From contig CACYWT010000003.1 of the NCBI GenBank assembly GCA_902778175.1, positions 1 to 64,000 on the forward strand: 64,000 bases of DNA. The letters are read 5' to 3'. This document shows positions 1-64,000 of the stretch, one piece after another. Numbering within the stretch: the first letter of the stretch is position 1; each line of letters begins with the position of its first letter. A program made the position numbers and the translations under genes. Below the pieces are notes generated by a model, which saw only the letters and a list, made by a program, of their open reading frames with translations, did not search any database and was not told where the DNA came from. Source of the DNA: an uncultured Ruminococcus sp. (GTDB taxonomy: Bacteria > Bacillota > Clostridia > Oscillospirales > Acutalibacteraceae).

Positions 1-34
1 CGGTGCTGCCATATTGAAAACTTATTGCTATTTG

Positions 35-60
35 AGAGGTCTGTTTCAGACCTCTTTTTC
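35..60 (+). terminator. Rho-independent terminator of an upstream gene outside the window
   Basis: A perfect 8-bp stem (35-42 with 48-55) closes a 5-nt loop and runs into a T tract (55-59). It ends a plus-strand transcript that starts left of the window and separates it from the rnf operon. Confidence 0.85.
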
Positions 61-135
61 TTTGCTATATGACGCGGGGTTATTGGGCGGTTACTTTTTT
101 TTTAAAAGATTCCATTATTTTATGCGTAAAATGTA

Positions 136-164
136 TTGGTTTCGGTCGGATTTTGTAGTATAAT
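136..164 (+). promoter_or_regulatory. Promoter of the rnf operon
   Basis: A TATAAT box at 159-164 sits 17 nt after TTGGTT at 136-141, the housekeeping sigma-70/SigA spacing. It lies 88 bp upstream of the rnfC start and just after the upstream terminator. The -35 is a weak match; the -10 is perfect. Confidence 0.7.
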
Positions 165-251
165 AAATATGTTTGTGCATATTATGCATAGATTGATATT
201 TATTTAGTTATGTCCTTGATGAAGGACAGGAAAAGGATCGGGGGAAGAAAG

Positions 252-1580
252 ATGAGACTGCACGGTATCAGGATCCCGCATAAGAAGAATACTGCTGAAT
301 GTGCTCCTGTACGGCTTGATATCCCTGCAACGGTGACAATACCGATGTCAATGCATATCGGTAAGCCTGCAAAGGTAATTGTCAAACGCGGCGATACGGT
401 TAAAGTCGGACAGCTTATCGGTGAAGCTGACGGATTTGTTTCGGCAGCTGTACATTCAAGCGTGTCGGGAACGGTACAGAAGGTTGATGAAATGATCTCG
501 TCAATGGGAGCAAAGATCCCATGCGTTATCATTGATTCAGACGGTAAGCAGGAATTGTATGAAGGCATCAAAAAACCGGAGGTAAATGATTTTCCGGAAT
601 TTGTTACTGCCGTAAAAGCCAGCAGCGTTGTAGGACTTGGCGGTGCGGGCTTTCCGAGTTTTGTAAAACTCAGCGTAAAGGATCTCAGCAAGGTACAGAC
701 TATAGTTATCAATGCAGCGGAATGTGAGCCATATATCACATCAGATACTCGTACCATGATCGACAAGGGCGAATATGTTTTCAAGGGTATTTCATACCTG
801 AAAAAATATATGGACGTTCATCATTTTATTATAGGTATAGAAAACAATAAGCCCGAGGCTATTGCAAAGATGAAAGAGCTTGCATCAGGAGATGATGAGG
901 TAGATGTATGCGTGCTGCCTTCTCAGTATCCCCAGGGCGGTGAAAAGGTTCTTGTCTATAATACCGTCAGACGCATTATTCCCAAGGGCGGTCTGCCGCT
1001 TGATGTCGGAGTTATCGTTATCAATGTCACGACGCTTGCATCTATTGCGGAGTATATGGAAAACGGTATTCCGCTTGTCGAAAAATGCATTACTGTTGAC
1101 GGTTCAGCGGTAAAGGAACCCAAGAATGTGATCGTTCCGATAGGAATGAAGATCGAAGATGTTCTGAATTATGCGGGCGGTCTTAAAAGTGAGCCTGCAA
1201 AGGTATTATACGGCGGTCCCATGATGGGTATAGCGGTTCCTTCTCTTAATGAACCGATACTCAAGAACACTAATGCAATAGTAGCAATGGACGCAAAGGA
1301 AGCAGCTCCCTTTAAAACAACTGCCTGTATCGGCTGCGGAGCCTGTATGAATCATTGTCCTCTCAGGCTCGACCCGAAAGCTATTTCAAGGGCGTATAAG
1401 CTTGATGACTGCAAAGCTCTCGGAGAGCTTTGCGTTGATCTTTGCATGGAATGCGGCTGCTGCAGCTATGTATGTCCTGCGAACAGACCTCTTGTGCATA
1501 CAAATAAACTTGCCAAGGGCAAACTGCGTAATTATCTCAATGCCAAAAAGGCTGAGCTTGCGAAAAAGGAGGATAAATGA
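252..1580 (+). CDS. rnfC: Rnf complex subunit RnfC (electron transport complex, NADH-binding iron-sulfur subunit)
   Basis: RnfC is the peripheral NADH/FMN subunit of the ferredoxin:NAD+ oxidoreductase, which drives Na+ or H+ export at the membrane. The N-terminus MRLHGIRIPHKKNT is the family start; the middle holds the Rossmann-type NADH/FMN region with GLGGAGFPSFVK and NAAECEPY. Near the C-terminus are two [4Fe-4S] motifs, CIGCGACMNHCPLRL and CMECGCCSYVCPANR. I place the start at ATG 252, after GGGGGAAG, rather than the ATG at 210, because families begin at this MxLH motif; this gives 442 residues. It is first in a tight operon whose next gene overlaps its stop codon by 4 nt. Confidence 0.95.
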   Translation: MRLHGIRIPHKKNTAECAPVRLDIPATVTIPMSMHIGKPAKVIVKRGDTVKVGQLIGEADGFVSAAVHSSVSGTVQKVDEMISSMGAKIPCVIIDSDGKQELYEGIKKPEVNDFPEFVTAVKASSVVGLGGAGFPSFVKLSVKDLSKVQTIVINAAECEPYITSDTRTMIDKGEYVFKGISYLKKYMDVHHFIIGIENNKPEAIAKMKELASGDDEVDVCVLPSQYPQGGEKVLVYNTVRRIIPKGGLPLDVGVIVINVTTLASIAEYMENGIPLVEKCITVDGSAVKEPKNVIVPIGMKIEDVLNYAGGLKSEPAKVLYGGPMMGIAVPSLNEPILKNTNAIVAMDAKEAAPFKTTACIGCGACMNHCPLRLDPKAISRAYKLDDCKALGELCVDLCMECGCCSYVCPANRPLVHTNKLAKGKLRNYLNAKKAELAKKEDK

Positions 1581-2521
1581 TGGAGGGAAAGCTTATTTCT
1601 GTCGTATCACCTCATATTACCGGAAAAAAGACAACTCAGCTCATTATGCTTGATGTTATCATAGCGTTAATGCCGGCTGCGATAGCATCGGTAATAATCT
1701 TCGGACTCAGAAGTCTTTTGGTGATCGGCGTATGTGTTGCCACCTGTGTGTTATGCGAATTTCTCTTTGAAAAAATATGTAAAAAAGACAATACGGTTTT
1801 TGACCTGTCAGCGATCGTTACCGGAATACTTCTGGCGTTCAATCTTCCGGTAAGTATTCCGCTCTGGCAGGCAGCATTCGGAAGTATAGTTGCGATAGTT
1901 GTTGTAAAGCAGCTTTTCGGCGGTATCGGTCAGAATTTTGCCAATCCTGCAATAACAGCCCGTATCATTATGCTTACGGCTTTTTCCGGCACAATGACAA
2001 ATTGGGTCTATTCCGGAACAGCGAAAAACCCCGACGCCGTTTCTTCCGCTACGCCGCTCATTGCTGCGGCAAAGGGAACAACATCAATGATGCCGTCTTA
2101 TCTTGATCTGTTTCTCGGAAAACACGGCGGCTGTCTTGGTGAAACCTGTGCGGCTGCTATCCTTCTGGGAGGAATATATCTTCTCATCAGAGGCGTTATC
2201 AGCTGGCATACGCCCGTAGCCTTTATTGCAACGGTTGCTCTTATGTCGCTTGTCTGCGGAAAAGATGTGCTTTATCAGCTGCTTTCAGGCGGACTTCTTT
2301 TAGGCGCAGTTTTCATGGCAACGGATTATTCCACAACTCCGCCTACAAAGTGGGGCAAGATAATATTCGGTGTAGGCTGCGGACTTATTACAATACTTAT
2401 CCGTTTCTGGGGCAATCTTCCCGAAGGTGTTTCCTTCTCGATACTGCTTATGAATATCTTCACACCATATATCACTAAGCTTACAAGGAACAGACCGCTG
2501 ACAGGAGGTGCCGGGGCATGA
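1577..2521 (+). CDS. rnfD: Rnf complex subunit RnfD (membrane flavoprotein)
   Basis: RnfD is an integral membrane subunit of Rnf that carries covalently bound FMN. The 314-residue protein is mostly hydrophobic helices. The motif DAVSSATPL around residue 153-161 fits the S/T-G/S-AT flavinylation site, so Thr159 is the likely FMN attachment residue; this is inferred from the NqrB/RnfD family. The ATG at 1577 overlaps the rnfC stop; a second ATG at 1580 has better spacing (7 nt) from the AAGGAGG site at 1566-1572 and may be the true start. Confidence 0.95.
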   Translation: MMEGKLISVVSPHITGKKTTQLIMLDVIIALMPAAIASVIIFGLRSLLVIGVCVATCVLCEFLFEKICKKDNTVFDLSAIVTGILLAFNLPVSIPLWQAAFGSIVAIVVVKQLFGGIGQNFANPAITARIIMLTAFSGTMTNWVYSGTAKNPDAVSSATPLIAAAKGTTSMMPSYLDLFLGKHGGCLGETCAAAILLGGIYLLIRGVISWHTPVAFIATVALMSLVCGKDVLYQLLSGGLLLGAVFMATDYSTTPPTKWGKIIFGVGCGLITILIRFWGNLPEGVSFSILLMNIFTPYITKLTRNRPLTGGAGA

Positions 2522-3045
2522 AGGATATAATCAAACCTATAGCAGTGCTTGCCTGTATCTGTCTTGTTGTCACAGCGGTGCTTGCATATGTTAATATGGT
2601 GACCTCACCGATAATAAAAGCAGCCGAAGAAGAAGCTGCTGCCAAGGCAAGATCCGAAGTTCTTACAGAAGCAAAGGATTTTGAAATGATAAAAAACGTA
2701 AAGCTTCCCGAAGGTGTCACAGAGGCATACAAGGGCAGCGGCAACAGCGGTTATGTATTTATGATGACTCAGAAGGGTTACGGCGGCGATATCAGGCTCA
2801 TTTGCGGAATACGCAATGACGGCACGATAGAGGCTGTCAAGACGCTCGGTCACAGCGAAACAAGCGGTATCGGTTCGCGTGTTGTTGATAATGCAGGCGG
2901 ATACAGCAAAAATTATGAGGGCAAGACTGCGGAAAATTACGAAAGTGTGGACGCGGTCACAGGCGCAACTATTTCCTCAAAGGCATATAAAAAGGCTATC
3001 GGCACAGCATTTGATGCATATAAAATTGTAAAGGAGGCGGCGTAA
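2518..3045 (+). CDS. rnfG: Rnf complex subunit RnfG (FMN-binding)
   Basis: RnfG carries a covalent FMN on the outer face of the membrane. It has one N-terminal membrane anchor (about residues 7-27) and an FMN-binding domain. The flavinylation motif DAVTGATISSKAY is exact, with Thr151 as the likely attachment residue. It is 175 residues, normal for clostridial RnfG. The start overlaps the rnfD stop by 4 nt, which suggests coupled translation. An Ala/Glu-rich helix (residues 33-55) follows the anchor. Confidence 0.95.
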   Translation: MKDIIKPIAVLACICLVVTAVLAYVNMVTSPIIKAAEEEAAAKARSEVLTEAKDFEMIKNVKLPEGVTEAYKGSGNSGYVFMMTQKGYGGDIRLICGIRNDGTIEAVKTLGHSETSGIGSRVVDNAGGYSKNYEGKTAENYESVDAVTGATISSKAYKKAIGTAFDAYKIVKEAA

Positions 3046-3735
3046 ATGAATACCTGGAAGAATTTCGCAAAGGGTCTTATCAAAGAGAACCCGGTGCTTG
3101 TGCTTGTTCTCGGTACCTGTCCTACGCTTGCTACCTCTACAAGTGTTATCAATGCCCTCGGAATGGGCGCGGCTGCAACATTAGTACTTATTTGTTCAAA
3201 TATAGTTATTTCTGCCCTTCGCAAGGTCATTCCGGATAAGGTACGCATACCTTGCTATATCGTTCTTATTGCCGGCTTTGTAACTGCTGTTCAGATGCTT
3301 GTCAAGGCGTTTGCGCCGGCTCTCGATCAGTCGCTCGGCATATATCTGCCGCTTATAGTTGTAAACTGTATTATTCTCGGCAGAGCAGAAATGTTTGCCA
3401 ATAAAAACAAAATATTTGATTCAGCGATAGATGCTCTCGGTATGGGTATCGGATTTACCCTTGCGCTTTTCATGATGGCAACGATCCGTGAGATCTTCGG
3501 CAACGGTACATTCTGCGGCTTTGAGATACCTGTACTGATCGACAACAAGATCTCAATTATGACAATGGCTCCGGGCGGATTTTTCGTATTCGGTCTGCTT
3601 ATCGCATTCATGAATAAATTTGCAAAGCATAAGCCCAGGAAAAAGGATTTTGGCTGCGAGGGCTGTCCTCAGGCTGAATCCTGCGGAAAAATGTCATGCA
3701 CCGAAAAAGCAAAGGAGGCTGCTGTAAATGATTAA
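3046..3735 (+). CDS. rnfE: Rnf complex subunit RnfE with a cysteine-rich C-terminal tail
   Basis: RnfE is a six-helix membrane subunit that pairs with RnfA. In Rnf/Nqr structures this pair holds an iron-sulfur cluster within the membrane through conserved cysteines; the matching residues here are Cys25 (GTCPTLAT) and Cys108 (VNCIILGRAE). The start follows the rnfG stop with no gap. The last 30 residues form a charged cytoplasmic tail with four cysteines, Cys204, Cys207, Cys213 and Cys218 (CEGCPQAESCGKMSC), that the short proteobacterial proteins lack. It overlaps rnfA by 8 nt. Confidence 0.95.
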   Translation: MNTWKNFAKGLIKENPVLVLVLGTCPTLATSTSVINALGMGAAATLVLICSNIVISALRKVIPDKVRIPCYIVLIAGFVTAVQMLVKAFAPALDQSLGIYLPLIVVNCIILGRAEMFANKNKIFDSAIDALGMGIGFTLALFMMATIREIFGNGTFCGFEIPVLIDNKISIMTMAPGGFFVFGLLIAFMNKFAKHKPRKKDFGCEGCPQAESCGKMSCTEKAKEAAVND

Positions 3736-4345
3736 ACTGATAGTAATCCTTCTTTCGGCTGTATTTATCAATAACTATGTATTATCAAGATTCCTTGGAA
3801 TATGTCCGTTCCTCGGCGTATCCAAAAAGCTTGACAGCGCCACGGGTATGAGTCTTGCGGTTATTTTCGTAATGCTTATGGCAACAGCAGTAACATATCC
3901 GATCCAGGCGTTCCTGCTCATTCCGAATAATCTTGAATATCTTCAGACTATTGTTTTCATACTTGTAATTGCCGCACTTGTACAGCTTGTAGAGATCATT
4001 CTCAAACGCTATATCCCGTCGCTGCATAAGTCGCTCGGAGTATATCTTCCGCTCATAACAACAAACTGTGCGGTTCTTGGCGTAACGATACTCAATGTTC
4101 AGGATTATCCCGTGAATGAAACTACAACATTCTGGTGGGGCTTTGCGGAATCAATGATAAATTCTCTCGGCAGCGGACTCGGATTCTTCCTTGCGATGGT
4201 AATGTTCTCAGGAGTCAGATCCGCAATAGAGGGAAATGATATCCCGAAAAGCTTTCAGGGCTTGCCGATAACACTGATCGCAGCAGCAATAACCTCGCTG
4301 TCATTCCTTGGTTTCGGCGGAATAATTGAAAATATTTTTGCCTGA
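3728..4345 (+). CDS. rnfA: Rnf complex subunit RnfA
   Basis: RnfA is the second six-helix membrane subunit, homologous to RnfE but inserted in the opposite orientation, and part of the ion pathway. The signature [10 protein letters not shown] (Cys26) and the later TNCAVLGV hold the two conserved cysteines that would ligate the shared cluster with RnfE. The length of 205 residues is slightly above the usual 190-195. The ATG lies within the end of rnfE, again pointing to coupled translation. Confidence 0.95.
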
Positions 4346-4362
4346 TTCAGGAGGTGCTTGAT

Positions 4363-5205
4363 TTGGAACCAATACTTACAGCGGTCATACCCGTTGTTAT
4401 AATAGGTATTATTTGCGCAGCAGTTCTGGTAATTGCCTCAAAGATCATGGCAGTTAAGGAAGACGAGCGTTTCCCCGTGATCCGCGAATGTCTGCCCGGA
4501 GCAAACTGCGGAGCCTGCGGTTTTGCCGGCTGTGACGGTTATGCAAAAGCTCTTTGCGAAAATTCCGATACACCGACTAATCTCTGTGTACCCGGAGCGG
4601 ACGGAGTTTCCAGAAAGCTGAGCGAGATACTTGGCGTTGAATTTGCTGATGTTATCGAGCAGGTAGCAGTTGTTCACTGCGCAGGAGACTGCAATAAAAC
4701 TCATGATAAAGTTGATTATCACGGTATAGAAAGCTGCGCAGCGGCAAAGCTGCTTTACGGAGGAAAGGGAAGCTGTATCTACGGCTGCCTCGGACTCGGA
4801 GATTGCGCGTCGGCTTGTCCGCAGGACGCAATATGCATAGAAAACGGAATAGCCCATGTTGATACAAGAAAGTGCATAGGCTGCGGAATATGTACAAAGA
4901 CCTGTCCCAATCATCTTATATCATTGGTTGCCGATGTTGAAAGGGTCGTTGTGACCTGCAGCAATAAGGATAAGGGCGCGCTGACCAGAAAGGTTTGCTC
5001 AAACGGATGCATCGGGTGCAAGAAATGCGAAAAGGTATGTCCTCTTGGCGCGATCAAGGTTACAGACAATGTTGCTGTAATTGATTACGAAAAGTGTACG
5101 GATTGTCCTGATTTCGGCGTCTGTGCAAAAAATTGTACCACAGGCTGTATTATGATATCGGATCTCAGCGGTATGCATCACTATAAAGAAAAAACAGATA
5201 AATAA
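4363..5205 (+). CDS. rnfB: Rnf complex subunit RnfB (ferredoxin-type polyferredoxin)
   Basis: RnfB is the electron entry subunit that takes electrons from ferredoxin. After an N-terminal membrane helix comes the four-cysteine motif [18 protein letters not shown], then several ferredoxin-like repeats: [40 protein letters not shown] and [18 protein letters not shown] at 4354 is inside the AGGAGG ribosome site (4349-4354) and cannot start translation; TTG 4363, 8 nt after that site, is the likely start and gives 280 residues. It is the last gene of the operon and is followed by a terminator. Confidence 0.95.
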
Positions 5206-5210
5206 AACAT

Positions 5211-5253
5211 TTATCCCCCTGTGTCTGAAACGGCAAAGGGGGATAAGTTTTTT
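5211..5253 (+). terminator. Terminator of the rnf operon
   Basis: A perfect 10-bp GC-rich stem (5211-5220 with 5237-5246) is followed by a run of six T. It lies 6 nt after the rnfB stop codon. Confidence 0.9.
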
Positions 5254-5269
5254 ATATAGTCAATACTGT

Positions 5270-5302
5270 AAAAAGCCGACCATACGGAAGTATGATCGGC
5301 TT
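5270..5302 (-). terminator. Terminator of the minus-strand Dabb/zinc-ribbon gene
   Basis: A 13-bp inverted repeat with one mismatch (5273-5285 with 5290-5302) has a GGAA loop. Read on the minus strand it is followed by five T. With the rnf terminator beside it, it isolates two convergent transcripts. Confidence 0.8.
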
Positions 5303-5320
5303 GATTCATTTTATGGATTA

Positions 5321-6127
5321 TCAGAAATCAAACGGCTGTCTTTCACCGCAACCGCAGGTTCCGACGTATTTAGGCATTACCTTGCCGCACTTCGGGCAGG
5401 TCCATGTTCCGTCATTCGGAACGTCCTTACGGTTCTGAACAGCTTCCTCTGCTTTTCTCATGACCTCGGCTTCTCTGGCTTTTTTACCGAAGAGATGTTT
5501 CTTTTCGGGCTGAGATTGCTGTTTCATTGCAGCAGGAGGCTCGTCGCTGAATCTCATCGGTTTTGCAGGAGGCGCGTCATCAAAGCGCATCGGTGCAGGC
5601 GGCGGAGCGTCATCAAAATTGAAATCAGGAAGATCATCATCTATCGTATCGCTGAATTTCATTGGCGCAGCCGGAGGAACGTCATCGAAATTGAAGGGAG
5701 CAGGTTCGTCTTCAAGCTTATTATTACCGAAAGGCATCGCAGTCTTTCTGACCTGATCCTGATCGTTTTTGATATAATTAAGCTTTGGATCGGGATTTCT
5801 GTCAATGTGTTCGGTCTGAGGGCTGTAATTTTCGATAGACGGAGCGGCATTGCTGAAATCCATAGGATCACTGATAAGGTTTTCTTCTTCTGTTTCGTCA
5901 GAATTACCGTTATCAATTTCACCTATATCGTATTTATTTTTTGCGGGAGCAGGCGTCTGAGGCTCATCATCGAATATAAAGGGCTGAGGTTCGCCGCAGC
6001 CGCAGGTTCCTACATACTTGGGCATGATCTTGCCGCATTTGGGGCAGGTCCATGTATCGCCGCGCTGTTCAAGAGGAGTGTTCCAACATACTTGGGCATG
6101 ATCTTGCCGCATTTGGGGCAGGTCCAT
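5321..6127 (-). CDS. C-terminal part of a frameshifted Dabb/zinc-ribbon protein
   Basis: From about 6079 downward this reading frame continues the protein begun at 6726. It has one zinc ribbon (TWTCPKCGKIMPKYVGT, then CGCG), a long acidic, proline-rich linker with repeats such as FNFDDVPP, FNFDDAPP and PMRFDDAPP, and a second nearly identical ribbon at the C-terminus ending in RQPFDF. The ribbons have the C-x2-C ... C-x-C layout. The open frame upstream of 6079 is an out-of-frame reading of the duplicated block at 6080-6153, so the ATG at 6127 is probably not a real start. The two halves would form one protein of about 443 residues without the duplication. Confidence 0.6.
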   Translation of the reverse strand: MDLPQMRQDHAQVCWNTPLEQRGDTWTCPKCGKIMPKYVGTCGCGEPQPFIFDDEPQTPAPAKNKYDIGEIDNGNSDETEEENLISDPMDFSNAAPSIENYSPQTEHIDRNPDPKLNYIKNDQDQVRKTAMPFGNNKLEDEPAPFNFDDVPPAAPMKFSDTIDDDLPDFNFDDAPPPAPMRFDDAPPAKPMRFSDEPPAAMKQQSQPEKKHLFGKKAREAEVMRKAEEAVQNRKDVPNDGTWTCPKCGKVMPKYVGTCGCGERQPFDF

Positions 6128-6153
6128 GTATCGCCGCGCTGTTCAAGAGGTGT
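6006..6153. repeat. 74-bp tandem duplication that breaks the reading frame
   Basis: Copies are 6006-6079 and 6080-6153. They differ at two positions near the edges (6011/6085 and 6077/6151) and are otherwise identical. The period is not a multiple of three, so the frame is lost. The repeated segment encodes PLEQRGDTWTCPKCGK and the ribbon's next residues. Confidence 0.9.
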
Positions 6154-6726
6154 GACCTGAACATCAAGTGTTGTCTTGCCGAAGATATTCTTCTTTTCGA
6201 CAACAGTGCTGTTCGGAGCTGCACTCTGAGTCGCCGGAGCAGCTTTAGGAGCCGCAGGTGCCGTGGGAGCAGCAGGCTTAGAAGCCTCGGCAGATTTTGT
6301 TACTTCGATCTTTACTTCCCGTTTCACAGCAGGTGCAGCAGAAACTGACTTACCGGGTTTTACGTCCGGTAACGGTTCGTTATCTGCGGGCGCATCAGGA
6401 ACTTTGTCAAAGGGACGGGCTTTGCGTACAGCCTCTTCAAGGAAGTAATCGGCTGCGGTTCTGCCTACAGCTACACTGTGAACGAATTCCTTGCATTTGA
6501 GATGCTCGGGGTGTTTTTGGTAATACTTCAAAGCTGCGGTATTTTTGAATGTAGCATATAAAGCAACATCATATTCCGAGCCTTCATTGAAGTTATAGCC
6601 CATTTCCATGCTGACAAGACCTTCGATCTTACCTACCAGCGAGGTAAGAATATCGACCATATGATCAATATTTTTTTGTTTCTGGTCATCGTCACGGATT
6701 TTCCAAAGGACGATATGTTTTACCAT
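6010..6726 (-). CDS. Dabb-domain protein, N-terminal part, frameshifted by a 74-bp duplication
   Basis: Residues 1-97 resemble a Dabb (stress-responsive alpha/beta barrel) domain, from MVKHIVLWKIRDD to FVHSVAVGRTAADYF. A linker rich in Ala, Pro and Lys follows, then the start of a zinc ribbon, TWTCPKCGKIMPKYVGT. There the duplication at 6006-6153 shifts the frame and the protein ends in an unrelated tail (LLLNSAAIHG...). A good AGGAGG (6735-6740, minus strand) lies 8 nt before the ATG, so the gene is probably still translated up to the break. Function is unknown; Dabb plus zinc ribbons suggests a binding or scaffold role, which is inference. Confidence 0.7.
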   Translation of the reverse strand: MVKHIVLWKIRDDDQKQKNIDHMVDILTSLVGKIEGLVSMEMGYNFNEGSEYDVALYATFKNTAALKYYQKHPEHLKCKEFVHSVAVGRTAADYFLEEAVRKARPFDKVPDAPADNEPLPDVKPGKSVSAAPAVKREVKIEVTKSAEASKPAAPTAPAAPKAAPATQSAAPNSTVVEKKNIFGKTTLDVQVTPLEQRGDTWTCPKCGKIMPKYVGTLLLNSAAIHGPAPNAARSCPSM

Positions 6727-7057
6727 TCAGTATGCCTCCTATTTATTTTTTGTAAAAATACACAATAAAGCCTGTTTTAGGTCTATATTTATATTAATTT
6801 TATCACAGTATTACAATTTAATCAATAATAAATTGTAGTTTTTATTAAAATTTTTTTATAAAATATACGATATATAGTGATATGATTGAAAAATCACCAT
6901 ATTTTTGACAATTGTACAAAAAGCGCGCCTGATTTCCGTAATGGATATCAGGTGCGCTTATAAAAGAAGTCTGTTTTCTAAAAGCCTTGCCTGTCGGATA
7001 GGCCGGCGTATAAGATCGGTCACCGGTGTCCGAAGGAGCTTATCGGAAAATTATTTT
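6727..7057. other. Intergenic region upstream of the Dabb gene
   Basis: This 331-bp AT-rich stretch holds the ribosome site of the Dabb gene at 6735-6740 and the terminator of the M23 gene at 6918-6959. It must contain the Dabb promoter, but I cannot pick a convincing -35/-10 pair. I see no gene in it. Confidence 0.5.
6918..6959 (-). terminator. Terminator of the ftsE-ftsX-M23 operon
   Basis: A 13-bp stem with one G-T pair (6921-6933 with 6947-6959) is followed on the minus strand by five T. It lies about 100 bp after the M23 stop codon. Confidence 0.75.
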
Positions 7058-8371
7058 TCAGTTGTATTCCTCAAGAGGATCATATCTCACGCCGTTATAC
7101 TGCATTTCAAAATGAAGATGCGGTCCGGTCGAATACCCCGTTGAACCGACATATCCGATCAGCTGTCCGGGAACCACTTCATCTCCCGGTGAAACGGTAA
7201 CATCGGATAAATGACCGTAGATAGAAATCTTTCCGTCGCCATGATCGATCATGACATAATTGCCGTAACCTCCGCCGCAGCCGCAGCTTGATGATTTGCC
7301 GAAATCATGGACGCAGGTATTGTTGGTAGAGAATACTGTACCATACCAGCAGGCTACAACAGATGCTCCGTAAACATTTCCGTCAGCAATATCGAGAGCT
7401 CCGTGGTTATTTGCGCCGCGCCATTCATCAAATGTTGATGTAAGATAGGTATGACCGGGACACGGCCAGACATATTCTCCGCTTGTGTCAATATATTGTT
7501 CTTCATCGTCCTCCGGCACATATGTTTCGCCGTTTTCCAGGGCTTTTCTTTTTGCTTCTTCCTGCTGAGCATTTCTCTGGGCTTCGCGTTGTTTTCTGAG
7601 TTCGCGCTGACGTTTTACTTTTTCGGCAAGTTCCTTGTTATAATCGCTCAGCGCCTTTTCGAGTTCTTGCTGGCGGCTTTCATTTTCAGCAATAGAATGT
7701 TCCGCATTTTCCTTCTGTTCGTTCAGCTCATCGATTATTTCTTCATTTTCTGCGGAAAGGTCATTGATTTTTTTCTTGTTTTTTTCAAGAGCTTTCTTTT
7801 CTTCTTCAACTCCTGCCTTATCACTGCGAAGCTGTTCCTGTTCCTTGCCTATGCTTTTCATTTCGTCTTTCAGACCGTCGATAAGCTCCGTATCATAATC
7901 AGCAATGCTTTTCACAAGCTCCATTTTGTCGATAAAATCCGAAAAATCCTTTGCCTGCAGAACGATCTCAAGTGTGGAAATATCTCCTGCCGTATAAATT
8001 GTCCTTAGTCTGACCCTTAGCAGTTCCAGTCTGTCGTCGATCGCGCTGAGCTTTTCATTGATCTTATTCTGATTTTCCGTTATCTGGTTATTCAGGTTTT
8101 CAATCTTTACATTGCTGTTTTTGATCTTCTTTGTAAGATCAGCTATTTCTTTCTGCAGCTTTTGACTGTATGCCTCTTTTTCAGCCAATTCCTGTTCAGT
8201 TTTTTCGATCTTTTCATTATATTCCTTGTTTTCCTGAGCGAGCTGCTGGCGTTCACGGGCATTTTCTTCGGGATCAAAAGCGTTTGCGGTATAAAACGAT
8301 GCCATACCAAAAAGTAATGCTGCAAAGGTCAGAGCTGCCGCAGCTTTTCTCAGTTTTCTTTTACCAGCCAA
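7058..8371 (-). CDS. Secreted coiled-coil M23 peptidoglycan hydrolase (FtsEX partner type)
   Basis: The 437-residue protein has a signal peptide (about 1-31, ending TANA), a long coiled coil rich in Glu, Lys and Gln (about 36-280) and a C-terminal M23/LytM metallopeptidase domain (about 300-437). Zinc ligands are visible in NNHGALDIAD (His323, Asp327) and GPHLHFEM (His420). This is the layout of EnvC, PcsB and CwlO-type proteins, which FtsEX activates, and the gene follows ftsE and ftsX directly, overlapping ftsX by 11 nt. The start is TTG 8371, after AAGGAGGAG. An unusual cysteine-rich insert lies at residues 353-370 of the catalytic domain. A role in septal or lateral wall cleavage is inferred. 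Confidence 0.9.
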   Translation of the reverse strand: MAGKRKLRKAAAALTFAALLFGMASFYTANAFDPEENARERQQLAQENKEYNEKIEKTEQELAEKEAYSQKLQKEIADLTKKIKNSNVKIENLNNQITENQNKINEKLSAIDDRLELLRVRLRTIYTAGDISTLEIVLQAKDFSDFIDKMELVKSIADYDTELIDGLKDEMKSIGKEQEQLRSDKAGVEEEKKALEKNKKKINDLSAENEEIIDELNEQKENAEHSIAENESRQQELEKALSDYNKELAEKVKRQRELRKQREAQRNAQQEEAKRKALENGETYVPEDDEEQYIDTSGEYVWPCPGHTYLTSTFDEWRGANNHGALDIADGNVYGASVVACWYGTVFSTNNTCVHDFGKSSSCGCGGGYGNYVMIDHGDGKISIYGHLSDVTVSPGDEVVPGQLIGYVGSTGYSTGPHLHFEMQYNGVRYDPLEEYN

Positions 8372-9275
8372 GTATCTCTCCTCCTTCTTTGCGCAGATAC
8401 TTTGTAATAGAGATAAAACCTCCCAGAGCGCCGATCAGTATACCGATACCGCAGAAAAGCAGAATGATCTGCAGCCACACTTCCTCAAGCGGAATCGTTG
8501 ATGTACCGATCAGCGAGATCATTCCTGCGGCAGTATTTCTTATAGGGTTATATAATGAGATAAGAGCTGCGGAAGCGAGTATCCCTGCGGTAAGTCCTAT
8601 CGTCATTGCTTCGATAATGAAGGGTATACGGACAAATGCATTTGTTGCGCCGACAGATTTCATTATGCTTATCTCAAATCTTCTGGAATACATTGTCATT
8701 TTTATTGTATTGGATATGATAAACAGAGTTACGATGCCAAGTATCAGAACTACCCAGAATCCTACGAGAGTAACAAACCTGTTAAGCTTTGTCAGAGTAC
8801 CTGCGATAGCGGCGCGGTCGCTAACGCTTGTCACGCCGTCGATGGCCTGTATTTCCTTTATTGTTTCCTTATATTCCGAAAGATCAGCAAGTCTTACTTT
8901 ATACACATTTCCGAGAGGATTCCCGTCGCCCTGCATACTTTCATAAAGCTCCTCGCCGAGCTTATCCTTGAATTCTTTAAGACCTTCCTCTTTTGAATAG
9001 AAAACACAATCATCAATATTTCTGATCTTTGATATTTCCGAACCGAGTTTTATTGCGTCGATATCCGACATTTTATAATCGAGATATACATTGATCTGGT
9101 TATCATCTCCGATACCAGAGATAAGTCTTGTTACATTCATTGACAGCAGCATAGCCGCGCCCGTGATTATAAGACAGGAAACGAGCACAACTATTGATGC
9201 AAGTGACATCATTCTGTTGTTCCAGATATTTTTAAGACCTTCTTTAACAAGATAACCGCAGCTTGACAGCTTCAT
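8361..9275 (-). CDS. ftsX: Cell division protein FtsX
   Basis: FtsX is the membrane half of the FtsEX complex, an ABC-type machine that transmits ATP hydrolysis to wall hydrolases. The 304-residue protein has one N-terminal membrane helix (about 22-46), a large extracellular domain and three C-terminal helices, including the conserved stretch RRFEISIMKSVGATNAFVR. Its start overlaps the ftsE stop by 4 nt, and its end overlaps the M23 hydrolase gene, which supports a functional trio. Confidence 0.95.
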   Translation of the reverse strand: MKLSSCGYLVKEGLKNIWNNRMMSLASIVVLVSCLIITGAAMLLSMNVTRLISGIGDDNQINVYLDYKMSDIDAIKLGSEISKIRNIDDCVFYSKEEGLKEFKDKLGEELYESMQGDGNPLGNVYKVRLADLSEYKETIKEIQAIDGVTSVSDRAAIAGTLTKLNRFVTLVGFWVVLILGIVTLFIISNTIKMTMYSRRFEISIMKSVGATNAFVRIPFIIEAMTIGLTAGILASAALISLYNPIRNTAAGMISLIGTSTIPLEEVWLQIILLFCGIGILIGALGGFISITKYLRKEGGEILGW

Positions 9276-9994
9276 ACGACCGCCTCCTCATTACTGAATA
9301 TTGTATCATCAGAGGGGTGGTATTTTGTATTTATCCTGTCATCACGTTCGACCTCTCCGCCGTTAATAATTATTATTCTTCCTCCGAATTCCTTGACAAG
9401 ATCATGCTCATGCGTAACAACAATGACTGTTGTGCCTTTTTCATTGATCTCAACAAGCTTTCTCATGATCTCGAATGACATTTTCGGGTCGATATTGCCC
9501 GTAGGCTCATCGGCAATGATCATTTCAGGTTTATTTACAAGGGCGCGGGCAAGGCTCACACGCTGCTGTTCTCCGCCTGATAATTCATTAGGTCTGCATT
9601 TTTCCTTACCGTTCAGACCGACCATATCAATTACCTGAGAAACTCTTTTCCTGATCTTTTTTTCCGGCTGACCGATAGCTCTCATAGCAAAAGCTATATT
9701 GTCATAGACGTTCATTTTATCAATAAGACGGAAATCCTGGAAAACTATCCCCATTGTCCTGCGAAGATACGGGATCCTGCGCGGTCTTATCTTCATCATA
9801 TCATAGCCGTTTACCTTTATCTTTCCGAAGGTGGCTTTTTCCTCATGGATCAGCAGCTTCAGGAATGTGCTTTTTCCAGCTCCGGACGGTCCTACAATAA
9901 AAACAAATTCTCCGTTGTTTATATCAAGAGAAATATTTTTCAGCGCTTCAGTTCCGTTGGGATAAACCTTGGAAACATTTTCAAGATGTATCAT
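9272..9994 (-). CDS. ftsE: Cell division ATP-binding protein FtsE
   Basis: This 240-residue ABC ATPase pairs with FtsX. Motifs: Walker A GPSGAGKSTFLKLL, Q-loop VFQDFR, signature LSGGEQQRVSLARAL, Walker B MIIADEPTGNID, and the switch His in VVTHEHDL. The sequence FRLIDKMNVYDNIAFAMRA is typical of FtsE. It is the first gene of the ftsE-ftsX-M23 operon, with a near-consensus promoter 70-100 bp upstream. Confidence 0.97.
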   Translation of the reverse strand: MIHLENVSKVYPNGTEALKNISLDINNGEFVFIVGPSGAGKSTFLKLLIHEEKATFGKIKVNGYDMMKIRPRRIPYLRRTMGIVFQDFRLIDKMNVYDNIAFAMRAIGQPEKKIRKRVSQVIDMVGLNGKEKCRPNELSGGEQQRVSLARALVNKPEMIIADEPTGNIDPKMSFEIMRKLVEINEKGTTVIVVTHEHDLVKEFGGRIIIINGGEVERDDRINTKYHPSDDTIFSNEEAVV

Positions 9995-10061
9995 TAATAG
10001 ATCGCTTCCTTAATGGTATATTATATAGTAAGTTTGTCATAAAACGATGACGCTCATTTCT

Positions 10062-10090
10062 ATTATATAATAGTTTCAGCTTACAGTCAA
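10062..10090 (-). promoter_or_regulatory. Promoter of the ftsEX operon
   Basis: On the minus strand TTGACT (10085-10090) is followed after exactly 17 nt by TATAAT (10062-10067). It reads toward ftsE at 9994. Confidence 0.85.
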
Positions 10091-10101
10091 ATAAATATAA
10101 C

Positions 10102-10132
10102 AAAAAAAGGGGAGAACCGCAAAGGTTCTCCC
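10102..10132 (-). terminator. Terminator of the CdaR/PucR-type regulator gene
   Basis: A perfect 9-bp stem (10110-10118 with 10124-10132) with a 5-nt loop is followed on the minus strand by seven T. It lies between the regulator's stop codon and the ftsE promoter. Confidence 0.9.
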
Positions 10133-10142
10133 GGAAACTGCA

Positions 10143-11228
10143 TCAGTATTTGATCGGATTCGAGGAAAGATATTTCTTTACCATCAGAGCGACCTTGAAT
10201 ATGATAGCGTCTTCAAATTCTCTCAGGTCAAGACCGGTGAGCTTTTTGATCTTTTCAAGTCTGTAAACAAGAGTATTTCTGTGAACGAAGAGCTTTCTTG
10301 AAGTTTCGGATACATTAAGGTTATTTTCAAAGAAACGCTGTATTGTGAACAGTGTTTCCTGATCGAGAGATTCGATGGAGCCTCTCTTGAATACCTCCTT
10401 GAGGAACATATCGCAGAGGGTAGTAGGCAGCTGATAGATAAGTCTTGCGATACCGAGCTTATCATAGCTTACGATCGAACGCTCCGTATCGAATACCTTT
10501 CCGACCTCAAGAGCGACCTGCGCTTCTTTGAAGGAACGAGCCAGATCCTTTATTCCTGTTACCGGAGTACCGATACCTATAACGCAATGTGTATAGAATT
10601 CTCCGGACAGAGTATCAACGATAGAGCTTGCAAGCTTTTCCAGATCCTTGGAGTCGATATCCTGTTTGATCTCCTTGACAAGAGCGATATCGGTCTCATT
10701 GATATTGATAACGAAATCCTTTGACTTATCGGGGAAGAGGTTCTGGATAACATCATATGCGGAGATATCCGTCTTTGCTGATATCTTGATGAGCATACAT
10801 ACTCTTGTTACGTCGGCATTGAATTTCAGCTCACGGGATTTAAGATAGATATCACCGGGAAGGATATTATCAAGGATAACATTCTTGATAAAGTTGCCTC
10901 TGTCATATTTTTCATCATAATACTGTTTGATGCTGCCGAGGGATACAGCAAGGATCGCAGCATATTTCTGAGCTGCATAGTCATTTCCTGCGACAAAAAC
11001 AGCATATTCGCTGCGCGGTTTATTGCCGAAGGATTTATATGTATATCCGTTAAGAACAAACGGAGCGGCTGATGTGAGCATTTCTGAGGTGATATGCTCA
11101 TTTACCTCACCGATCTTGCCAAGCTCGCTGCAGGCAATTACGACCGATGTTTCATCAATGACACCGATAGTTCTGTCTATAGTGTCTCTCATCTGATGAA
11201 TGACTCCCTGAAATAATCTGTTTGACAT
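10143..11228 (-). CDS. CdaR/PucR family transcriptional regulator
   Basis: The 361-residue protein ends in the PucR-type helix-turn-helix (about 300-355): FENNLNVSETSRKLFVHRN followed by TLVYRLEKIKKLTGLD. The middle part (about 130-260) matches the GGDEF-like domain of CdaR regulators, and the N-terminus may be a diacid-recognition-like sensor. Family members respond to sugar acids or purine-related metabolites, but no target gene adjoins this one, so the signal is unknown. It is transcribed alone, with its own promoter and terminator. Confidence 0.85.
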   Translation of the reverse strand: MSNRLFQGVIHQMRDTIDRTIGVIDETSVVIACSELGKIGEVNEHITSEMLTSAAPFVLNGYTYKSFGNKPRSEYAVFVAGNDYAAQKYAAILAVSLGSIKQYYDEKYDRGNFIKNVILDNILPGDIYLKSRELKFNADVTRVCMLIKISAKTDISAYDVIQNLFPDKSKDFVININETDIALVKEIKQDIDSKDLEKLASSIVDTLSGEFYTHCVIGIGTPVTGIKDLARSFKEAQVALEVGKVFDTERSIVSYDKLGIARLIYQLPTTLCDMFLKEVFKRGSIESLDQETLFTIQRFFENNLNVSETSRKLFVHRNTLVYRLEKIKKLTGLDLREFEDAIIFKVALMVKKYLSSNPIKY

Positions 11229-11325
11229 ATTCTGTTACCTCGCTTTTATTAAAATTAATTCAGCTTTTTCCACAATATCTATGGCATAGGTTATTAACGC
11301 TTATAACCATAAAACTCCTATATAC

Positions 11326-11354
11326 ATTTTACACAAAAGATTTGGAAATTGCAA
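11326..11354 (-). promoter_or_regulatory. Promoter of the CdaR/PucR-type regulator
   Basis: On the minus strand TTGCAA (11349-11354) is followed after 17 nt by TAAAAT (11326-11331), about 100 bp before the start codon. Confidence 0.65.
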
Positions 11355-11685
11355 CTGTTTTATTGAAATTTTATTATTTTTAGTCCAAAAAATTATCTAA
11401 GTATACAAATTTCATTAATTCGTTGTATGATTGTGAGATAATTTGTGAAAATAAATGATAAACATGAGATAATGATAAATAAAAATGCATTTCATACTTA
11501 AAAAATTTTTTGCAGAAATGCTATCAACAGACAGATCATTCATATCCGGAACCTCTTTTTTTCTTCCAAAGAAACACAATATATAGATATGATCCATATG
11601 CGAACAACATTATATGTAAACAGTTTTATGTCATCATAGTAATAATATAATCATAATAAAAAAGAAATATAATACTTTTCTGCGA

Positions 11686-11714
11686 TTGAATAAAACATAG
11701 GTTTATGTTATACT
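11686..11714 (+). promoter_or_regulatory. Promoter of the U32-uvrB-topoisomerase gene string
   Basis: TTGAAT (11686-11691), a 17-nt spacer and TATACT (11709-11714) with an extended -10 TG at 11706. It lies 62 bp before the U32 start codon. Confidence 0.75.
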
Positions 11715-11775
11715 AATATAAAATGGAAATTTTGTATGCATTTTTTATATAATATATGAAACGGAGTGAACCAAC

Positions 11776-12996
11776 ATGAAAAAGACAGAGCTTCTCGCAC
11801 CTGCCGGAGATATGGAATGTCTTGAAAGCGCGATCAAATTCGGAGCAGATGCAGTATATCTTGCCGGAAATGAATTCGGAATGAGAACGGCTTCAAAGAA
11901 CTTTTCTTATGAGGAATTAAAAAAATCCGTCGAAACGGCGCACAGATCAGGAGTAAAGGTATATGTAACGTGCAATACTCTGCCCCGGAACGATGAAATA
12001 GATCGTCTGCCGTTGTTTCTTGAGGAAGTGCAGGACTGCGGCGCTGATGCGCTGATCATTGCTGACCTTGGTGTTATGAAGCTTGCGGAAAAATATGCGC
12101 CAAAGGTACAGCGCCATGTATCCACTCAGGCAGGTATCGTAAACTATCAGACCGCAAATACTCTTTACGATATGGGAGCAGCAAGAATTGTGCTTGCAAG
12201 AGAACTGTCGCTTGATGAGATCTCCGTTATAAGGGCAAAAACATCTCCCGGACTTGAAATAGAAGCTTTCGTTCATGGCTCGATGTGCGTATCATTCTCC
12301 GGAAGATGCCTGATATCAAGTTATATGACGGGCAGAGATGCCAACCGCGGAGATTGCGCTCAGCCCTGCCGATGGAAATATCATCTTTACGAGGAACACC
12401 GCGAAGGGCAGTTTTTCCCTGTTGAGGAAAATGACAGCGGCACTTTTCTTTATAATTCACGCGATCTGTGCATGATCGGACATATCCCGGAGCTTGTCAA
12501 TGCCGGAATAGACAGTCTGAAAATAGAGGGCAGGGCAAAATCGGCATATTATGTGTCGGTCGTCACAAACGCATACCGTCATGCAATAGATGAGTTTTAT
12601 GAAAACGGCGGAAACAGCCCCTTATCTCCGTGGATAAGGGAAGAACTCGAAAAGGTCAGCCACCGCGAATACAATACAGGATTTTTCTTTGGAAATGAAC
12701 CGGGTCAGGTTACTGATAACGGCGGATATGTCCGTCATTATGAGGTCGTTGCCGTATGCGACGAATATAAGAACAATACAGCATACCTTACCCAGAGGAA
12801 CAGATTTTTCTCAGGTGACAGACTTGACGTTTTGCCGCCGGACGGAGAACCGTTTGAGATAATGGTGGATTATATGCAGAACGAAAAGGGCGAACAGATC
12901 GACGTTGCTCCCCATGCGATGCAGAAAATAATAATGCCGAGCAATGTTGAGATCCCGGCAGGATCGGTGCTCAGAAAGCAGAGGTCGGAAGGATGA
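11776..12996 (+). CDS. U32 family peptidase-like protein (TrhP/YegQ type)
   Basis: The 406-residue protein begins KKTELLAPAGDMECLESAI, the hallmark of the U32 family, and carries the signature FVHGSMCVSFSGRCLISSY followed by RGDCAQPCRWKY, whose cysteines are typical. Known members are not proven proteases; YegQ/TrhP and its Bacillus relatives hydroxylate U34 of tRNA, and the size and signature here fit that branch. The function is therefore likely tRNA modification, by family inference. It opens a plus-strand gene string; the next gene overlaps its stop by 4 nt. Confidence 0.88.
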   Translation: MKKTELLAPAGDMECLESAIKFGADAVYLAGNEFGMRTASKNFSYEELKKSVETAHRSGVKVYVTCNTLPRNDEIDRLPLFLEEVQDCGADALIIADLGVMKLAEKYAPKVQRHVSTQAGIVNYQTANTLYDMGAARIVLARELSLDEISVIRAKTSPGLEIEAFVHGSMCVSFSGRCLISSYMTGRDANRGDCAQPCRWKYHLYEEHREGQFFPVEENDSGTFLYNSRDLCMIGHIPELVNAGIDSLKIEGRAKSAYYVSVVTNAYRHAIDEFYENGGNSPLSPWIREELEKVSHREYNTGFFFGNEPGQVTDNGGYVRHYEVVAVCDEYKNNTAYLTQRNRFFSGDRLDVLPPDGEPFEIMVDYMQNEKGEQIDVAPHAMQKIIMPSNVEIPAGSVLRKQRSEG

Positions 12997-13532
12997 AGAT
13001 ACTTAATATCCACGGTTATCATGGAAATGCAGCCAACAGCGCATATGAAGCGCTGAGGGAATGTGGATTTGATATTATTTCCCTGCAGATAGATTATGAC
13101 CGTTCTTCTCCGGAAGCAATAATGCAGCTTCTGAACAGTCAGTTCACAAATAATTTCTGTGACGCTGTAGTGGGAACAAGTCTGGGCGGTTTTTTCGCCG
13201 CGCTTATCAGTTCAAAGAACGAATGTCCCTGCGTACTTGTGAATCCGTGCCTTATGCCTTTTCTTCATCTTCCCAGACTCGGATATGTAAGCGATGACGG
13301 TGTCATTGAATATATACGCCTGTTTTCGGGTCTTGCGGATATAGACAGCAGCCGTGTTTCTACAATAGTAGGAGGACAGGACGAGCTTATCGACACACAT
13401 GACTTTACCCGACAGATATTCCAGAACGAAAGATATATACTTGTACCTGACGGCAAGCACAGCGGAGCCACAATGCCGCTTGCCGATATTTTCAGGGATC
13501 ATATGGAAGCTTTTTTTGAGGATGAAACATAA
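12993..13532 (+). CDS. YqiA/UPF0227-like small alpha/beta hydrolase
   Basis: A 179-residue compact alpha/beta hydrolase. The opening MKILNIHGYHGNAANSAYE, the nucleophile elbow GTSLGGFFA (Ser at about residue 63) and VNPCLMP match the YqiA esterase family. The acid and base residues would be in VGGQDELID and GKHSGA. The physiological substrate is not known. It is translationally coupled to the U32 gene before it and to the next gene by a 1-nt overlap. Confidence 0.8.
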   Translation: MKILNIHGYHGNAANSAYEALRECGFDIISLQIDYDRSSPEAIMQLLNSQFTNNFCDAVVGTSLGGFFAALISSKNECPCVLVNPCLMPFLHLPRLGYVSDDGVIEYIRLFSGLADIDSSRVSTIVGGQDELIDTHDFTRQIFQNERYILVPDGKHSGATMPLADIFRDHMEAFFEDET

Positions 13533-14035
13533 TGAACAGGTTTAATAAAAACGATTTCAGTGCGTTGGACGAGTACGAGAGAAAAAGAAGTGCGGAAGCT
13601 TCTGCACATATGAATGAAGTGCTTGAAAAAATCAAAGCTGAAAATGATACGAATAATATCTCATCGTCAGACAGATACCAGGAGATTAATCATTATATAC
13701 AGACAGTAAAGACAAATAAAAGCCGTTTTGAAGAATACGGCAATTATAATTCCGATACCTCTGTTTCTCCGTCATATAACTATAATGACACATCCTCACG
13801 GGATTATGCCTACAGCCGCGATGCAAGGAATCAGATGGATGATATGATCCGTAACTATAAATCCGTTCAGCATCAAAAATCGAAATATAATGAAGACGCT
13901 TTTTCCTCACGTTTATACGGAAACAGATACAGTTACGGAAAAAACAAACTATACAAGGTCGTTATTCCGGTTTTATTCTTTGTTATTGCTGTTATTGTTT
14001 TAATGATCTTGTATTCTTCCGGGCTGTTCAGATAA
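13532..14035 (+). CDS. Tail-anchored membrane protein of unknown function
   Basis: I do not recognise the family. The 167-residue protein has a charged, hydrophilic N-terminal region (1-60), a tyrosine-, asparagine- and serine-rich middle (70-130) and one C-terminal membrane helix (about 143-163, VVIPVLFFVIAVIVLMILYS) with only GLFR after it. This predicts a tail anchor with the bulk in the cytoplasm. The ATG overlaps the upstream stop by 1 nt; uvrB follows after 24 nt. Confidence 0.75.
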   Translation: MNRFNKNDFSALDEYERKRSAEASAHMNEVLEKIKAENDTNNISSSDRYQEINHYIQTVKTNKSRFEEYGNYNSDTSVSPSYNYNDTSSRDYAYSRDARNQMDDMIRNYKSVQHQKSKYNEDAFSSRLYGNRYSYGKNKLYKVVIPVLFFVIAVIVLMILYSSGLFR

Positions 14036-14059
14036 GTTATATTATAGAAAGGCAAGCAT

Positions 14060-16015
14060 ATGGATAAATTCAATCTGGTATCCGATTACCGACCCACAGG
14101 AGATCAGCCGCAGGCGATAGAAAGCCTGATAAAAAGTATAAAAGCAGGCAACAGGGAACAGACTCTTCTCGGTGTTACCGGTTCAGGAAAAACCTTCACG
14201 ATGGCAAATGTTATCGCAGAACTTAACAGACCTGCTCTTGTCCTTGCTCATAATAAAACGCTTGCCGCCCAGCTGTGTGAGGAATTCCGATCCTTTTTTC
14301 CCGACAACGCAGTCGAGTATTTCGTTTCATATTATGATTATTACCAGCCGGAGGCTTACGTTCCGACGACCGATACCTATATCGAAAAGGACAGCTCGAT
14401 AAATGATGAGATAGACAAGCTCCGCCACAGTGCGACTCTTGCTCTTTCTGAGCGCAGGGACGTTATTATCGTAGCGAGTGTATCATGCATTTATTCTCTC
14501 GGCAACCCGATAGATTACCGTAATATGGTTATTTCGCTCCGACCCGGAATGGAAAAATCCCGTGATGAACTCCTGCAGAAACTTGTCGAACTGCAGTATG
14601 AAAGAAACGATATTGATTTTACAAGAAATAAATTCCGTGTCCGCGGAGATGTTGTGGAGATTTTCCCTGCATATTCCTCCGAATCCGTTATCCGTGTTGA
14701 ATTTTTCGGTGATGAGATAGACAGAATCTGCGAGCTGAATCATGTTACCGGCGAGGTGAAAGCAAATCTTCGCCATGCCGCAATATATCCGGCGTCACAT
14801 TATATAGTGCCGCACGAGAAGATAGAAACGGCAATAAAGGAGATCGGATCCGAGCTTGAGGAAAGAGTAGAATACTTTAAAGCGCGGGGAAAGCTTCTGG
14901 AAGCGCAGCGTATCGAACAGAGGACAAAATATGATATAGAAATGCTGCGCGAGATAGGCTTTTGCAGCGGAATAGAAAACTATTCCCGTATTCTTTCCGG
15001 ACGAAAGCCGGGAAGTGTTCCGTATACCCTGCTTGATTATTTTCCGGAGGACTATCTTCTTTTCGTAGATGAATCACACGTCATGCTGCCGCAGGTCAGA
15101 GGAATGTACGGCGGCGACAGAGGAAGAAAAGAAAACCTTGTGGAATACGGTTTCCGTCTGCCGTCGGCATATGATAACAGACCTCTGAATTTTGACGAAT
15201 TTTATTCCCGTATCAATCAAGCTGTATTCGTAAGCGCGACTCCGGGCGATTTCGAGCTTGAAAAAAGCTCGGTTGTAGCAGAACAGGTGATACGTCCTAC
15301 CGGTCTGCTTGATCCCGAAATAAGCGTCCGTCCTGTTGAAGGACAGATGGACGATCTGATCTCGGAGATCAATGTGCGTATAGAAAAGAAACAGCGCACC
15401 CTAGTTACCACTCTGACTAAACGAATGGCGGAGGATCTTACGGATTATCTTACGTCTATGGGCATCAGGGTCAGATATATGCATCATGATATAGATACTG
15501 TAGAACGTATGCAGATAATACATGATCTTCGTCTGGGTGAGTTTGACGTTCTTGTCGGAATAAATCTTCTCCGTGAGGGACTTGATATTCCGGAGGTATC
15601 TCTTATCGCCATACTTGACGCAGATAAGGAAGGCTTCCTGCGCAGCGAGAGATCGCTCATACAGACGATAGGCAGAGCGGCAAGAAATTCCGAGGGAAAG
15701 GTAATAATGTATGCCGACAGCGTAACGGATTCAATGGAAAAAGCTATTACGGAAACGGAGCGAAGAAGAAGCATACAGATGAAATATAACGAGGAGCACG
15801 GAATAGTTCCCAGGACAATAATCAAAAAGGTCAGCGATATAATAGAAATATCCTCAAAAACCGAAGAAAAGCTCCGAGGCAAAACAAAGATGAGCAGAGC
15901 CGAAAGAGAAAAACTGATAGCGCAGCTTACCAAAGAAATGAAAGCTGCCGCCAAGCTTCTCGAATTTGAACACGCAGCCTACCTGAGAGATAAAATCAAA
16001 GAACTCCAGGGATAA
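14060..16015 (+). CDS. uvrB: Excinuclease ABC subunit B (UvrB)
   Basis: UvrB is the damage-verifying helicase-like subunit of nucleotide excision repair. Visible are Walker [13 protein letters not shown], the beta-hairpin region [20 protein letters not shown], the helicase motif SATPGDFE, motif [11 protein letters not shown], and the C-terminal UVR domain that binds UvrC (about 610-650, ending [13 protein letters not shown]). Length 651 residues is normal. uvrA and uvrC are not in the window. The next gene starts 31 nt later. Confidence 0.98.
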
Positions 16016-16046
16016 GCAATAATTAAAAATGAAAGGAGACAATAAA

Positions 16047-16406
16047 ATGGACATCAAGGGACTTGACAAAATCAAAAATATGGATAATAATTGCAGTGAG
16101 GAGATCCGCGTGACGGGACTGGATTTCAATAAGAAACCGGATACTTCTGACGGATACGCGCCGGCAGAGCCGAATTATGATTTCATAAAAAAGCTTGATA
16201 CCGATCATAATGAAAATACCGAACACGGTGTTACAGGACTTGATTTTATCAATAACAAAAATCAGCCAGGTCCTGCTCCGGAGGTCACCGGACTTGACTT
16301 TATCAGCCGTGAAAAGGAGCATGGAGCTGATGAAGCCTCAACAGAAGGACTTGACAGCATCAGGCGGATCGATTTCGGCGATATGGGTATTATCCGTCAC
16401 GACTGA
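16047..16406 (+). CDS. Small GLD-repeat protein of unknown function
   Basis: I do not recognise a family. The 119-residue, hydrophilic, acidic protein has five copies of a short motif, roughly VTGLDFI, with GLD at residues 5, 24, 64, 82 and 101; three copies read VTGLDF. The spacers are rich in Asn, Asp, Glu and Pro and look disordered. I choose ATG 16047, 8 nt after AGGAG, over the ATG at 16029, which precedes that ribosome site. It sits between uvrB and the topoisomerase B gene on the same strand. A string of identical short motifs suggests a scaffold that binds several copies of a partner; this is inference. Confidence 0.75.
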   Translation: MDIKGLDKIKNMDNNCSEEIRVTGLDFNKKPDTSDGYAPAEPNYDFIKKLDTDHNENTEHGVTGLDFINNKNQPGPAPEVTGLDFISREKEHGADEASTEGLDSIRRIDFGDMGIIRHD

Positions 16407-16445
16407 TATGTGTCGTATGTAAAAAAGGTGAAAAGGAGAAGCATT

Positions 16446-18437
16446 TTGGCAAATAAAAAGGAAACACAAACCTACGGAAACGAAAGTATAACAACTCTTA
16501 AAGGTGCGGACAGAGTCAGAAAACGCCCGGCTGTAATATTCGGCTCGGACGGGATCGAAGGCTGTCAGCACTCTGCTTTTGAGATCCTTTCCAATTCCAT
16601 AGACGAAGCGAGAGAAGGCTACGGCAAGGAGATCATAATAACAAGATTTGCCGACCATTCGATCGAAATAGAAGATTTCGGAAGAGGTATTCCTGTTGAT
16701 TACAACAAAAATGAGGAACGCTATAACTGGGAGCTTGTTTTTTGCGAATTATACGCCGGCGGCAAATATAATACCAACGAAGCGGAAAACTATGAGTTTT
16801 CTCTTGGTCTGAACGGACTCGGACTATGCTCAACCCAGTATGCATCAGAATATATGAATGTTGAGATCAGACGCGACGAAACCTTGTTCAGACTTCATTT
16901 TGAGCATGGTGAAAATGTCGGTGGATTGTCCCGTGAGCCGTACAAAGGCAGGAAAACAGGCACAAAGATCCGCTGGAAGCCTGATATTGAGGTTTTCACC
17001 GATATAGATATTTCCGACGAATATTTCGAGGATGTCATAAAGCGTCAGGCAATTGTAAATGCAGGCATACGCTTTCTGTACCGAAGTGAAACAGAAACGG
17101 GAAAATTTGAAGAAAAAGAATTCAGATATGAAAACGGTATTGAGGATCATGTCCGCGAGCTCGTTGGTGAGGACGCGCTTTCATCAGTACAGTTCTGGCA
17201 GACAGAAAAAATGGTTCGTGATCGTGAGGACAAGCCTGAATATAAGACAAAGATCAATATTGCGCTGGCTTTTTCAAATAAGATCAGTACAGCGGAATAT
17301 TATCACAATTCATCATGGCTTGAATACGGAGGAGCGCCCGAAAAGGCTGTCAGAAATGCATTCGTTTATTCTATAGATAACTATCTCAAGGCAAACGGCA
17401 AATATACAAAGAATGAAGCGAAGATAAATATTGATGATGTCAAGGATTGCCTTGTTATTGTCATTTCCTCTTTTTCGAGCATAACATCATATGAGAACCA
17501 GACGAAAAAAGCTATCAATAACAAAGGTATCCAGGAGGCAATGACAGAATACCTGCGTCATCAGCTTGAGGTATATTTTATTGAAAACAAGCTTGATGCA
17601 GAAAAGATTGCCGGTCAGGTCCTTATTAACAAGCGAAGCCGTGAAAGCGCCGAAAAGACCAGACTGAATATCAAGAAAACTCTTGCCGGAAATATGGATA
17701 TGACCGGACGTGTTGCCAAATTTGTTGACTGCCGAAGCAAGGATAAGAACGAACGCGAGCTTTTCATAGTTGAGGGCGATTCGGCTCTCGGCGCCTGCAA
17801 GCAGGCAAGAAATCCTGATTTTCAGGCGATAATGCCTATCAGGGGCAAGATACTCAACTGCCTGAAGGCGGATTACAATAAGATATTCAAAAGCGAGATA
17901 ATCACCGATCTGTTGAAGGTACTCGGCTGCGGAGTGGAAGTAAAGTCAAAAGCAAACAAGGATCTTGCGACATTTGATATGGATCTTCTCCGCTGGAACA
18001 AGATCATATTCTGCACCGATGCTGATGTTGACGGATTTCATATAAGGACCCTTCTGCTTACTATGATCTACCGGCTTGCGCCGACACTGATCAGAGAAGG
18101 CAAGGTATATATAGCCGAATCTCCGCTTTATGAGATAACATCAAAGGAAAAAGTGTATTTTGCTTATACCGAAGCTGAGAAAGAACAGTTTGTCAGGGAG
18201 ATAGGGGATCAGAAATTCACTATCCAGCGTTCAAAGGGACTTGGTGAAAATGAACCTGATATGATGAGTCTTACTACCATGAATCCGGCAACGAGAAGAC
18301 TTATCAAGATCATGCCGGATGATGCTGCTCAGACAAGCGAAATGTTTGATATTCTTCTCGGCGATAATCTGGCGGTGCGCCGCGATTATATAATAGAAAA
18401 CGGCGCTGATTATATTGACGACGCCGATGTTTCATAA
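16446..18437 (+). CDS. Divergent type IIA DNA topoisomerase, subunit B (GyrB/ParE-like)
   Basis: GHKL ATPase plus Toprim protein that supplies ATP and metal chemistry for a type IIA topoisomerase. Motifs: FEILSNSIDEA (Asn and Glu of the N-box), EDFGRGIPVD, GLNGLGLCSTQ, then Toprim VEGDSALGACKQAR, PIRGKILN and CTDADVDGFHIRTLLL. Several are off-consensus: gyrase has RKRPGMYIG and EGDSAGGSAKQ, here RKRPAVIFG and EGDSALGACKQ. I set the start at TTG 16446, 7 nt after AAGGAGA, giving 663 residues; the GTG at 16410 lacks a ribosome site. It pairs with the A subunit downstream. ParE is the closest standard name, but this is probably a separate clostridial lineage. Confidence 0.88.
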   Translation: MANKKETQTYGNESITTLKGADRVRKRPAVIFGSDGIEGCQHSAFEILSNSIDEAREGYGKEIIITRFADHSIEIEDFGRGIPVDYNKNEERYNWELVFCELYAGGKYNTNEAENYEFSLGLNGLGLCSTQYASEYMNVEIRRDETLFRLHFEHGENVGGLSREPYKGRKTGTKIRWKPDIEVFTDIDISDEYFEDVIKRQAIVNAGIRFLYRSETETGKFEEKEFRYENGIEDHVRELVGEDALSSVQFWQTEKMVRDREDKPEYKTKINIALAFSNKISTAEYYHNSSWLEYGGAPEKAVRNAFVYSIDNYLKANGKYTKNEAKINIDDVKDCLVIVISSFSSITSYENQTKKAINNKGIQEAMTEYLRHQLEVYFIENKLDAEKIAGQVLINKRSRESAEKTRLNIKKTLAGNMDMTGRVAKFVDCRSKDKNERELFIVEGDSALGACKQARNPDFQAIMPIRGKILNCLKADYNKIFKSEIITDLLKVLGCGVEVKSKANKDLATFDMDLLRWNKIIFCTDADVDGFHIRTLLLTMIYRLAPTLIREGKVYIAESPLYEITSKEKVYFAYTEAEKEQFVREIGDQKFTIQRSKGLGENEPDMMSLTTMNPATRRLIKIMPDDAAQTSEMFDILLGDNLAVRRDYIIENGADYIDDADVS

Positions 18438-18633
18438 GTGAACTTCTGAAAACATTATTCACGGGCATTTTGCTGTCAGTTTTTCAGTATGCTTTGTTGT
18501 CAGACCCTGCAATACTACAGTATTACTGCGGCTTTCATCTTCGCCTGCGAAAAAACTTACGAACGCGAACTGCCTCGTGACTCATTTTTCAGAGAACCCC
18601 ATAAAAATAACAGCATTTTCAGGAGAAGGAAAT

Positions 18634-20871
18634 ATGGCAAGAAAAAAGACAACGAAAAAAACCTCCGCTGCGCCGAAATTACAGGGATATATTGCAGGCG
18701 CAGGCGAGGTTGTTGAGGAAAGGATCATTTCCACACTGCAGGAAAACTTCATGCCCTACGCAATGAGCATAATCCTCAGCCGAGCTATTCCGGAAATAGA
18801 CGGTTTCAAGCCCTCGCACAGAAAACTTCTTTATACAATGTATAAAATGGGACTGCTTGGCAGCACCCGTACAAAATCCGCTAATATTGTCGGACAGACA
18901 ATGCGCCTGAATCCACACGGCGATGCGGCGATATATGACACTATGGTTCGTCTGAGCCGCGGATATGAAGCGCTTCTTCACCCGTTTGTGGATTCAAAGG
19001 GAAACTTCGGCAAATTCTACAGCCGCGATATGGCATGGGCTGCATCACGTTATACCGAAGCAAAGCTTGATCCTATCTGCAACGAGCTTTTCCGTGACAT
19101 AGACAAGGATACAGTTGACTTTGCCGATAACTACGACAATACAATGAAGGAACCGACACTGCTGCCTGCGGCATTCCCGTCTGTTCTTGTAAATGCAAAT
19201 ACCGGTATTGCTGTAGGTATGGCAAGCTCAATATGTTCATTCAATCTTTCGGAAGTATGTCAGACAACGATCGGACTTCTGAGGGATCCGGATTTTGATA
19301 TCATGTCTACACTTGTCGCACCGGATTTTACCGGAGGCGCGCAGATAATATATGATAAAAACACAATTCAGAGCGTTTACGAAACCGGACGCGGAAGCAT
19401 TCGTCTAAGGGGACGCTATACCTATGACAAATATGCAAATTGCATCGATATACTTTCAATTCCGCAGACAACAACATCAGAAGCGATCATCGAAAAGGTG
19501 ATAGATCTCGTTAAAGCGGGAAAGATAAAGGAAATATCCGATATCCGTGATGAAACAGGTATCGACGGACTGAAGATCACAATTGATCTCAAGCGCAGCA
19601 CTGATCCGGAAAAGCTTATGGCTAAGCTTTACAAGATGACTCCGCTTGAGGACAGCTTTTCCTGCAATTTCAATATTCTTATTGCTGGTACTCCGAAGGT
19701 AATGGGCGTCAGGGAGATACTCAATGAATGGTCTGCCTTCCGTATAGAATGTGTAAGGAGAAGAACGTATTTTGATCTTCATAAAAAGCAGGATAAGCTG
19801 CATCTGTTAAGAGGTCTTGAAAAGATATTACTTGATATAGATAAGGCGATAAAGATCATACGCCATACCGAAGAGGAGGCAATGGTCGTTCCAAACCTCA
19901 TGTCGGGTTTCGGTATTGATGAAGTACAGGCGGAATATGTTGCTGAAATAAAGCTGCGTCACCTCAACAGGGAATATATCCTCAAAAGAACTGACGATAT
20001 TTCCGCGCTGGAAAAGGAAATTGCGGAGCTTGAAGCTATTCTTGCGAGCAAAACCAAGATCAAGAATATTATTATCCGCGAGCTTTCCGAGATCGCGGAA
20101 AAATACGGTCAGCCCAGAAGAAGCATGATAATCTATGCCGAGGATATCGAAGATGATACGGCAATAGAAGAAGTACCGGATTATGCAGTTAATCTCTTCT
20201 TTACAAAAGAGGGATATTTCAAAAAGATCACTCCGCTTTCGCTGAGAATGAGCGGCGAGCATAAGCTTAAAGAAGGCGACGAGATAACCGAGCACTTTGA
20301 ATCGACCAATAATTCCGATCTGATATTTTTCACGGACAAGGCGATGGCGTATAAGGCAAAAACAGCTGATTTTTCAGATACAAAAACAAGTGTTCTCGGT
20401 GAATTCATACCCTCCAGACTTGGCTTTGACGAGGGAGAAAATGCCGTTTATATGATTCCGACCAAGGATTACAGCGGATATGTCATTTTTGTATTTGAAA
20501 GCGGTAAGGTGGCAAAGATCCCGCTTGAAGCCTATGCTACAAAGAACAACCGCAAAAAGCTCACAGGCGCATATTGTGACAAGGAAAGATTGGCTGCCGT
20601 TTGCTTTGTCCCTGACGACGAAAGCGATATTGTTCTTCTATCGACCTCGGGAAGAGCGCTTGTATTCAGAGCAAGCGATATTCTTCCGAAAACCACCCGT
20701 ACAACTCAGGGCGTAAATGTAATGAAACAGAAAAAGGGACACAGGGTCATTTCGGCAAGGCTCCTGTCTGACGGTGTGCTGAGTGACAGCGAACGCTACC
20801 GCGCGAAAAGTCTTCCTTCGATGGGGCAGCTTCCGCGCTCCAGTGAAGCAGAACAAATGAAAATCGAATGA
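18634..20871 (+). CDS. Divergent type IIA DNA topoisomerase, subunit A (GyrA/ParC-like)
   Basis: DNA-cleaving subunit partnered with the gene upstream. It has the winged-helix breakage domain with GFKPSHRKLLYTMYKMGL, NPHGDAAIYDTMVRLS and the catalytic tyrosine in AASRYTEAKL, a coiled-coil tower (about 350-480), and a C-terminal propeller-like part (about 515-720). The quinolone-region serine of GyrA (HGDS) is alanine here, and no gyrase GyrA-box is seen, so decatenation (ParC-like) is more likely than supercoiling. I choose ATG 18634, after AGGAGAAGGA, giving 745 residues. The 196 nt between the two subunits shows no clear terminator. Confidence 0.88.
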   Translation: MARKKTTKKTSAAPKLQGYIAGAGEVVEERIISTLQENFMPYAMSIILSRAIPEIDGFKPSHRKLLYTMYKMGLLGSTRTKSANIVGQTMRLNPHGDAAIYDTMVRLSRGYEALLHPFVDSKGNFGKFYSRDMAWAASRYTEAKLDPICNELFRDIDKDTVDFADNYDNTMKEPTLLPAAFPSVLVNANTGIAVGMASSICSFNLSEVCQTTIGLLRDPDFDIMSTLVAPDFTGGAQIIYDKNTIQSVYETGRGSIRLRGRYTYDKYANCIDILSIPQTTTSEAIIEKVIDLVKAGKIKEISDIRDETGIDGLKITIDLKRSTDPEKLMAKLYKMTPLEDSFSCNFNILIAGTPKVMGVREILNEWSAFRIECVRRRTYFDLHKKQDKLHLLRGLEKILLDIDKAIKIIRHTEEEAMVVPNLMSGFGIDEVQAEYVAEIKLRHLNREYILKRTDDISALEKEIAELEAILASKTKIKNIIIRELSEIAEKYGQPRRSMIIYAEDIEDDTAIEEVPDYAVNLFFTKEGYFKKITPLSLRMSGEHKLKEGDEITEHFESTNNSDLIFFTDKAMAYKAKTADFSDTKTSVLGEFIPSRLGFDEGENAVYMIPTKDYSGYVIFVFESGKVAKIPLEAYATKNNRKKLTGAYCDKERLAAVCFVPDDESDIVLLSTSGRALVFRASDILPKTTRTTQGVNVMKQKKGHRVISARLLSDGVLSDSERYRAKSLPSMGQLPRSSEAEQMKIE

Positions 20872-20879
20872 TAAATAAT

Positions 20880-20969
20880 CTGCTCCGCTGTAATTTGCAG
20901 CGGAGCAGGACAGAATTATGATACTGCTGTTCCGTATAAAGACGGAACATAAATAGCTTATGCATAAGC
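20880..20969. repeat. Three consecutive inverted repeats after the topoisomerase genes
   Basis: Stem 1 is 11 bp (20880-20890 with 20898-20908), stem 2 is 8 bp (20928-20935 with 20942-20949), and stem 3 is a perfect 14-nt palindrome at 20956-20969. None is directly followed by a T tract; a T run comes only at about 20982-20991. They may jointly end transcription or protect the 3' end. Confidence 0.6.
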
Positions 20970-21023
20970 GGACAGTTTATTCATTTTTTTTTGCAAAATC
21001 CTGGTAAATCTTTGATATTTTAC

Positions 21024-21052
21024 TTGATTTTCTATTTACTATGTGGTATCAT
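21024..21052 (+). promoter_or_regulatory. Promoter of secG
   Basis: TTGATT (21024-21029), 17-nt spacer, TATCAT (21047-21052), preceded by an extended -10 TG (21044-21045). It lies 42 bp before the secG start. Confidence 0.7.
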
Positions 21053-21094
21053 ATTTAAGTATGTTAAGCAAAATCGAATGGAGGATCATACATA

Positions 21095-21607
21095 ATGGGA
21101 ATCTGGGAAATCATCGTTGGAATACTTGTTCTTATTCTTTCAATAATAATGGTAATTGTAATTATCCTGCAGGAGGGTCATCAGGCAGGACTTGGCACAG
21201 TTACCGGCGGCGCTGATTCTTTCCTTTCAAGAGGAAAAGCAAGAACAGCAGATGCAATTTTTGCAAGAGTGACCAGATATTGTGCGATCACTTTCTTTGT
21301 ACTGGTAATCATACTCAATGCGCTTTCGTTCTTCGGTCTTACCGGCAGCAAGGTAGATGATAACAAAGCTGCGGCTGAATCTTCAGCAGTTATTGATCTG
21401 GATAAGGAATCATCAAAGTCTGAGGAAACAAGCAAAACCGAGGGAGATGCTTCAAAGAGCGAATCTCAGGAGGCTTCCAAGGAAGAGTCAAAGAGCGAAT
21501 CCAAAGAGGAATCCAAGTCGGAATCCAAAACAGAATCCAAAGAAGCGTCTGCTGCAGAAAGCAAAGCTTCGGATGAACAGTCAAAGACAAGTGAAGCTGC
21601 TGAATAA
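21095..21607 (+). CDS. secG: Preprotein translocase subunit SecG with a long charged C-terminal tail
   Basis: SecG is the small two-helix subunit of the SecYEG export channel. Residues 1-86 are a standard SecG: helix 1 (about 4-28), the loop LQEGHQAGLGTVTGGADSF, and helix 2 (about 66-85). The usual protein ends near residue 75-85; here a further 85 residues follow, made almost only of Ser, Lys, Glu and Ala with repeats such as SKEESKSES. The ribosome site GGAGG precedes the ATG. A terminator follows directly. Confidence 0.92.
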   Translation: MGIWEIIVGILVLILSIIMVIVIILQEGHQAGLGTVTGGADSFLSRGKARTADAIFARVTRYCAITFFVLVIILNALSFFGLTGSKVDDNKAAAESSAVIDLDKESSKSEETSKTEGDASKSESQEASKEESKSESKEESKSESKTESKEASAAESKASDEQSKTSEAAE

Positions 21608-21637
21608 TCAGGGCTGTCAGTCTGAGAACAGAGTAAG

Positions 21638-21676
21638 AGCATCTTCAATGTGAACCGTTGGAGATGCTTATTTTTT
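21638..21676 (+). terminator. Terminator of secG
   Basis: Stem of about 8 bp (core 21638-21644 with 21662-21668) followed by six T (21671-21676). The cca start is only 17 nt further, so cca may depend on read-through or on a promoter inside secG. Confidence 0.7.
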
Positions 21677-21692
21677 AAGGTGAAGTGAGAAT

Positions 21693-23069
21693 ATGGTTAT
21701 CGAAATGCCGGAAAATGCAAAAAAGATCATATCTTTGCTTACGGATGCCGGATACAGCGCATATGCTGTCGGCGGATGCATCCGTGATTCCATTATGGGC
21801 ATTACTCCTGACGACTGGGATATCTGCACCTCGGCGCGTCCGCAGGAGGTACTTTCTGTTCTCGGAAAGAAGAATATTATCATGAACGGGGAAAAACACG
21901 GAACCGTTACAGTATTCTATGATGAGCCTTATGAAATTACAACATTCAGGACTGAAGGCGATTATGCCGATTGCCGTCATCCTGACAAGGTTACATTTGT
22001 CAATGATCTTCGTGAAGATCTCGCCCGGAGGGATTTTACCGTAAATGCAATGGCATATAATGATAAAGACGGGCTTTGCGATTATTTTTCCGGTCAGAAT
22101 GATATTGAAAAAAAGATTATCAGATGTGTTGGCGATCCGACACAAAGATTCAGCGAAGATGCGCTTCGTATACTGAGAGCGCTGCGGTTTTCGTCCAAAC
22201 TCGGATTCAGTATCGAAAACAATACTTCCGAAGCAGCAATAAAAAATGCAGGATTACTGGAAAATATCTCAGCCGAACGCATACGCGACGAGCTTATCAG
22301 GATAATCGACGGAAAATACGCCGAACAGATCCTTACTGATTATACGGATATATTTGAAACAATTATTCCGGAGATAAGACCGCTGGTAGGTCATCTTCAA
22401 TACAATCCCCATCATATTTACGATATCTGGATGCATACAATAAAGGTCGTAGTAAAATCTCCGCACGGTACAGTACCGAGAATGGCTGCTCTGCTTCATG
22501 ATATTGCGAAGCCTCTTTGCTTTACAAGAGATGAACGCGGCACAGGTCATTTTAAAGGACACCCGGAATTGGGCGCGGATATGGCTTGTAATATAATGAG
22601 AAGACTTCGTTTTGACAATAAAACGATAGATGATGTCGAAAAGCTGATAAGACACCATGACAGACGACCGCCGGCAAATGAAAAAAACGTAAGAAGAATG
22701 TTGTACGATCTTGGCAGAAAAAGATTCCTGATGCTCTGCGATCTTAAAACTGCCGATGCAAGAGGACAGAATCCCGCGCTTCTTAAAGAAAAGATCGAAT
22801 ATATAGAAAAACTCAGAGAGATCTGTTTCAAAGAGCTGTCGAACGGAAGCTGCTTTGAACTGAAAGGTCTTGCCATTAACGGCAAGGATCTGCTCTCACT
22901 CGGTATCCCAAAAGGAAAGCAGCTTGGTCTGACTTTGCGGTATCTTCTTGACAGTGTGATAGAAGGTGATCTGCCGAATGAACGGATCAGTCTGATCGAT
23001 GCCGCGCTCGAATATTACAGATCGGAATTTCTTTCTGCTGACAAACCGGCAGAGCTGAATAAAGGATAG
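21693..23069 (+). CDS. cca: CCA tRNA nucleotidyltransferase with HD domain
   Basis: Adds or repairs the 3' CCA end of tRNA. The nucleotidyltransferase head has YAVGGCIRDSIMG and the metal-binding pair in DDWDICTSA, then REDLARRDFTVNAMAYN, and the RNA-binding neck. From about residue 240 an HD phosphohydrolase domain is seen, with HxxK-type LLHDIAKP and FKGHPELGAD. Length 458 fits the HD-containing class. It cannot be decided by eye whether it adds CCA or only A. It starts a string of cca, DnaD-like, DnaC-like and degV genes. Confidence 0.93.
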   Translation: MVIEMPENAKKIISLLTDAGYSAYAVGGCIRDSIMGITPDDWDICTSARPQEVLSVLGKKNIIMNGEKHGTVTVFYDEPYEITTFRTEGDYADCRHPDKVTFVNDLREDLARRDFTVNAMAYNDKDGLCDYFSGQNDIEKKIIRCVGDPTQRFSEDALRILRALRFSSKLGFSIENNTSEAAIKNAGLLENISAERIRDELIRIIDGKYAEQILTDYTDIFETIIPEIRPLVGHLQYNPHHIYDIWMHTIKVVVKSPHGTVPRMAALLHDIAKPLCFTRDERGTGHFKGHPELGADMACNIMRRLRFDNKTIDDVEKLIRHHDRRPPANEKNVRRMLYDLGRKRFLMLCDLKTADARGQNPALLKEKIEYIEKLREICFKELSNGSCFELKGLAINGKDLLSLGIPKGKQLGLTLRYLLDSVIEGDLPNERISLIDAALEYYRSEFLSADKPAELNKG

Positions 23070-23076
23070 TATAATA

Positions 23077-24081
23077 ATGGATTATAAATTAGAACTCGGT
23101 GCATGGAACAGTGTATTTGCCGTTCCGTGTGAAATAGCAGATAAGCACCTGAAGCTTGCCGGTGCAGTACAATTAAAGGTGATACTCTGGTTTCTGCGTC
23201 ATGCCGGGGAAAACTGTTCAGTTGAAAGTATAGCTGAATCTCTTTCCTTGCCGGCTGCTGATGTAAAGGACAGTCTTACATATTGGAAGGAAATGGGTAT
23301 TCTCAGAATTGACGGACAGACGCTTGCACCCGTGCAGCCTGAAACTGAAATATCTGACGGAACTGAATATGCTGCGGAAAAGGAACCGGAAATAATTCCG
23401 GCAGCTCCCGTCAAAGCATCAAGAGCCGTATCACGTCCTGAAAAGCCGGATATCAGGTATCTTACACAGAGAATGAATGAGGACGAAGGTATAGTTTATC
23501 TTATGCAGTCTGCTGATGAGATCTTCGGCAGACCCACAAACAATAATGATAAGGCAACCCTGCTGATGATACATGAAACCGATGGTCTGCCTGTTGAAGT
23601 AATAATAATGCTGCTCAGATATGCTGCCGATATCGGTAAATGCAATATAAGATATATCGAAAAGATCGCAATTAACTGGGCTGATAATGATATCAATACT
23701 CTTGAACGTGCAGAAAAAAGGATAAGGGAGCTTACTGACGGCAGAAATGCTGCTGTAAGGATACAGAAACTTTTCGGGATAGATAATCATTCTCCTACAG
23801 AAAAAGAGAGCGGCTATGCCGATAAATGGATAAATCAGTTCAGGTTTTCCGATGAAATGCTCCGTAAGGCATATGAGATCTGTGTTGACAGCAAATCAAA
23901 ATATATACCCGGTTATGTTGATTCTATCCTTACCCGTTGGGCTAAGGAGGGAATCACCACGCCCGGACAGGCGGATCAGGAGAAAAACGGAAAGAAAAAA
24001 TCTTCCTCAAAGAAAAGCTATAATACAACCTTTGATATATCCGAATATGAAAGCACAAGCGTAATTGATGAGGAGGATTGA
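23077..24081 (+). CDS. DnaD domain protein (primosome component)
   Basis: The 334-residue protein has an N-terminal winged-helix part (about 1-90, including VESIAESLSLPAADVKDSLTY), a low-complexity linker (about 90-125) and a DnaD/DnaB C-terminal type domain (about 140-215, with the family-like stretch YIEKIAINWADNDI). DnaD proteins help load the replicative helicase at the origin and at restarted forks in Firmicutes. The C-terminus is Lys/Ser rich. It is followed at once by a DnaC-like loader gene, as in many clostridia. Confidence 0.85.
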   Translation: MDYKLELGAWNSVFAVPCEIADKHLKLAGAVQLKVILWFLRHAGENCSVESIAESLSLPAADVKDSLTYWKEMGILRIDGQTLAPVQPETEISDGTEYAAEKEPEIIPAAPVKASRAVSRPEKPDIRYLTQRMNEDEGIVYLMQSADEIFGRPTNNNDKATLLMIHETDGLPVEVIIMLLRYAADIGKCNIRYIEKIAINWADNDINTLERAEKRIRELTDGRNAAVRIQKLFGIDNHSPTEKESGYADKWINQFRFSDEMLRKAYEICVDSKSKYIPGYVDSILTRWAKEGITTPGQADQEKNGKKKSSSKKSYNTTFDISEYESTSVIDEED

Positions 24082-24083
24082 AA

Positions 24084-25085
24084 GTGGCATATAATAAGGA
24101 AATATACGAAAGAGCATGGCAGTTAATGGAAAAAAGAAGACTCTGTGCGGAACAGGAGCTTGAGAAACGACGCTCTGTCTTATTTGCAGCTTGTCCGCGT
24201 GCTGAGGAAATAGAACGGGAGCTTACTTCATATTCTGTCAGGGCAGCTAAGGCGGTTCTCAGGGGTGCGGATCTGAAAAATGAACTGACCCTGATGAAAA
24301 AGAATAATATAGCTTTGCAGAATGAGCTTAAAGCTATTCTTGAAAAAAATGATCTTCCGGAGAATTATCTTGAACCTTGGTATGAATGTGAGCTTTGCAG
24401 TGATAAGGGTAATATTGACGGAAAAATGTGCGAATGTATGAAAACCCTGATAAAAAAGACAGCCTATGAACAGCTTAACAGTATTTCGCCTTTGTCATTA
24501 TGTACATTTGAAAGCTTTGAGCTGAAATATTATCCTGATTCTTCTGCTGAAAAGGGAGAAGGCCGCACCCAGAAGGATTATATGAGATCAGTCCTGAATT
24601 ACTGTAAAAAGTATGCGGACAATTTTTCCGGCAATTCCAGAAGTCTTATCTTTCAGGGAGGAACAGGTCTTGGCAAGACGCATCTTTCCCTTGCGATAGC
24701 CCAGCGAGTCATTGAACTTGGCAGCAGTGTTATCTATGTATCCGCCCCTGATATTGTAATGCAGCTTGAAAAGGAGCATTTCAGCGGAAAATACGGAGAA
24801 AGCGGCGACAGCGAACAGCTCCTCGGTGAATGTGATCTTCTCATACTTGATGATCTGGGAACTGAATTCCAGACAAAATATACAGTTGCAGCAATATATA
24901 ATATTATCAATAAGCGTCTGCTGACATCGCACCCGACAATAATAAGTACGAATCTGTCATTATCAGAAATGCATCAGCTGTACGGCGACCGTATGGTATC
25001 GAGGATAATAGGTATGCTTGACAGAATCGAATTTGTCGGAAACGATATCCGCCAGATAAAACGCAGAGAAAAAAGAAAGAAATAA
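24084..25085 (+). CDS. DnaC/DnaI-like ATP-binding protein (helicase loader type)
   Basis: AAA+ ATPase related to the helicase loaders DnaC/DnaI and to IstB. The N-terminal half is a coiled coil followed by a cysteine motif CELCSDKGNIDGKMCECM (possible zinc site); the AAA+ part has Walker A FQGGTGLGKTHLS, Walker B CDLLILDDLGTE and sensor STNLS. I prefer the GTG at 24084, 7 nt after AGGAGG (24071-24076), to the TTG at 24078, which is only 1 nt from that site. It belongs with the DnaD-like gene just upstream. Confidence 0.88.
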   Translation: MAYNKEIYERAWQLMEKRRLCAEQELEKRRSVLFAACPRAEEIERELTSYSVRAAKAVLRGADLKNELTLMKKNNIALQNELKAILEKNDLPENYLEPWYECELCSDKGNIDGKMCECMKTLIKKTAYEQLNSISPLSLCTFESFELKYYPDSSAEKGEGRTQKDYMRSVLNYCKKYADNFSGNSRSLIFQGGTGLGKTHLSLAIAQRVIELGSSVIYVSAPDIVMQLEKEHFSGKYGESGDSEQLLGECDLLILDDLGTEFQTKYTVAAIYNIINKRLLTSHPTIISTNLSLSEMHQLYGDRMVSRIIGMLDRIEFVGNDIRQIKRREKRKK

Positions 25086-25102
25086 ACTCGGAGGTAACAA
25101 AT

Positions 25103-25954
25103 ATGCCAGGAATAATTCTTACAGCTGACAGCACTTGTGATCTTACTAAAGAACTCAGAGAGCGTTATAAAGTAAAATATACTCCGCTCCATATCGTGCT
25201 CGGTGAAAGATCCTATGAGGACGGAGTGAATATCAAACCGGAAGAAATATACAGAAATTTTGAGGCTACCGGAACACTACCGAAAACCGCAGCAGTAAAT
25301 GTAGATGAATATATCAGCTTTTTCACTCCCTATATTAATGAAGGATTCAGTATTATACACATCAACTTAGGCTCTTCATTGTCATCAACGTATCAGAACG
25401 CCTGCATAGCCGCAAAAAAACTCGGAAAAGTATATCCTGTGGATTCATGCAATCTTTCTACAGGTTCGGGGCATCTTGTTATTGAAGCGGCAAAAATGAT
25501 AGACCGCGGAATGGAAGCGAAGGAAATATCCGATACCTTGAAATCAATGACTTCCAAGGTTCATTCCAGCTTTATCATAGATAAACTGAACTACCTCCGT
25601 GCAGGAGGAAGATGCTCTGCTCTCGCAGTACTCGGAGCAAACCTCCTGAAACTCAAGCCCTGTATTGAAGTAAATAATTCCGACGGTTCAATGGATGTCG
25701 GAAAAAAGTACAGAGGAAATCTTGACAGGGTACTTGTTCAGTATGTTGATGAAAAGCTTGCCCAATATGATAATATACGCAAGGATAAAATATTTATTAC
25801 TCATGCCGGAATAGGCGACGATCACGTTAAGGTAGTATATGATCATCTTTCATCAAAGGGAATTTTTGATAATATCTATATTACCCGTGCAAGCTGTACG
25901 ATATCCTCGCACTGCGGTCCCGGAACACTCGGTATTCTTTTTATGACGGAATAA
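25103..25954 (+). CDS. DegV family fatty acid-binding protein
   Basis: Members bind fatty acids and, as FakB, hand them to a kinase for phospholipid synthesis. The start IILTADSTCDLTKELRERY, the central INLGSSLSSTYQNA with the conserved serines, and LNYLRAGGRCSA are all family marks. Length 283 is normal. No fakA gene is nearby, so a lipid-uptake role is by family only. It has a good GGAGG ribosome site. A strong hairpin lies shortly downstream. Confidence 0.9.
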   Translation: MPGIILTADSTCDLTKELRERYKVKYTPLHIVLGERSYEDGVNIKPEEIYRNFEATGTLPKTAAVNVDEYISFFTPYINEGFSIIHINLGSSLSSTYQNACIAAKKLGKVYPVDSCNLSTGSGHLVIEAAKMIDRGMEAKEISDTLKSMTSKVHSSFIIDKLNYLRAGGRCSALAVLGANLLKLKPCIEVNNSDGSMDVGKKYRGNLDRVLVQYVDEKLAQYDNIRKDKIFITHAGIGDDHVKVVYDHLSSKGIFDNIYITRASCTISSHCGPGTLGILFMTE

Positions 25955-25959
25955 AATTG

Positions 25960-25988
25960 TTGACAATGATTATTTTGTATAGTAAAAT
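25960..25988 (+). promoter_or_regulatory. Promoter of the MarR-ABC exporter operon
   Basis: Perfect TTGACA (25960-25965), 17-nt spacer, TAAAAT (25983-25988). It lies directly after the degV stop codon. The -10 touches a large inverted repeat, so a bound repressor would block it. Confidence 0.85.
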
Positions 25989-26030
25989 GTAAGCAGACTG
26001 ACAATCAGTTTGCTTACATTTTTGTTTTTA
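25987..26030 (+). promoter_or_regulatory. 15-bp inverted repeat at the MarR promoter: operator and/or terminator
   Basis: The arms 25987-26001 and 26005-26019 pair over 15 bp with one G-T pair and a 3-nt loop, followed by a T-rich run to 26029. For read-through from degV it would act as a terminator. For the MarR promoter the expected start (about 25995) is inside the left arm, so the same DNA may serve as the repressor's operator. Confidence 0.7.
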
Positions 26031-26046
26031 TCAGGAGGTGTTTTGT

Positions 26047-26493
26047 TTGAATAATGAGAAATATATTGAGGTTGAGATCAGTAAGACCAACAATATTCTC
26101 AAGCGGAAATGCAAAAACAGCGAATTTTCGCGGAAGCTCGACGAAGCAACGGGAAAGAACGCCTGGATAATCGGATTCATAGCCGATCATCAGGATCGGG
26201 ATATCTTCCAGAGAGATATTGAGGATATGTTTTCGATCCGCCGCTCAACCGTATCAAGTATGCTGAAGCTTATGGAGAAAAAAGGTCTTGTTATCCGTGA
26301 AAGCGTAAGCTGCGATGCAAGACTCAAAAAACTCAGTCTGACGCCCAGGGCATGGGAGATACATAAGCAGATGGTAGAAAATCTGAGGTATAACGAACAA
26401 AAGCTTTGCAGGGGACTTACCGAAGAAGAAAAAACGATTTTTTTTTCGGTGCTTGAAAAGATCCGCAGCAATGCCATAGAGGAGGCGGAATAA
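26047..26493 (+). CDS. MarR family transcriptional regulator
   Basis: A 148-residue winged-helix regulator. The recognition region reads DIFQRDIEDMFSIRRSTVS then MLKLMEKKGLVIRESVS and the wing DARLKKLSLT, all typical of MarR. The GTG at 26038 overlaps the AGGAGG site (26033-26038), so TTG 26047, 8 nt after it, is the likely start. It overlaps the first ABC exporter gene by 1 nt. By its position it probably represses its own operon in response to the exporter's substrate; that is inference. Confidence 0.9.
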   Translation: MNNEKYIEVEISKTNNILKRKCKNSEFSRKLDEATGKNAWIIGFIADHQDRDIFQRDIEDMFSIRRSTVSSMLKLMEKKGLVIRESVSCDARLKKLSLTPRAWEIHKQMVENLRYNEQKLCRGLTEEEKTIFFSVLEKIRSNAIEEAE

Positions 26494-28226
26494 TGATAAA
26501 ACTTCTTTCCAGAAGCATAAGGGAATACAGGACGCCCTCGCTGCTTGCGCCCTTATTTGTAACATTAGAGGTAATAATGGAAGTACTTCTTCCTTTTCTG
26601 ATGGCTGATCTGATAGATAACGGCGTAAATAAGAACGATATGGAATATATTCTGCGCACAGGGCTGATGCTTGCGGGAGTAGCATTTTCAGCGCTTCTGT
26701 TCGGAATACTGTCAGGACGCTTTGCCGCAAAAGCATCTGCCGGATTTGCAAAAAATCTGCGTCATGATATGTTCTACAAGATCCAGCAGTATTCTTTTTC
26801 AAATATTGATAAATTCTCATCTTCAAGCCTTGTTACAAGACTGACTACTGATATTACCAATGTACAGAATTCATATCAGATGATAATTCGTATCGCAGTC
26901 CGCGCACCGTTCATGATGATCTTTGCAATGATAATGTCATTCAATGTCAACGCCCAGCTTTCATGGGTATTTGTAGCGTTTATTCCTGTGATCGCGCTCG
27001 GACTCGGACTTGTCATTCGCTTTGCGCATCCTGTTTTCAGCAGGGTATTCAAAACCTATGATAAACTCAATAATGTTGTTCAGGAAAACCTCCACGGGAT
27101 CAGAGTTGTAAAATCCTTTGTTCGCGAGGATCACGAGGTCGAGAAGTTTTCAAAAATATCGGACGTCATATATAAGGATTTTTCCAAGGCGGAAAAGATC
27201 GTAGCCTTCAATATGCCGATCATGCAGGTATGTATTTATGCCTGCATACTGATCATATCATGGTTCTCGTCGCAGAATATAGTATTCGGATCAATGACGA
27301 CAGGTCAGCTTATCAGTATGATGACATATGTATTCCAGATCCTGATGAGTCTTATGTTCATATCAATGATAATGGTAATGGTCGTATTGTCAAAAGCTTC
27401 TGCCGAGCGTATTGCCGAGGTACTGAATGAAGAACTTGATCTTACAAACGGAGAAGAACCGCTGACATCGGTCAAAAACGGAGAAATAACTTTTGAAAAC
27501 GTCAATTTCAGCTATTCGGGAAAGAAAGACAAGCTTTGTCTGAAGGATATCAATCTGAAGATAAGATCAGGAGAAACAGTTGGTATCATAGGCGGTACGG
27601 GTTCATCGAAATCAAGTCTTGTTCAGCTTATACCGAGGCTTTATGATGTGACTGAGGGAAGAGTTACTGTCGGCGGGGAAGATGTCCGCCGCTATGATAT
27701 TGAAACCCTGCGTGACAGTGTTGCTATGGTATTGCAGAAGAATGTGCTTTTCTCCGGAACGATCAAGGAAAATCTCCGTTGGGGCGATCCGTCTGCGACG
27801 GACGAAGATATCCAGCGTGTATGCCGCCTTGCACAGGCAGAGGATTTCATACTCCGTATGCCCCAGAAATATGATACATATATTGAACAAGGCGGAACTA
27901 ATGTTTCCGGCGGACAAAGGCAGCGTCTTTGTATTGCAAGAGCATTGCTGAAAAAGCCCGAAATACTTATTCTCGATGATTCGACAAGCGCGGTTGATAC
28001 CAAAACAGATAGGCTTATCAGAAAAGCATTCCTTGAGGAAATACCCGATACAACAAAAATAATCATTGCCCAGAGGATATCCAGCGTACAGGATGCGGAT
28101 AAAATAATTATTATGGATAAGGGCAGAATAAATGCAGTGGGAACTCACGAGGAACTCCTGAGATCCAATAAGATCTATCAGGAAGTATATTATTCTCAGC
28201 AAAAAGGAAGTGAAGAAAATGCCTGA
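26493..28226 (+). CDS. Heterodimeric ABC exporter, half 1 (degenerate ATP site)
   Basis: A 577-residue half transporter with six membrane helices (about 15-310) and an ATPase domain. Walker A is GGTGSSKSS, with Ser372 where glycine is usual; signature VSGGQRQRLCIARAL is intact; Walker B ILILDDSTSAVD has Asp in place of the catalytic Glu. In the LmrCD/BmrCD/TM287-288 type, one partner has exactly this Glu-to-Asp change, so this protein holds the non-hydrolysing site. The substrate is unknown; a MarR partner suggests drugs or toxic metabolites. Overlaps the next gene by 8 nt. Confidence 0.93.
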   Translation: MIKLLSRSIREYRTPSLLAPLFVTLEVIMEVLLPFLMADLIDNGVNKNDMEYILRTGLMLAGVAFSALLFGILSGRFAAKASAGFAKNLRHDMFYKIQQYSFSNIDKFSSSSLVTRLTTDITNVQNSYQMIIRIAVRAPFMMIFAMIMSFNVNAQLSWVFVAFIPVIALGLGLVIRFAHPVFSRVFKTYDKLNNVVQENLHGIRVVKSFVREDHEVEKFSKISDVIYKDFSKAEKIVAFNMPIMQVCIYACILIISWFSSQNIVFGSMTTGQLISMMTYVFQILMSLMFISMIMVMVVLSKASAERIAEVLNEELDLTNGEEPLTSVKNGEITFENVNFSYSGKKDKLCLKDINLKIRSGETVGIIGGTGSSKSSLVQLIPRLYDVTEGRVTVGGEDVRRYDIETLRDSVAMVLQKNVLFSGTIKENLRWGDPSATDEDIQRVCRLAQAEDFILRMPQKYDTYIEQGGTNVSGGQRQRLCIARALLKKPEILILDDSTSAVDTKTDRLIRKAFLEEIPDTTKIIIAQRISSVQDADKIIIMDKGRINAVGTHEELLRSNKIYQEVYYSQQKGSEENA

Positions 28227-30102
28227 CAAGAAAAAAATGGGACGTCTGAAAAACCCCGGTGCGGTAATAAAACGGCTTCTCAGCTATCTGAAAGGCTATA
28301 CCTTCCGTTTTGTTATCGTACTGATCTGTATTGTGATAAGCGCGGCAGCAGGTGCGCTAAGCTCCATGTTTATACAGATATTGATTGATAATTACATTAC
28401 TCCGATGATGGGTCTGTCAGATCCTGATTTCAGCGGTCTGCTCAAAATGTTATTTGTAATGGGTGCAGCCTTTCTTATAGGAGCGCTTGCCGGTCTTGCA
28501 TATAACCGTTTAATGGTTACTATCTCACAGGGAATACAAAAAAAGATCCGCGATGAACTTTTTGCTCATATGCAGACTCTTCCGATATGTTATTTCGATA
28601 CACATTCACACGGTGATGTGATGAGCCGTTATACGAACGATATAGATACCCTGCGCCAGATGATGTCAATAAGTCTTCCTCAGATGTTCTCGTCTGTAAT
28701 AACGATCATTACGGTTTTTGTTGCAATGATATCCCTGAATGTTTATCTGACATTGTTTGTACTTGCATTCGTATTTATCATGCTTTTCATAACGAAGAAG
28801 ATCGCTGCCGGAAGTGCGGTTAATTTCATCGCGCAGCAGAAAGAGCTTGGAGATGTCAACGGCTATATTGAAGAAATGATAAACGGACAGAAGGTAATAA
28901 AGGTATTCTGTCATGAAGAGGAAACAAAGAAAGAATTTGACAAGCGAAACGAAGCCCTTTGCAAGAGCGCGACATCTGCAAATACCTATGCGAATATACT
29001 GATGCCGATAATGAATAACCTCGGTAATCTGCAGTACGTTCTTATCGCAATAGTCGGCGGCGCGCTTGCTATTTACGGGATAGCGCCTATTACGGCAGGA
29101 ATCATCGCATCATTCCTTCAGCTTTCAAAGAATTTCACCCGTCCATTCAGCGAGATCTCCCAGCAGATAAATGCAGTCATCATGGCACTTGCCGGAGCGG
29201 AGCGCATATTCGAGCTGATGGATGAGGAAAGCGAACAGGACGAAGGCTATGTAACCCTTGTAAATGCAAAATATGACAAGGACGACAACCTTACCGAATC
29301 CGGAGAAAGAACTGAAATGTGGGCATGGAAGCATCCCCACGGCGATGGTACGGTAACATATACCAGACTGTGCGGAAATATAGTAATGAAAGAAGTCGAT
29401 TTCGGATATACTCAGGAAAAGACCGTACTTCACGACATTTCGCTTGATGCGCAGCCGGGTCAGAAGGTAGCCTTTGTAGGTGCGACAGGTGCCGGAAAAA
29501 CAACGATCACTAATCTTATAAACCGATTCTATGATATTGCCGACGGAAAGATACGCTATGACGGTATCAATATCAACAAGATCAGAAAAACCGATCTGCG
29601 CCGTTCGCTCGGAATAGTATTGCAGGATGTTCATTTGTTTACCGGTACTGTTATGGATAATATAAGATACGGCAAGCTTGATGCGAGCGACGAGGAATGT
29701 ATCGCTGCTGCCAAGCTTGCAAACGCCCATGATTTCATATCAATGCTGCCCGATGGATATGATACGGTTATTACGGGCGATGGGGGACAGCTTTCCCAGG
29801 GACAATGCCAGCTCATATCCATTGCAAGAGCTGCGGTTGCCGACCCGCCCGTAATGATTCTCGACGAAGCGACCTCAAGTATAGATACCCGTACCGAAGC
29901 TCTTGTTCAGAAAGGCATGGACGGGCTGATGTACGGCAGAACTGTATTTGTTATTGCTCACCGTCTGAGTACGGTACAGAATTCGGATATGATAATGGTT
30001 CTTGATCTCGGAAGAGTGATCGAAAGAGGCACACACGATCAGCTCATAAAACAAAAGGGCAAATATTATCAGCTTTATACCGGCGCTTTTGAATTATCAT
30101 GA
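28219..30102 (+). CDS. Heterodimeric ABC exporter, half 2 (catalytic ATP site)
   Basis: A 627-residue half transporter with a hydrophilic N-terminus, six membrane helices and an ATPase domain with Walker A GATGAGKTTITNL, Walker B VMILDEATSSID (catalytic Glu present) and switch FVIAHRLSTV. Its signature is LSQGQCQLISIARA, off the LSGGQ consensus, which again fits the partner of a degenerate exporter pair. About 40 extra residues precede the ATPase domain (around residues 350-400). I choose ATG 28219 rather than GTG 28210, which is too close to the AAGGAA site. Confidence 0.93.
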   Translation: MPDKKKMGRLKNPGAVIKRLLSYLKGYTFRFVIVLICIVISAAAGALSSMFIQILIDNYITPMMGLSDPDFSGLLKMLFVMGAAFLIGALAGLAYNRLMVTISQGIQKKIRDELFAHMQTLPICYFDTHSHGDVMSRYTNDIDTLRQMMSISLPQMFSSVITIITVFVAMISLNVYLTLFVLAFVFIMLFITKKIAAGSAVNFIAQQKELGDVNGYIEEMINGQKVIKVFCHEEETKKEFDKRNEALCKSATSANTYANILMPIMNNLGNLQYVLIAIVGGALAIYGIAPITAGIIASFLQLSKNFTRPFSEISQQINAVIMALAGAERIFELMDEESEQDEGYVTLVNAKYDKDDNLTESGERTEMWAWKHPHGDGTVTYTRLCGNIVMKEVDFGYTQEKTVLHDISLDAQPGQKVAFVGATGAGKTTITNLINRFYDIADGKIRYDGININKIRKTDLRRSLGIVLQDVHLFTGTVMDNIRYGKLDASDEECIAAAKLANAHDFISMLPDGYDTVITGDGGQLSQGQCQLISIARAAVADPPVMILDEATSSIDTRTEALVQKGMDGLMYGRTVFVIAHRLSTVQNSDMIMVLDLGRVIERGTHDQLIKQKGKYYQLYTGAFELS

Positions 30103-30118
30103 CATATACGGAGGAGCT

Positions 30119-30460
30119 ATGAAAAATTATCTGATCTGCTATTATATATTGCAGCAATGTCTGTTTGAAACTCTTGAGGATGATATTGCGCAGCTGCTGT
30201 CAAAAATGTCCCCGGAATCAACTGATGACGGAACACCGGCTGATCCGAAGACATATCAGAGATGGTATAAAGTAATTGATTCCGACAATATGAACGATGA
30301 CGAAATAAAAAATAAAATTGCTCACAGGCTTGAACTGACTGCATATGAGGTTCCGAAAACCATAGAACTGTTGCAGAATACGGATATAAGCTATTATATC
30401 TATCAGGCAAGGGAAAGAGCAGAAGAATTTCTGAGCGAAAACAATATAAAGGAGGAGTAA
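30119..30460 (+). CDS. Hypothetical protein
   Basis: I do not recognise it. The 113-residue protein is acidic and looks soluble and helical, with a hydrophobic start (MKNYLICYYILQQCLFETL) that is too short and polar to be a clear membrane segment. Start ATG 30119 follows GGAGGAG. It lies 16 nt after the ABC exporter and 2 nt before the ArsC-like gene, so it is probably co-transcribed with both. Confidence 0.7.
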   Translation: MKNYLICYYILQQCLFETLEDDIAQLLSKMSPESTDDGTPADPKTYQRWYKVIDSDNMNDDEIKNKIAHRLELTAYEVPKTIELLQNTDISYYIYQARERAEEFLSENNIKEE

Positions 30461-30462
30461 AA

Positions 30463-30813
30463 ATGCTTTTTATAGAATATCCGAAATGCACTACCTGCAA
30501 AAAGGCAAAAAAATGGCTTGATGATCACGGGATAGAATATACCGACCGTCATATCAAGGAGGAAAATCCGACATATGAGGAACTTGAAAAATGGACGCAG
30601 CAGAGCGGACTTCCGCTGAAAAAGTTTTTCAATACCAGCGGAATGTTGTACCGTGAAATGCAGCTTAAGGACAAACTCCCGGATATGACAGATGAGGAGA
30701 TGCTGACTCTGCTTTCAGGTGACGGTATGCTTGTAAAACGTCCTCTGATCGTTGACGGTGAAAAAATAATTGTTGGTTTCAGGGAAAAAGAGTGGGAAGA
30801 AAAATTACTGTGA
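30463..30813 (+). CDS. ArsC/Spx family thioredoxin-fold protein
   Basis: A 116-residue member of the arsenate reductase/Spx superfamily. The N-terminus MLFIEYPKCTTCKKAKKWL has a CxxC redox pair (Cys9, Cys12), and LVKRPLIVDG near the C-terminus is the family motif with the conserved Arg. Such proteins with YPKCTTC are usually named Spx/MgsR-like or YffB-like, and true arsenate reduction is unlikely with no ars genes around. Redox sensing or thiol chemistry is the safest guess. Confidence 0.85.
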   Translation: MLFIEYPKCTTCKKAKKWLDDHGIEYTDRHIKEENPTYEELEKWTQQSGLPLKKFFNTSGMLYREMQLKDKLPDMTDEEMLTLLSGDGMLVKRPLIVDGEKIIVGFREKEWEEKLL

Positions 30814-30828
30814 TGACCGGAGGTTCCA

Positions 30829-32784
30829 ATGAAGGATTTTTTACCGATCTGTAAGGAAGATATGATTAAGCGCGGATGGGAACAGGTGGATTTCGTCTAT
30901 GTCATAGGAGATGCATATGTGGATCATCCGTCCTTCGGACCTGCAATAATAAGCCGTGTACTCGAATCAGAAGGATATAAGATAGGGATAATCTCCCAGC
31001 CTGACTGGAAAGATGAAAACAGTATAGATGTTTTTGGCGAACCGCGTCTGGGTTTTCTTGTTTCGGCAGGAAATATGGATTCAATGGTAAATCATTATTC
31101 CGTTTCAAAAAAACGCCGTTCAAAGGACTATTTTACTCCCGGAGGAGAAATGGGTAAAAGACCCGATCATGCCACTGTCGTATACGGGAACCTGATACGA
31201 AGGAAGTATAAGAAAAAACCGGTAATTATCGGCGGTATAGAGGCAAGTCTGAGAAGAATGGCTCATTATGATTACTGGGACGATTGTCTTAAGCGTTCGG
31301 TACTTCTGGATTCACAGGCGGATATTATTTCCTACGGTATGGGGGAAAGGTCTGTTGTAGAAATTGCAGATTCCCTCAACAGCGGTATTCCGGTAAATGA
31401 GATAACCTTTGTCAGGGGAACTGTTTTTAAAACGAAAAGTCTGGACGGATTGTATGATTATATCACTCTTCCTACCTATGACGAGCTTTGCGCAGATAAA
31501 CTCAATTATGCAAAAAGCTTTTATATACAATACTGCAATACAGACGCTTTTTCCGGCAAATGCCTTGCAGAACCGTATCCCGGAGGAGTATATGTCGTTC
31601 AGAACCCGATGTCGCCTCCTCTCAGCACAGAGGAAATGGACAGAGTGTATGCTCTGCCTTATATGAGGAATTATCATCCCGTATATGAAAAGTACGGCGG
31701 AATAGATGCGATAAAGGAAGTCAAATTCAGCCTTATCAGCAACCGCGGATGTTTCGGCGGCTGTAATTTCTGCGCGCTTACATTTCATCAGGGGAGAATA
31801 ATCCAGACGCGCAGTCATGAATCCATTATAGAAGAAGCGAAAACTATTATTAAAGATCCGGAATTCAAGGGTTATATACATGACGTAGGCGGTCCGACAG
31901 CGAATTTTCGTCATCCAGCCTGCAAAAAACAGCTTACAAAGGGAGTCTGCGCGAACAGACAGTGTCTTTTCCCGAAACCCTGTCCGAATCTTCAGGTCGA
32001 TCATTCTGATTATCTTTCGCTTTTGCGCAAACTCAGGGAACTGCCCGGAGTAAAGAAAGTATTTATACGTTCAGGTATCCGATTTGATTATATCATGGCT
32101 GATCCTGACGAAACATTTTTTCGTGAGATGTGCGCCCATCATATCAGCGGACAGCTGAAGGTAGCGCCGGAACATATCTCCGATACGGTCCTGAAAACTC
32201 TCGGAAAACCCGAAAACAGCGTTTATAGGGCGTTCTGTAAAAAATATGCAGCAATCAACAAGAAACTCGGCAAACCGCAGTATCTTGTTCCGTATCTTAT
32301 GTCGTCACATCCCGGTTCGACGCTGAAGGAAGCGATAGAGCTTGCTGAATATCTCAGGGATAATCATCTCAGTCCCGAGCAGGTTCAGGATTTTTATCCT
32401 ACACCGTCAACTATTTCGACCTGTATGTATTATACGGGTGTCGATCCCCGTACAATGAAGCCTGTATTTGTCGAGCATAACCCCCACGGCAAAGCAATGC
32501 AGCGCGCTCTTATACAATATAAGAATCCTAAAAACTATGATCTTGTCCATGAAGCCCTTGAGCTTGCTCACCGCACCGATCTGATAGGCTTTGATAAAAA
32601 ATGTCTTATCAGACCACGCGGCTCAGGCGATAAGGCGGCGAACAGTATTAAAAAAACAAACAAACAGACAAAATTCAAAACATCTGCCGAACAGAAATAC
32701 GGAATTTCATTTGACAAGTATGACAAAATGAAAGAAGCCGAAAAGGAACGTTCGAGGGATAACCGTGCAAAACGCAGAAAATAA
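30829..32784 (+). CDS. YgiQ family radical SAM protein
   Basis: A large (651 residues) radical SAM enzyme. The N-terminal domain has the conserved PDHATVVYGNLIRRKY and PVIIGGIEASLRRMAHYDYW; the radical SAM core holds the CxxxCxxC cluster motif in RGCFGGCNFCALTFHQGR; the C-terminal region has QDFYPTPSTISTCMYYTG and a lysine-rich tail. The reaction catalysed by YgiQ proteins is not established. It ends the string that begins at the MarR promoter or is transcribed with the small genes upstream. Confidence 0.93.
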   Translation: MKDFLPICKEDMIKRGWEQVDFVYVIGDAYVDHPSFGPAIISRVLESEGYKIGIISQPDWKDENSIDVFGEPRLGFLVSAGNMDSMVNHYSVSKKRRSKDYFTPGGEMGKRPDHATVVYGNLIRRKYKKKPVIIGGIEASLRRMAHYDYWDDCLKRSVLLDSQADIISYGMGERSVVEIADSLNSGIPVNEITFVRGTVFKTKSLDGLYDYITLPTYDELCADKLNYAKSFYIQYCNTDAFSGKCLAEPYPGGVYVVQNPMSPPLSTEEMDRVYALPYMRNYHPVYEKYGGIDAIKEVKFSLISNRGCFGGCNFCALTFHQGRIIQTRSHESIIEEAKTIIKDPEFKGYIHDVGGPTANFRHPACKKQLTKGVCANRQCLFPKPCPNLQVDHSDYLSLLRKLRELPGVKKVFIRSGIRFDYIMADPDETFFREMCAHHISGQLKVAPEHISDTVLKTLGKPENSVYRAFCKKYAAINKKLGKPQYLVPYLMSSHPGSTLKEAIELAEYLRDNHLSPEQVQDFYPTPSTISTCMYYTGVDPRTMKPVFVEHNPHGKAMQRALIQYKNPKNYDLVHEALELAHRTDLIGFDKKCLIRPRGSGDKAANSIKKTNKQTKFKTSAEQKYGISFDKYDKMKEAEKERSRDNRAKRRK

Positions 32785-32862
32785 TGTCATAAAAGATTTT
32801 GTACAGATTTTTTCTTATTTATTATCAATTTGTAAATTCGTAGAGTAAAAGCGCACAAACCG

Positions 32863-32891
32863 TTGATTTTATGGCAGGAATATGCTAATAT
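32863..32891 (+). promoter_or_regulatory. Promoter of the nfeD-SPFH pair
   Basis: TTGATT (32863-32868), 17-nt spacer, TAATAT (32886-32891) with an extended -10 TG (32883-32884). It lies 38 bp before the NfeD start. Confidence 0.6.
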
Positions 32892-32928
32892 AATAGCAAT
32901 ATGATATCCTTGGAACGGAGGTGTAGTT

Positions 32929-33357
32929 ATGCTGGGAATCTGGATTATCATAATTGTAATAGCCTGTGTTATGGAGATCGCAACTCAGTTGCAGCTTGTA
33001 TCAGTATGGGCGGCAGTCGGCGGCGTTGCTGCACTTGTCGCGGATGTTTTCGGTGTTGATGACAGAATACAGATAGTTATATTCTTTGTCGTTACTTTCG
33101 CATTCCTTGCGGTCACAAGACCGATAATACGACGGTTTACGAAAAACGTAGAGAATGTACCGATGAACGCCGATATGAATATAGGCAAAACAGGCCGTGT
33201 TACAAAAATAGTTGATGAATCGTCCGGGATTTTTCGTGTAAATCTTTCGGGTGATGACTGGTCGGCAGTTACAAAAGACAGGATCGTTCCTGAGATAGGT
33301 TCGTCTGTTAAAGTTGAAAAGATCGAAGGCGTCAAGCTTATTGTTTCTGTCATCTGA
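32929..33357 (+). CDS. NfeD-like membrane protein
   Basis: A 142-residue short NfeD protein: two or three membrane helices (about 4-66) with QLVSVWAAVGGVAALVADVF, then an OB-fold domain (about 83-142, from IGKTGRVTKIVDESSG). NfeD proteins work with SPFH proteins in membrane microdomains, and an SPFH gene follows 20 nt later. This short form lacks the ClpP-like protease domain. Confidence 0.88.
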   Translation: MLGIWIIIIVIACVMEIATQLQLVSVWAAVGGVAALVADVFGVDDRIQIVIFFVVTFAFLAVTRPIIRRFTKNVENVPMNADMNIGKTGRVTKIVDESSGIFRVNLSGDDWSAVTKDRIVPEIGSSVKVEKIEGVKLIVSVI

Positions 33358-33377
33358 TTGTTTTAGGAGGTTTTTAT

Positions 33378-34457
33378 ATGAATATTGGAGCAGGTGTCAT
33401 TGCGCTTATCGTTATAGGCGTAATAGTATTATTGATAATTATCAAGAATATCAATGTTGTACCTCAGTCAAATGCATATGTTATAGAGCGTTTCGGTACG
33501 TTCTATACGATATGGGGAAACGGGATACACGTCAAGGTCCCCTTTATGGACAGAGTTGCAAGGAGGGTATCGCTCAAGGAGCAGGTCGTCGATTTTGAAC
33601 CCCAGTCCGTTATCACAAGAGATAACGTATCAATGAAAATTGATACCGTAGTCTATTATCAGATCACCGACCCCCGTCTTTATACCTATGGTGTGGAAAG
33701 TCCTATAATGGCTATCGAAACTCTCTGCGCTACGACGCTGCGTAATATCATAGGCGAGCTTGAGCTTGACAGTACGCTCACCTCCCGTGACAATATCAAT
33801 GCCCGTATCCGCGAGATACTTGATGAGGCTACCGATCCCTGGGGTATCAAGGTCAAGAGAGTAGAGCTGAAAAACATTCTTCCGCCCCGTGAGATTCAGG
33901 TCGCAATGGAAAAGCAGATGAAGGCTGAGCGCGAACGCCGCGCAAGGATCCTTGATGCAGAAGGTGAAAAGACAAGCCAGATACTTGTCGCAGAAGGTCA
34001 TAAAGAGGCAGCTATCCTTCGTGCGGACGCTATCCGTGAAACAAAGATCCGTGAGGCACAGGGTGAAGCAGAAGCTATCCTTGCCGTACAGAAGGCATAC
34101 GCGGACAGTCTTCGTATGTTGAATGAGGCTTGTCCTTCTGATAAGGTAATAGCTCTGAAAAGCCTTGAAGCATTTGAAAAGGCAGCGGACGGACGCGCTA
34201 CAAAGATCATCATTCCTTCCGAGATACAGTCAATGGCAAGTCTTGCGACAGTGCTCAAAGAGCTTGTCGTTGAAGGTGAGCTTGATAATGAAAAAAAGTC
34301 AAAGCCGTCTGTGCAGATAGAAAATATGCCGTCACCTGAAAAGATCAGTCCGGCTCCGGTTCAGAACAGCTTTAATGCGCCGGCAAGACCGATCAGGGTC
34401 GAAAAGCCTGTACCGCCGACTTTCCCGAATCAGGGAGCGCCCGGCTTTAATCAGTAA
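33378..34457 (+). CDS. SPFH/Band 7 domain protein (QmcA/stomatin-like)
   Basis: A 359-residue membrane-anchored scaffold protein. One N-terminal helix (about 3-24) is followed by the SPFH domain: VVPQSNAYVIERFG, FMDRVARRVSLKEQ, VYYQITDP, TLRNIIGELELDSTLTSRD and GIKVKRVELKNILPP. A long helix (about 170-260, Ala/Glu rich) mediates oligomer formation in this family. The C-terminal 60 residues are a Pro/Asn-rich, probably disordered tail. Paired with NfeD it likely organises a membrane microdomain. Confidence 0.93.
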   Translation: MNIGAGVIALIVIGVIVLLIIIKNINVVPQSNAYVIERFGTFYTIWGNGIHVKVPFMDRVARRVSLKEQVVDFEPQSVITRDNVSMKIDTVVYYQITDPRLYTYGVESPIMAIETLCATTLRNIIGELELDSTLTSRDNINARIREILDEATDPWGIKVKRVELKNILPPREIQVAMEKQMKAERERRARILDAEGEKTSQILVAEGHKEAAILRADAIRETKIREAQGEAEAILAVQKAYADSLRMLNEACPSDKVIALKSLEAFEKAADGRATKIIIPSEIQSMASLATVLKELVVEGELDNEKKSKPSVQIENMPSPEKISPAPVQNSFNAPARPIRVEKPVPPTFPNQGAPGFNQ

Positions 34458-34511
34458 TAATCTGTAGTATTAATATGATCCCGGAAGAAACAGTTTAATT
34501 GAAATACCGGT

Positions 34512-34548
34512 TGCAAGGACGAAATTTTATTTCGTCCTTGCATTTTTT
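34512..34548 (+). terminator. Terminator of the nfeD-SPFH pair
   Basis: A perfect 14-bp stem (34512-34525 with 34529-34542) with a TTT loop is followed by six T. The right arm also contains the -35 of the purE promoter. Confidence 0.92.
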
Positions 34549-34566
34549 ATCAATATAGGATAAAAT
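34538..34566 (+). promoter_or_regulatory. Promoter of the purine operon
   Basis: TTGCAT (34538-34543), 17-nt spacer, TAAAAT (34561-34566). The -35 lies in the right arm of the preceding terminator. The leader of about 85 nt to purE has a 7-bp hairpin (34579-34585 with 34604-34610) but no sign of a guanine riboswitch. Confidence 0.65.
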
Positions 34567-34658
34567 GTATAAAGGGAATCTGTAATGATCTCATTCAAGG
34601 TTTTTACAGAACCACTAAAGTAATATTTTTTTCAATATGAAAACAGGAGAGAAAGCTT

Positions 34659-35174
34659 ATGTCAGAACAAAAAAAGGTAGCTGTCATTATGGGCAGCGAC
34701 AGTGATTTCCCGACCGTTTCGGGAGCTATCAAAACACTGGACAGCTTTGGTGTCCCTTTTGAGGTACATATCATGTCAGCGCACCGTACACCCGAAAAGG
34801 CTGCGGAATTTTCCGCAAATGCAAGAGAAAACGGATTCGGTGTGATCATCGCAGCAGCAGGAAAGGCTGCGCATCTTGCAGGCGTACTTGCAGCACATAC
34901 GACAATTCCGGTCATCGGTATTCCGATCAAATCATCTACTCTTGACGGACTTGATGCTCTTCTTGCAACAGTACAGATGCCCAAGGGTATCCCGGTAGCG
35001 ACCGTTGCAATAGACGGCGCTGATAATGCAGCTATTCTTGCGGTTCAGATGCTTGCGCTTTCTGATGATGCTCTTGCTGCGAAGCTTGCTGCCGAAAAGG
35101 AAAGCATGAAATCGGGAGTAGCAGCAAAAGATGAAGCTATAAAGCAGAAGGTAAATGAGCTTATTAATAAGTAA
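34659..35174 (+). CDS. purE: N5-carboxyaminoimidazole ribonucleotide mutase (PurE)
   Basis: Converts N5-CAIR to CAIR in purine synthesis. The start VAVIMGSDSDFPTVSGA, the active-site stretch HIMSAHRTPEKA, and IAAAGKAAHLAGVLAAHT are class I PurE marks. At 171 residues it is normal size. The partner purK is not in the window. It is the first gene of a seven-gene operon and has a strong AGGAGAG ribosome site. Confidence 0.96.
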   Translation: MSEQKKVAVIMGSDSDFPTVSGAIKTLDSFGVPFEVHIMSAHRTPEKAAEFSANARENGFGVIIAAAGKAAHLAGVLAAHTTIPVIGIPIKSSTLDGLDALLATVQMPKGIPVATVAIDGADNAAILAVQMLALSDDALAAKLAAEKESMKSGVAAKDEAIKQKVNELINK

Positions 35175-35185
35175 GGAGTCTTTTT

Positions 35186-36598
35186 ATGTCTGAATTACAC
35201 GATGAATGCGGTGTTTTCGGTATTTATAAAAACGACAGTGAAACCGATATAGTCGAGGAGACCTATCTTTCTCTTTATGCGATCCAGCACAGGGGACAGG
35301 TCGGCGCAGGTATTGCCGTTAATAATGAAGGTAAGATAAAATACTACAAGGACTTTGGAATGATTCCCGAAGCTCTTCCCGAAAAGGAACTTGCGCGTCT
35401 GGGAAACGGAAAAATCGCTCTCGGTCATGTAAAATATTCCTCAGGTGAAGCCGTAGATCACGAAAACCTTGCTCCTCTGGTAATGCGCTATATAAAAGGA
35501 CAGCTTGCTATCTGTATGAACGGCGCACTGACAAATTATCAGGACCTTCGTGACGATCTTACTCAGGGAGCGGCTATTTTCCAGTCGAACGGAGATACCG
35601 AGGTCATAGCCTATCTTATAGCAAGAGCAAGGATCAGGGCTGCGTCTATCGAGGAAGCAGTACGGACGGCAGTTGCTCAGCTCAAAGGAGCATATGCTAT
35701 CGTATTGATGTCGCCGTCAAATCTTATCGGTGTGCGTGACCCGAGGGGAATACGTCCTCTTTGTATCGGCAAATTCGGTGACAGTTATGTTCTTGCTTCG
35801 GAATCCTGCGTATTTGACAGCATGGGCGGAGAATTTATCCGTGATGTGGAACCGGGAGAAATGGTCGTTATCGACGAAGAAGGCTTACACAGCTATCAGG
35901 GTGAACGCGCAGAAAAAACAGCATTGTGTCTTTTTGAATATGTGTATTTTTCAAGACCCGACAGTGTTGTGGACGGCGTTTCCGTAAATCTTGCCAGACA
36001 AAGAGCCGGAAAGCTTCTTGCTCGTCAGCATCCGGTCGAAGCCGATCTTGTATGCGGTGTGCCTGACTGCGGCATAGCTGCGGCTATCGGGTATTCAATG
36101 GAATCCGGTATAAGATATGCAACTGGTCTGGTCAAGAATAAATATATAGGCAGAGCTTTCAATAACCGTAAAAGAAATACGGAATATCTTATGCGGATCA
36201 AGCTCAATGCGCTCAAACATGATGTTGAGGGAAAGAGAGTTATCGTTATTGACGACTCTATCCTTAAAGGAAAAACAAGCCGTCATATTGTTGAACTGCT
36301 CAGGGCAGCCGGCGCAAAGGAAGTTCATATGCGAATCGCTTCTCCGATGTTCCGTAATACCTGTTATCTGAACAGCGATACGACTCCTAAGGAAGACCTT
36401 ATTGCTTCGACAAAAAGCGTTGAGGAAATATGCGAATATATAGGCGCGGACAGTCTTGGATTCCTTTCGTCCGAAAGTCTTCCGGAAATCGCAAAGGAAT
36501 GTCATCTTGATTTCTGCGATGCCTGTTTTACAGGAAATTATCCGCTGGATGTTTCAAATACTTCCCGTGTGGATAAGTATTCTAAAAAAATCAAATAA
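35186..36598 (+). CDS. purF: Amidophosphoribosyltransferase (PurF)
   Basis: First committed step of purine synthesis: makes phosphoribosylamine from PRPP and glutamine. After a 7-residue leader the catalytic Cys8 begins the Ntn glutaminase (CGVFGIYKN), followed by YAIQHRGQVGAGI. The phosphoribosyltransferase half has the PRPP loop VIVIDDSILKGKTSRHIVELL. C-terminal cysteines that bind a [4Fe-4S] cluster in Bacillus-type PurF are likely Cys246-type CLFEYVYFSRPD and the late DFCDACFTG. 470 residues is normal. Confidence 0.97.
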   Translation: MSELHDECGVFGIYKNDSETDIVEETYLSLYAIQHRGQVGAGIAVNNEGKIKYYKDFGMIPEALPEKELARLGNGKIALGHVKYSSGEAVDHENLAPLVMRYIKGQLAICMNGALTNYQDLRDDLTQGAAIFQSNGDTEVIAYLIARARIRAASIEEAVRTAVAQLKGAYAIVLMSPSNLIGVRDPRGIRPLCIGKFGDSYVLASESCVFDSMGGEFIRDVEPGEMVVIDEEGLHSYQGERAEKTALCLFEYVYFSRPDSVVDGVSVNLARQRAGKLLARQHPVEADLVCGVPDCGIAAAIGYSMESGIRYATGLVKNKYIGRAFNNRKRNTEYLMRIKLNALKHDVEGKRVIVIDDSILKGKTSRHIVELLRAAGAKEVHMRIASPMFRNTCYLNSDTTPKEDLIASTKSVEEICEYIGADSLGFLSSESLPEIAKECHLDFCDACFTGNYPLDVSNTSRVDKYSKKIK

Positions 36599-36628
36599 AA
36601 TACGGCACAGCCGTTTTGGAGGTATAAT

Positions 36629-37672
36629 ATGAAAAGCTTCAGTGACAGCTATAAAGCAGCAGGTGTTGACGTTACTGCCGGTTACAGATCGGTAGAGCTT
36701 ATGAAGGAGCACGTTGCAAAAACCATGACAAAGGGTGTGCTTTCCGGAATAGGCGGTTTCGGCGGTCTTTTTGAGATCGACACAACAGGCATGGAGCAGC
36801 CGGTGCTTGTTTCCGGTACTGACGGTGTCGGAACAAAGCTCAAGGTAGCAATGCTTCTTGATAAGCATGATACTATAGGGATCGACTGTGTTGCAATGTG
36901 TGTCAACGATATAATCTGCTGCGGTGCAAAGCCTCAGTTTTTCCTTGATTATATTGCTATCGGCAAGAATTATCCCGAAAAGGTAGCCGAGATCGTCAAG
37001 GGAGTAGCCGAGGGCTGCGTACAGAGCGGATGCGCGCTCGTCGGCGGCGAAACGGCAGAGCATCCCGGAATGATGCCTGAGGACGAATATGATCTTGCAG
37101 GTTTCTCGGTAGGCGTAGTTGACAAGAAAAAGATACTTGATCACGAAAGCCAGAAGGCAGGGGATATAATGATCGCTATCAAATCAAGCGGTGTTCATTC
37201 CAACGGTTTCTCACTCGTGCGCAAGGTATTCGATATAAGCACAAAGGAAAGCATTTCTGAGTATTATGATAAACTTGGCGCTACTCTCGGAGAAACGCTG
37301 CTTACACCTACAAGAATATATGTCAAGGCTGTTATGGCTCTGATCGACAGCGTAAAAGTAAAATCCATATCCCATATCACCGGCGGCGGCTTTTATGAGA
37401 ATATTCCCCGTTCACTTCCTGAGGGTCTTTCGGCAAAGATCAGACGCAGTGATGTTCAGGTACTTCCGATTTTTGAGCTTATCGCGGAAAAAGGCAATAT
37501 CCCTGAAAGAGATATGTTCAATACTTTCAATATGGGCGTTGGTATGACTGTAGTTGTTGACCGCGCAGATGCTGAAAAAGCTGTTGAGGTTCTTAATGCG
37601 GCAGGCGAGGACGCTTATATTCTCGGAGAGCTTGTTGAAAGCAATGAAGGCGTCATCATTGAGGATATCTGA
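36629..37672 (+). CDS. purM: Phosphoribosylformylglycinamidine cyclo-ligase (PurM)
   Basis: Forms AIR from FGAM with ATP. Family marks are [19 protein letters not shown] at the start, [44 protein letters not shown] and the later [13 protein letters not shown]. 347 residues is normal. It lies 30 nt after purF with its own GGAGG site. purL and purS/purQ, which supply its substrate, are not in the window. Confidence 0.97.
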
Positions 37673-37721
37673 GAGATCTCAAATTGTCCCGGTTCCGTCC
37701 GGGGAAAGGAAATCTGAATAA

Positions 37722-38348
37722 ATGAAAAATATTATCGTTCTTGTTTCAGGCGGCGGAACCAATCTTCAGGCGCTTATTGACGCACAGGAGAGCGGAAAGA
37801 TCAGAGGCGGCAAAATCACCTGCGTGATCTCATCAAAGCCTGACGCATATGCTCTGGAACGGGCAAAAAAACACGGAATAGCCACAAGAGTTATTTCAAG
37901 AAAAGAATACTGTGACGTAAGCTCATACAGCAAAGCGATACTCGACGCATTGAATGAAGAAAAAGCTGATCTTGTTGTATATGCAGGCTTTATGACGATT
38001 CTTGATGAGCAGGTTGTAAAAGCATATCCCAATCGTATGATGAATGTTCACCCTGCGCTGATCCCCAGCTTTTGCGGAAAGGGATATTACGGTCTGAGAG
38101 TGCATGAAGAAGCACTCAGAAAAGGAGTCAAGCTTACCGGAGCAACTGTACATTTTGTTACCGAGGTATGTGACGGCGGACCCATAATCCTGCAAAAGGC
38201 TGTTGAAGTCCAAAGCGGAGATACACCCGAGATCCTTCAGAAAAGAGTAATGGAGCAAGCCGAATGGAAGATACTTCCGCAGGCGGTATCACTTTTTTGT
38301 GAGGATAAGCTTGAGGTGCGTGACGAAATCGTTTATATAAAAAACTGA
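37722..38348 (+). CDS. purN: Phosphoribosylglycinamide formyltransferase (PurN)
   Basis: Transfers formyl from 10-formyl-THF to GAR. The start IIVLVSGGGTNLQALIDA and the catalytic Asn/His/Asp set in MNVHPALIPSF and TGATVHFVTEVCDGGPI are clear. Length 208 is normal. The 49-nt gap after purM contains a small GC-rich hairpin (37688-37703) and the ribosome site. Confidence 0.96.
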   Translation: MKNIIVLVSGGGTNLQALIDAQESGKIRGGKITCVISSKPDAYALERAKKHGIATRVISRKEYCDVSSYSKAILDALNEEKADLVVYAGFMTILDEQVVKAYPNRMMNVHPALIPSFCGKGYYGLRVHEEALRKGVKLTGATVHFVTEVCDGGPIILQKAVEVQSGDTPEILQKRVMEQAEWKILPQAVSLFCEDKLEVRDEIVYIKN

Positions 38349-38364
38349 GAAAGGAAGTTTTAAG

Positions 38365-39072
38365 ATGGTTGATTTAAAAACAGAGATATCGTCTACCACT
38401 TATCCGGGACGCGGTATTATAATCGGAAAAAGTGAAGACGGTAAAAAAGCAGTTATCGGTTACTTTATTATGGGCAGAAGCACCAACAGCAGAAACAGAG
38501 TTTTTGTCAAGGAAGGCGATGATCTGAAAACACAGGCGTTCGACCCGTCACAGCTTGTTGATCCTTCGCTTATCATATATGCTCCGGTACGCACTCTTGA
38601 CGGACAGACAGTCGTTACCAACGGCGACCAGACAGATACAGTCAGAGATTTCATACTCTCCGGCAAAACCTTTGAGGAAGCTTTAAGAACCAGAACATTC
38701 GAGCCTGATCCGCCGAACTTTACCCCCAGAATTTCCGGCATACTCGAATTTGCCGACGGGGATTTCTCATATAAAATGTCTATTCTCAAGAGCAACGAGG
38801 GTAAGGAAGAATCTGCGCTTCGTTTCTTCTATGAATATGCTCAGCCTCTTGCCGGTCAGGGACATTTCATTCACACCTACAAGTGTGACGGAAACCCGAT
38901 CCCGTCATTTGAAGGAGAACCCACTTCCGTAAATATCAGCGGCGATATAGATACGTTTACAAATGATGTATGGAGTTCTCTTAATGAGGATAACAAGGTA
39001 TCCCTTTATACGAGATTTATTGATCTTGCAACCGGCGGATTCGAGGACAGAATAATCAATAAAAATGTTTGA
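38365..39072 (+). CDS. purO: IMP cyclohydrolase, PurO-type (standalone)
   Basis: Closes FAICAR to IMP, the last step of the pathway. The start SSTTYPGRGIIIGKSEDG with YFIMGRSTNSRNRVF is the signature of the archaeal-type IMP cyclohydrolase family (PF07826-like), unrelated to the N-terminal domain of PurH. 235 residues. It sits next to a transformylase-only PurH, so the two together replace the usual bifunctional enzyme. The symbol follows the archaeal name. Confidence 0.85.
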   Translation: MVDLKTEISSTTYPGRGIIIGKSEDGKKAVIGYFIMGRSTNSRNRVFVKEGDDLKTQAFDPSQLVDPSLIIYAPVRTLDGQTVVTNGDQTDTVRDFILSGKTFEEALRTRTFEPDPPNFTPRISGILEFADGDFSYKMSILKSNEGKEESALRFFYEYAQPLAGQGHFIHTYKCDGNPIPSFEGEPTSVNISGDIDTFTNDVWSSLNEDNKVSLYTRFIDLATGGFEDRIINKNV

Positions 39073-39115
39073 TCTTATGACCGGATAACATTCCGGCAGA
39101 AAGGGGAAATAAGAA

Positions 39116-40291
39116 ATGAACGAACTGGAACTGAAATACGGCTGTAATCCTAATCAGAAGCCTTCAAGGATATATATGGAGAATGGCAGCGAGCTGCCTG
39201 TTACGGTGCTTAACGGCAGACCGGGTTATATCAATTTTCTTGACGCATTCAACAGCTGGCAGCTCGTCAGCGAGCTTAAAGCGGCGACCGGACTTCCGGC
39301 AGCAGCTTCCTTCAAGCACGTCAGCCCTGCCGGCGCAGCAGTAGCTACAGAGCTCAGCGATACGCTCAGGAAAATATATTTTGTTGACGATCTGGAGCTT
39401 TCTCCGATCGCAAGCGCTTATGCAAAAGCAAGGGGCGCAGACAGAATGTCATCATACGGTGACTGGGTAGCGCTTTCTGATACCTGTGATAAAGAAACCG
39501 CGCTTCTCCTCAAGAGAGAAGTATCCGACGGCATCATCGCTCCCGATTATACCGATGAGGCGCTTGAGATACTCAAATCAAAGCGCAAGGGTACATATAA
39601 TGTCGTAAAGATTGATCCTTCATATGTTCCGGCAGCTGTCGAGCATAAGCAGGTTTACGGTATAACCTTTGAGCAGGGCAGAAATGATCTGAAGATAGAT
39701 GCTGATATGCTTAAAAATATCGTGACCGATAATAAAGAATTTACAGACGAAGCAAAGCGCGATCTTATCATTGCGCTTATAACTCTCAAATATACCCAGT
39801 CCAATTCGGTATGCTATGCAAAGGACGGTCAGGCTATCGGCGTCGGCGCAGGTCAGCAGTCAAGGATCCACTGCACAAGACTTGCAGGCAACAAGGCGGA
39901 TATCTGGTATCTGCGTCAGTGTCCGAAGGTTCTCGCATTGCCGTTCAGAGATGATATTCGCAGACCTGACAGAGATAATACAATAGATGTATATATTTCA
40001 GATGATTATGAAGATGTACTTGCAGACGGCGTATGGGAGCAGTTCTTTACCGTTAAGCCCGAGCCTTTGACAAGAGAGGAAAAGAAACAGTGGCTTTCGA
40101 CATTCAGCGGAGTTTCACTCGGATCAGATGCATTCTTCCCGTTCGGAGATAATATCGAAAGAGCAAAGCGCAGCGGTGTTCAGTATATTGCACAGCCCGG
40201 CGGCTCGATCCGTGACGATAATGTAATAGATACCTGTAATAAATACGGCATGACAATGGCATTTACCGGTATCCGTCTGTTCCATCATTGA
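39116..40291 (+). CDS. purH: AICAR formyltransferase (PurH C-terminal domain only)
   Basis: Formylates AICAR to FAICAR. The 391-residue protein matches only the transformylase half of PurH: KYGCNPNQKPSRIY at the start, the catalytic Lys-His in ASFKHVSPAGAA, LKYTQSNSVCYAKDGQAIGV and GAGQQSRIHCTRLAG. The N-terminal cyclohydrolase half (MGS-like fold) is absent, and this job is taken by the gene upstream. 43 nt separate the two genes, containing a short hairpin and a GGGG-type ribosome site. Confidence 0.92.
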   Translation: MNELELKYGCNPNQKPSRIYMENGSELPVTVLNGRPGYINFLDAFNSWQLVSELKAATGLPAAASFKHVSPAGAAVATELSDTLRKIYFVDDLELSPIASAYAKARGADRMSSYGDWVALSDTCDKETALLLKREVSDGIIAPDYTDEALEILKSKRKGTYNVVKIDPSYVPAAVEHKQVYGITFEQGRNDLKIDADMLKNIVTDNKEFTDEAKRDLIIALITLKYTQSNSVCYAKDGQAIGVGAGQQSRIHCTRLAGNKADIWYLRQCPKVLALPFRDDIRRPDRDNTIDVYISDDYEDVLADGVWEQFFTVKPEPLTREEKKQWLSTFSGVSLGSDAFFPFGDNIERAKRSGVQYIAQPGGSIRDDNVIDTCNKYGMTMAFTGIRLFHH

Positions 40292-40305
40292 TCGGAGGTA
40301 AATAT

Positions 40306-41571
40306 ATGAAAATTCTTGTTGTCGGCAGCGGCGGACGTGAGCATACGATAATCCGTAAGCTGAAGGAAAGCCCCCGTGTCGAAAAGATATATGCTGCCCC
40401 CGGAAACGGCGGTATTTCGAGAGATGCGCAGTGTGTTGCCATCGGAGCAATGGATAAGGAGGGCGTGGCTGAATTTGCCAAAGAAAACGGAATTGATCTT
40501 GTTTTCGTAGCGCCTGATGATCCGCTTGCTGACGGAATGGTCGATACGCTTACCGGAAAAGGTATCCGTGCTTTCGGACCTGTTGCATCTGCCGCAATAA
40601 TTGAAGGAAGTAAGGTTTTTTCAAAAAATCTTATGAAAAAATATGGTATTCCTACAGCAGGATATGAAGTATTTGTTGATCCTGCAAAAGCGATGGAATA
40701 TATTGAATCGAAGAATAAGTATCCTGTTGTTATCAAGGCGGATGGTCTTGCTCTCGGCAAAGGCGTTATCATAGCGTCAGACCATGATGAGGCTGCTGCT
40801 GCCGTAAAGGAAATAATGGAGGATAAGAAATTCGGAGATTCAGGCAATAATGTTGTTGTCGAAGAATTTCTTACCGGTCCGGAAGTGTCGGTTCTTGCAT
40901 TTACAGACGGTAAAGTTGTAAAGCCGATGGTTTCATCAAAGGATCATAAAAGGGCATATGACAATGACGAAGGACTCAATACCGGCGGAATGGGAACAAT
41001 AAGCCCGAATCCGTATTATACCGATGAAATTGCGGAGATCTGCCGCAAAACTATCTTTGAACCTACCATCGCGGCTATGAACAGCGAAGGAAGGACCTTC
41101 AAGGGCTGTCTGTATTTTGGTCTTATGATAACCCCCGACGGTCCGAAGGTGATCGAATATAATGCGCGTTTCGGTGATCCCGAAGCACAGGTTGTTCTTC
41201 CAAGACTGAAAACTGATCTTGTGGATATCATTGAAGCTGTAATTGATGAAAGACTCAGTGAAATAGATATACAGTGGAGCGAAGAAGCAACTGCCTGCGT
41301 AGTAATGGCTTCCGGCGGATATCCCCTTGCATACAAGAAGGGTCTTGAAATAAGCGGACTTGATGAAAACGGTCAGGTTGAGGGAGCAACAGTGTATCAT
41401 GCAGGAACAAAGTATGAAAACGGTAAGTTCCTGACAAACGGCGGTCGTGTACTAGGTATCACGGCTTCCGGAAAGACGCTTGACGAAGCTCTTGCCAAGG
41501 CTTACAATGCTGTCGGAAAGATCAGCTTTGAGGGCGCTCATTACCGCAGGGATATCGGAAAGACAAAATAA
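40306..41571 (+). CDS. purD: Phosphoribosylamine-glycine ligase (PurD)
   Basis: Joins phosphoribosylamine and glycine with ATP to give GAR. The N-terminal motif MKILVVGSGGREHTIIRKL and the ATP-grasp core, including VVIKADGLALGKGVIIA and LYFGLMITPDGPKVIEYNAR then FGDPEAQVVLPRL, are typical. I choose ATG 40306, 7 nt after CGGAGG, giving 421 residues; the TTG at 40288 precedes that site. It is the last gene of the purine operon. Confidence 0.97.
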   Translation: MKILVVGSGGREHTIIRKLKESPRVEKIYAAPGNGGISRDAQCVAIGAMDKEGVAEFAKENGIDLVFVAPDDPLADGMVDTLTGKGIRAFGPVASAAIIEGSKVFSKNLMKKYGIPTAGYEVFVDPAKAMEYIESKNKYPVVIKADGLALGKGVIIASDHDEAAAAVKEIMEDKKFGDSGNNVVVEEFLTGPEVSVLAFTDGKVVKPMVSSKDHKRAYDNDEGLNTGGMGTISPNPYYTDEIAEICRKTIFEPTIAAMNSEGRTFKGCLYFGLMITPDGPKVIEYNARFGDPEAQVVLPRLKTDLVDIIEAVIDERLSEIDIQWSEEATACVVMASGGYPLAYKKGLEISGLDENGQVEGATVYHAGTKYENGKFLTNGGRVLGITASGKTLDEALAKAYNAVGKISFEGAHYRRDIGKTK

Positions 41572-41581
41572 TGATCATATC

Positions 41582-41620
41582 ACTCCGGGTCACGGAATCA
41601 TATCCGTCCCGGAGTTTTTG
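41582..41620 (+). terminator. Terminator of the purine operon
   Basis: Outer stem 41582-41589 with 41608-41615 and inner stem 41592-41596 with 41603-41607, separated by a 2-nt bulge, then five T. It starts 11 nt after the purD stop. Confidence 0.9.
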
Positions 41621-41653
41621 TTTATTTTTTACGTTTTTTCCTTAATTTATAGC

Positions 41654-41682
41654 TATACATTTTAATAGTTTTGTTGTATAAT
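41654..41682 (+). promoter_or_regulatory. Probable promoter of the IS66-like gene
   Basis: TATAAT at 41677-41682, 17 nt after TATACA (41654-41659, 4 of 6 to consensus). The expected transcript start is around 41689, so the leader is at most about 33 nt. It follows the purine terminator and implies separate expression. Confidence 0.55.
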
Positions 41683-41721
41683 TTAATCATGCTGGACGAA
41701 AAAACTTTAAAAGAGAAAACT

Positions 41722-43341
41722 ATGATTATTACCCGTAAAGAGTATCAAAGGCTTGTGGACACAGCAAAAGCATATGAAATACTCAAGGATAAGAATCAGA
41801 GTCTTACTCTCGAAAACAAGACCCTTCTTTCCGATAATATCAGGCTCAGAAGGGTAGCAGAAGCGGATATTGAAGAAAAAAGACTGATGATCGCTGACAG
41901 ATTCGACCGTATATTAAACGAAGCCGAATTAATATTTGACAGGGAGGAAGTACGGACAGGTACAGAAAAACTTAAAGAGAACAGCGATAAAGAAGTCGAT
42001 TGGATCATCAGGGAAATGCGCAGTCTTCCGCCCAATGATGAACTTGACGATAATCTTCAATATGAATTTATCCGTGTACAATATCTGAAAAAGCAGTCTG
42101 TCTGTCCGTTCTGCAGCCGGAAGATGATAATAGACAATGAATTTCCGGTTACGGTTCTGAAAAAGACAGGACATCATGCTTTGCTGACTGATGAGATCTT
42201 CACAGGAATAAAATGCAGGAACTGCAATCATAAGCTGAAAAATATGTATGAATTTACAAGGTTTATCAATCCGGTGATCCATAATATCCACGTCGAACCT
42301 GAGATCCCGGCTGATCTTATTACCTGTAAGTTTGCTCATAAGGAATCCCTGCTCCATCAGGAATTGAGTTGGTCAGAGATGGGCTTGGAGCTTTCACACG
42401 CATCAATGGCTTTATGGATAAAAGAGGTATGTGAAAAATGGATCATTTCCGTTTATGAAAGCTACCGTTCTGCTCTGCTTGAAGAAAAAATGATATGCGC
42501 TGATGTGTACAAGATCTACGGATATGAATTAGGCAATAATGATATTTCCCTGAAAGGCAAGAAGCCTATGTATCTCTGGATATACCGTACCCCCGGCAGA
42601 TCAAAAAGGAAAATGATCATTTTTGAAATTTCAGACAGTGATGACAGTATTCATTCATCGTCCTTTCTTAATGGGTACAAGGGAATGATCCATACTGAAT
42701 CGCCGGAAGCATTTGAGTCAGCCGGCAGGAAATATCGTATACTTCCTTTATGGGAAAATGTCCGTCTGCTTTTTGAAAATGCGCTTGATTCGCTACATCC
42801 GCGCAGCCAGAAGGAATCCCTTGCGAAAAAAGGACTTGAGCTTTGCGATAAGCTTTCCCTTCTTGAGGATAACTTTATCGGTTCTGATGATGATATAAGA
42901 ATGCAGCTCAGATTATCAAAATGCAAGCCTGTGACCGACAAGCTTTTATCAATTGCCCGTGAGTTTATACTGAATGAGGCTGATCCGGAAATGAAAGGCC
43001 GTACAAGCAAAGCGATAGATTTCATTTGCAGATATGAAAAGGAACTTGAATATTATTATAAATATCCAGAGGTGGACACTGACAATTCATGGTGCCGCAA
43101 TGCCGCGTCAGAGTTTACCGACAGTGAAAACGGCTGGATCGTAATAAACACAAAAAGCGGCCACCGTTTTTCCGCAATGCTTTGCAGTATAATGAAAACA
43201 CTGCAGATAAATGATATCAATTCGGATCGTTTTCTGACATTTTGCATGAAGGTATTGGCAAATCCGCAGGTCGGAACAGATAAAAGCAGTTTCCTTCCGT
43301 GGAACGTACCGCCTGAATGTTGTGAATTATATGAAATATAA
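41722..43341 (+). CDS. IS66 TnpC-like protein without catalytic residues (putative domesticated transposase)
   Basis: Numbering is from ATG 41722 (539 residues). The order of parts is that of IS66 transposases: coiled coil (about 1-60), a C-x2-C ... C-x2-C zinc ribbon (Cys128, Cys131, Cys165, Cys168), a helical region with LITCKFAHKESLLHQELSWSE and LSHASMALWIKEVCEKW, then the core with MYLWIYRTPGRSK and the C-terminal YSIIET-like part SAMLCSIMKTLQIND. IS66 motifs ADET, TDGY and NLAERAIRP read ADVY, TESP and WCRNAASEF here, so two of the three catalytic acids are lost or replaced. No tnpA, tnpB or end repeats are seen. An ATG at 41689 is an alternative, possibly leaderless, start. Homology is by motif reading. 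Confidence 0.8.
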   Translation: MIITRKEYQRLVDTAKAYEILKDKNQSLTLENKTLLSDNIRLRRVAEADIEEKRLMIADRFDRILNEAELIFDREEVRTGTEKLKENSDKEVDWIIREMRSLPPNDELDDNLQYEFIRVQYLKKQSVCPFCSRKMIIDNEFPVTVLKKTGHHALLTDEIFTGIKCRNCNHKLKNMYEFTRFINPVIHNIHVEPEIPADLITCKFAHKESLLHQELSWSEMGLELSHASMALWIKEVCEKWIISVYESYRSALLEEKMICADVYKIYGYELGNNDISLKGKKPMYLWIYRTPGRSKRKMIIFEISDSDDSIHSSSFLNGYKGMIHTESPEAFESAGRKYRILPLWENVRLLFENALDSLHPRSQKESLAKKGLELCDKLSLLEDNFIGSDDDIRMQLRLSKCKPVTDKLLSIAREFILNEADPEMKGRTSKAIDFICRYEKELEYYYKYPEVDTDNSWCRNAASEFTDSENGWIVINTKSGHRFSAMLCSIMKTLQINDINSDRFLTFCMKVLANPQVGTDKSSFLPWNVPPECCELYEI

Positions 43342-43433
43342 AAAATACAGTAAAAACCATTATTTCTATAGTGATTTTTTCCTTTGTTGGTATGACAAAA
43401 TATAAAAAAATTATATAATTTACAAATAAAACC

Positions 43434-43462
43434 TTGTAATTTCGGCATTAAGGCTGTATAAT
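43434..43462 (+). promoter_or_regulatory. Promoter of the hydrogenase operon
   Basis: TTGTAA (43434-43439), 17-nt spacer, TATAAT (43457-43462), 50 bp before the first hydrogenase gene. Confidence 0.8.
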
Positions 43463-43511
43463 ATAATTAATTTCAATTTATAGAAATAATACTTATTAGG
43501 AGGAATATCCT

Positions 43512-44021
43512 ATGGCAGAAACTTCCCTAACTTTCAAGGGGACCCCGGCTCAGGAAGAAAAGCTTAAAGCTGTTATTGAACAGAATAAAGCTCTTCCCGG
43601 AGCACTTTTGCCCGTTCTTCACGAGGCACAGGAGATCTATGGCTATCTCCCGATCGAGGTTCAGCAGATGGTTGCTGACGGTCTCGGCATATCGCTCAGT
43701 GAAGTATACGGCGTTGCGACTTTCTACTCACGCTTCAGCCTGACCCCGAAAGGCAAGCACCAGATCAATGTCTGTCTTGGTACGGCGTGCTATGTAAAAG
43801 GCTCGGATAAGATTCTTGAAGAAGTCGAGAAAAAACTCGGTATCAAGAGCGGAGAATGCACCCCCGATGGTCTTTTCTCGATCGATTCCTGCCGCTGCGT
43901 AGGCGCATGCGGTCTTGCACCGGTCATGATGATCGGTGAAGAGGTTTATGGTAAGCTTACCCCCAAGGAAGTCGGAAAAATTCTTGACAAATACATAAAT
44001 GAGGAAGGGGGACAGCAGTAA
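43512..44021 (+). CDS. hydC: Electron-bifurcating hydrogenase subunit, NuoE-like (HydC/HndA type)
   Basis: A 169-residue thioredoxin-like [2Fe-2S] subunit. The four cluster cysteines are in CLGTACYVKGS and CRCVGACGLAP. VLHEAQEIYGYLPIEVQQMV and GVATFYSRF are family marks of NuoE. As first gene of a NuoE-NuoF-HydA set it is part of the soluble [FeFe]-hydrogenase that couples NADH and ferredoxin to H2. A perfect AGGAGG site lies 8 nt before ATG. It overlaps the next gene by 1 nt. Symbol follows the Thermotoga HydABC naming. Confidence 0.93.
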   Translation: MAETSLTFKGTPAQEEKLKAVIEQNKALPGALLPVLHEAQEIYGYLPIEVQQMVADGLGISLSEVYGVATFYSRFSLTPKGKHQINVCLGTACYVKGSDKILEEVEKKLGIKSGECTPDGLFSIDSCRCVGACGLAPVMMIGEEVYGKLTPKEVGKILDKYINEEGGQQ

Positions 44022-45913
44022 TGACTCTTGAAGAACTTAATAAGATCAAAAAAGAAAACGAAGAGCTCGTTATGGTCAGAAAGGTCGTAAAGGAGCAGGG
44101 CGAGGAAATGGCTAAACATACCGGCTATCGCAAGCAGGTTCTTGTTTGCGGCGGTACAGGCTGTACTTCCTCAGGCAGCAAAAAGGTTCTTGCTGCTCTT
44201 GATAAAGCTTTGAAAGAAAACGGTCTTGAAGATGAGATCCTCGTAGTAAGAACCGGTTGTTTCGGTCTTTGCTCACTTGGTCCGATCATGATCGTATATC
44301 CCGAAGGCTGTTTCTATGCACAGGCTACACCGGAAGGAGTAGAGCGCATAGTCAAGGAACACCTCAAGGAAGGCAATATCGTAAAGGATCTCCTTTACAA
44401 GGAAACCGTACATGAAGACGGTTCTATAATTTCTCTTTCAGAAACAAACTTCTATAAGAAGCAGATGAGAATCGCTCTGAGAAACTGCGGCGTTATCGAC
44501 CCTGAGAATATCAAGGAATATATCGCTCTCGACGGTTATCAGGCACTCTATAAGGCTCTCACCACAATGACTCCCGACGAGGTTATCCAGGAGGTTCTGG
44601 ATTCAGGTCTTCGCGGAAGAGGCGGCGGCGGATTCCCGACCGGCAGAAAGTGGATGTTTGCAAAGGCATCACCCGGAGATATCAAGTATGTTGCTTGTAA
44701 TGCCGACGAAGGCGACCCGGGCGCATTCATGGACCGTTCCATTCTTGAAGGCGATCCGCAGTGTATCATCGAGGCTATGGCTATCGCAGGTTATGCAATA
44801 GGCGCACATAAGGGCTTCGTATATGTTCGTGCTGAGTATCCGATCGCAGTTGAAAGACTTCGTATCGCTATCAAGCAGGCAAGAGAATACGGCTTCCTCG
44901 GTGAGAATATCCTCGGCACAGGTTTCGATTTTGATATGGAGATCCGTCTTGGCGCAGGCGCATTCGTATGCGGCGAAGAAACAGCTCTTATGACTTCGAT
45001 CGAAGGCAACAGAGGTGAGCCTCGTCCTCGTCCTCCGTTCCCTGCAATCAAGGGTCTGTTTGAAAAGCCCACAGTACTCAACAATGTTGAAACTTATGCT
45101 AATATTGCCCAGATCATCTATAAGGGCAGCAAGTGGTATTCATCTATCGGTACTGAAAAGAGCAGAGGTACTAAGGTATTTGCTCTCGGCGGCAAGATCA
45201 CAAACGTAGGTCTTGTTGAGATCCCGATGGGTACTACGCTCCGTGAGATCATCGAAGAGATCGGCGGCGGTATCCCGAACGGCAAGAAGTTCAAGGCAGC
45301 TCAGACCGGCGGTCCTTCCGGCGGATGTATTCCTGCTGAGCATATAGATACTCCGATCGACTATGACGGACTTATCGCTATCGGATCCATGATGGGTTCC
45401 GGCGGTATGATCATTCTCGATGAAGATACCTGTATGGTAGATATCGCAAAATTCTATCTTGAGTTTACAGTTGATGAGAGCTGCGGTAAGTGTACTCCGT
45501 GCCGTGTAGGTACAAGAAGACTTCTCCAGTATCTTGACAAGATCACTCAGGGTAAGGGCGAGATGGAAGACCTCGAAAAGATCGAGGAGCTTGCTACACA
45601 TATGCAGAAATCATCTCTCTGCGCACTTGGTCAGACTGCGCCTAACCCGATCCTTTCAACCGTTAAATTCTTCAGAGATGAATATCTAGCTCATATTCAG
45701 GATAAGACCTGTCCTGCAGGCGTATGTAAATCCCTTATCCGCTATGAGATTATTGCAGATAAATGTAAGGGATGTACTCTTTGCGCAAGGAACTGTCCTG
45801 TCAAGGCAATTACAGGAACCGTTAAACAGCCTCACGTTATTGATCCGGAAAAATGTATTAAGTGCGGCGTCTGCATGAGCAACTGTAAGTTCGGCGCTAT
45901 TGTAACGAAATAA
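44021..45913 (+). CDS. hydB: Electron-bifurcating hydrogenase subunit, NuoF-like (HydB/HndC type)
   Basis: The FMN- and NAD(H)-binding subunit, where bifurcation is thought to occur. The N-terminal [2Fe-2S] thioredoxin-like domain has CGGTGCTSSG and RTGCFGLCSLGP; the flavin/NADH core has GLRGRGGGGFPTGRKW and NADEGDPGAFMDRS; the [4Fe-4S] site is in ESCGKCTPCRVGTRR with SSLCALGQTAPNP. The C-terminus adds two ferredoxin motifs, CKGCTLCARNCP and CIKCGVCMSNCK. 630 residues is typical of HydB. Confidence 0.95.
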   Translation: MTLEELNKIKKENEELVMVRKVVKEQGEEMAKHTGYRKQVLVCGGTGCTSSGSKKVLAALDKALKENGLEDEILVVRTGCFGLCSLGPIMIVYPEGCFYAQATPEGVERIVKEHLKEGNIVKDLLYKETVHEDGSIISLSETNFYKKQMRIALRNCGVIDPENIKEYIALDGYQALYKALTTMTPDEVIQEVLDSGLRGRGGGGFPTGRKWMFAKASPGDIKYVACNADEGDPGAFMDRSILEGDPQCIIEAMAIAGYAIGAHKGFVYVRAEYPIAVERLRIAIKQAREYGFLGENILGTGFDFDMEIRLGAGAFVCGEETALMTSIEGNRGEPRPRPPFPAIKGLFEKPTVLNNVETYANIAQIIYKGSKWYSSIGTEKSRGTKVFALGGKITNVGLVEIPMGTTLREIIEEIGGGIPNGKKFKAAQTGGPSGGCIPAEHIDTPIDYDGLIAIGSMMGSGGMIILDEDTCMVDIAKFYLEFTVDESCGKCTPCRVGTRRLLQYLDKITQGKGEMEDLEKIEELATHMQKSSLCALGQTAPNPILSTVKFFRDEYLAHIQDKTCPAGVCKSLIRYEIIADKCKGCTLCARNCPVKAITGTVKQPHVIDPEKCIKCGVCMSNCKFGAIVTK

Positions 45914-45928
45914 GGAGGGGTATGATTC

Positions 45929-47692
45929 ATGGAAACAGTACATCTGAAAATAAATAATATCCCTGTTGAAGTGCCAAAGGGTTATACTATTCTGCAGGCT
46001 GCTAAACAGGCAAATATCGAAATACCGACATTGTGCTACCTGAAGGATATCAACTGCATAGGTGCCTGTCGTGTATGTATGGTCGAAGCAAAGATGAACG
46101 GCAGACCCATGAGAGGTCTCCTCGCTGCCTGCGTATATCCGGCAGAAGAGGGTCTGGAGGTATTTACAAATACTCCTGCCGTTATCAAGTCAAGAAAGAC
46201 AACGATCGAGCTTCTTCTTTCTACTCACCACAAGAAATGTCTTTCCTGCGTCCGCAATAACAACTGCGAGCTGCAGAAGCTGGCTCTTGAATATGGCGTA
46301 GATGAGGATCGCTTTACATCTGAAGAGCCGATCTATGAGATCGACGAACAGTCACCCTATATTGTTCGTGATAACAATAAGTGCGTAAACTGTATGCGCT
46401 GCGTAGCTGCCTGTAAGAATGTACAGACAGTATCCGTTATCGGCGCTATCAGAAGAGGTTATCAGGTTCATGTCGGCAGTCCGTTCGACAAGAGCCTCAA
46501 TGATTCTCCCTGCGTAGGCTGCGGTCAGTGTATCGTAAGCTGCCCGGTAGGCGCTCTTACCGAAAAATCACAGGAAGACAAGGTATGGGATGCTATCAAT
46601 GATCCTGAGAAGGAAGTTATCTTCTTCACAGCTCCGTCTATCAAGGCTACACTCGGCGAAAGCTTCGGTATGCCTATCGGTACTAATGTAGAGAGCAAGA
46701 TGCCTGCTGCTATCCGTCGTCTTGGCGAAGGCGTAAAGGTATTTAATATGGACTTCACTGCTGACCTTACAATTCTTGAGGAAGCTAATGAGCTTATCCA
46801 GAGAGTTCAGAACGGCGGCACACTTCCGATGTTCACATCATGCTGCCCCGGTTGGGTCAAGTTTGTTGAGCATTATTATCCGGAATTTATTCCGAACCTT
46901 TCAACCTGTAAATCACCGCAGGCTATGTTCGGTGCAGTTCTCAAGGGCTATTATGCTCAGAAGAACGGTATCGACCCCAACAAGATCTTTGTTGTCAGCG
47001 TAATTCCCTGCACAGCCAAGAAGTTTGAATGTACTCGTCCGCAGCTCCGCTCCGGCGACGGTGACTATGATGATGTTGATATCGCTCTTACAACAAGAGA
47101 ACTTGCAAGAATGATAAAGAGAGCTCATATTGATTTTGCTGATCTTCCTGATGAGGATTATGATCTGCCCTTCAATAAGGCATCGGGCGGCGGCGTTATC
47201 TTCGGCGCTACCGGCGGTGTTCTTGAGGCTGCTCTCAGAACTGCTGCAAGGACACTTGACGGCGAATTCAAGAAAGTTGATTTTGAAGAAGTCAGAGGTC
47301 CTGAGGCTATCCGTGAGGTCACCTATGAGGTAGCAGGAATAAAGATCAATGTTGCTGTTACTTCCGGTCTTGGAAATGCCCGCAAGCTCCTTGAGAAGAT
47401 CAAGGCAGGCGAGGCTGATTACCAGATGGTAGAGATCATGGCTTGTCCCGGCGGTTGTATCAACGGCGGCGGTCAGCCCTATCAGAGCGACAGCGTCCGT
47501 AACTATGTTGATTATAAGGCTCTGCGTTCCAAGGCTCTTTATGATCAGGATCTGAACTGCGAATTCAGATGCAGTGATGAAAGCCCGATCATCAAGATGA
47601 TCTATGATGATTACTTTGAGGCTCCTGGCAAGGAGAAGGCTCACAAGTATCTCCATACATCATATGTAGCAAGAGGAAATAAGATGTCCTGA
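45929..47692 (+). CDS. hydA: [FeFe]-hydrogenase catalytic subunit HydA (HydA/HndD type)
   Basis: Catalyses H2 formation or uptake. N-terminal [2Fe-2S] domain (CYLKDINCIGACRVC), a His-Cys [4Fe-4S] site (THHKKCLSCVRNNNCELQ), two ferredoxin motifs (CVNCMRCVAACK, CVGCGQCIVSCP), then the H-cluster domain: FTSCCPGWVKF (Cys305, Cys306), SVIPCTAKKFE (Cys361) and EIMACPGGCINGGGQP. The second motif has Ile359 where Met is usual. 587 residues, no extra C-terminal cluster domain. It ends an operon with the NuoE- and NuoF-like subunits. The AAGGAGG site is 10 nt before ATG. A strong terminator follows. Confidence 0.96.
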   Translation: METVHLKINNIPVEVPKGYTILQAAKQANIEIPTLCYLKDINCIGACRVCMVEAKMNGRPMRGLLAACVYPAEEGLEVFTNTPAVIKSRKTTIELLLSTHHKKCLSCVRNNNCELQKLALEYGVDEDRFTSEEPIYEIDEQSPYIVRDNNKCVNCMRCVAACKNVQTVSVIGAIRRGYQVHVGSPFDKSLNDSPCVGCGQCIVSCPVGALTEKSQEDKVWDAINDPEKEVIFFTAPSIKATLGESFGMPIGTNVESKMPAAIRRLGEGVKVFNMDFTADLTILEEANELIQRVQNGGTLPMFTSCCPGWVKFVEHYYPEFIPNLSTCKSPQAMFGAVLKGYYAQKNGIDPNKIFVVSVIPCTAKKFECTRPQLRSGDGDYDDVDIALTTRELARMIKRAHIDFADLPDEDYDLPFNKASGGGVIFGATGGVLEAALRTAARTLDGEFKKVDFEEVRGPEAIREVTYEVAGIKINVAVTSGLGNARKLLEKIKAGEADYQMVEIMACPGGCINGGGQPYQSDSVRNYVDYKALRSKALYDQDLNCEFRCSDESPIIKMIYDDYFEAPGKEKAHKYLHTSYVARGNKMS

Positions 47693-47723
47693 TAATAATG
47701 ATGATCTGATATCTCATTTTTAT

Positions 47724-47766
47724 ATCAGACCGGTATTCGTTTTCGGATATCGGTCTGATTTTTTTA
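47724..47766 (+). terminator. Terminator of the hydrogenase operon
   Basis: Stem of about 13-15 bp (9-bp core 47724-47732 with 47751-47759, extended inward) followed by seven T. It starts 31 nt after the hydA stop. Confidence 0.9.
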
Positions 47767-47827
47767 TTATAAATAGTCATATAATACAAAAATAATTCCA
47801 TATAGGAACATTAAATCGTTAATCATG

Positions 47828-47836
47828 TGATATAAT
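47828..47836 (+). promoter_or_regulatory. Possible extended -10 promoter of the SCP2-like gene
   Basis: TGATATAAT matches an extended -10 element. No good -35 is seen at the right distance. It lies 60 bp before the SCP2-like start. Confidence 0.45.
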
Positions 47837-47895
47837 TTCTTTGTATGATTAATTGGAGTACTGTGTGAAACATTTCCGTTAAAGGGTGTATGTAA

Positions 47896-48219
47896 TTGCT
47901 GGATTTTAATTCTTGTTATTCGGTTGTACAGAATGTTTTTTTTGAACGCGATCTCTCTGCGCTTGAAAATGATTTTACAGTTCTGCTGACCATAACCGGG
48001 GCAGACGGGGGATATATATTTCTGTCATATTCAGGTGGTCTGAAATATATTGAACCGTATTCTCATACCGAAGCGGATATTTTCCTTACTTTGTCTATGG
48101 AAACAATGGAACATATACTTGACGGCACACTTGAAGCGTTTAAAGCCTTTACGACAGGACAGCTTCAGGCAAAAGGAAATGTCGCTCTTGCGATGTCAGT
48201 CTATAATACTCTTAAATAA
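47896..48219 (+). CDS. SCP2 sterol-binding-like domain protein
   Basis: A 107-residue single-domain protein. The second half, LTLSMETMEHILDGTLEAF then KAFTTGQLQAKGNVALAMSV, matches the SCP2 lipid-binding fold. The likely start is TTG 47896 after GGGTG; no ATG in frame fits. Single SCP2 proteins are thought to bind lipids or hydrophobic ligands; the ligand is unknown. It precedes glgB by 94 nt and may be co-transcribed. Confidence 0.75.
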   Translation: MLDFNSCYSVVQNVFFERDLSALENDFTVLLTITGADGGYIFLSYSGGLKYIEPYSHTEADIFLTLSMETMEHILDGTLEAFKAFTTGQLQAKGNVALAMSVYNTLK

Positions 48220-48313
48220 GTGTATAGACAATTGAACGGATATGTCTAATGACAACAATACTGCAGTGCTTTACAATTAAACTATAACAGACTAAAGCTT
48301 AGGAGATGATCAA

Positions 48314-50233
48314 ATGGCAGGTTTCTCGATGGACGAATATTACCAGGGTATAAGCAGTAATTCTTATCAGTATTTTGGTGCTCACCCTGTTTCCGATGAT
48401 GATAACGGAATAATGTTCCGCGTATACGCGCCTGCAGCACATGGTGTTGATGTTGTCGGAGAATTCAATGGCTGGAACGGCGGATATCATCCTATGAACC
48501 GCTTACCTAACGGTGTATTTGAGCTGATGATCCCGGATGCAAGAGTCGGACAGCTCTATAAATTCAGAGTTTATCAGCAGGGTCTTCCTTACGGCGGATT
48601 TGTTGATAAATCCGACCCCTATGCATTCCATAGTGAACTTCGTCCGAATACCGCATCCATAATCACCAGAATTGCTCCGGAAAAAGTTTTCCATGATGAA
48701 AAATGGATGAAATCCAGAAGTAAATGCTATGATAAGCCTCTTAATATTTATGAGATGCATATGGGCTCATGGAAAAAGCCTGAGGGTAAAAGCGAATATG
48801 ACGGCGGCGCACAGTGGTTCCGCTATGATGAAGTTGCTGATGATCTTATCAAATATGTAAAAGAGAATAATTTTACACATATTGAGGTAATGCCTCTTGC
48901 AGAATTTCCGTTTGACGGTTCATGGGGCTATCAGGCAGCACAGTATTACAGCGCAACTTCCCGTTACGGAACACCCGAACAGCTGATGACCTTTGTTGAC
49001 AGATGCCATCAGGCAGGAATTGGCGTAATTATAGATTTTGCATTTGTTCATTTCGTAAGGGATAATTATTCTCTTGCAAAATTCGACGGGACCGATCTTT
49101 ATGAGTATCCGCCTTCAGACGTAAATCAGAGTGAATGGGGAACATATAACTTCAATGTTTCAAAGGGCGAAGTTCAGAGCTTCCTTATTTCCTGCGCTGC
49201 TTTCTGGCTTTACGCTTACCATTTTGACGGTATCCGAATGGATGCGATCAATAACGGAATATACTGGATGGGTAATAAGGACAGAGGCGTCAATGACAGA
49301 TCTGTTGAGTTTTTCAAGAAAATGAATGTTACCCTTAATAAGCGTTTCAAGAATATCATGCTTATCGCAGAAGATTCCTCCGATTATCCCGGCGTTACAA
49401 AAGCTGTTGAAGAAGGCGGTCTTGGCTTTGACTACAAATGGGATATGGGCTGGATGAACGATACGCTTGAATATATGAAGATCGACCCGCTGTTCAGAAT
49501 GGGCAGCCATAATAAGGTGAACTGGTCGATGGCATATTTCTATTATGAGAGATTCATAATGCCGTTTTCACATGACGAGGTTGTACACGGAAAAGCAACG
49601 ATCGTACAGAAGATGTGGGGCGGAGATTATGCAAATAAATTCGCTCAGGCAAGAACTCTTTATGCATATATGTTTACTCATCCCGGAAAGACTCTTAACT
49701 TTATGGGCAACGAGCTTGGTATGTTCAGAGAATGGGATGAAACAAAGGAACTTGATTGGTTCCTTATCAAGGATTATGAGATGCACCGCTGCTTCCATCG
49801 CTTCTTCCGTGAGCTTGGCGCGCTGACAACACAGAATTCCGCATTCTATGAAAAGGATTACGATCCGGAAGGATTCCGCTGGATCAATGCAGATGATGCA
49901 GACCATAATGTATATTCATATTACAGAATTTCCAATAAGCAAAAGTATGTTATAGTTTGCAATATGTCCCCTGTACAAAGGGATAATTATAAGATCGGAC
50001 TTATGGGCGGATGTACTCTCACAGAGGTATTGAACACTGATTATGAGATCTACGGCGGTAAGGGCATTACAAATGCCGAGCCTATCAAATCACAGCCGGT
50101 TCCCTGCTGTCAGTGGGAACATTCGGCTGACATCAGACTTGCTCCGTTCGGAACTGCTATATTTGCAGTGAAAGATGATCCTAAACCTAAGACACCAAAA
50201 ACAAAAACAACAAAAACAGAAAAAACTAAATAA
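48314..50233 (+). CDS. glgB: 1,4-alpha-glucan branching enzyme (GlgB)
   Basis: Makes alpha-1,6 branches in glycogen. An N-terminal CBM48 domain (about 20-120) is followed by the GH13 barrel: MGSWKKPEGKSEYDG, MPLAEFPFDGSWGYQ, the nucleophile Asp in FDGIRMDAINNGIY, the acid/base Glu in LIAEDSSDYPG and the third acid in PFSHDEVVHG. The C-terminal beta domain ends in a Lys/Thr/Pro-rich tail of about 15 residues. 639 residues fits the family. No other glg genes are nearby. Confidence 0.95.
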   Translation: MAGFSMDEYYQGISSNSYQYFGAHPVSDDDNGIMFRVYAPAAHGVDVVGEFNGWNGGYHPMNRLPNGVFELMIPDARVGQLYKFRVYQQGLPYGGFVDKSDPYAFHSELRPNTASIITRIAPEKVFHDEKWMKSRSKCYDKPLNIYEMHMGSWKKPEGKSEYDGGAQWFRYDEVADDLIKYVKENNFTHIEVMPLAEFPFDGSWGYQAAQYYSATSRYGTPEQLMTFVDRCHQAGIGVIIDFAFVHFVRDNYSLAKFDGTDLYEYPPSDVNQSEWGTYNFNVSKGEVQSFLISCAAFWLYAYHFDGIRMDAINNGIYWMGNKDRGVNDRSVEFFKKMNVTLNKRFKNIMLIAEDSSDYPGVTKAVEEGGLGFDYKWDMGWMNDTLEYMKIDPLFRMGSHNKVNWSMAYFYYERFIMPFSHDEVVHGKATIVQKMWGGDYANKFAQARTLYAYMFTHPGKTLNFMGNELGMFREWDETKELDWFLIKDYEMHRCFHRFFRELGALTTQNSAFYEKDYDPEGFRWINADDADHNVYSYYRISNKQKYVIVCNMSPVQRDNYKIGLMGGCTLTEVLNTDYEIYGGKGITNAEPIKSQPVPCCQWEHSADIRLAPFGTAIFAVKDDPKPKTPKTKTTKTEKTK

Positions 50234-50244
50234 TCGAAATGACA

Positions 50245-50280
50245 AAGGCTGTATCGGTTTTTCCGGTACAGCTTTTTTTA
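50245..50280 (+). terminator. Terminator of glgB
   Basis: Stem of about 12 bp (core 50248-50257 with 50263-50272, one G-T pair) followed by seven T (50273-50279). Its 3' edge touches the stop codon of the convergent DUF4363 gene. Confidence 0.85.
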
Positions 50281-50658
50281 CATGATATTATTGATCGTAG
50301 GGTATTCGAGATTATTCAGTTTCTGGAGTAATATTACAGCTCTTTTACATTCCGTTCTGAACATTTCGTTATTATCCGATCTCAGGTATTCCTGCGCAAT
50401 ATTAAGTGTTTCATTGATCTGATCCACTCTGTCATGAGGCATAAACAGCAGCATAAGCTGTGATTTACTGTTCCATATATCCATAGCTTTGTCCATTGTT
50501 TCATCCGCATCAGCATTATTTTTTTCAAAGCTGTATTCAGCTGACTGCTCTATAAGCTCGCGGACTCTCTGCGCTGAGTTTGTATTTATATAAAAACCCG
50601 TTCCTACTAAAATAACTGTTATCAGACAAATGATATAAGTTGAAATGATCCTGTGCAT
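50278..50658 (-). CDS. DUF4363 family protein
   Basis: A 126-residue protein with one N-terminal membrane helix (about 5-25) and an extracytoplasmic helical part with many Glu, Asp and Asn; the ending RAVILLQKLNNLEYPTINNI is typical of DUF4363. The function is unknown. It starts directly after the DUF421 stop codon, so the two are an operon. This pair is often seen in spore formers, and here it diverges from the germination genes. Confidence 0.8.
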   Translation of the reverse strand: MHRIISTYIICLITVILVGTGFYINTNSAQRVRELIEQSAEYSFEKNNADADETMDKAMDIWNSKSQLMLLFMPHDRVDQINETLNIAQEYLRSDNNEMFRTECKRAVILLQKLNNLEYPTINNIM

Positions 50659-51333
50659 TTATCCGGACTCCTTTTTTATTATGGTATATCTTTTGCCTTT
50701 GTCAGCCGTCATGATAAAGATATCATTCAGTTTAACCTTTTCAAGCCTGAGGATCGATCTTAGCCACGATCTGCTCAGACCGCAGAAATTCATCGATGAT
50801 TCTGCAATTTCACCGTCACTGACTATAACGGCTTCCATTCCTCTCTGATCTCCTCTTACGCCGAGTTGCTTGACAGTAGCAGGCTCACATTCGGATTTTT
50901 TCATGATACTGATTTTTCCGTTTGTTTCCACAATAGCGTAATCTACATCTGACGGATGAAAAACATCTTTCTGCCGCAGTTCTTCAAAAAGATCCTCAGT
51001 ACTCATACGAAGCTCTTTCATAGCCTTCTGATCAATTTTTCCATGATCGATCACAATAACAGGTCTTCCGCAGATAAGGCTTCGGAATTTTGAATGTTTC
51101 AGCATCAGTAATGATATCAGTATTTCAAATATCACAAGTACGAAAATCGGGATAATACCGCTGAGGAGGGACTGATCTGTATTCTGCATCGGGATCGACG
51201 CGATATCCGACATCAGAAGAGTGACAACAAGCTCACTGGTCTGCAGTTCACTGATCTGTCTTTTTCCCATTATCCTGACAACAATAATAATAACAACATA
51301 AAGAATAACCGTTCTGATAACTGTTATGAGCAT
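50659..51333 (-). CDS. DUF421/YetF family membrane protein
   Basis: A 224-residue protein with three N-terminal membrane helices (about 4-24, 36-50, 58-80) and a cytoplasmic domain (about 85-224). Motifs MGKRQISELQTSELVVTLLM and PSDVDYAIVETNGKISIMK are DUF421/YetF marks. Family members in Bacillus affect spore properties, but the molecular role is not known. The gene lies head-to-head with gerA, with 138 bp between the two starts. Confidence 0.88.
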   Translation of the reverse strand: MLITVIRTVILYVVIIIVVRIMGKRQISELQTSELVVTLLMSDIASIPMQNTDQSLLSGIIPIFVLVIFEILISLLMLKHSKFRSLICGRPVIVIDHGKIDQKAMKELRMSTEDLFEELRQKDVFHPSDVDYAIVETNGKISIMKKSECEPATVKQLGVRGDQRGMEAVIVSDGEIAESSMNFCGLSRSWLRSILRLEKVKLNDIFIMTADKGKRYTIIKKESG

Positions 51334-51383
51334 TTTTTCACTTTCCTTTGCTGATCTGTTTTATGCAAAAACTTCATTGAATT

Positions 51384-51413
51384 TATTCTGCGCATATACG
51401 AAAAAAATATACA
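51384..51413 (-). promoter_or_regulatory. Candidate forespore (SigG-like) promoter for DUF421-DUF4363
   Basis: On the minus strand TGTATA (51408-51413), a 17-nt gap and CAGAATA (51384-51390) resemble the SigG/SigF pattern TGAATA/CATNNTA. The match is partial and AT-rich DNA gives chance hits. Included because the genes on both sides look spore-related. Confidence 0.3.
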
Positions 51414-51471
51414 GATAATGCATAATATTATTTTTCAGGATAAAAATATAAGGGTGCGGAGGGGATAAATA

Positions 51472-53010
51472 ATGTATGAATTTATACGGGAATTAAAAAA
51501 AATGTACGCTCCCGAAAAGAAAAGGGAGATACAGTCAAAGCCTCATGAAATAACACATTCGCTGAAATACAATATAGGATATATCAGACGCTTATTCAGA
51601 GATTCTCCCGATCTGACAATACATGAGATCAAGCTCAGCGGGACCGATGCCGCAGTAATATCTATAGATAATCTGATAAATAAGGATACGCTTGCTTTTT
51701 CTGTACTCAAGCCCGTTCTTTCGTATTCCTTCGGAAACGACCCGGAAGATAATCTCAATACGATCTGTGAAAAGGTATTGTATACTGATGATATTACGAA
51801 AATAACAACATTTGAGGAACTCAGCAGTTTTATTTTATCGGGCTTTTGCGTGATCGCAGTCGAAGGCGCAGCTGCAATGCTGTCGGTAGGAATACAGGGA
51901 TTCAAATCGAGAAGTATTTCCGAGCCTGAATCCGACGTGATACAGCGCGGATCAAAGGAAGGATTTGTCGAAGCTGTCCATACAAATATGTCAATGCTGC
52001 GCAGAAAAATGAAAACTCCCGGTCTTATACTTGAATTATCCTCTGTAGGCAGACTGAGCGGAACAGAGATATGTATATGTTACCTTGCCGACAGGGCGGA
52101 CAGGTCTATTGTCAAAGAACTGAAACGCCGTCTGAACAGTATTGATATTGACACTGTTCTTGCAGCAGGATATCTTGTTCCTTATATTGAGGATAATGAT
52201 GGTATTTCTCCGTTCAGCACCGTAGGAATAACCGAAAGACCGGATACTGTCTGCGGAAAGATCAGCGAGGGAAGGATCGCCGTTCTTATTGACGGAGTAC
52301 CTTCTGCGCTGATCGTACCATATCTTTTTGCCGAATACTTTCAGACGCTTGACGATTATTCAAACAGACCATATTTTGCCACATTTACAAGATGGCTGAA
52401 ATTCGCTGCATTTTTCATATCAATACTTCTGCCCGGATTATTTGTTGCGCTTTGTACCTTTGATCAGGAAATGTTTCCCTCGCTCATGCTGAATAAGATA
52501 GCGGGAGCGGTTGCATCGACGCCATTGTCGCTTATGGGCGAAATGATAATAATTCAGTTTATTTACGAAATAATGCGTGAATCCGGACTTCGTATGCCGC
52601 AGCCGCTCGGATATGCAGTGAGCATAGTAGGAGGTCTTGTAATAGGGGATACTGCTATAAATGCCGGGCTTATCGGAGCGCCTACACTTATGGCGGCGGC
52701 AATGGCGGCGATCTGTTCGTATGTAATACCGAATCTATATGCTCCGTCAGCAATACTTCGTTTTGCTTTTACAATAGCAGGAGGATTTTTCGGGATCTGG
52801 GGAATATCAATTCTTTTTTGTGCTGTATTTATAAATATATGCAGCAAAACAAGCTTCGGAATTCCATTTACTTCGCCGGTCACTCCGACAGGCTTTTCTT
52901 CATTCAGAGATGTATTTATCAGAGCCGGTTGGAAAGTGCTTGCCCGTAATCCAGCTAAAATTCAGAATATGCCCGGAACTTCCGCGCCCGGAGGTACAGA
53001 GAATGACTAA
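51472..53010 (+). CDS. Spore germination protein, GerA family (GerAA type)
   Basis: The A subunit of a germinant receptor in the inner spore membrane. The 512-residue protein has a large N-terminal cytoplasmic domain (about 1-290, with DAAVISIDNLINKD and PFSTVGITERPDTVCGK then EGRIAVLIDGVPSALIVPYLF), then five or six membrane helices (about 305-470) containing LGYAVSIVGGLVIGDTAI. A strong GGAGGGG site precedes the ATG. It overlaps the gerB-like gene by 8 nt. The germinant is not predictable. Confidence 0.9.
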   Translation: MYEFIRELKKMYAPEKKREIQSKPHEITHSLKYNIGYIRRLFRDSPDLTIHEIKLSGTDAAVISIDNLINKDTLAFSVLKPVLSYSFGNDPEDNLNTICEKVLYTDDITKITTFEELSSFILSGFCVIAVEGAAAMLSVGIQGFKSRSISEPESDVIQRGSKEGFVEAVHTNMSMLRRKMKTPGLILELSSVGRLSGTEICICYLADRADRSIVKELKRRLNSIDIDTVLAAGYLVPYIEDNDGISPFSTVGITERPDTVCGKISEGRIAVLIDGVPSALIVPYLFAEYFQTLDDYSNRPYFATFTRWLKFAAFFISILLPGLFVALCTFDQEMFPSLMLNKIAGAVASTPLSLMGEMIIIQFIYEIMRESGLRMPQPLGYAVSIVGGLVIGDTAINAGLIGAPTLMAAAMAAICSYVIPNLYAPSAILRFAFTIAGGFFGIWGISILFCAVFINICSKTSFGIPFTSPVTPTGFSSFRDVFIRAGWKVLARNPAKIQNMPGTSAPGGTEND

Positions 53011-54649
53011 AAAAGAATATATAAGCAGCACCCAGTTGTTTACCTTGCTGTTTGTGATAACTGTTTCTGATATTATCCTTAATCCCGATACTTGTAAGGA
53101 TCAGGGATATGCAGCATTAGTCTTTGCCGGAATGATGATTTTTTGTCTGTTATCATTTTTGACAGTTTATTTTTCAGATCATTACAGAAAAAAAGCATCA
53201 TTATCATCACCCAAGACAGTAAATTCCCTGTGGATATTTGGTTTTATTTATTTATCTGTATATCATCTGTATACTTTTGCTAACTTTATTGAAAAATTGA
53301 ACGGAAATATAATTCCGTCATTACCAATAATATTTTTATTGTTTATATCAGCAGCATATTCTGCGTTTAAGGGAATAGAGGCGACAGCGCGTTTTTCAGC
53401 GATAGTATTTATCAGTATAATTCTTTTTTCTATATTATATTTTGTTTTTCTTTATCCGTCTTACCGACCGGAAAATATATCTTCTTTTTCATCAGGCATA
53501 AACGGAAACAAAAGCTTTTTTGCTTTTATAACATTATTTGAAGAGTATACTGTAATGCTTCTGCTCAGCCGGAATACAAAAGGTAATTATCTTCGCAGCG
53601 GAATGATTTGGAATGTCCTTCAGACCGTCTTTTTGATTTCATTTTTGATATTGATTGCCGGTTCTCTGGGTGAATATTTGATAGAGATATATTTTCCGGT
53701 TTTTCATGCGTCAGACGGAGTCGGAAGTCTGCAAAGATTCAGACCTTTCTTTGTATCCGTAACAATAGGGTCATTGTTCTGTACGCTTTCAACTGAGTTT
53801 TATCTTATCTATAGGTTTACTGCGGAAATGATACGGGATAAAAGCAGTATAAGAAGAAAAAATATATATGTTTTTTTAGCGGTCTTCATTTTATATCTCA
53901 TAATATCATCTTTTCCGGGTCTTTATGACGTGATCTATGATTTAAAGCTAATGACAGCGGTAATTCTCATATCAGTATTTGTATTACCGGTTTTGACTTT
54001 ATTCAGCAGCCGTATCAGAAGAACAAATATAGTCAGGACGGCAGGTTTGCTTGTTTTACTGTTATCCTGTGCAATTATATCAAGCGGCTGCAATTCCAAC
54101 CAGCTCAATCAAAGAATAATAGTACAGGGAATAGGGATCGACAGGAATGATGATAGTTGTCTTGTAACGCTTATTGCATTGGATACGGATTCCCGTCAGA
54201 CAGGGAATCAGGTTCAGCTGATCTATTCAAATGGAAAAACAGTAGAAAACGCCCTGATCGCAGCTGAAAAAAGGCAGGGAAAAAAGCTTTTGCTGAGTCA
54301 GTGTCTTTTTCTTATGCTTAATAAGGACGCTGCGTATGATACAGAAGATACGCTGTCATATTTTATAGATAATAATGATATTATGAAAACAACAAATATC
54401 ATGGTTTCGGATAAAGCGGAAGAAATGCTGACAAATGCAATAAACGAGCTTGATTATACTTCGGAAAAAATAAATGTTCTGTCAGACAGCAATGCAATTA
54501 ATCAGTCGGCATATCATTTTTCAATATTTGATTATGTGAACGTAAAAAACGGCAATGCGAAAGAGATCTTCATTCCCTATATCATTGAGGATAAAAAGCT
54601 GAAATGTCTGCGGACAGACGATAAACACTGTCTGCGCTTGACTTTATAA
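53003..54649 (+). CDS. GerB-GerC fusion: spore germination permease joined to a truncated lipoprotein
   Basis: Residues 1-340 form a GerAB-type permease of the APC superfamily with about ten membrane helices, starting KKEYISSTQLFTLLF. Near residue 347 the sequence RRTNIVRTAGLLVLLLSCA continues as a GerAC-type signal peptide with a lipobox-like ISSGC, then the GerAC N-terminal region (NQRIIVQGIGIDRND...). In relatives these are two genes; here they are one frame. The GerAC part stops after about 180 residues, about half of the usual length. Start ATG 53003 follows CGGAGG. Confidence 0.82.
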   Translation: MTKKEYISSTQLFTLLFVITVSDIILNPDTCKDQGYAALVFAGMMIFCLLSFLTVYFSDHYRKKASLSSPKTVNSLWIFGFIYLSVYHLYTFANFIEKLNGNIIPSLPIIFLLFISAAYSAFKGIEATARFSAIVFISIILFSILYFVFLYPSYRPENISSFSSGINGNKSFFAFITLFEEYTVMLLLSRNTKGNYLRSGMIWNVLQTVFLISFLILIAGSLGEYLIEIYFPVFHASDGVGSLQRFRPFFVSVTIGSLFCTLSTEFYLIYRFTAEMIRDKSSIRRKNIYVFLAVFILYLIISSFPGLYDVIYDLKLMTAVILISVFVLPVLTLFSSRIRRTNIVRTAGLLVLLLSCAIISSGCNSNQLNQRIIVQGIGIDRNDDSCLVTLIALDTDSRQTGNQVQLIYSNGKTVENALIAAEKRQGKKLLLSQCLFLMLNKDAAYDTEDTLSYFIDNNDIMKTTNIMVSDKAEEMLTNAINELDYTSEKINVLSDSNAINQSAYHFSIFDYVNVKNGNAKEIFIPYIIEDKKLKCLRTDDKHCLRLTL

Positions 54650-54687
54650 GGCTCACAGAGTAGAATAATAATAGAGGCGGTGAGTAT

Positions 54688-55761
54688 ATGGCTATATGGA
54701 ATCCTTGGCACGGCTGCAAAAAATACAGCAGCGGATGTCTGAATTGTTATGTTTACCGCAGAGATGCTCAGTTCGGAAAGGACAGCAGTATTGTTACAAA
54801 AACTGCTGATTTCAATCTGCCTTTCAAAAAGAACAAAAACGGAGAATATAAGCTTACTGAAAAAGACAATCCCGTTTATACTTGTATGACCTCAGATTTT
54901 TTTATAGATGAAGCTGATCCGTGGCGCAATGATATATGGGAGATGATTTTTTCCCGTCCCGAACTTCATTTTATTATAATTACAAAAAGAATTGAACGCG
55001 CTGAATATTGTCTTCCGATAAACTGGGGAGAAGGGTATGAAAATGTGACGCTTGTATGTACCTGTGAAAACCAGACGGAAGCTGATAAAAGACTGCCGGT
55101 TTTTTTAGATCTGCCGGCTTTACATAAAGAGATAACACATGAGCCGATGCTTGAAAAAATAGATATTTCCTCTTATCTCAGCTCAGGACAGATAAGCCGT
55201 GTAGTATGCGGCGGAGAATCTGGAAGTGACGCCAGGATATGCGATTATGAATGGATACTTGATACAAGACGCCAGTGCATAGATGCAGGAGCAGCGTTTT
55301 ATTTCAAGCAGACAGGAGCAAATTTCAGAAAAAACGGGAGAGTATATAATATTGAACGAAGGCTGCAGCACTCACAGGCATCAAAAGCCGGTATAAATTA
55401 TGAACCTGACGCAATAGCTGATGTTCTAAAAAGACTGTCATCTTCCCGTTTCCGCTCAGGATTTCACCTGACAGACAAGGACAAAACATATATAAAAGAA
55501 AAAGGAATGGAAACTATAAGAAAACATACATCGGATTTCATAAATAAAAGACTTGCTCCGGCATATATCCCGAACGACGGAAAACAGACTCCGATGAGAG
55601 GACATCCGGTCTTTACCGCACAACATGCCTGCGCCTGCTGCTGCAGGGGCTGTCTTGAAAAATGGCATCATATCGGTAAAAACCGTGAGCTTACCGAAAA
55701 CGAAACAGAGTATATAATAAATGTTCTTATGTCGTGGATAGAAATACAGATGATGGACTGA
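54688..55761 (+). CDS. DUF5131-DUF4186 fusion protein
   Basis: Residues 1-240 match DUF5131 (phage Gp37/Gp68-like), a radical-SAM-like family: IWNPWHGCKKYSSGCLNCYV with Cys10, Cys17 and Cys20, then VYTCMTSDFFIDEADPWR, FIIITKRIER and VVCGGESGSDAR. Residues 241-357 match DUF4186: RLAPAYIPNDGKQTPMRGHP then a cysteine cluster HACACCCRGCLEKWHHIGK. These two families are normally separate proteins as far as I know. Function is unknown; an iron-sulfur or zinc protein is likely from the cysteines. Confidence 0.82.
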   Translation: MAIWNPWHGCKKYSSGCLNCYVYRRDAQFGKDSSIVTKTADFNLPFKKNKNGEYKLTEKDNPVYTCMTSDFFIDEADPWRNDIWEMIFSRPELHFIIITKRIERAEYCLPINWGEGYENVTLVCTCENQTEADKRLPVFLDLPALHKEITHEPMLEKIDISSYLSSGQISRVVCGGESGSDARICDYEWILDTRRQCIDAGAAFYFKQTGANFRKNGRVYNIERRLQHSQASKAGINYEPDAIADVLKRLSSSRFRSGFHLTDKDKTYIKEKGMETIRKHTSDFINKRLAPAYIPNDGKQTPMRGHPVFTAQHACACCCRGCLEKWHHIGKNRELTENETEYIINVLMSWIEIQMMD

Positions 55762-55793
55762 TATTTATTCGGAAATCAAGGAGAAAACAAAGG

Positions 55794-56936
55794 ATGAAAA
55801 AAGCACTGACATTCCTGAAAAAAGAATTAATGCTGACTGTTTCTGTTGCTGCGGCAATAATATCTTTATTTATTACGCCTCCGACAACAGAGCTTTTCGC
55901 ATATATTGACTGGCGGACTCTCGGAATATTGTTCATGATGCTGACAGTTCTTGAGGGCTTCAAAAAAGAAAATATTTTCCGTCCTCTGCTGCTGCTTGCA
56001 GGAAAGATCCATTCAATGGCAGGATTATCGCTGTTTCTTGTTTTTTCGGTTTTCTTTTCGTCGATGTTCGTTACAAATGATATTTCATTGATAATATTTG
56101 TACCGCTGACAATAATCCTTTTCCGCGCCGGTGATAAAGAAAAATACATACTTCCTGTTATCACAATGGAAAATATAGCCGCTGTACGGGGATCATTGCT
56201 CACTCCGTTCGGAAGTCCACAGAATTTGTTTATTTTCGGTAAATCCGGTGTTTCTGCCTGGGAGTTTATCTGCTATATGCTGCCAATATGGATCATTTCC
56301 GGTATACTTCTGATCGGATTTGTACTGTTTCTTTACAGAAAGGATTTCAAAGAGAAAACAAGCATCAGCAGGACCGGTTTTGCAGGCGAATGGAAAAAAG
56401 ACGGGAAAGTGAAAAGAATAGCATATATAATTATTTTCGCTGTTGTTCTCACAACAATAGTAACAAGAACGTCATTATGGTATTATGCGGTCATTGGCGT
56501 AGCGGTTTCTGTTTTTATAATCGACAAAAAGCTTCTGATCAAAACGGATTATGTATTACTGCTGACGTTTTTATGTTTCTTTGTTTTTTCGTCATCAATT
56601 GCCCATAACGAAAGTATTGCAGCTTTCCTGAGCGGAGCTGTAGCTGACAGGGAATATATGTGGGGAATACTGCTCAGCCAGGTGATCTCAAATGTCCCTG
56701 CCGGAATCGTGCTTTATCCATTTGCTGAAAATGTAGGAGCGCTGTTGTACGGACTTGATTCTGCCGGACTATGCACTCTGATAGGTTCTCTGGCTTCCGT
56801 GATAAATTATCGTATCTACGTCAGGGAATACCCGAAAAACGGCAGGAAATTCATTTTGGTATTTACTCTCATAAGTCTGCTGTTTTTTGCGTTCGTTGTT
56901 ATTCCCGGTTATTTTATAAGTCTTCGTCCGCTGTAA
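55794..56936 (+). CDS. SLC13/ArsB-type anion permease
   Basis: A 380-residue membrane protein with about ten helices. The motifs DWRTLGILFMMLTVLEGFK, FFSSMFVTNDISLIIFVPLT and ENIAAVRGSLLTPFGSPQNL are those of the SLC13/ArsB/CitMHS ion transporter superfamily. The substrate could be a dicarboxylate, another anion or, less likely, arsenite. I choose ATG 55794 after AAGGAG, rather than an upstream frame start at 55734 that overlaps the previous gene. It is 33 nt after the DUF5131 gene. Confidence 0.82.
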   Translation: MKKALTFLKKELMLTVSVAAAIISLFITPPTTELFAYIDWRTLGILFMMLTVLEGFKKENIFRPLLLLAGKIHSMAGLSLFLVFSVFFSSMFVTNDISLIIFVPLTIILFRAGDKEKYILPVITMENIAAVRGSLLTPFGSPQNLFIFGKSGVSAWEFICYMLPIWIISGILLIGFVLFLYRKDFKEKTSISRTGFAGEWKKDGKVKRIAYIIIFAVVLTTIVTRTSLWYYAVIGVAVSVFIIDKKLLIKTDYVLLLTFLCFFVFSSSIAHNESIAAFLSGAVADREYMWGILLSQVISNVPAGIVLYPFAENVGALLYGLDSAGLCTLIGSLASVINYRIYVREYPKNGRKFILVFTLISLLFFAFVVIPGYFISLRPL

Positions 56937-56947
56937 GAATAAAACCA

Positions 56948-56976
56948 TTGACAATAGAAGGATAAAAACATATAAT
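56948..56976 (+). promoter_or_regulatory. Consensus promoter of ilvD
   Basis: Perfect TTGACA (56948-56953), 17-nt spacer and perfect TATAAT (56971-56976). The 60-nt leader before the ilvD start is too short for a T-box or leucine attenuator. Confidence 0.92.
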
Positions 56977-57042
56977 ATAAGATGATATGTTGTCTGTAAT
57001 TGCGATTTACGGCACAAATAATTATTAAGGCAGGTTATAAAA

Positions 57043-58707
57043 ATGAACAGTGATTCAATAAAGAAGGGTGTACAGTGCGCTCCTCAGCGTTCTCTTCTCA
57101 GAGCGTTAGGCATGACAGATGAAGAAATGGCTAAACCTATGGTAGGTATTGTCAGTTCTTATAATGAGATCGTTCCCGGTCATATGAATATAGACAAGAT
57201 AGTCGAAGCCGTAAAGACGGGTGTTGCTATGGCAGGCGGAAATCCTGTTGTTTTCCCGGCGATCGCTGTTTGTGACGGTATCGCTATGGGTCATAAGGGA
57301 ATGAAATATTCTCTCGTTACCCGTGATCTGATCGCAGATTCGACTGAATGTATGGCTCTTGCTCATGCGTTTGATGCGCTTGTAATGGTTCCGAACTGCG
57401 ACAAAAATGTTCCGGGACTTCTTATGGCTGCAGCAAGGATCAATATCCCGACGATATTTGTCAGCGGCGGTCCGATGCTTGCAGGTCATGTAAACGGTGA
57501 AAAGAGAAGTCTTTCCAGTATGTTTGAGGCAGTAGGTTCCTTTAATTCGGGAAAGATAACCGCTGAGGAATTTGATGAATTTGAAAACAAGGTATGTCCG
57601 AGCTGCGGTTCGTGTTCGGGTATGTATACAGCGAACTCGATGAACAGCCTTACCGAGGTACTTGGTATGGCTCTGCGCGGAAACGGAACTATCCCGGCAG
57701 TATATTCCGAGCGTATCCGTCTTGCAAAACACGCAGGCATGAAAGTCATGGAGCTTCTCGAGAAAAATATCCGTCCCCGTGATATCATGACGGAAGATGC
57801 GTTACGCAATGCGCTTACAATGGATATGGCTCTCGGATGCAGCACGAACAGTATGCTCCATCTGCCTGCTATCGCTCATGAATGCGGAATTGAACTGAAC
57901 CCTGATATAGCAAATGATATCAGCTCACATACGCCTAATCTGTGCCATCTTGCTCCTGCCGGTCATACATATATGGAAGATCTTAACGAGGCGGGCGGTA
58001 TCTATGCGGTTATGAATGAGATCAATAAGCTTGGTCTGCTCAAGACGGATATCATCACTTGTACGGGTAAAACAGTAGGTGAAAACATCAGCGGAGCGAT
58101 CAATAAAAACCCAGAGGTTATCCGTCCTGTTGAAACTCCTTACAGCAAGACAGGCGGTATTGCCGTACTTCGCGGCAATCTTGCGCCCGATTCCTGTGTA
58201 GTAAAGCGCAGCGCCGTTGCTCCGGAAATGCTCAGACATTCTGGTCCTGCAAAGGTATATGACTGCGAGGAAGATGCAATGGCAGCTATCAACGGTGGAA
58301 AGATCGTTGAGGGTGATATTGTCGTTATCCGCTACGAAGGTCCCAAGGGTGGTCCGGGCATGAGAGAAATGCTCAACCCGACATCAGCGATCATGGGCAT
58401 GGGACTTGGCAGCACTGTCGCTCTTATCACAGACGGACGCTTTTCAGGCGCAACCAGAGGAGCGTCGATCGGTCACGTTTCTCCCGAGGCAGCCGCAGGC
58501 GGTCCTATCGCTCTTATCAAAGACGGTGATATCATTGATATAGATATCAATGCAAATACGATCAATGTCCGCCTCAGCGACGAGGAATTTGCAAAACGCC
58601 GCGCTGAGTGGAAGCCGAGAGAGCCGAAGATCAATACCGGTTATCTTGCAAGATATGCTTCACTTGTTACCTCAGCAGACAAAGGCGCTGTTCTTAAAGT
58701 AAAATAA
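57043..58707 (+). CDS. ilvD: Dihydroxy-acid dehydratase (IlvD)
   Basis: Third common step of isoleucine and valine synthesis; an iron-sulfur dehydratase. Motifs are [20 protein letters not shown], the cluster cysteines in [14 protein letters not shown] and [16 protein letters not shown], and [20 protein letters not shown] near the C-terminus. 554 residues is normal. It stands alone rather than in an ilvBNC operon. Confidence 0.97.
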
Positions 58708-58720
58708 TGTATTATGTTCA

Positions 58721-58750
58721 TGTGCAGAGCGGAAAAATCTGCTCTGCACA
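58721..58750 (+). terminator. Hairpin after ilvD, probable weak terminator
   Basis: A perfect 10-bp stem (58721-58730 with 58741-58750) and 10-nt loop. The T content after it is low, so termination is likely partial and the downstream methyltransferase and ECF genes may be partly co-transcribed. Confidence 0.55.
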
Positions 58751-58776
58751 ATGTATTTCTCAAACGGAGGAATAAA

Positions 58777-59637
58777 ATGAGAGAAGCAAAATGGGAAGAT
58801 TATGAGCTTATCGACTGCTCTGACGGGGAAAGGCTCGAGAGATGGGGAGATATTATTCTTATCCGTCCAGATCCTCAGATAATATGGCATACGGAAAGAA
58901 AGAATCCCCTGTGGAAACAGGCTCATGCCAGGTATAAGCGCAGCTCCAGCGGAGGCGGCGCATGGGAATATTTCAAGAAGGTCCCGCAGCAGTGGAAGAT
59001 AAATTATAAAAACCTGACCTTCGGAATAAAGCCTATGGGTTTCAAGCATACAGGTGTATTTCCGGAGCAGGCTGTCAACTGGGATTTTGTATCTGAAAAG
59101 AACAGAACTGCCGGCAGACCGCTCAGGGTGCTGAATATGTTTGCATATACGGGTGCGGCGACTCTTGCCTGCGCCGAGGCCGGAGCAAGCGTTTGTCATG
59201 TTGATGCGTCAAAGGGAATGGTTCAGTGGGCTAAGGAAAATGCCCAGCTCAGCGGATTATCGGATAAGCCGGTCAGATGGCTTGTTGACGACTGCGTTAA
59301 ATTTGTACAGCGTGAACACCGCAGAGGAAACAAATACGACGGTATCATTATGGATCCGCCCTCATACGGCAGAGGTCCCGGAGGAGAGGTCTGGAAGCTT
59401 GAAGAACAGCTGTATTCGTTGGTTCAGCTTTGTATTCCGATCTTGTCTGATGATGCAAGATTCTTTATACTCAATTCATATACTACCGGACTTCCGCCTT
59501 CAGTAATGGAATATCTTCTGAGTATAATGCTTAAACCCGGATTCGGTGGAAAAGTATCAAGTTCCGAGATAGGACTGCACGTCACACAGAGCGGACTTAC
59601 GCTTCCGTGCGGAAGTACTGCTATCTGGCAGAATTAA
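58777..59637 (+). CDS. Class I SAM-dependent methyltransferase (RlmI/RsmC-like)
   Basis: A 286-residue Rossmann methyltransferase. The SAM-binding motif is LNMFAYTGAATLACAEAG with VDASKGMVQWAKENAQ, and the catalytic motif is DGIIMDPPSYGRG. This PPSYGRG pattern is of the 23S rRNA methyltransferase RlmI/YccW-like group, so an rRNA base is a likely target. The start ATG 58777 follows GGAGG; upstream frame starts lie within the ilvD hairpin. ecfA1 follows 18 nt later. Confidence 0.87.
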   Translation: MREAKWEDYELIDCSDGERLERWGDIILIRPDPQIIWHTERKNPLWKQAHARYKRSSSGGGAWEYFKKVPQQWKINYKNLTFGIKPMGFKHTGVFPEQAVNWDFVSEKNRTAGRPLRVLNMFAYTGAATLACAEAGASVCHVDASKGMVQWAKENAQLSGLSDKPVRWLVDDCVKFVQREHRRGNKYDGIIMDPPSYGRGPGGEVWKLEEQLYSLVQLCIPILSDDARFFILNSYTTGLPPSVMEYLLSIMLKPGFGGKVSSSEIGLHVTQSGLTLPCGSTAIWQN

Positions 59638-59655
59638 AGCTTTCAGGAGTAAGAA

Positions 59656-60504
59656 ATGAAGGATTTTATAAAAATAGAAAATCTGTATTTTCAATATGAA
59701 TCTTCGGAAGAAAATGAAAACCGCAGCTATGCGCTCAGCGGCGTCGATCTGACGATCAATAAAGGTGAATTTGTTGCAATAGTCGGTCACAACGGCTGCG
59801 GAAAATCAACGCTTGCCAAGCATCTTAATTCAATTTATCTTCCTACTACCGGAGATGTTACGGTAAACGGGATCAATACGAAGGATGATGACCGTATTTT
59901 CGAGATCAGAAAAACCGTCGGTCTTGTCCTGCAGAATCCCGATAACCAGATAGTTGCAGGAATAGTAGAGGAAGATGTTGCTTTCGGATGTGAAAATATC
60001 GGGGTAGAGCAGAAGGAGATCCGTAAGCGTGTTGATAATGCCCTGAAAGCAGTCGATATGTATGATTACCGCCTGCATTCGCCTGATAAGCTTTCCGGCG
60101 GTCAGAAACAGCGTATCGCTATTGCGGGTATAATTGCAATGGAACCGGAATGTATCGTGCTTGACGAGCCTACAGCTATGCTTGATCCGCAGGGCAGAGA
60201 TGAGGTAATGAACACCATACTCCGTCTTAATAAGGAAATGGGTATTACAATTATCCTTATAACTCATTTTATGGAGGAAGCGGTTCTTGCCGGAAGAGTG
60301 ATCGTAATGGATTCCGGAAAGGTACTTTTGGACGGCACTCCGAAAAAAGTATTCTCACAGGTTGAATTAATGAAAAAACACAGGCTTTCCGTTCCGCAGG
60401 CGACTGAGCTTATATACAGACTGAGAAACTGCGGATATGAGCTGCCTGATTGTGTGCTTGATGAAGAGGAATGTGTTCAGGCGCTTGAAAAGCTCCTGAA
60501 ATAA
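59656..60504 (+). CDS. ecfA1: ECF transporter ATPase EcfA1
   Basis: First of two ABC ATPases that power the shared ECF vitamin/metal uptake module. Walker A GHNGCGKSTLAKHL, Q-loop VLQNPDNQIVAGIVEEDVAFG, signature LSGGQKQRIAIAGI, Walker B CIVLDEPTAMLDP. The QNPDNQ motif is typical of EcfA1. 282 residues. It lies directly before ecfA2 and ecfT. Confidence 0.95.
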   Translation: MKDFIKIENLYFQYESSEENENRSYALSGVDLTINKGEFVAIVGHNGCGKSTLAKHLNSIYLPTTGDVTVNGINTKDDDRIFEIRKTVGLVLQNPDNQIVAGIVEEDVAFGCENIGVEQKEIRKRVDNALKAVDMYDYRLHSPDKLSGGQKQRIAIAGIIAMEPECIVLDEPTAMLDPQGRDEVMNTILRLNKEMGITIILITHFMEEAVLAGRVIVMDSGKVLLDGTPKKVFSQVELMKKHRLSVPQATELIYRLRNCGYELPDCVLDEEECVQALEKLLK

Positions 60505-60526
60505 GGAAAACGGGGAGAAATGTCAG

Positions 60527-61381
60527 ATGTCGGTAATCAAAGCCGAAAATATCAGTTTTGTTTACAGTCCGGGAACTGCTTTTGAAAAAAAAGCGCTGGA
60601 CAATGTAAGCTTTGAGATCGAAGAAGGCGAGTTTGTCGGAATAATCGGACATACAGGTTCGGGCAAATCGACCCTTGTTCAGCTTTTGAACGGACTTCTG
60701 CGTCCGTCGGCAGGCAAAATATATCTTGATGGAAAGGATATATGGGAAAAGCCTAAAAAAATCAGAAATGTTCGTTTCCGCGTCGGCATGGTATTTCAAT
60801 ATCCCGAATATCAGCTTTTCGAGGAAACTGTATATAAAGATATTTCTTTCGGTCCCGGCAATATGGGGCTTGATGAAGAAGAAACAGACAAACGGGTAAG
60901 AAAGGCAGCAGAATTTACGGGACTTAAAGAAGAACTGCTTGAAGTATCCCCGTTTGATCTTTCGGGCGGTGAAAAACGCCGCGCAGCTATTGCCGGAGTT
61001 ATAGCAATGGATCCTGACGTGCTTATTCTTGACGAGCCTACCGCAGGTCTTGATCCTTTAGGCAGGGAAGCATTGCTCTCGCAGATAGCTGATTATCATA
61101 AGGTAAGGAAAAACACTGTAATGCTTGTTTCTCACAGTATGGAGGATATTGCCGCAATTGCCGACAGGATCCTTGTAATGGCAAAGGGAAAGAAGTATAT
61201 GCTTGACAGCACGGCGAATGTATTCGCAAAAGGCGATGAGCTTGAAAAGCTCGGACTTAAAGTTCCGCAGGTTACAAAAATAATGATGATGCTCCGGAAA
61301 AAGGGGATAAATGTTGATCCTGCTGTTCTTACAGTCGATCAGGGTTTCAATGAGATCCTGAATTGTCTGTCAGCCAGATGA
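60527..61381 (+). CDS. ecfA2: ECF transporter ATPase EcfA2
   Basis: Second ATPase of the ECF module. Walker A GHTGSGKSTLVQLL, Q-loop VFQYPEYQLFEETVYKDISF, signature LSGGEKRRAAIAGV, Walker B VLILDEPTAGLDP. The FQYPEYQLFEET motif is diagnostic for EcfA2. The C-terminal segment ends with a helical tail typical of these subunits. 284 residues. Confidence 0.95.
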   Translation: MSVIKAENISFVYSPGTAFEKKALDNVSFEIEEGEFVGIIGHTGSGKSTLVQLLNGLLRPSAGKIYLDGKDIWEKPKKIRNVRFRVGMVFQYPEYQLFEETVYKDISFGPGNMGLDEEETDKRVRKAAEFTGLKEELLEVSPFDLSGGEKRRAAIAGVIAMDPDVLILDEPTAGLDPLGREALLSQIADYHKVRKNTVMLVSHSMEDIAAIADRILVMAKGKKYMLDSTANVFAKGDELEKLGLKVPQVTKIMMMLRKKGINVDPAVLTVDQGFNEILNCLSAR

Positions 61382-61406
61382 TTTTGTTTCGGGAGGTATA
61401 AATGCC

Positions 61407-62219
61407 TTGGTAAGAGATATAACACTCGGTCAGTTTATGCCCGGCACTTCGGTGATACACAGACTGCAGGCGCGTACAAAAATAATTCTTCTTATAGCGC
61501 TGATAGTATTTATTTTTTTGTGCAAGAATTTTATTTCACTGCTTCTGATCACTCTGTTTTCGTTATTAACGATCCTTATGACAAGAATAAGCTTTTTTAA
61601 ATACCTGAAAAGCCTTCGCGTCATATTGTTTATTATAATAATCACCGGTCTGTTCAATCTTTTTTACGGATCCGGAGTAATACTGTGGCAATGGTGGCAA
61701 TTGACTATAACCCTCGGGGGAGTATATAATGCCCTGTTCGTAATTGTAAGGATCGCACTTCTGATGATGGTCAGCGCGGTGCTGACATATACAACATCTC
61801 CGACAGACCTTACAGACGCTCTTGAACGTCTTATGAAACCGCTGACTGTCTTTCATGTAAAAGTACATGAAATAGCCATGATGATGACAATTGCTCTCAG
61901 GTTCATTCCTGTTTTGCTTGAAGAAACCGATAAGATCATGAATGCTCAGAAAGCAAGGGGAGCAGATATGGAAAGCGGAGGCATTATCAAAAGAGTAAAA
62001 GCTCTTATACCCGTACTTATTCCGCTTTTTGTTTCGTCGTTCCGTCGCGCAAGTGATCTTGCTATGGCAATGGAATGCCGCTGCTATAACGGCGGAAAAG
62101 GAAGAACGAAAATGAAGGTTTCTCATTTTAAACTCAATGATCTTTTCGCGGCGATCATATCCGTTACAGTATTTGCCGGAGTTATCGTATGCAATATTCT
62201 TTTCCCGGCAGTTATATGA
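61407..62219 (+). CDS. ecfT: ECF transporter transmembrane subunit EcfT
   Basis: The T subunit that couples the ATPases to exchangeable S components. A 270-residue protein with five or six membrane helices and the two Ala-Arg-Gly-type coupling motifs: NAQKARGADMESG and AMECRCYNGG (the second less canonical). The start is TTG 61407, 10 nt after GGGAGG; the ATG at 61402 meets a stop codon at once. No S component lies in the window, so the module is probably shared by several unlinked ones. Confidence 0.93.
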   Translation: MVRDITLGQFMPGTSVIHRLQARTKIILLIALIVFIFLCKNFISLLLITLFSLLTILMTRISFFKYLKSLRVILFIIIITGLFNLFYGSGVILWQWWQLTITLGGVYNALFVIVRIALLMMVSAVLTYTTSPTDLTDALERLMKPLTVFHVKVHEIAMMMTIALRFIPVLLEETDKIMNAQKARGADMESGGIIKRVKALIPVLIPLFVSSFRRASDLAMAMECRCYNGGKGRTKMKVSHFKLNDLFAAIISVTVFAGVIVCNILFPAVI

Positions 62220-62231
62220 TCGGAGGAGAAT

Positions 62232-62972
62232 ATGAGAAATATATTACTTACTATTACATATGACGGAAGCAAATTTCACGGCTGGCAGATACAGAAAAAC
62301 GCATTGAGCGTTCAGGAGGTATTTCAGCAGGCAATGAAAAGCGTTTTCGGAGAATGTCCTGATATCAAGGGCTGCAGCAGGACTGACACCGGAGTTCATG
62401 CAAATATGTATTGTCTGAGTTTTAATACACCTCACAGGATCCCGATCGGAAAAATACCGGCAGCATTGAATAATTATCTTCCTGCGAGCATAGCGGTGTT
62501 ATCTGCCGAAGAGGTCGATATTGATTTTCACGCAAGATATTCATGCAAAGGCAAGGAATACATATATAAGATCTGGAATAACGATATCCGGAATCCGTTT
62601 CTTGACGGATATGCTCTTCATTACTGGTATCCTCTCGATCTTGAAAAACTTAACGAAGCATCGGCGCATTTTATTGGACACCATGATTTCACATCTTTCT
62701 GTACTGTCGATAAAAACCGTGAAAAGGGTGATTTTCACCGAACAGTAAAAAAGCTTGAGGTTGCCGGAAACAAAGATATGGTTACCGTCACGATCGAAGC
62801 TGACGGTTTCCTGTATAATATGGTAAGAATAATCGTAGGGACATTACTCTATGTAGCGCAGGGAAAAATCAGTCCGGATGAGATACCGGGAATAATAGAA
62901 GCTATGGACAGATCAAAAGCCGGACCCACAGCTCCGCCCGAAGGATTATATCTCAACCGGGTCATATATTGA
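62232..62972 (+). CDS. truA: tRNA pseudouridine synthase A (TruA)
   Basis: Makes pseudouridine at positions 38-40 of tRNA anticodon arms. The start NILLTITYDGSKFHGWQIQK, the catalytic Asp in GCSRTDTGVHANMYC, FHARYSCKGKEYIYKIWN and FLYNMVRIIVGTLLYV are family marks. 246 residues is normal. It follows ecfT by 12 nt, as in many Firmicutes where ecfA1-ecfA2-ecfT-truA form a conserved string. Confidence 0.96.
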   Translation: MRNILLTITYDGSKFHGWQIQKNALSVQEVFQQAMKSVFGECPDIKGCSRTDTGVHANMYCLSFNTPHRIPIGKIPAALNNYLPASIAVLSAEEVDIDFHARYSCKGKEYIYKIWNNDIRNPFLDGYALHYWYPLDLEKLNEASAHFIGHHDFTSFCTVDKNREKGDFHRTVKKLEVAGNKDMVTVTIEADGFLYNMVRIIVGTLLYVAQGKISPDEIPGIIEAMDRSKAGPTAPPEGLYLNRVIY

Positions 62973-63006
62973 AAAAACATTCAAAGCTAAAAGAAGGGAA
63001 TGTATA

Positions 63007-64000
63007 ATGAAAAAAAAGAAAGGCAGATATCAGAAATCTGATCCGGGGAAAAATAAGGACAGAAAATATACAAGCTATGAAGATGCTCCTCTTCGTGAAT
63101 ATAAAGACGAAGACCCGATCCCCGGAAATATAACAAAAAAATTCTTTAAAGTATTCCTTATACTATTTCTGTCAGTTGCCGCAGTATTGGCGCTGCTTAA
63201 TCTTGACAAGCTCACACCGGACAATATCTCGCATTGGTTCCAGTACGATCTGCTCGGAAAAACCGAAGGCAACGGCTATCCGGTGCGTTTTAACGGCACA
63301 GTGGTAGAAAAGGAAAATTTCTCTGTAATGGACGGAGCTGCTGTTTATTGCAGTGATACGTCCGTAGTCGTACTAAACAGTAATGCCGGAGAATACCAGA
63401 ACTCACAGCACGCATTTGCAAATCCTGTTTTGAAATCGACCTCCGGTTATTCGATAATCTATAATTCAGACGCAAATGGATTCATGATAATCAGTCGTGA
63501 TAAAATGATCCATTCAGCTTCATCTCAGCAAAAAATCTATGAGGCGGATATAGCCCATAATGGCGTATACGCAATACTTAATCACGGAAGCGATTATCTG
63601 GCTGAGCTTTCAGTCTATAAAAATGATAATACCAGGAAATTTGAATATTCCTTTGCGGATTATTATGTAAATAATGTTTCGATCAATAAAGACGGTACAA
63701 GGGCGGCATTAAGCGGAACCTTAGCCAATAACGGCAGTATCATTTCGGTTATTTATATTCTCGATTTCAGTCAGGGAAATTACCTGCAGAAATATGAATT
63801 TGATAATTCCTTTATTTATGATATAGAATATCTTGATAACGGAAATGTTTTTGCCGTCGGCAGTGATATGGCATATTTTATTGACGTAGAGAACAGTCAG
63901 AAAAAAGATATACCATATAATCTTCGTACCCTTTCAAACTATGAGATCAGCCGCAGTCAGGGCTTGATCCTTTCGTTATCGACGGATTCCGGCGGACATG
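63007..64000 (+). CDS. DUF5711-like membrane-anchored protein, cut by the window edge
   Basis: The frame from ATG 63007, after AAGGGAA, is open to the right edge (331 codons visible). The N-terminus is strongly basic (KKKKGRYQKS...), one membrane helix follows (about residues 46-66, FFKVFLILFLSVAAVLALLN), and the rest is an extracytoplasmic region of repeated beta-strand character, rich in Tyr, Asn and Ser. This resembles the DUF5711 family, with WD40-like beta-propeller features. Function unknown. Probably co-transcribed with truA, 34 nt upstream. Confidence 0.7.
   Translation, partial: MKKKKGRYQKSDPGKNKDRKYTSYEDAPLREYKDEDPIPGNITKKFFKVFLILFLSVAAVLALLNLDKLTPDNISHWFQYDLLGKTEGNGYPVRFNGTVVEKENFSVMDGAAVYCSDTSVVVLNSNAGEYQNSQHAFANPVLKSTSGYSIIYNSDANGFMIISRDKMIHSASSQQKIYEADIAHNGVYAILNHGSDYLAELSVYKNDNTRKFEYSFADYYVNNVSINKDGTRAALSGTLANNGSIISVIYILDFSQGNYLQKYEFDNSFIYDIEYLDNGNVFAVGSDMAYFIDVENSQKKDIPYNLRTLSNYEISRSQGLILSLSTDSGGH

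Follow-up and report, generated by a model that had tools for sequence, protein, structure and literature searches.

To our knowledge, well-documented captures of DDE IS transposases for a non-catalytic role appear to be rare in bacteria. TldR proteins, which arose as nuclease-dead relatives of the transposon protein TnpB, offer a parallel to the gene described here in that both are catalytically dead, transposon-derived proteins kept for another role, although TldR arose from an RNA-guided nuclease and the present protein from a DDE/RNase H transposase, with so far no hint of a guide RNA. TldR proteins control flagellin as RNA-guided transcription factors (PMC13418256). Cas1, which derives from a casposase, belongs to the mobile-element enzymes exapted in prokaryotes (reviewed in PMC8987985); like the present protein it comes from an element that no longer moves and is passed on vertically with purifying selection acting on it, but it has kept its catalysis as the integrase of spacer acquisition whereas the active site considered here has been lost. 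The text of that review does not mention IS66, and the literature searched, which consisted of open-licence papers, described no host protein derived from IS66, an absence that is weak evidence of novelty.

The closest described system is the IS66 transposase TnpC (PF03050, PF13817, NF033517). The 64,000-nt stretch of DNA analysed here (the window) carries a dead IS66 TnpC-derived gene, labelled DOM, which is homologous to TnpC along most of its length, from the coil and zinc ribbon through the helical region and RNase H core to the C-terminal element. It differs in lacking the D-D-E triad and the tnpA and tnpB partners, in that no terminal repeats were found, in being acidic and present as a single copy at a fixed locus, and in scoring below the cut-off of NF033517. 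In the window, purD precedes DOM and the hndA-nuoF-hydA hydrogenase genes follow it, every gene on the + strand:

40306..41571, + strand: purD (PF01071, PF02844, PF02843), the gene kept upstream of DOM throughout the purD-linked group, by synteny
41654..41682, + strand: DOM promoter-like TATACA-17-TATAAT, with 6 nt between its end and the ATG
41689..43341, + strand: dead IS66 TnpC-derived gene (DOM, 550 aa), PF03050 E 2e-19, start set by orthologues
43434..43462, + strand: hndA promoter TTGTAA-17-TATAAT, conserved whether or not DOM is present
43512..44021, + strand: hndA (2Fe-2S thioredoxin-like subunit), conserved downstream neighbour, by synteny
44021-45913, + strand: nuoF-like gene after hndA, by domain matches and synteny
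45929-47692, + strand: [FeFe] hydrogenase gene after the nuoF-like gene, by domain matches and synteny

The initial annotation had placed the start at 41722, giving 539 residues, but this codon is an internal Met. Orthologue N-termini begin alike (MLxEExxK...) and have an 11-residue extension in common, and the start of DOM is therefore the ATG at 41689, which opens a complete ORF of 550 residues. The view of the product as an intact IS66 TnpC-like protein is borne out by PF03050 (DDE_Tnp_IS66), which matches at E 1.9e-19 and 70.6 bits, well above the cut-off of 23.1. The NCBIfam IS66 equivalog NF033517 scores 99.5 bits and does not reach its cut-off of 180, so that DOM counts as a relative rather than as a standard IS66 transposase. 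In HMM searches of the aligned orthologues, PF03050 matched 18/18 and PF13817 (IS66_C) 14/18. The full TnpC architecture described earlier is present, with the coil, the four zinc-ribbon cysteines, the helical region, the core and the C-terminal helices all found; the zinc ribbon is a prediction from its four cysteines:

41734..41862, + strand: N-terminal coiled coil, residues 16-58 (AlphaFold model helix 16-58, alignment)
42103..42225, + strand: zinc ribbon C139, C142, C176 and C179, invariant in 18/18 aligned orthologues
42259..42480, + strand: helical, HTH-like region, residues 191-264 (alignment, AlphaFold model)

The RNase H fold expected of the core is retained in an AlphaFold2 model (pLDDT 83.6, pTM 0.79), computed from an alignment of the window protein with five orthologues and five IS66 sequences. 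The best solved structure retrieved by Foldseek was the ISCth4 transposase (E 1.2e-6), for which VIA-align gave a Z of 11.5, with retroviral integrase cores at about 6.5-8.5; a search of solved structures with the DOM sequence gave nothing significant. DOM is thus predicted to keep the fold and not the chemistry, and the true IS66 sequences in the input may favour this fold.

Alignment with IS66 homologues that keep D-D-E confirmed the earlier mapping of the catalytic positions:

42502..42504, + strand: first catalytic Asp position, D272, kept in the window protein and altered in several orthologues
42697..42699, + strand: second catalytic Asp position, now E337, by alignment
43096..43098, + strand: catalytic Glu position, now R470, by alignment

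In the window protein ADET has become ADVY with D272 retained, TDGY has become TESP with the Asp replaced by E337, and NNRAER has become NSWCRN with the Glu replaced by R470, the Arg459 of the earlier numbering. All three residues are present in 19/19 full IS66 homologues used as comparison, and a complete triad occurs in none of the DOM members with readable positions. Position 1 is occupied by D, E, G or A, position 2 by D, E, G, S, C, V or other residues, and position 3 by R, D, C, Q, S, A, N, K, L, I or V; a Glu is found at position 3 in two members, both of which lack the residue at position 1. The Asp and the second-position Glu of the window protein, with its predicted RNase H fold, could be taken to indicate a transposase that is still active with an altered active site and acts in trans on non-autonomous elements. 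Since the orthologues vary freely at all three positions, and the gene is single copy at a fixed locus, we consider such activity highly improbable.

As judged from the aligned sequences, conservation in DOM has moved off the catalytic core. The Glu region, which is the most conserved part of IS66 with a mean pair identity of 0.62, falls to 0.29 in DOM, whereas for the C-terminal element the figure increases from 0.32 to 0.40, the highest value in DOM. IS66-invariant residues around the active site are gone, those at the H357, R359 and R360 positions being lost or variable; the zinc-ribbon cysteines are retained, as are residues in the core, for example W355 and G332, and the helical region is comparatively conserved. 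All 18 aligned members are acidic, with pI values of 4.8-6.3 that do not overlap with the 6.4-9.1 of 19 IS66 proteins, and the mean net charge is -16.5 as against +2.4 for IS66. This uniform acidic shift and the disappearance of basic residues that IS66 conserves around the active site, together with constraint over all domains and the C-terminal element as the most conserved region, would suit a domesticated protein-protein scaffold that does not bind DNA and assembles with itself or with host proteins via the coil, the zinc ribbon and the C-terminal element. However, many bacterial regulators are also acidic, the zinc ribbon and helical region have been retained and no partner is known, and we regard a scaffold as rather unlikely.

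In relatives the position is fixed with respect to hndA: this gene comes next after DOM in 15 of the 16 loci where the downstream side is visible, the sole exception being G237, where DOM adjoins a tsf-like gene. Upstream, one group of loci has purD next to DOM and another has V-ATPase subunits B and D. At one locus (L015 / L147, G245) hndA lies in two frames, owing to a frameshift or an assembly error. The initial annotation was also right that tnpA and tnpB are missing, the neighbours being purD and hndA with no TnpB nearby, and TnpB_IS66 was never adjacent to DOM in any of the DOM loci searched. The only TnpB match in the window genome is a fragment near a contig end (C26:144-314), and two IS66 TnpC fragments in opposite orientation lie near the end of a further contig (C7:68730-69728). 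As to the reported absence of end repeats, no convincing terminal repeats were seen around DOM, where the search for terminal inverted repeats gave only AT-rich imperfect inverted pairs; degraded ends are possible, and to that extent the claim stands in part.

Orthologues of DOM occur in 21 of the 64 genomes of the genus, comprising 18 full-length aligned copies and three more: that of G208 falls on two contigs, that of G229 is very diverged and that of G233 is truncated where its contig ends. They were sorted by position and tree from matches found in 29 genomes with a single-protein query and in 33 with a profile, the remainder being IS66 elements or fragments. Among the genus genomes the orthologues are neither multi-copy nor variable in position. 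The G229 copy (L110:1065-3188, - strand) is the most diverged member, with a branch of 1.64, and its open frame overlaps purD. A scan of genome contigs with a single DOM protein gave no match. The 18-row alignment was too diverged to serve as a query, and a six-row alignment used instead retrieved six loci, each of them from a MAG labelled uncultured Ruminococcus or Clostridiales; the named records carry RUG isolate names, which we take to mean rumen uncultured genomes. About 790 genomes sampled from the family and order yielded IS66 homologues but no DOM gene beyond the genus, and those homologues that were checked keep the catalytic motifs.

The DOM orthologues form one clade with a support of 100/100. 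In the HndA+NuoF tree the carriers fall into one 17-genome clade with three non-carriers, which calls for one gain and two losses, and in the purD tree the non-carriers G226 and G256 are nested among carriers with moderate support, in agreement with the DOM tree. Read from these trees, DOM is inherited vertically. The DOM and hnd trees conflict (AU p 1.7e-4); since the purD tree agrees with that of DOM, hnd is the odd one, and horizontal allele swapping of DOM was rejected. The HndA+NuoF tree puts G250/G208 with the window species, which purD and DOM do not, possibly through recombination of the hnd operon. The purD-hndA gap of G226 holds no DOM coding remnant and still carries a TATAAT-ATG arrangement, which would be a leftover DOM promoter.

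Values of dN/dS (Nei-Gojobori) for the two closest DOM pairs are 0.067 and 0.066, with dS about 1.3-1.4, and 0.11-0.14 for more distant pairs, where dS is near saturation; the ratio among orthologues is thus not near 1, and replacement changes are fewer than silent ones in every domain. A decaying, non-functional IS66 remnant would account for the lost catalytic residues and the absent partners, but full-length ORFs in diverged species, dN/dS of 0.07-0.14, invariant zinc-ribbon cysteines and a conserved promoter and locus make decay extremely doubtful, and it was rejected. The significant IS66 match, the single copy at a fixed locus and the low dN/dS argue together for selection for a non-transposition role, in line with the earlier suggestion of a long, intact yet apparently inactive transposase kept for another purpose. 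Domestication is strongly supported: DOM is, on sequence evidence, very probably a domesticated IS66 TnpC whose active site has decayed and which is inherited vertically under purifying selection and does another job for the cell in one branch of rumen Ruminococcus. Its function lends itself to direct tests, because the gene arose once, in one subclade, has stayed at one locus under a conserved promoter and has natural knock-outs in G226 and G256/G259.

DOM diverges faster than its neighbours, with both dN and dS higher; between the window and L147, identity is 58.5% for DOM, 92.1% for purD and 99.0% for nuoF. This fast divergence, and the retention of an IS66 architecture with coil and fold, could reflect a host immunity factor, the dead TnpC working as a dominant-negative subunit to poison, in trans, the transposition of invading IS66 elements, and G256 (L093), which is secondarily DOM-less, has five TnpB_IS66 matches, more than any other genome of the genus. 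If true, a vertically inherited host protein would block IS66 in trans, a form of genomic immunity drawn from the parasite's own enzyme. Yet intact TnpB is present in 1/21 carriers, namely G221, as against 7/43 non-carriers, and mutual exclusion of IS66 and DOM was rejected as not significant over the 64 genomes (Fisher p 0.25); the window genome itself has IS66 fragments. PADLOC defence-system annotation of the DOM members yielded just one homing-endonuclease match, in one member. An immunity role appears less likely still than a scaffold, though both are live rivals to a role in DNA binding.

The existence of an own promoter, asserted earlier, is supported by the promoter-like sequence six nt ahead of ATG 41689, and the layout TATAC[AT]-17-TATAAT-6/7-ATG is common to seven species, six with purD seen upstream and one cut by a contig end. 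With TATAAT only 6 or 7 nt before the ATG, transcription would begin at or next to the start codon, and the DOM transcript is therefore probably leaderless in those seven species. V-ATPase-linked members carry Shine-Dalgarno-like sequences rather than the leaderless layout, and in L027 DOM starts directly past the purD stop.

Very probably, an IS66 element inserted once near the hnd hydrogenase operon in the ancestor of this Ruminococcus subclade and left only a captured tnpC, with loss of tnpA, tnpB and the ends and decay of the D-D-E residues; what remains would be a folded, non-catalytic platform that keeps the RNase H scaffold along with the coiled coil, the zinc ribbon and the C-terminal element. 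In the most likely mechanism, the coiled coil would bring DOM into an oligomer and the zinc-ribbon/helical N-terminal half would bind a specific DNA site without cutting it, DOM then acting as a transcriptional regulator with its own conserved leaderless promoter probably among the targets, a putative autoregulation. To this whole explanation, captured tnpC and DNA-binding regulator together, we assign a probability of roughly 0.5; the regulator mechanism taken by itself, a coiled-coil oligomer that binds DNA and probably its own promoter, is put forward tentatively, at somewhat below even odds. The suggestion in the initial annotation of a role other than transposition is well supported, whereas DNA binding, given there as an example, is a possible role: the invariant zinc-ribbon cysteines and the relatively conserved helical region count for it, and the acidity of the family, the loss of IS66-invariant active-site residues and an hndA promoter that is the same with or without DOM count against it.

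No operator was identified. An obvious control of hnd by DOM was rejected, the hndA promoter being identical in DOM-less species and an adjacent dyad not following DOM. This dyad, TTTCA-N(5-8)-TGAAAT, lies after the hndA promoter (window 43434-43511 region) and is conserved in part of the genus; it is found in the DOM-less G226, G256 and G259 and is absent from V-ATPase-linked carriers. It is independent of DOM and possibly serves as an operator or hairpin for hydrogenase control. Further along the window, the C-terminal part of a GC-poor (35%) ORF at 52910-54649 contains a spore germination domain of the GerAC type.
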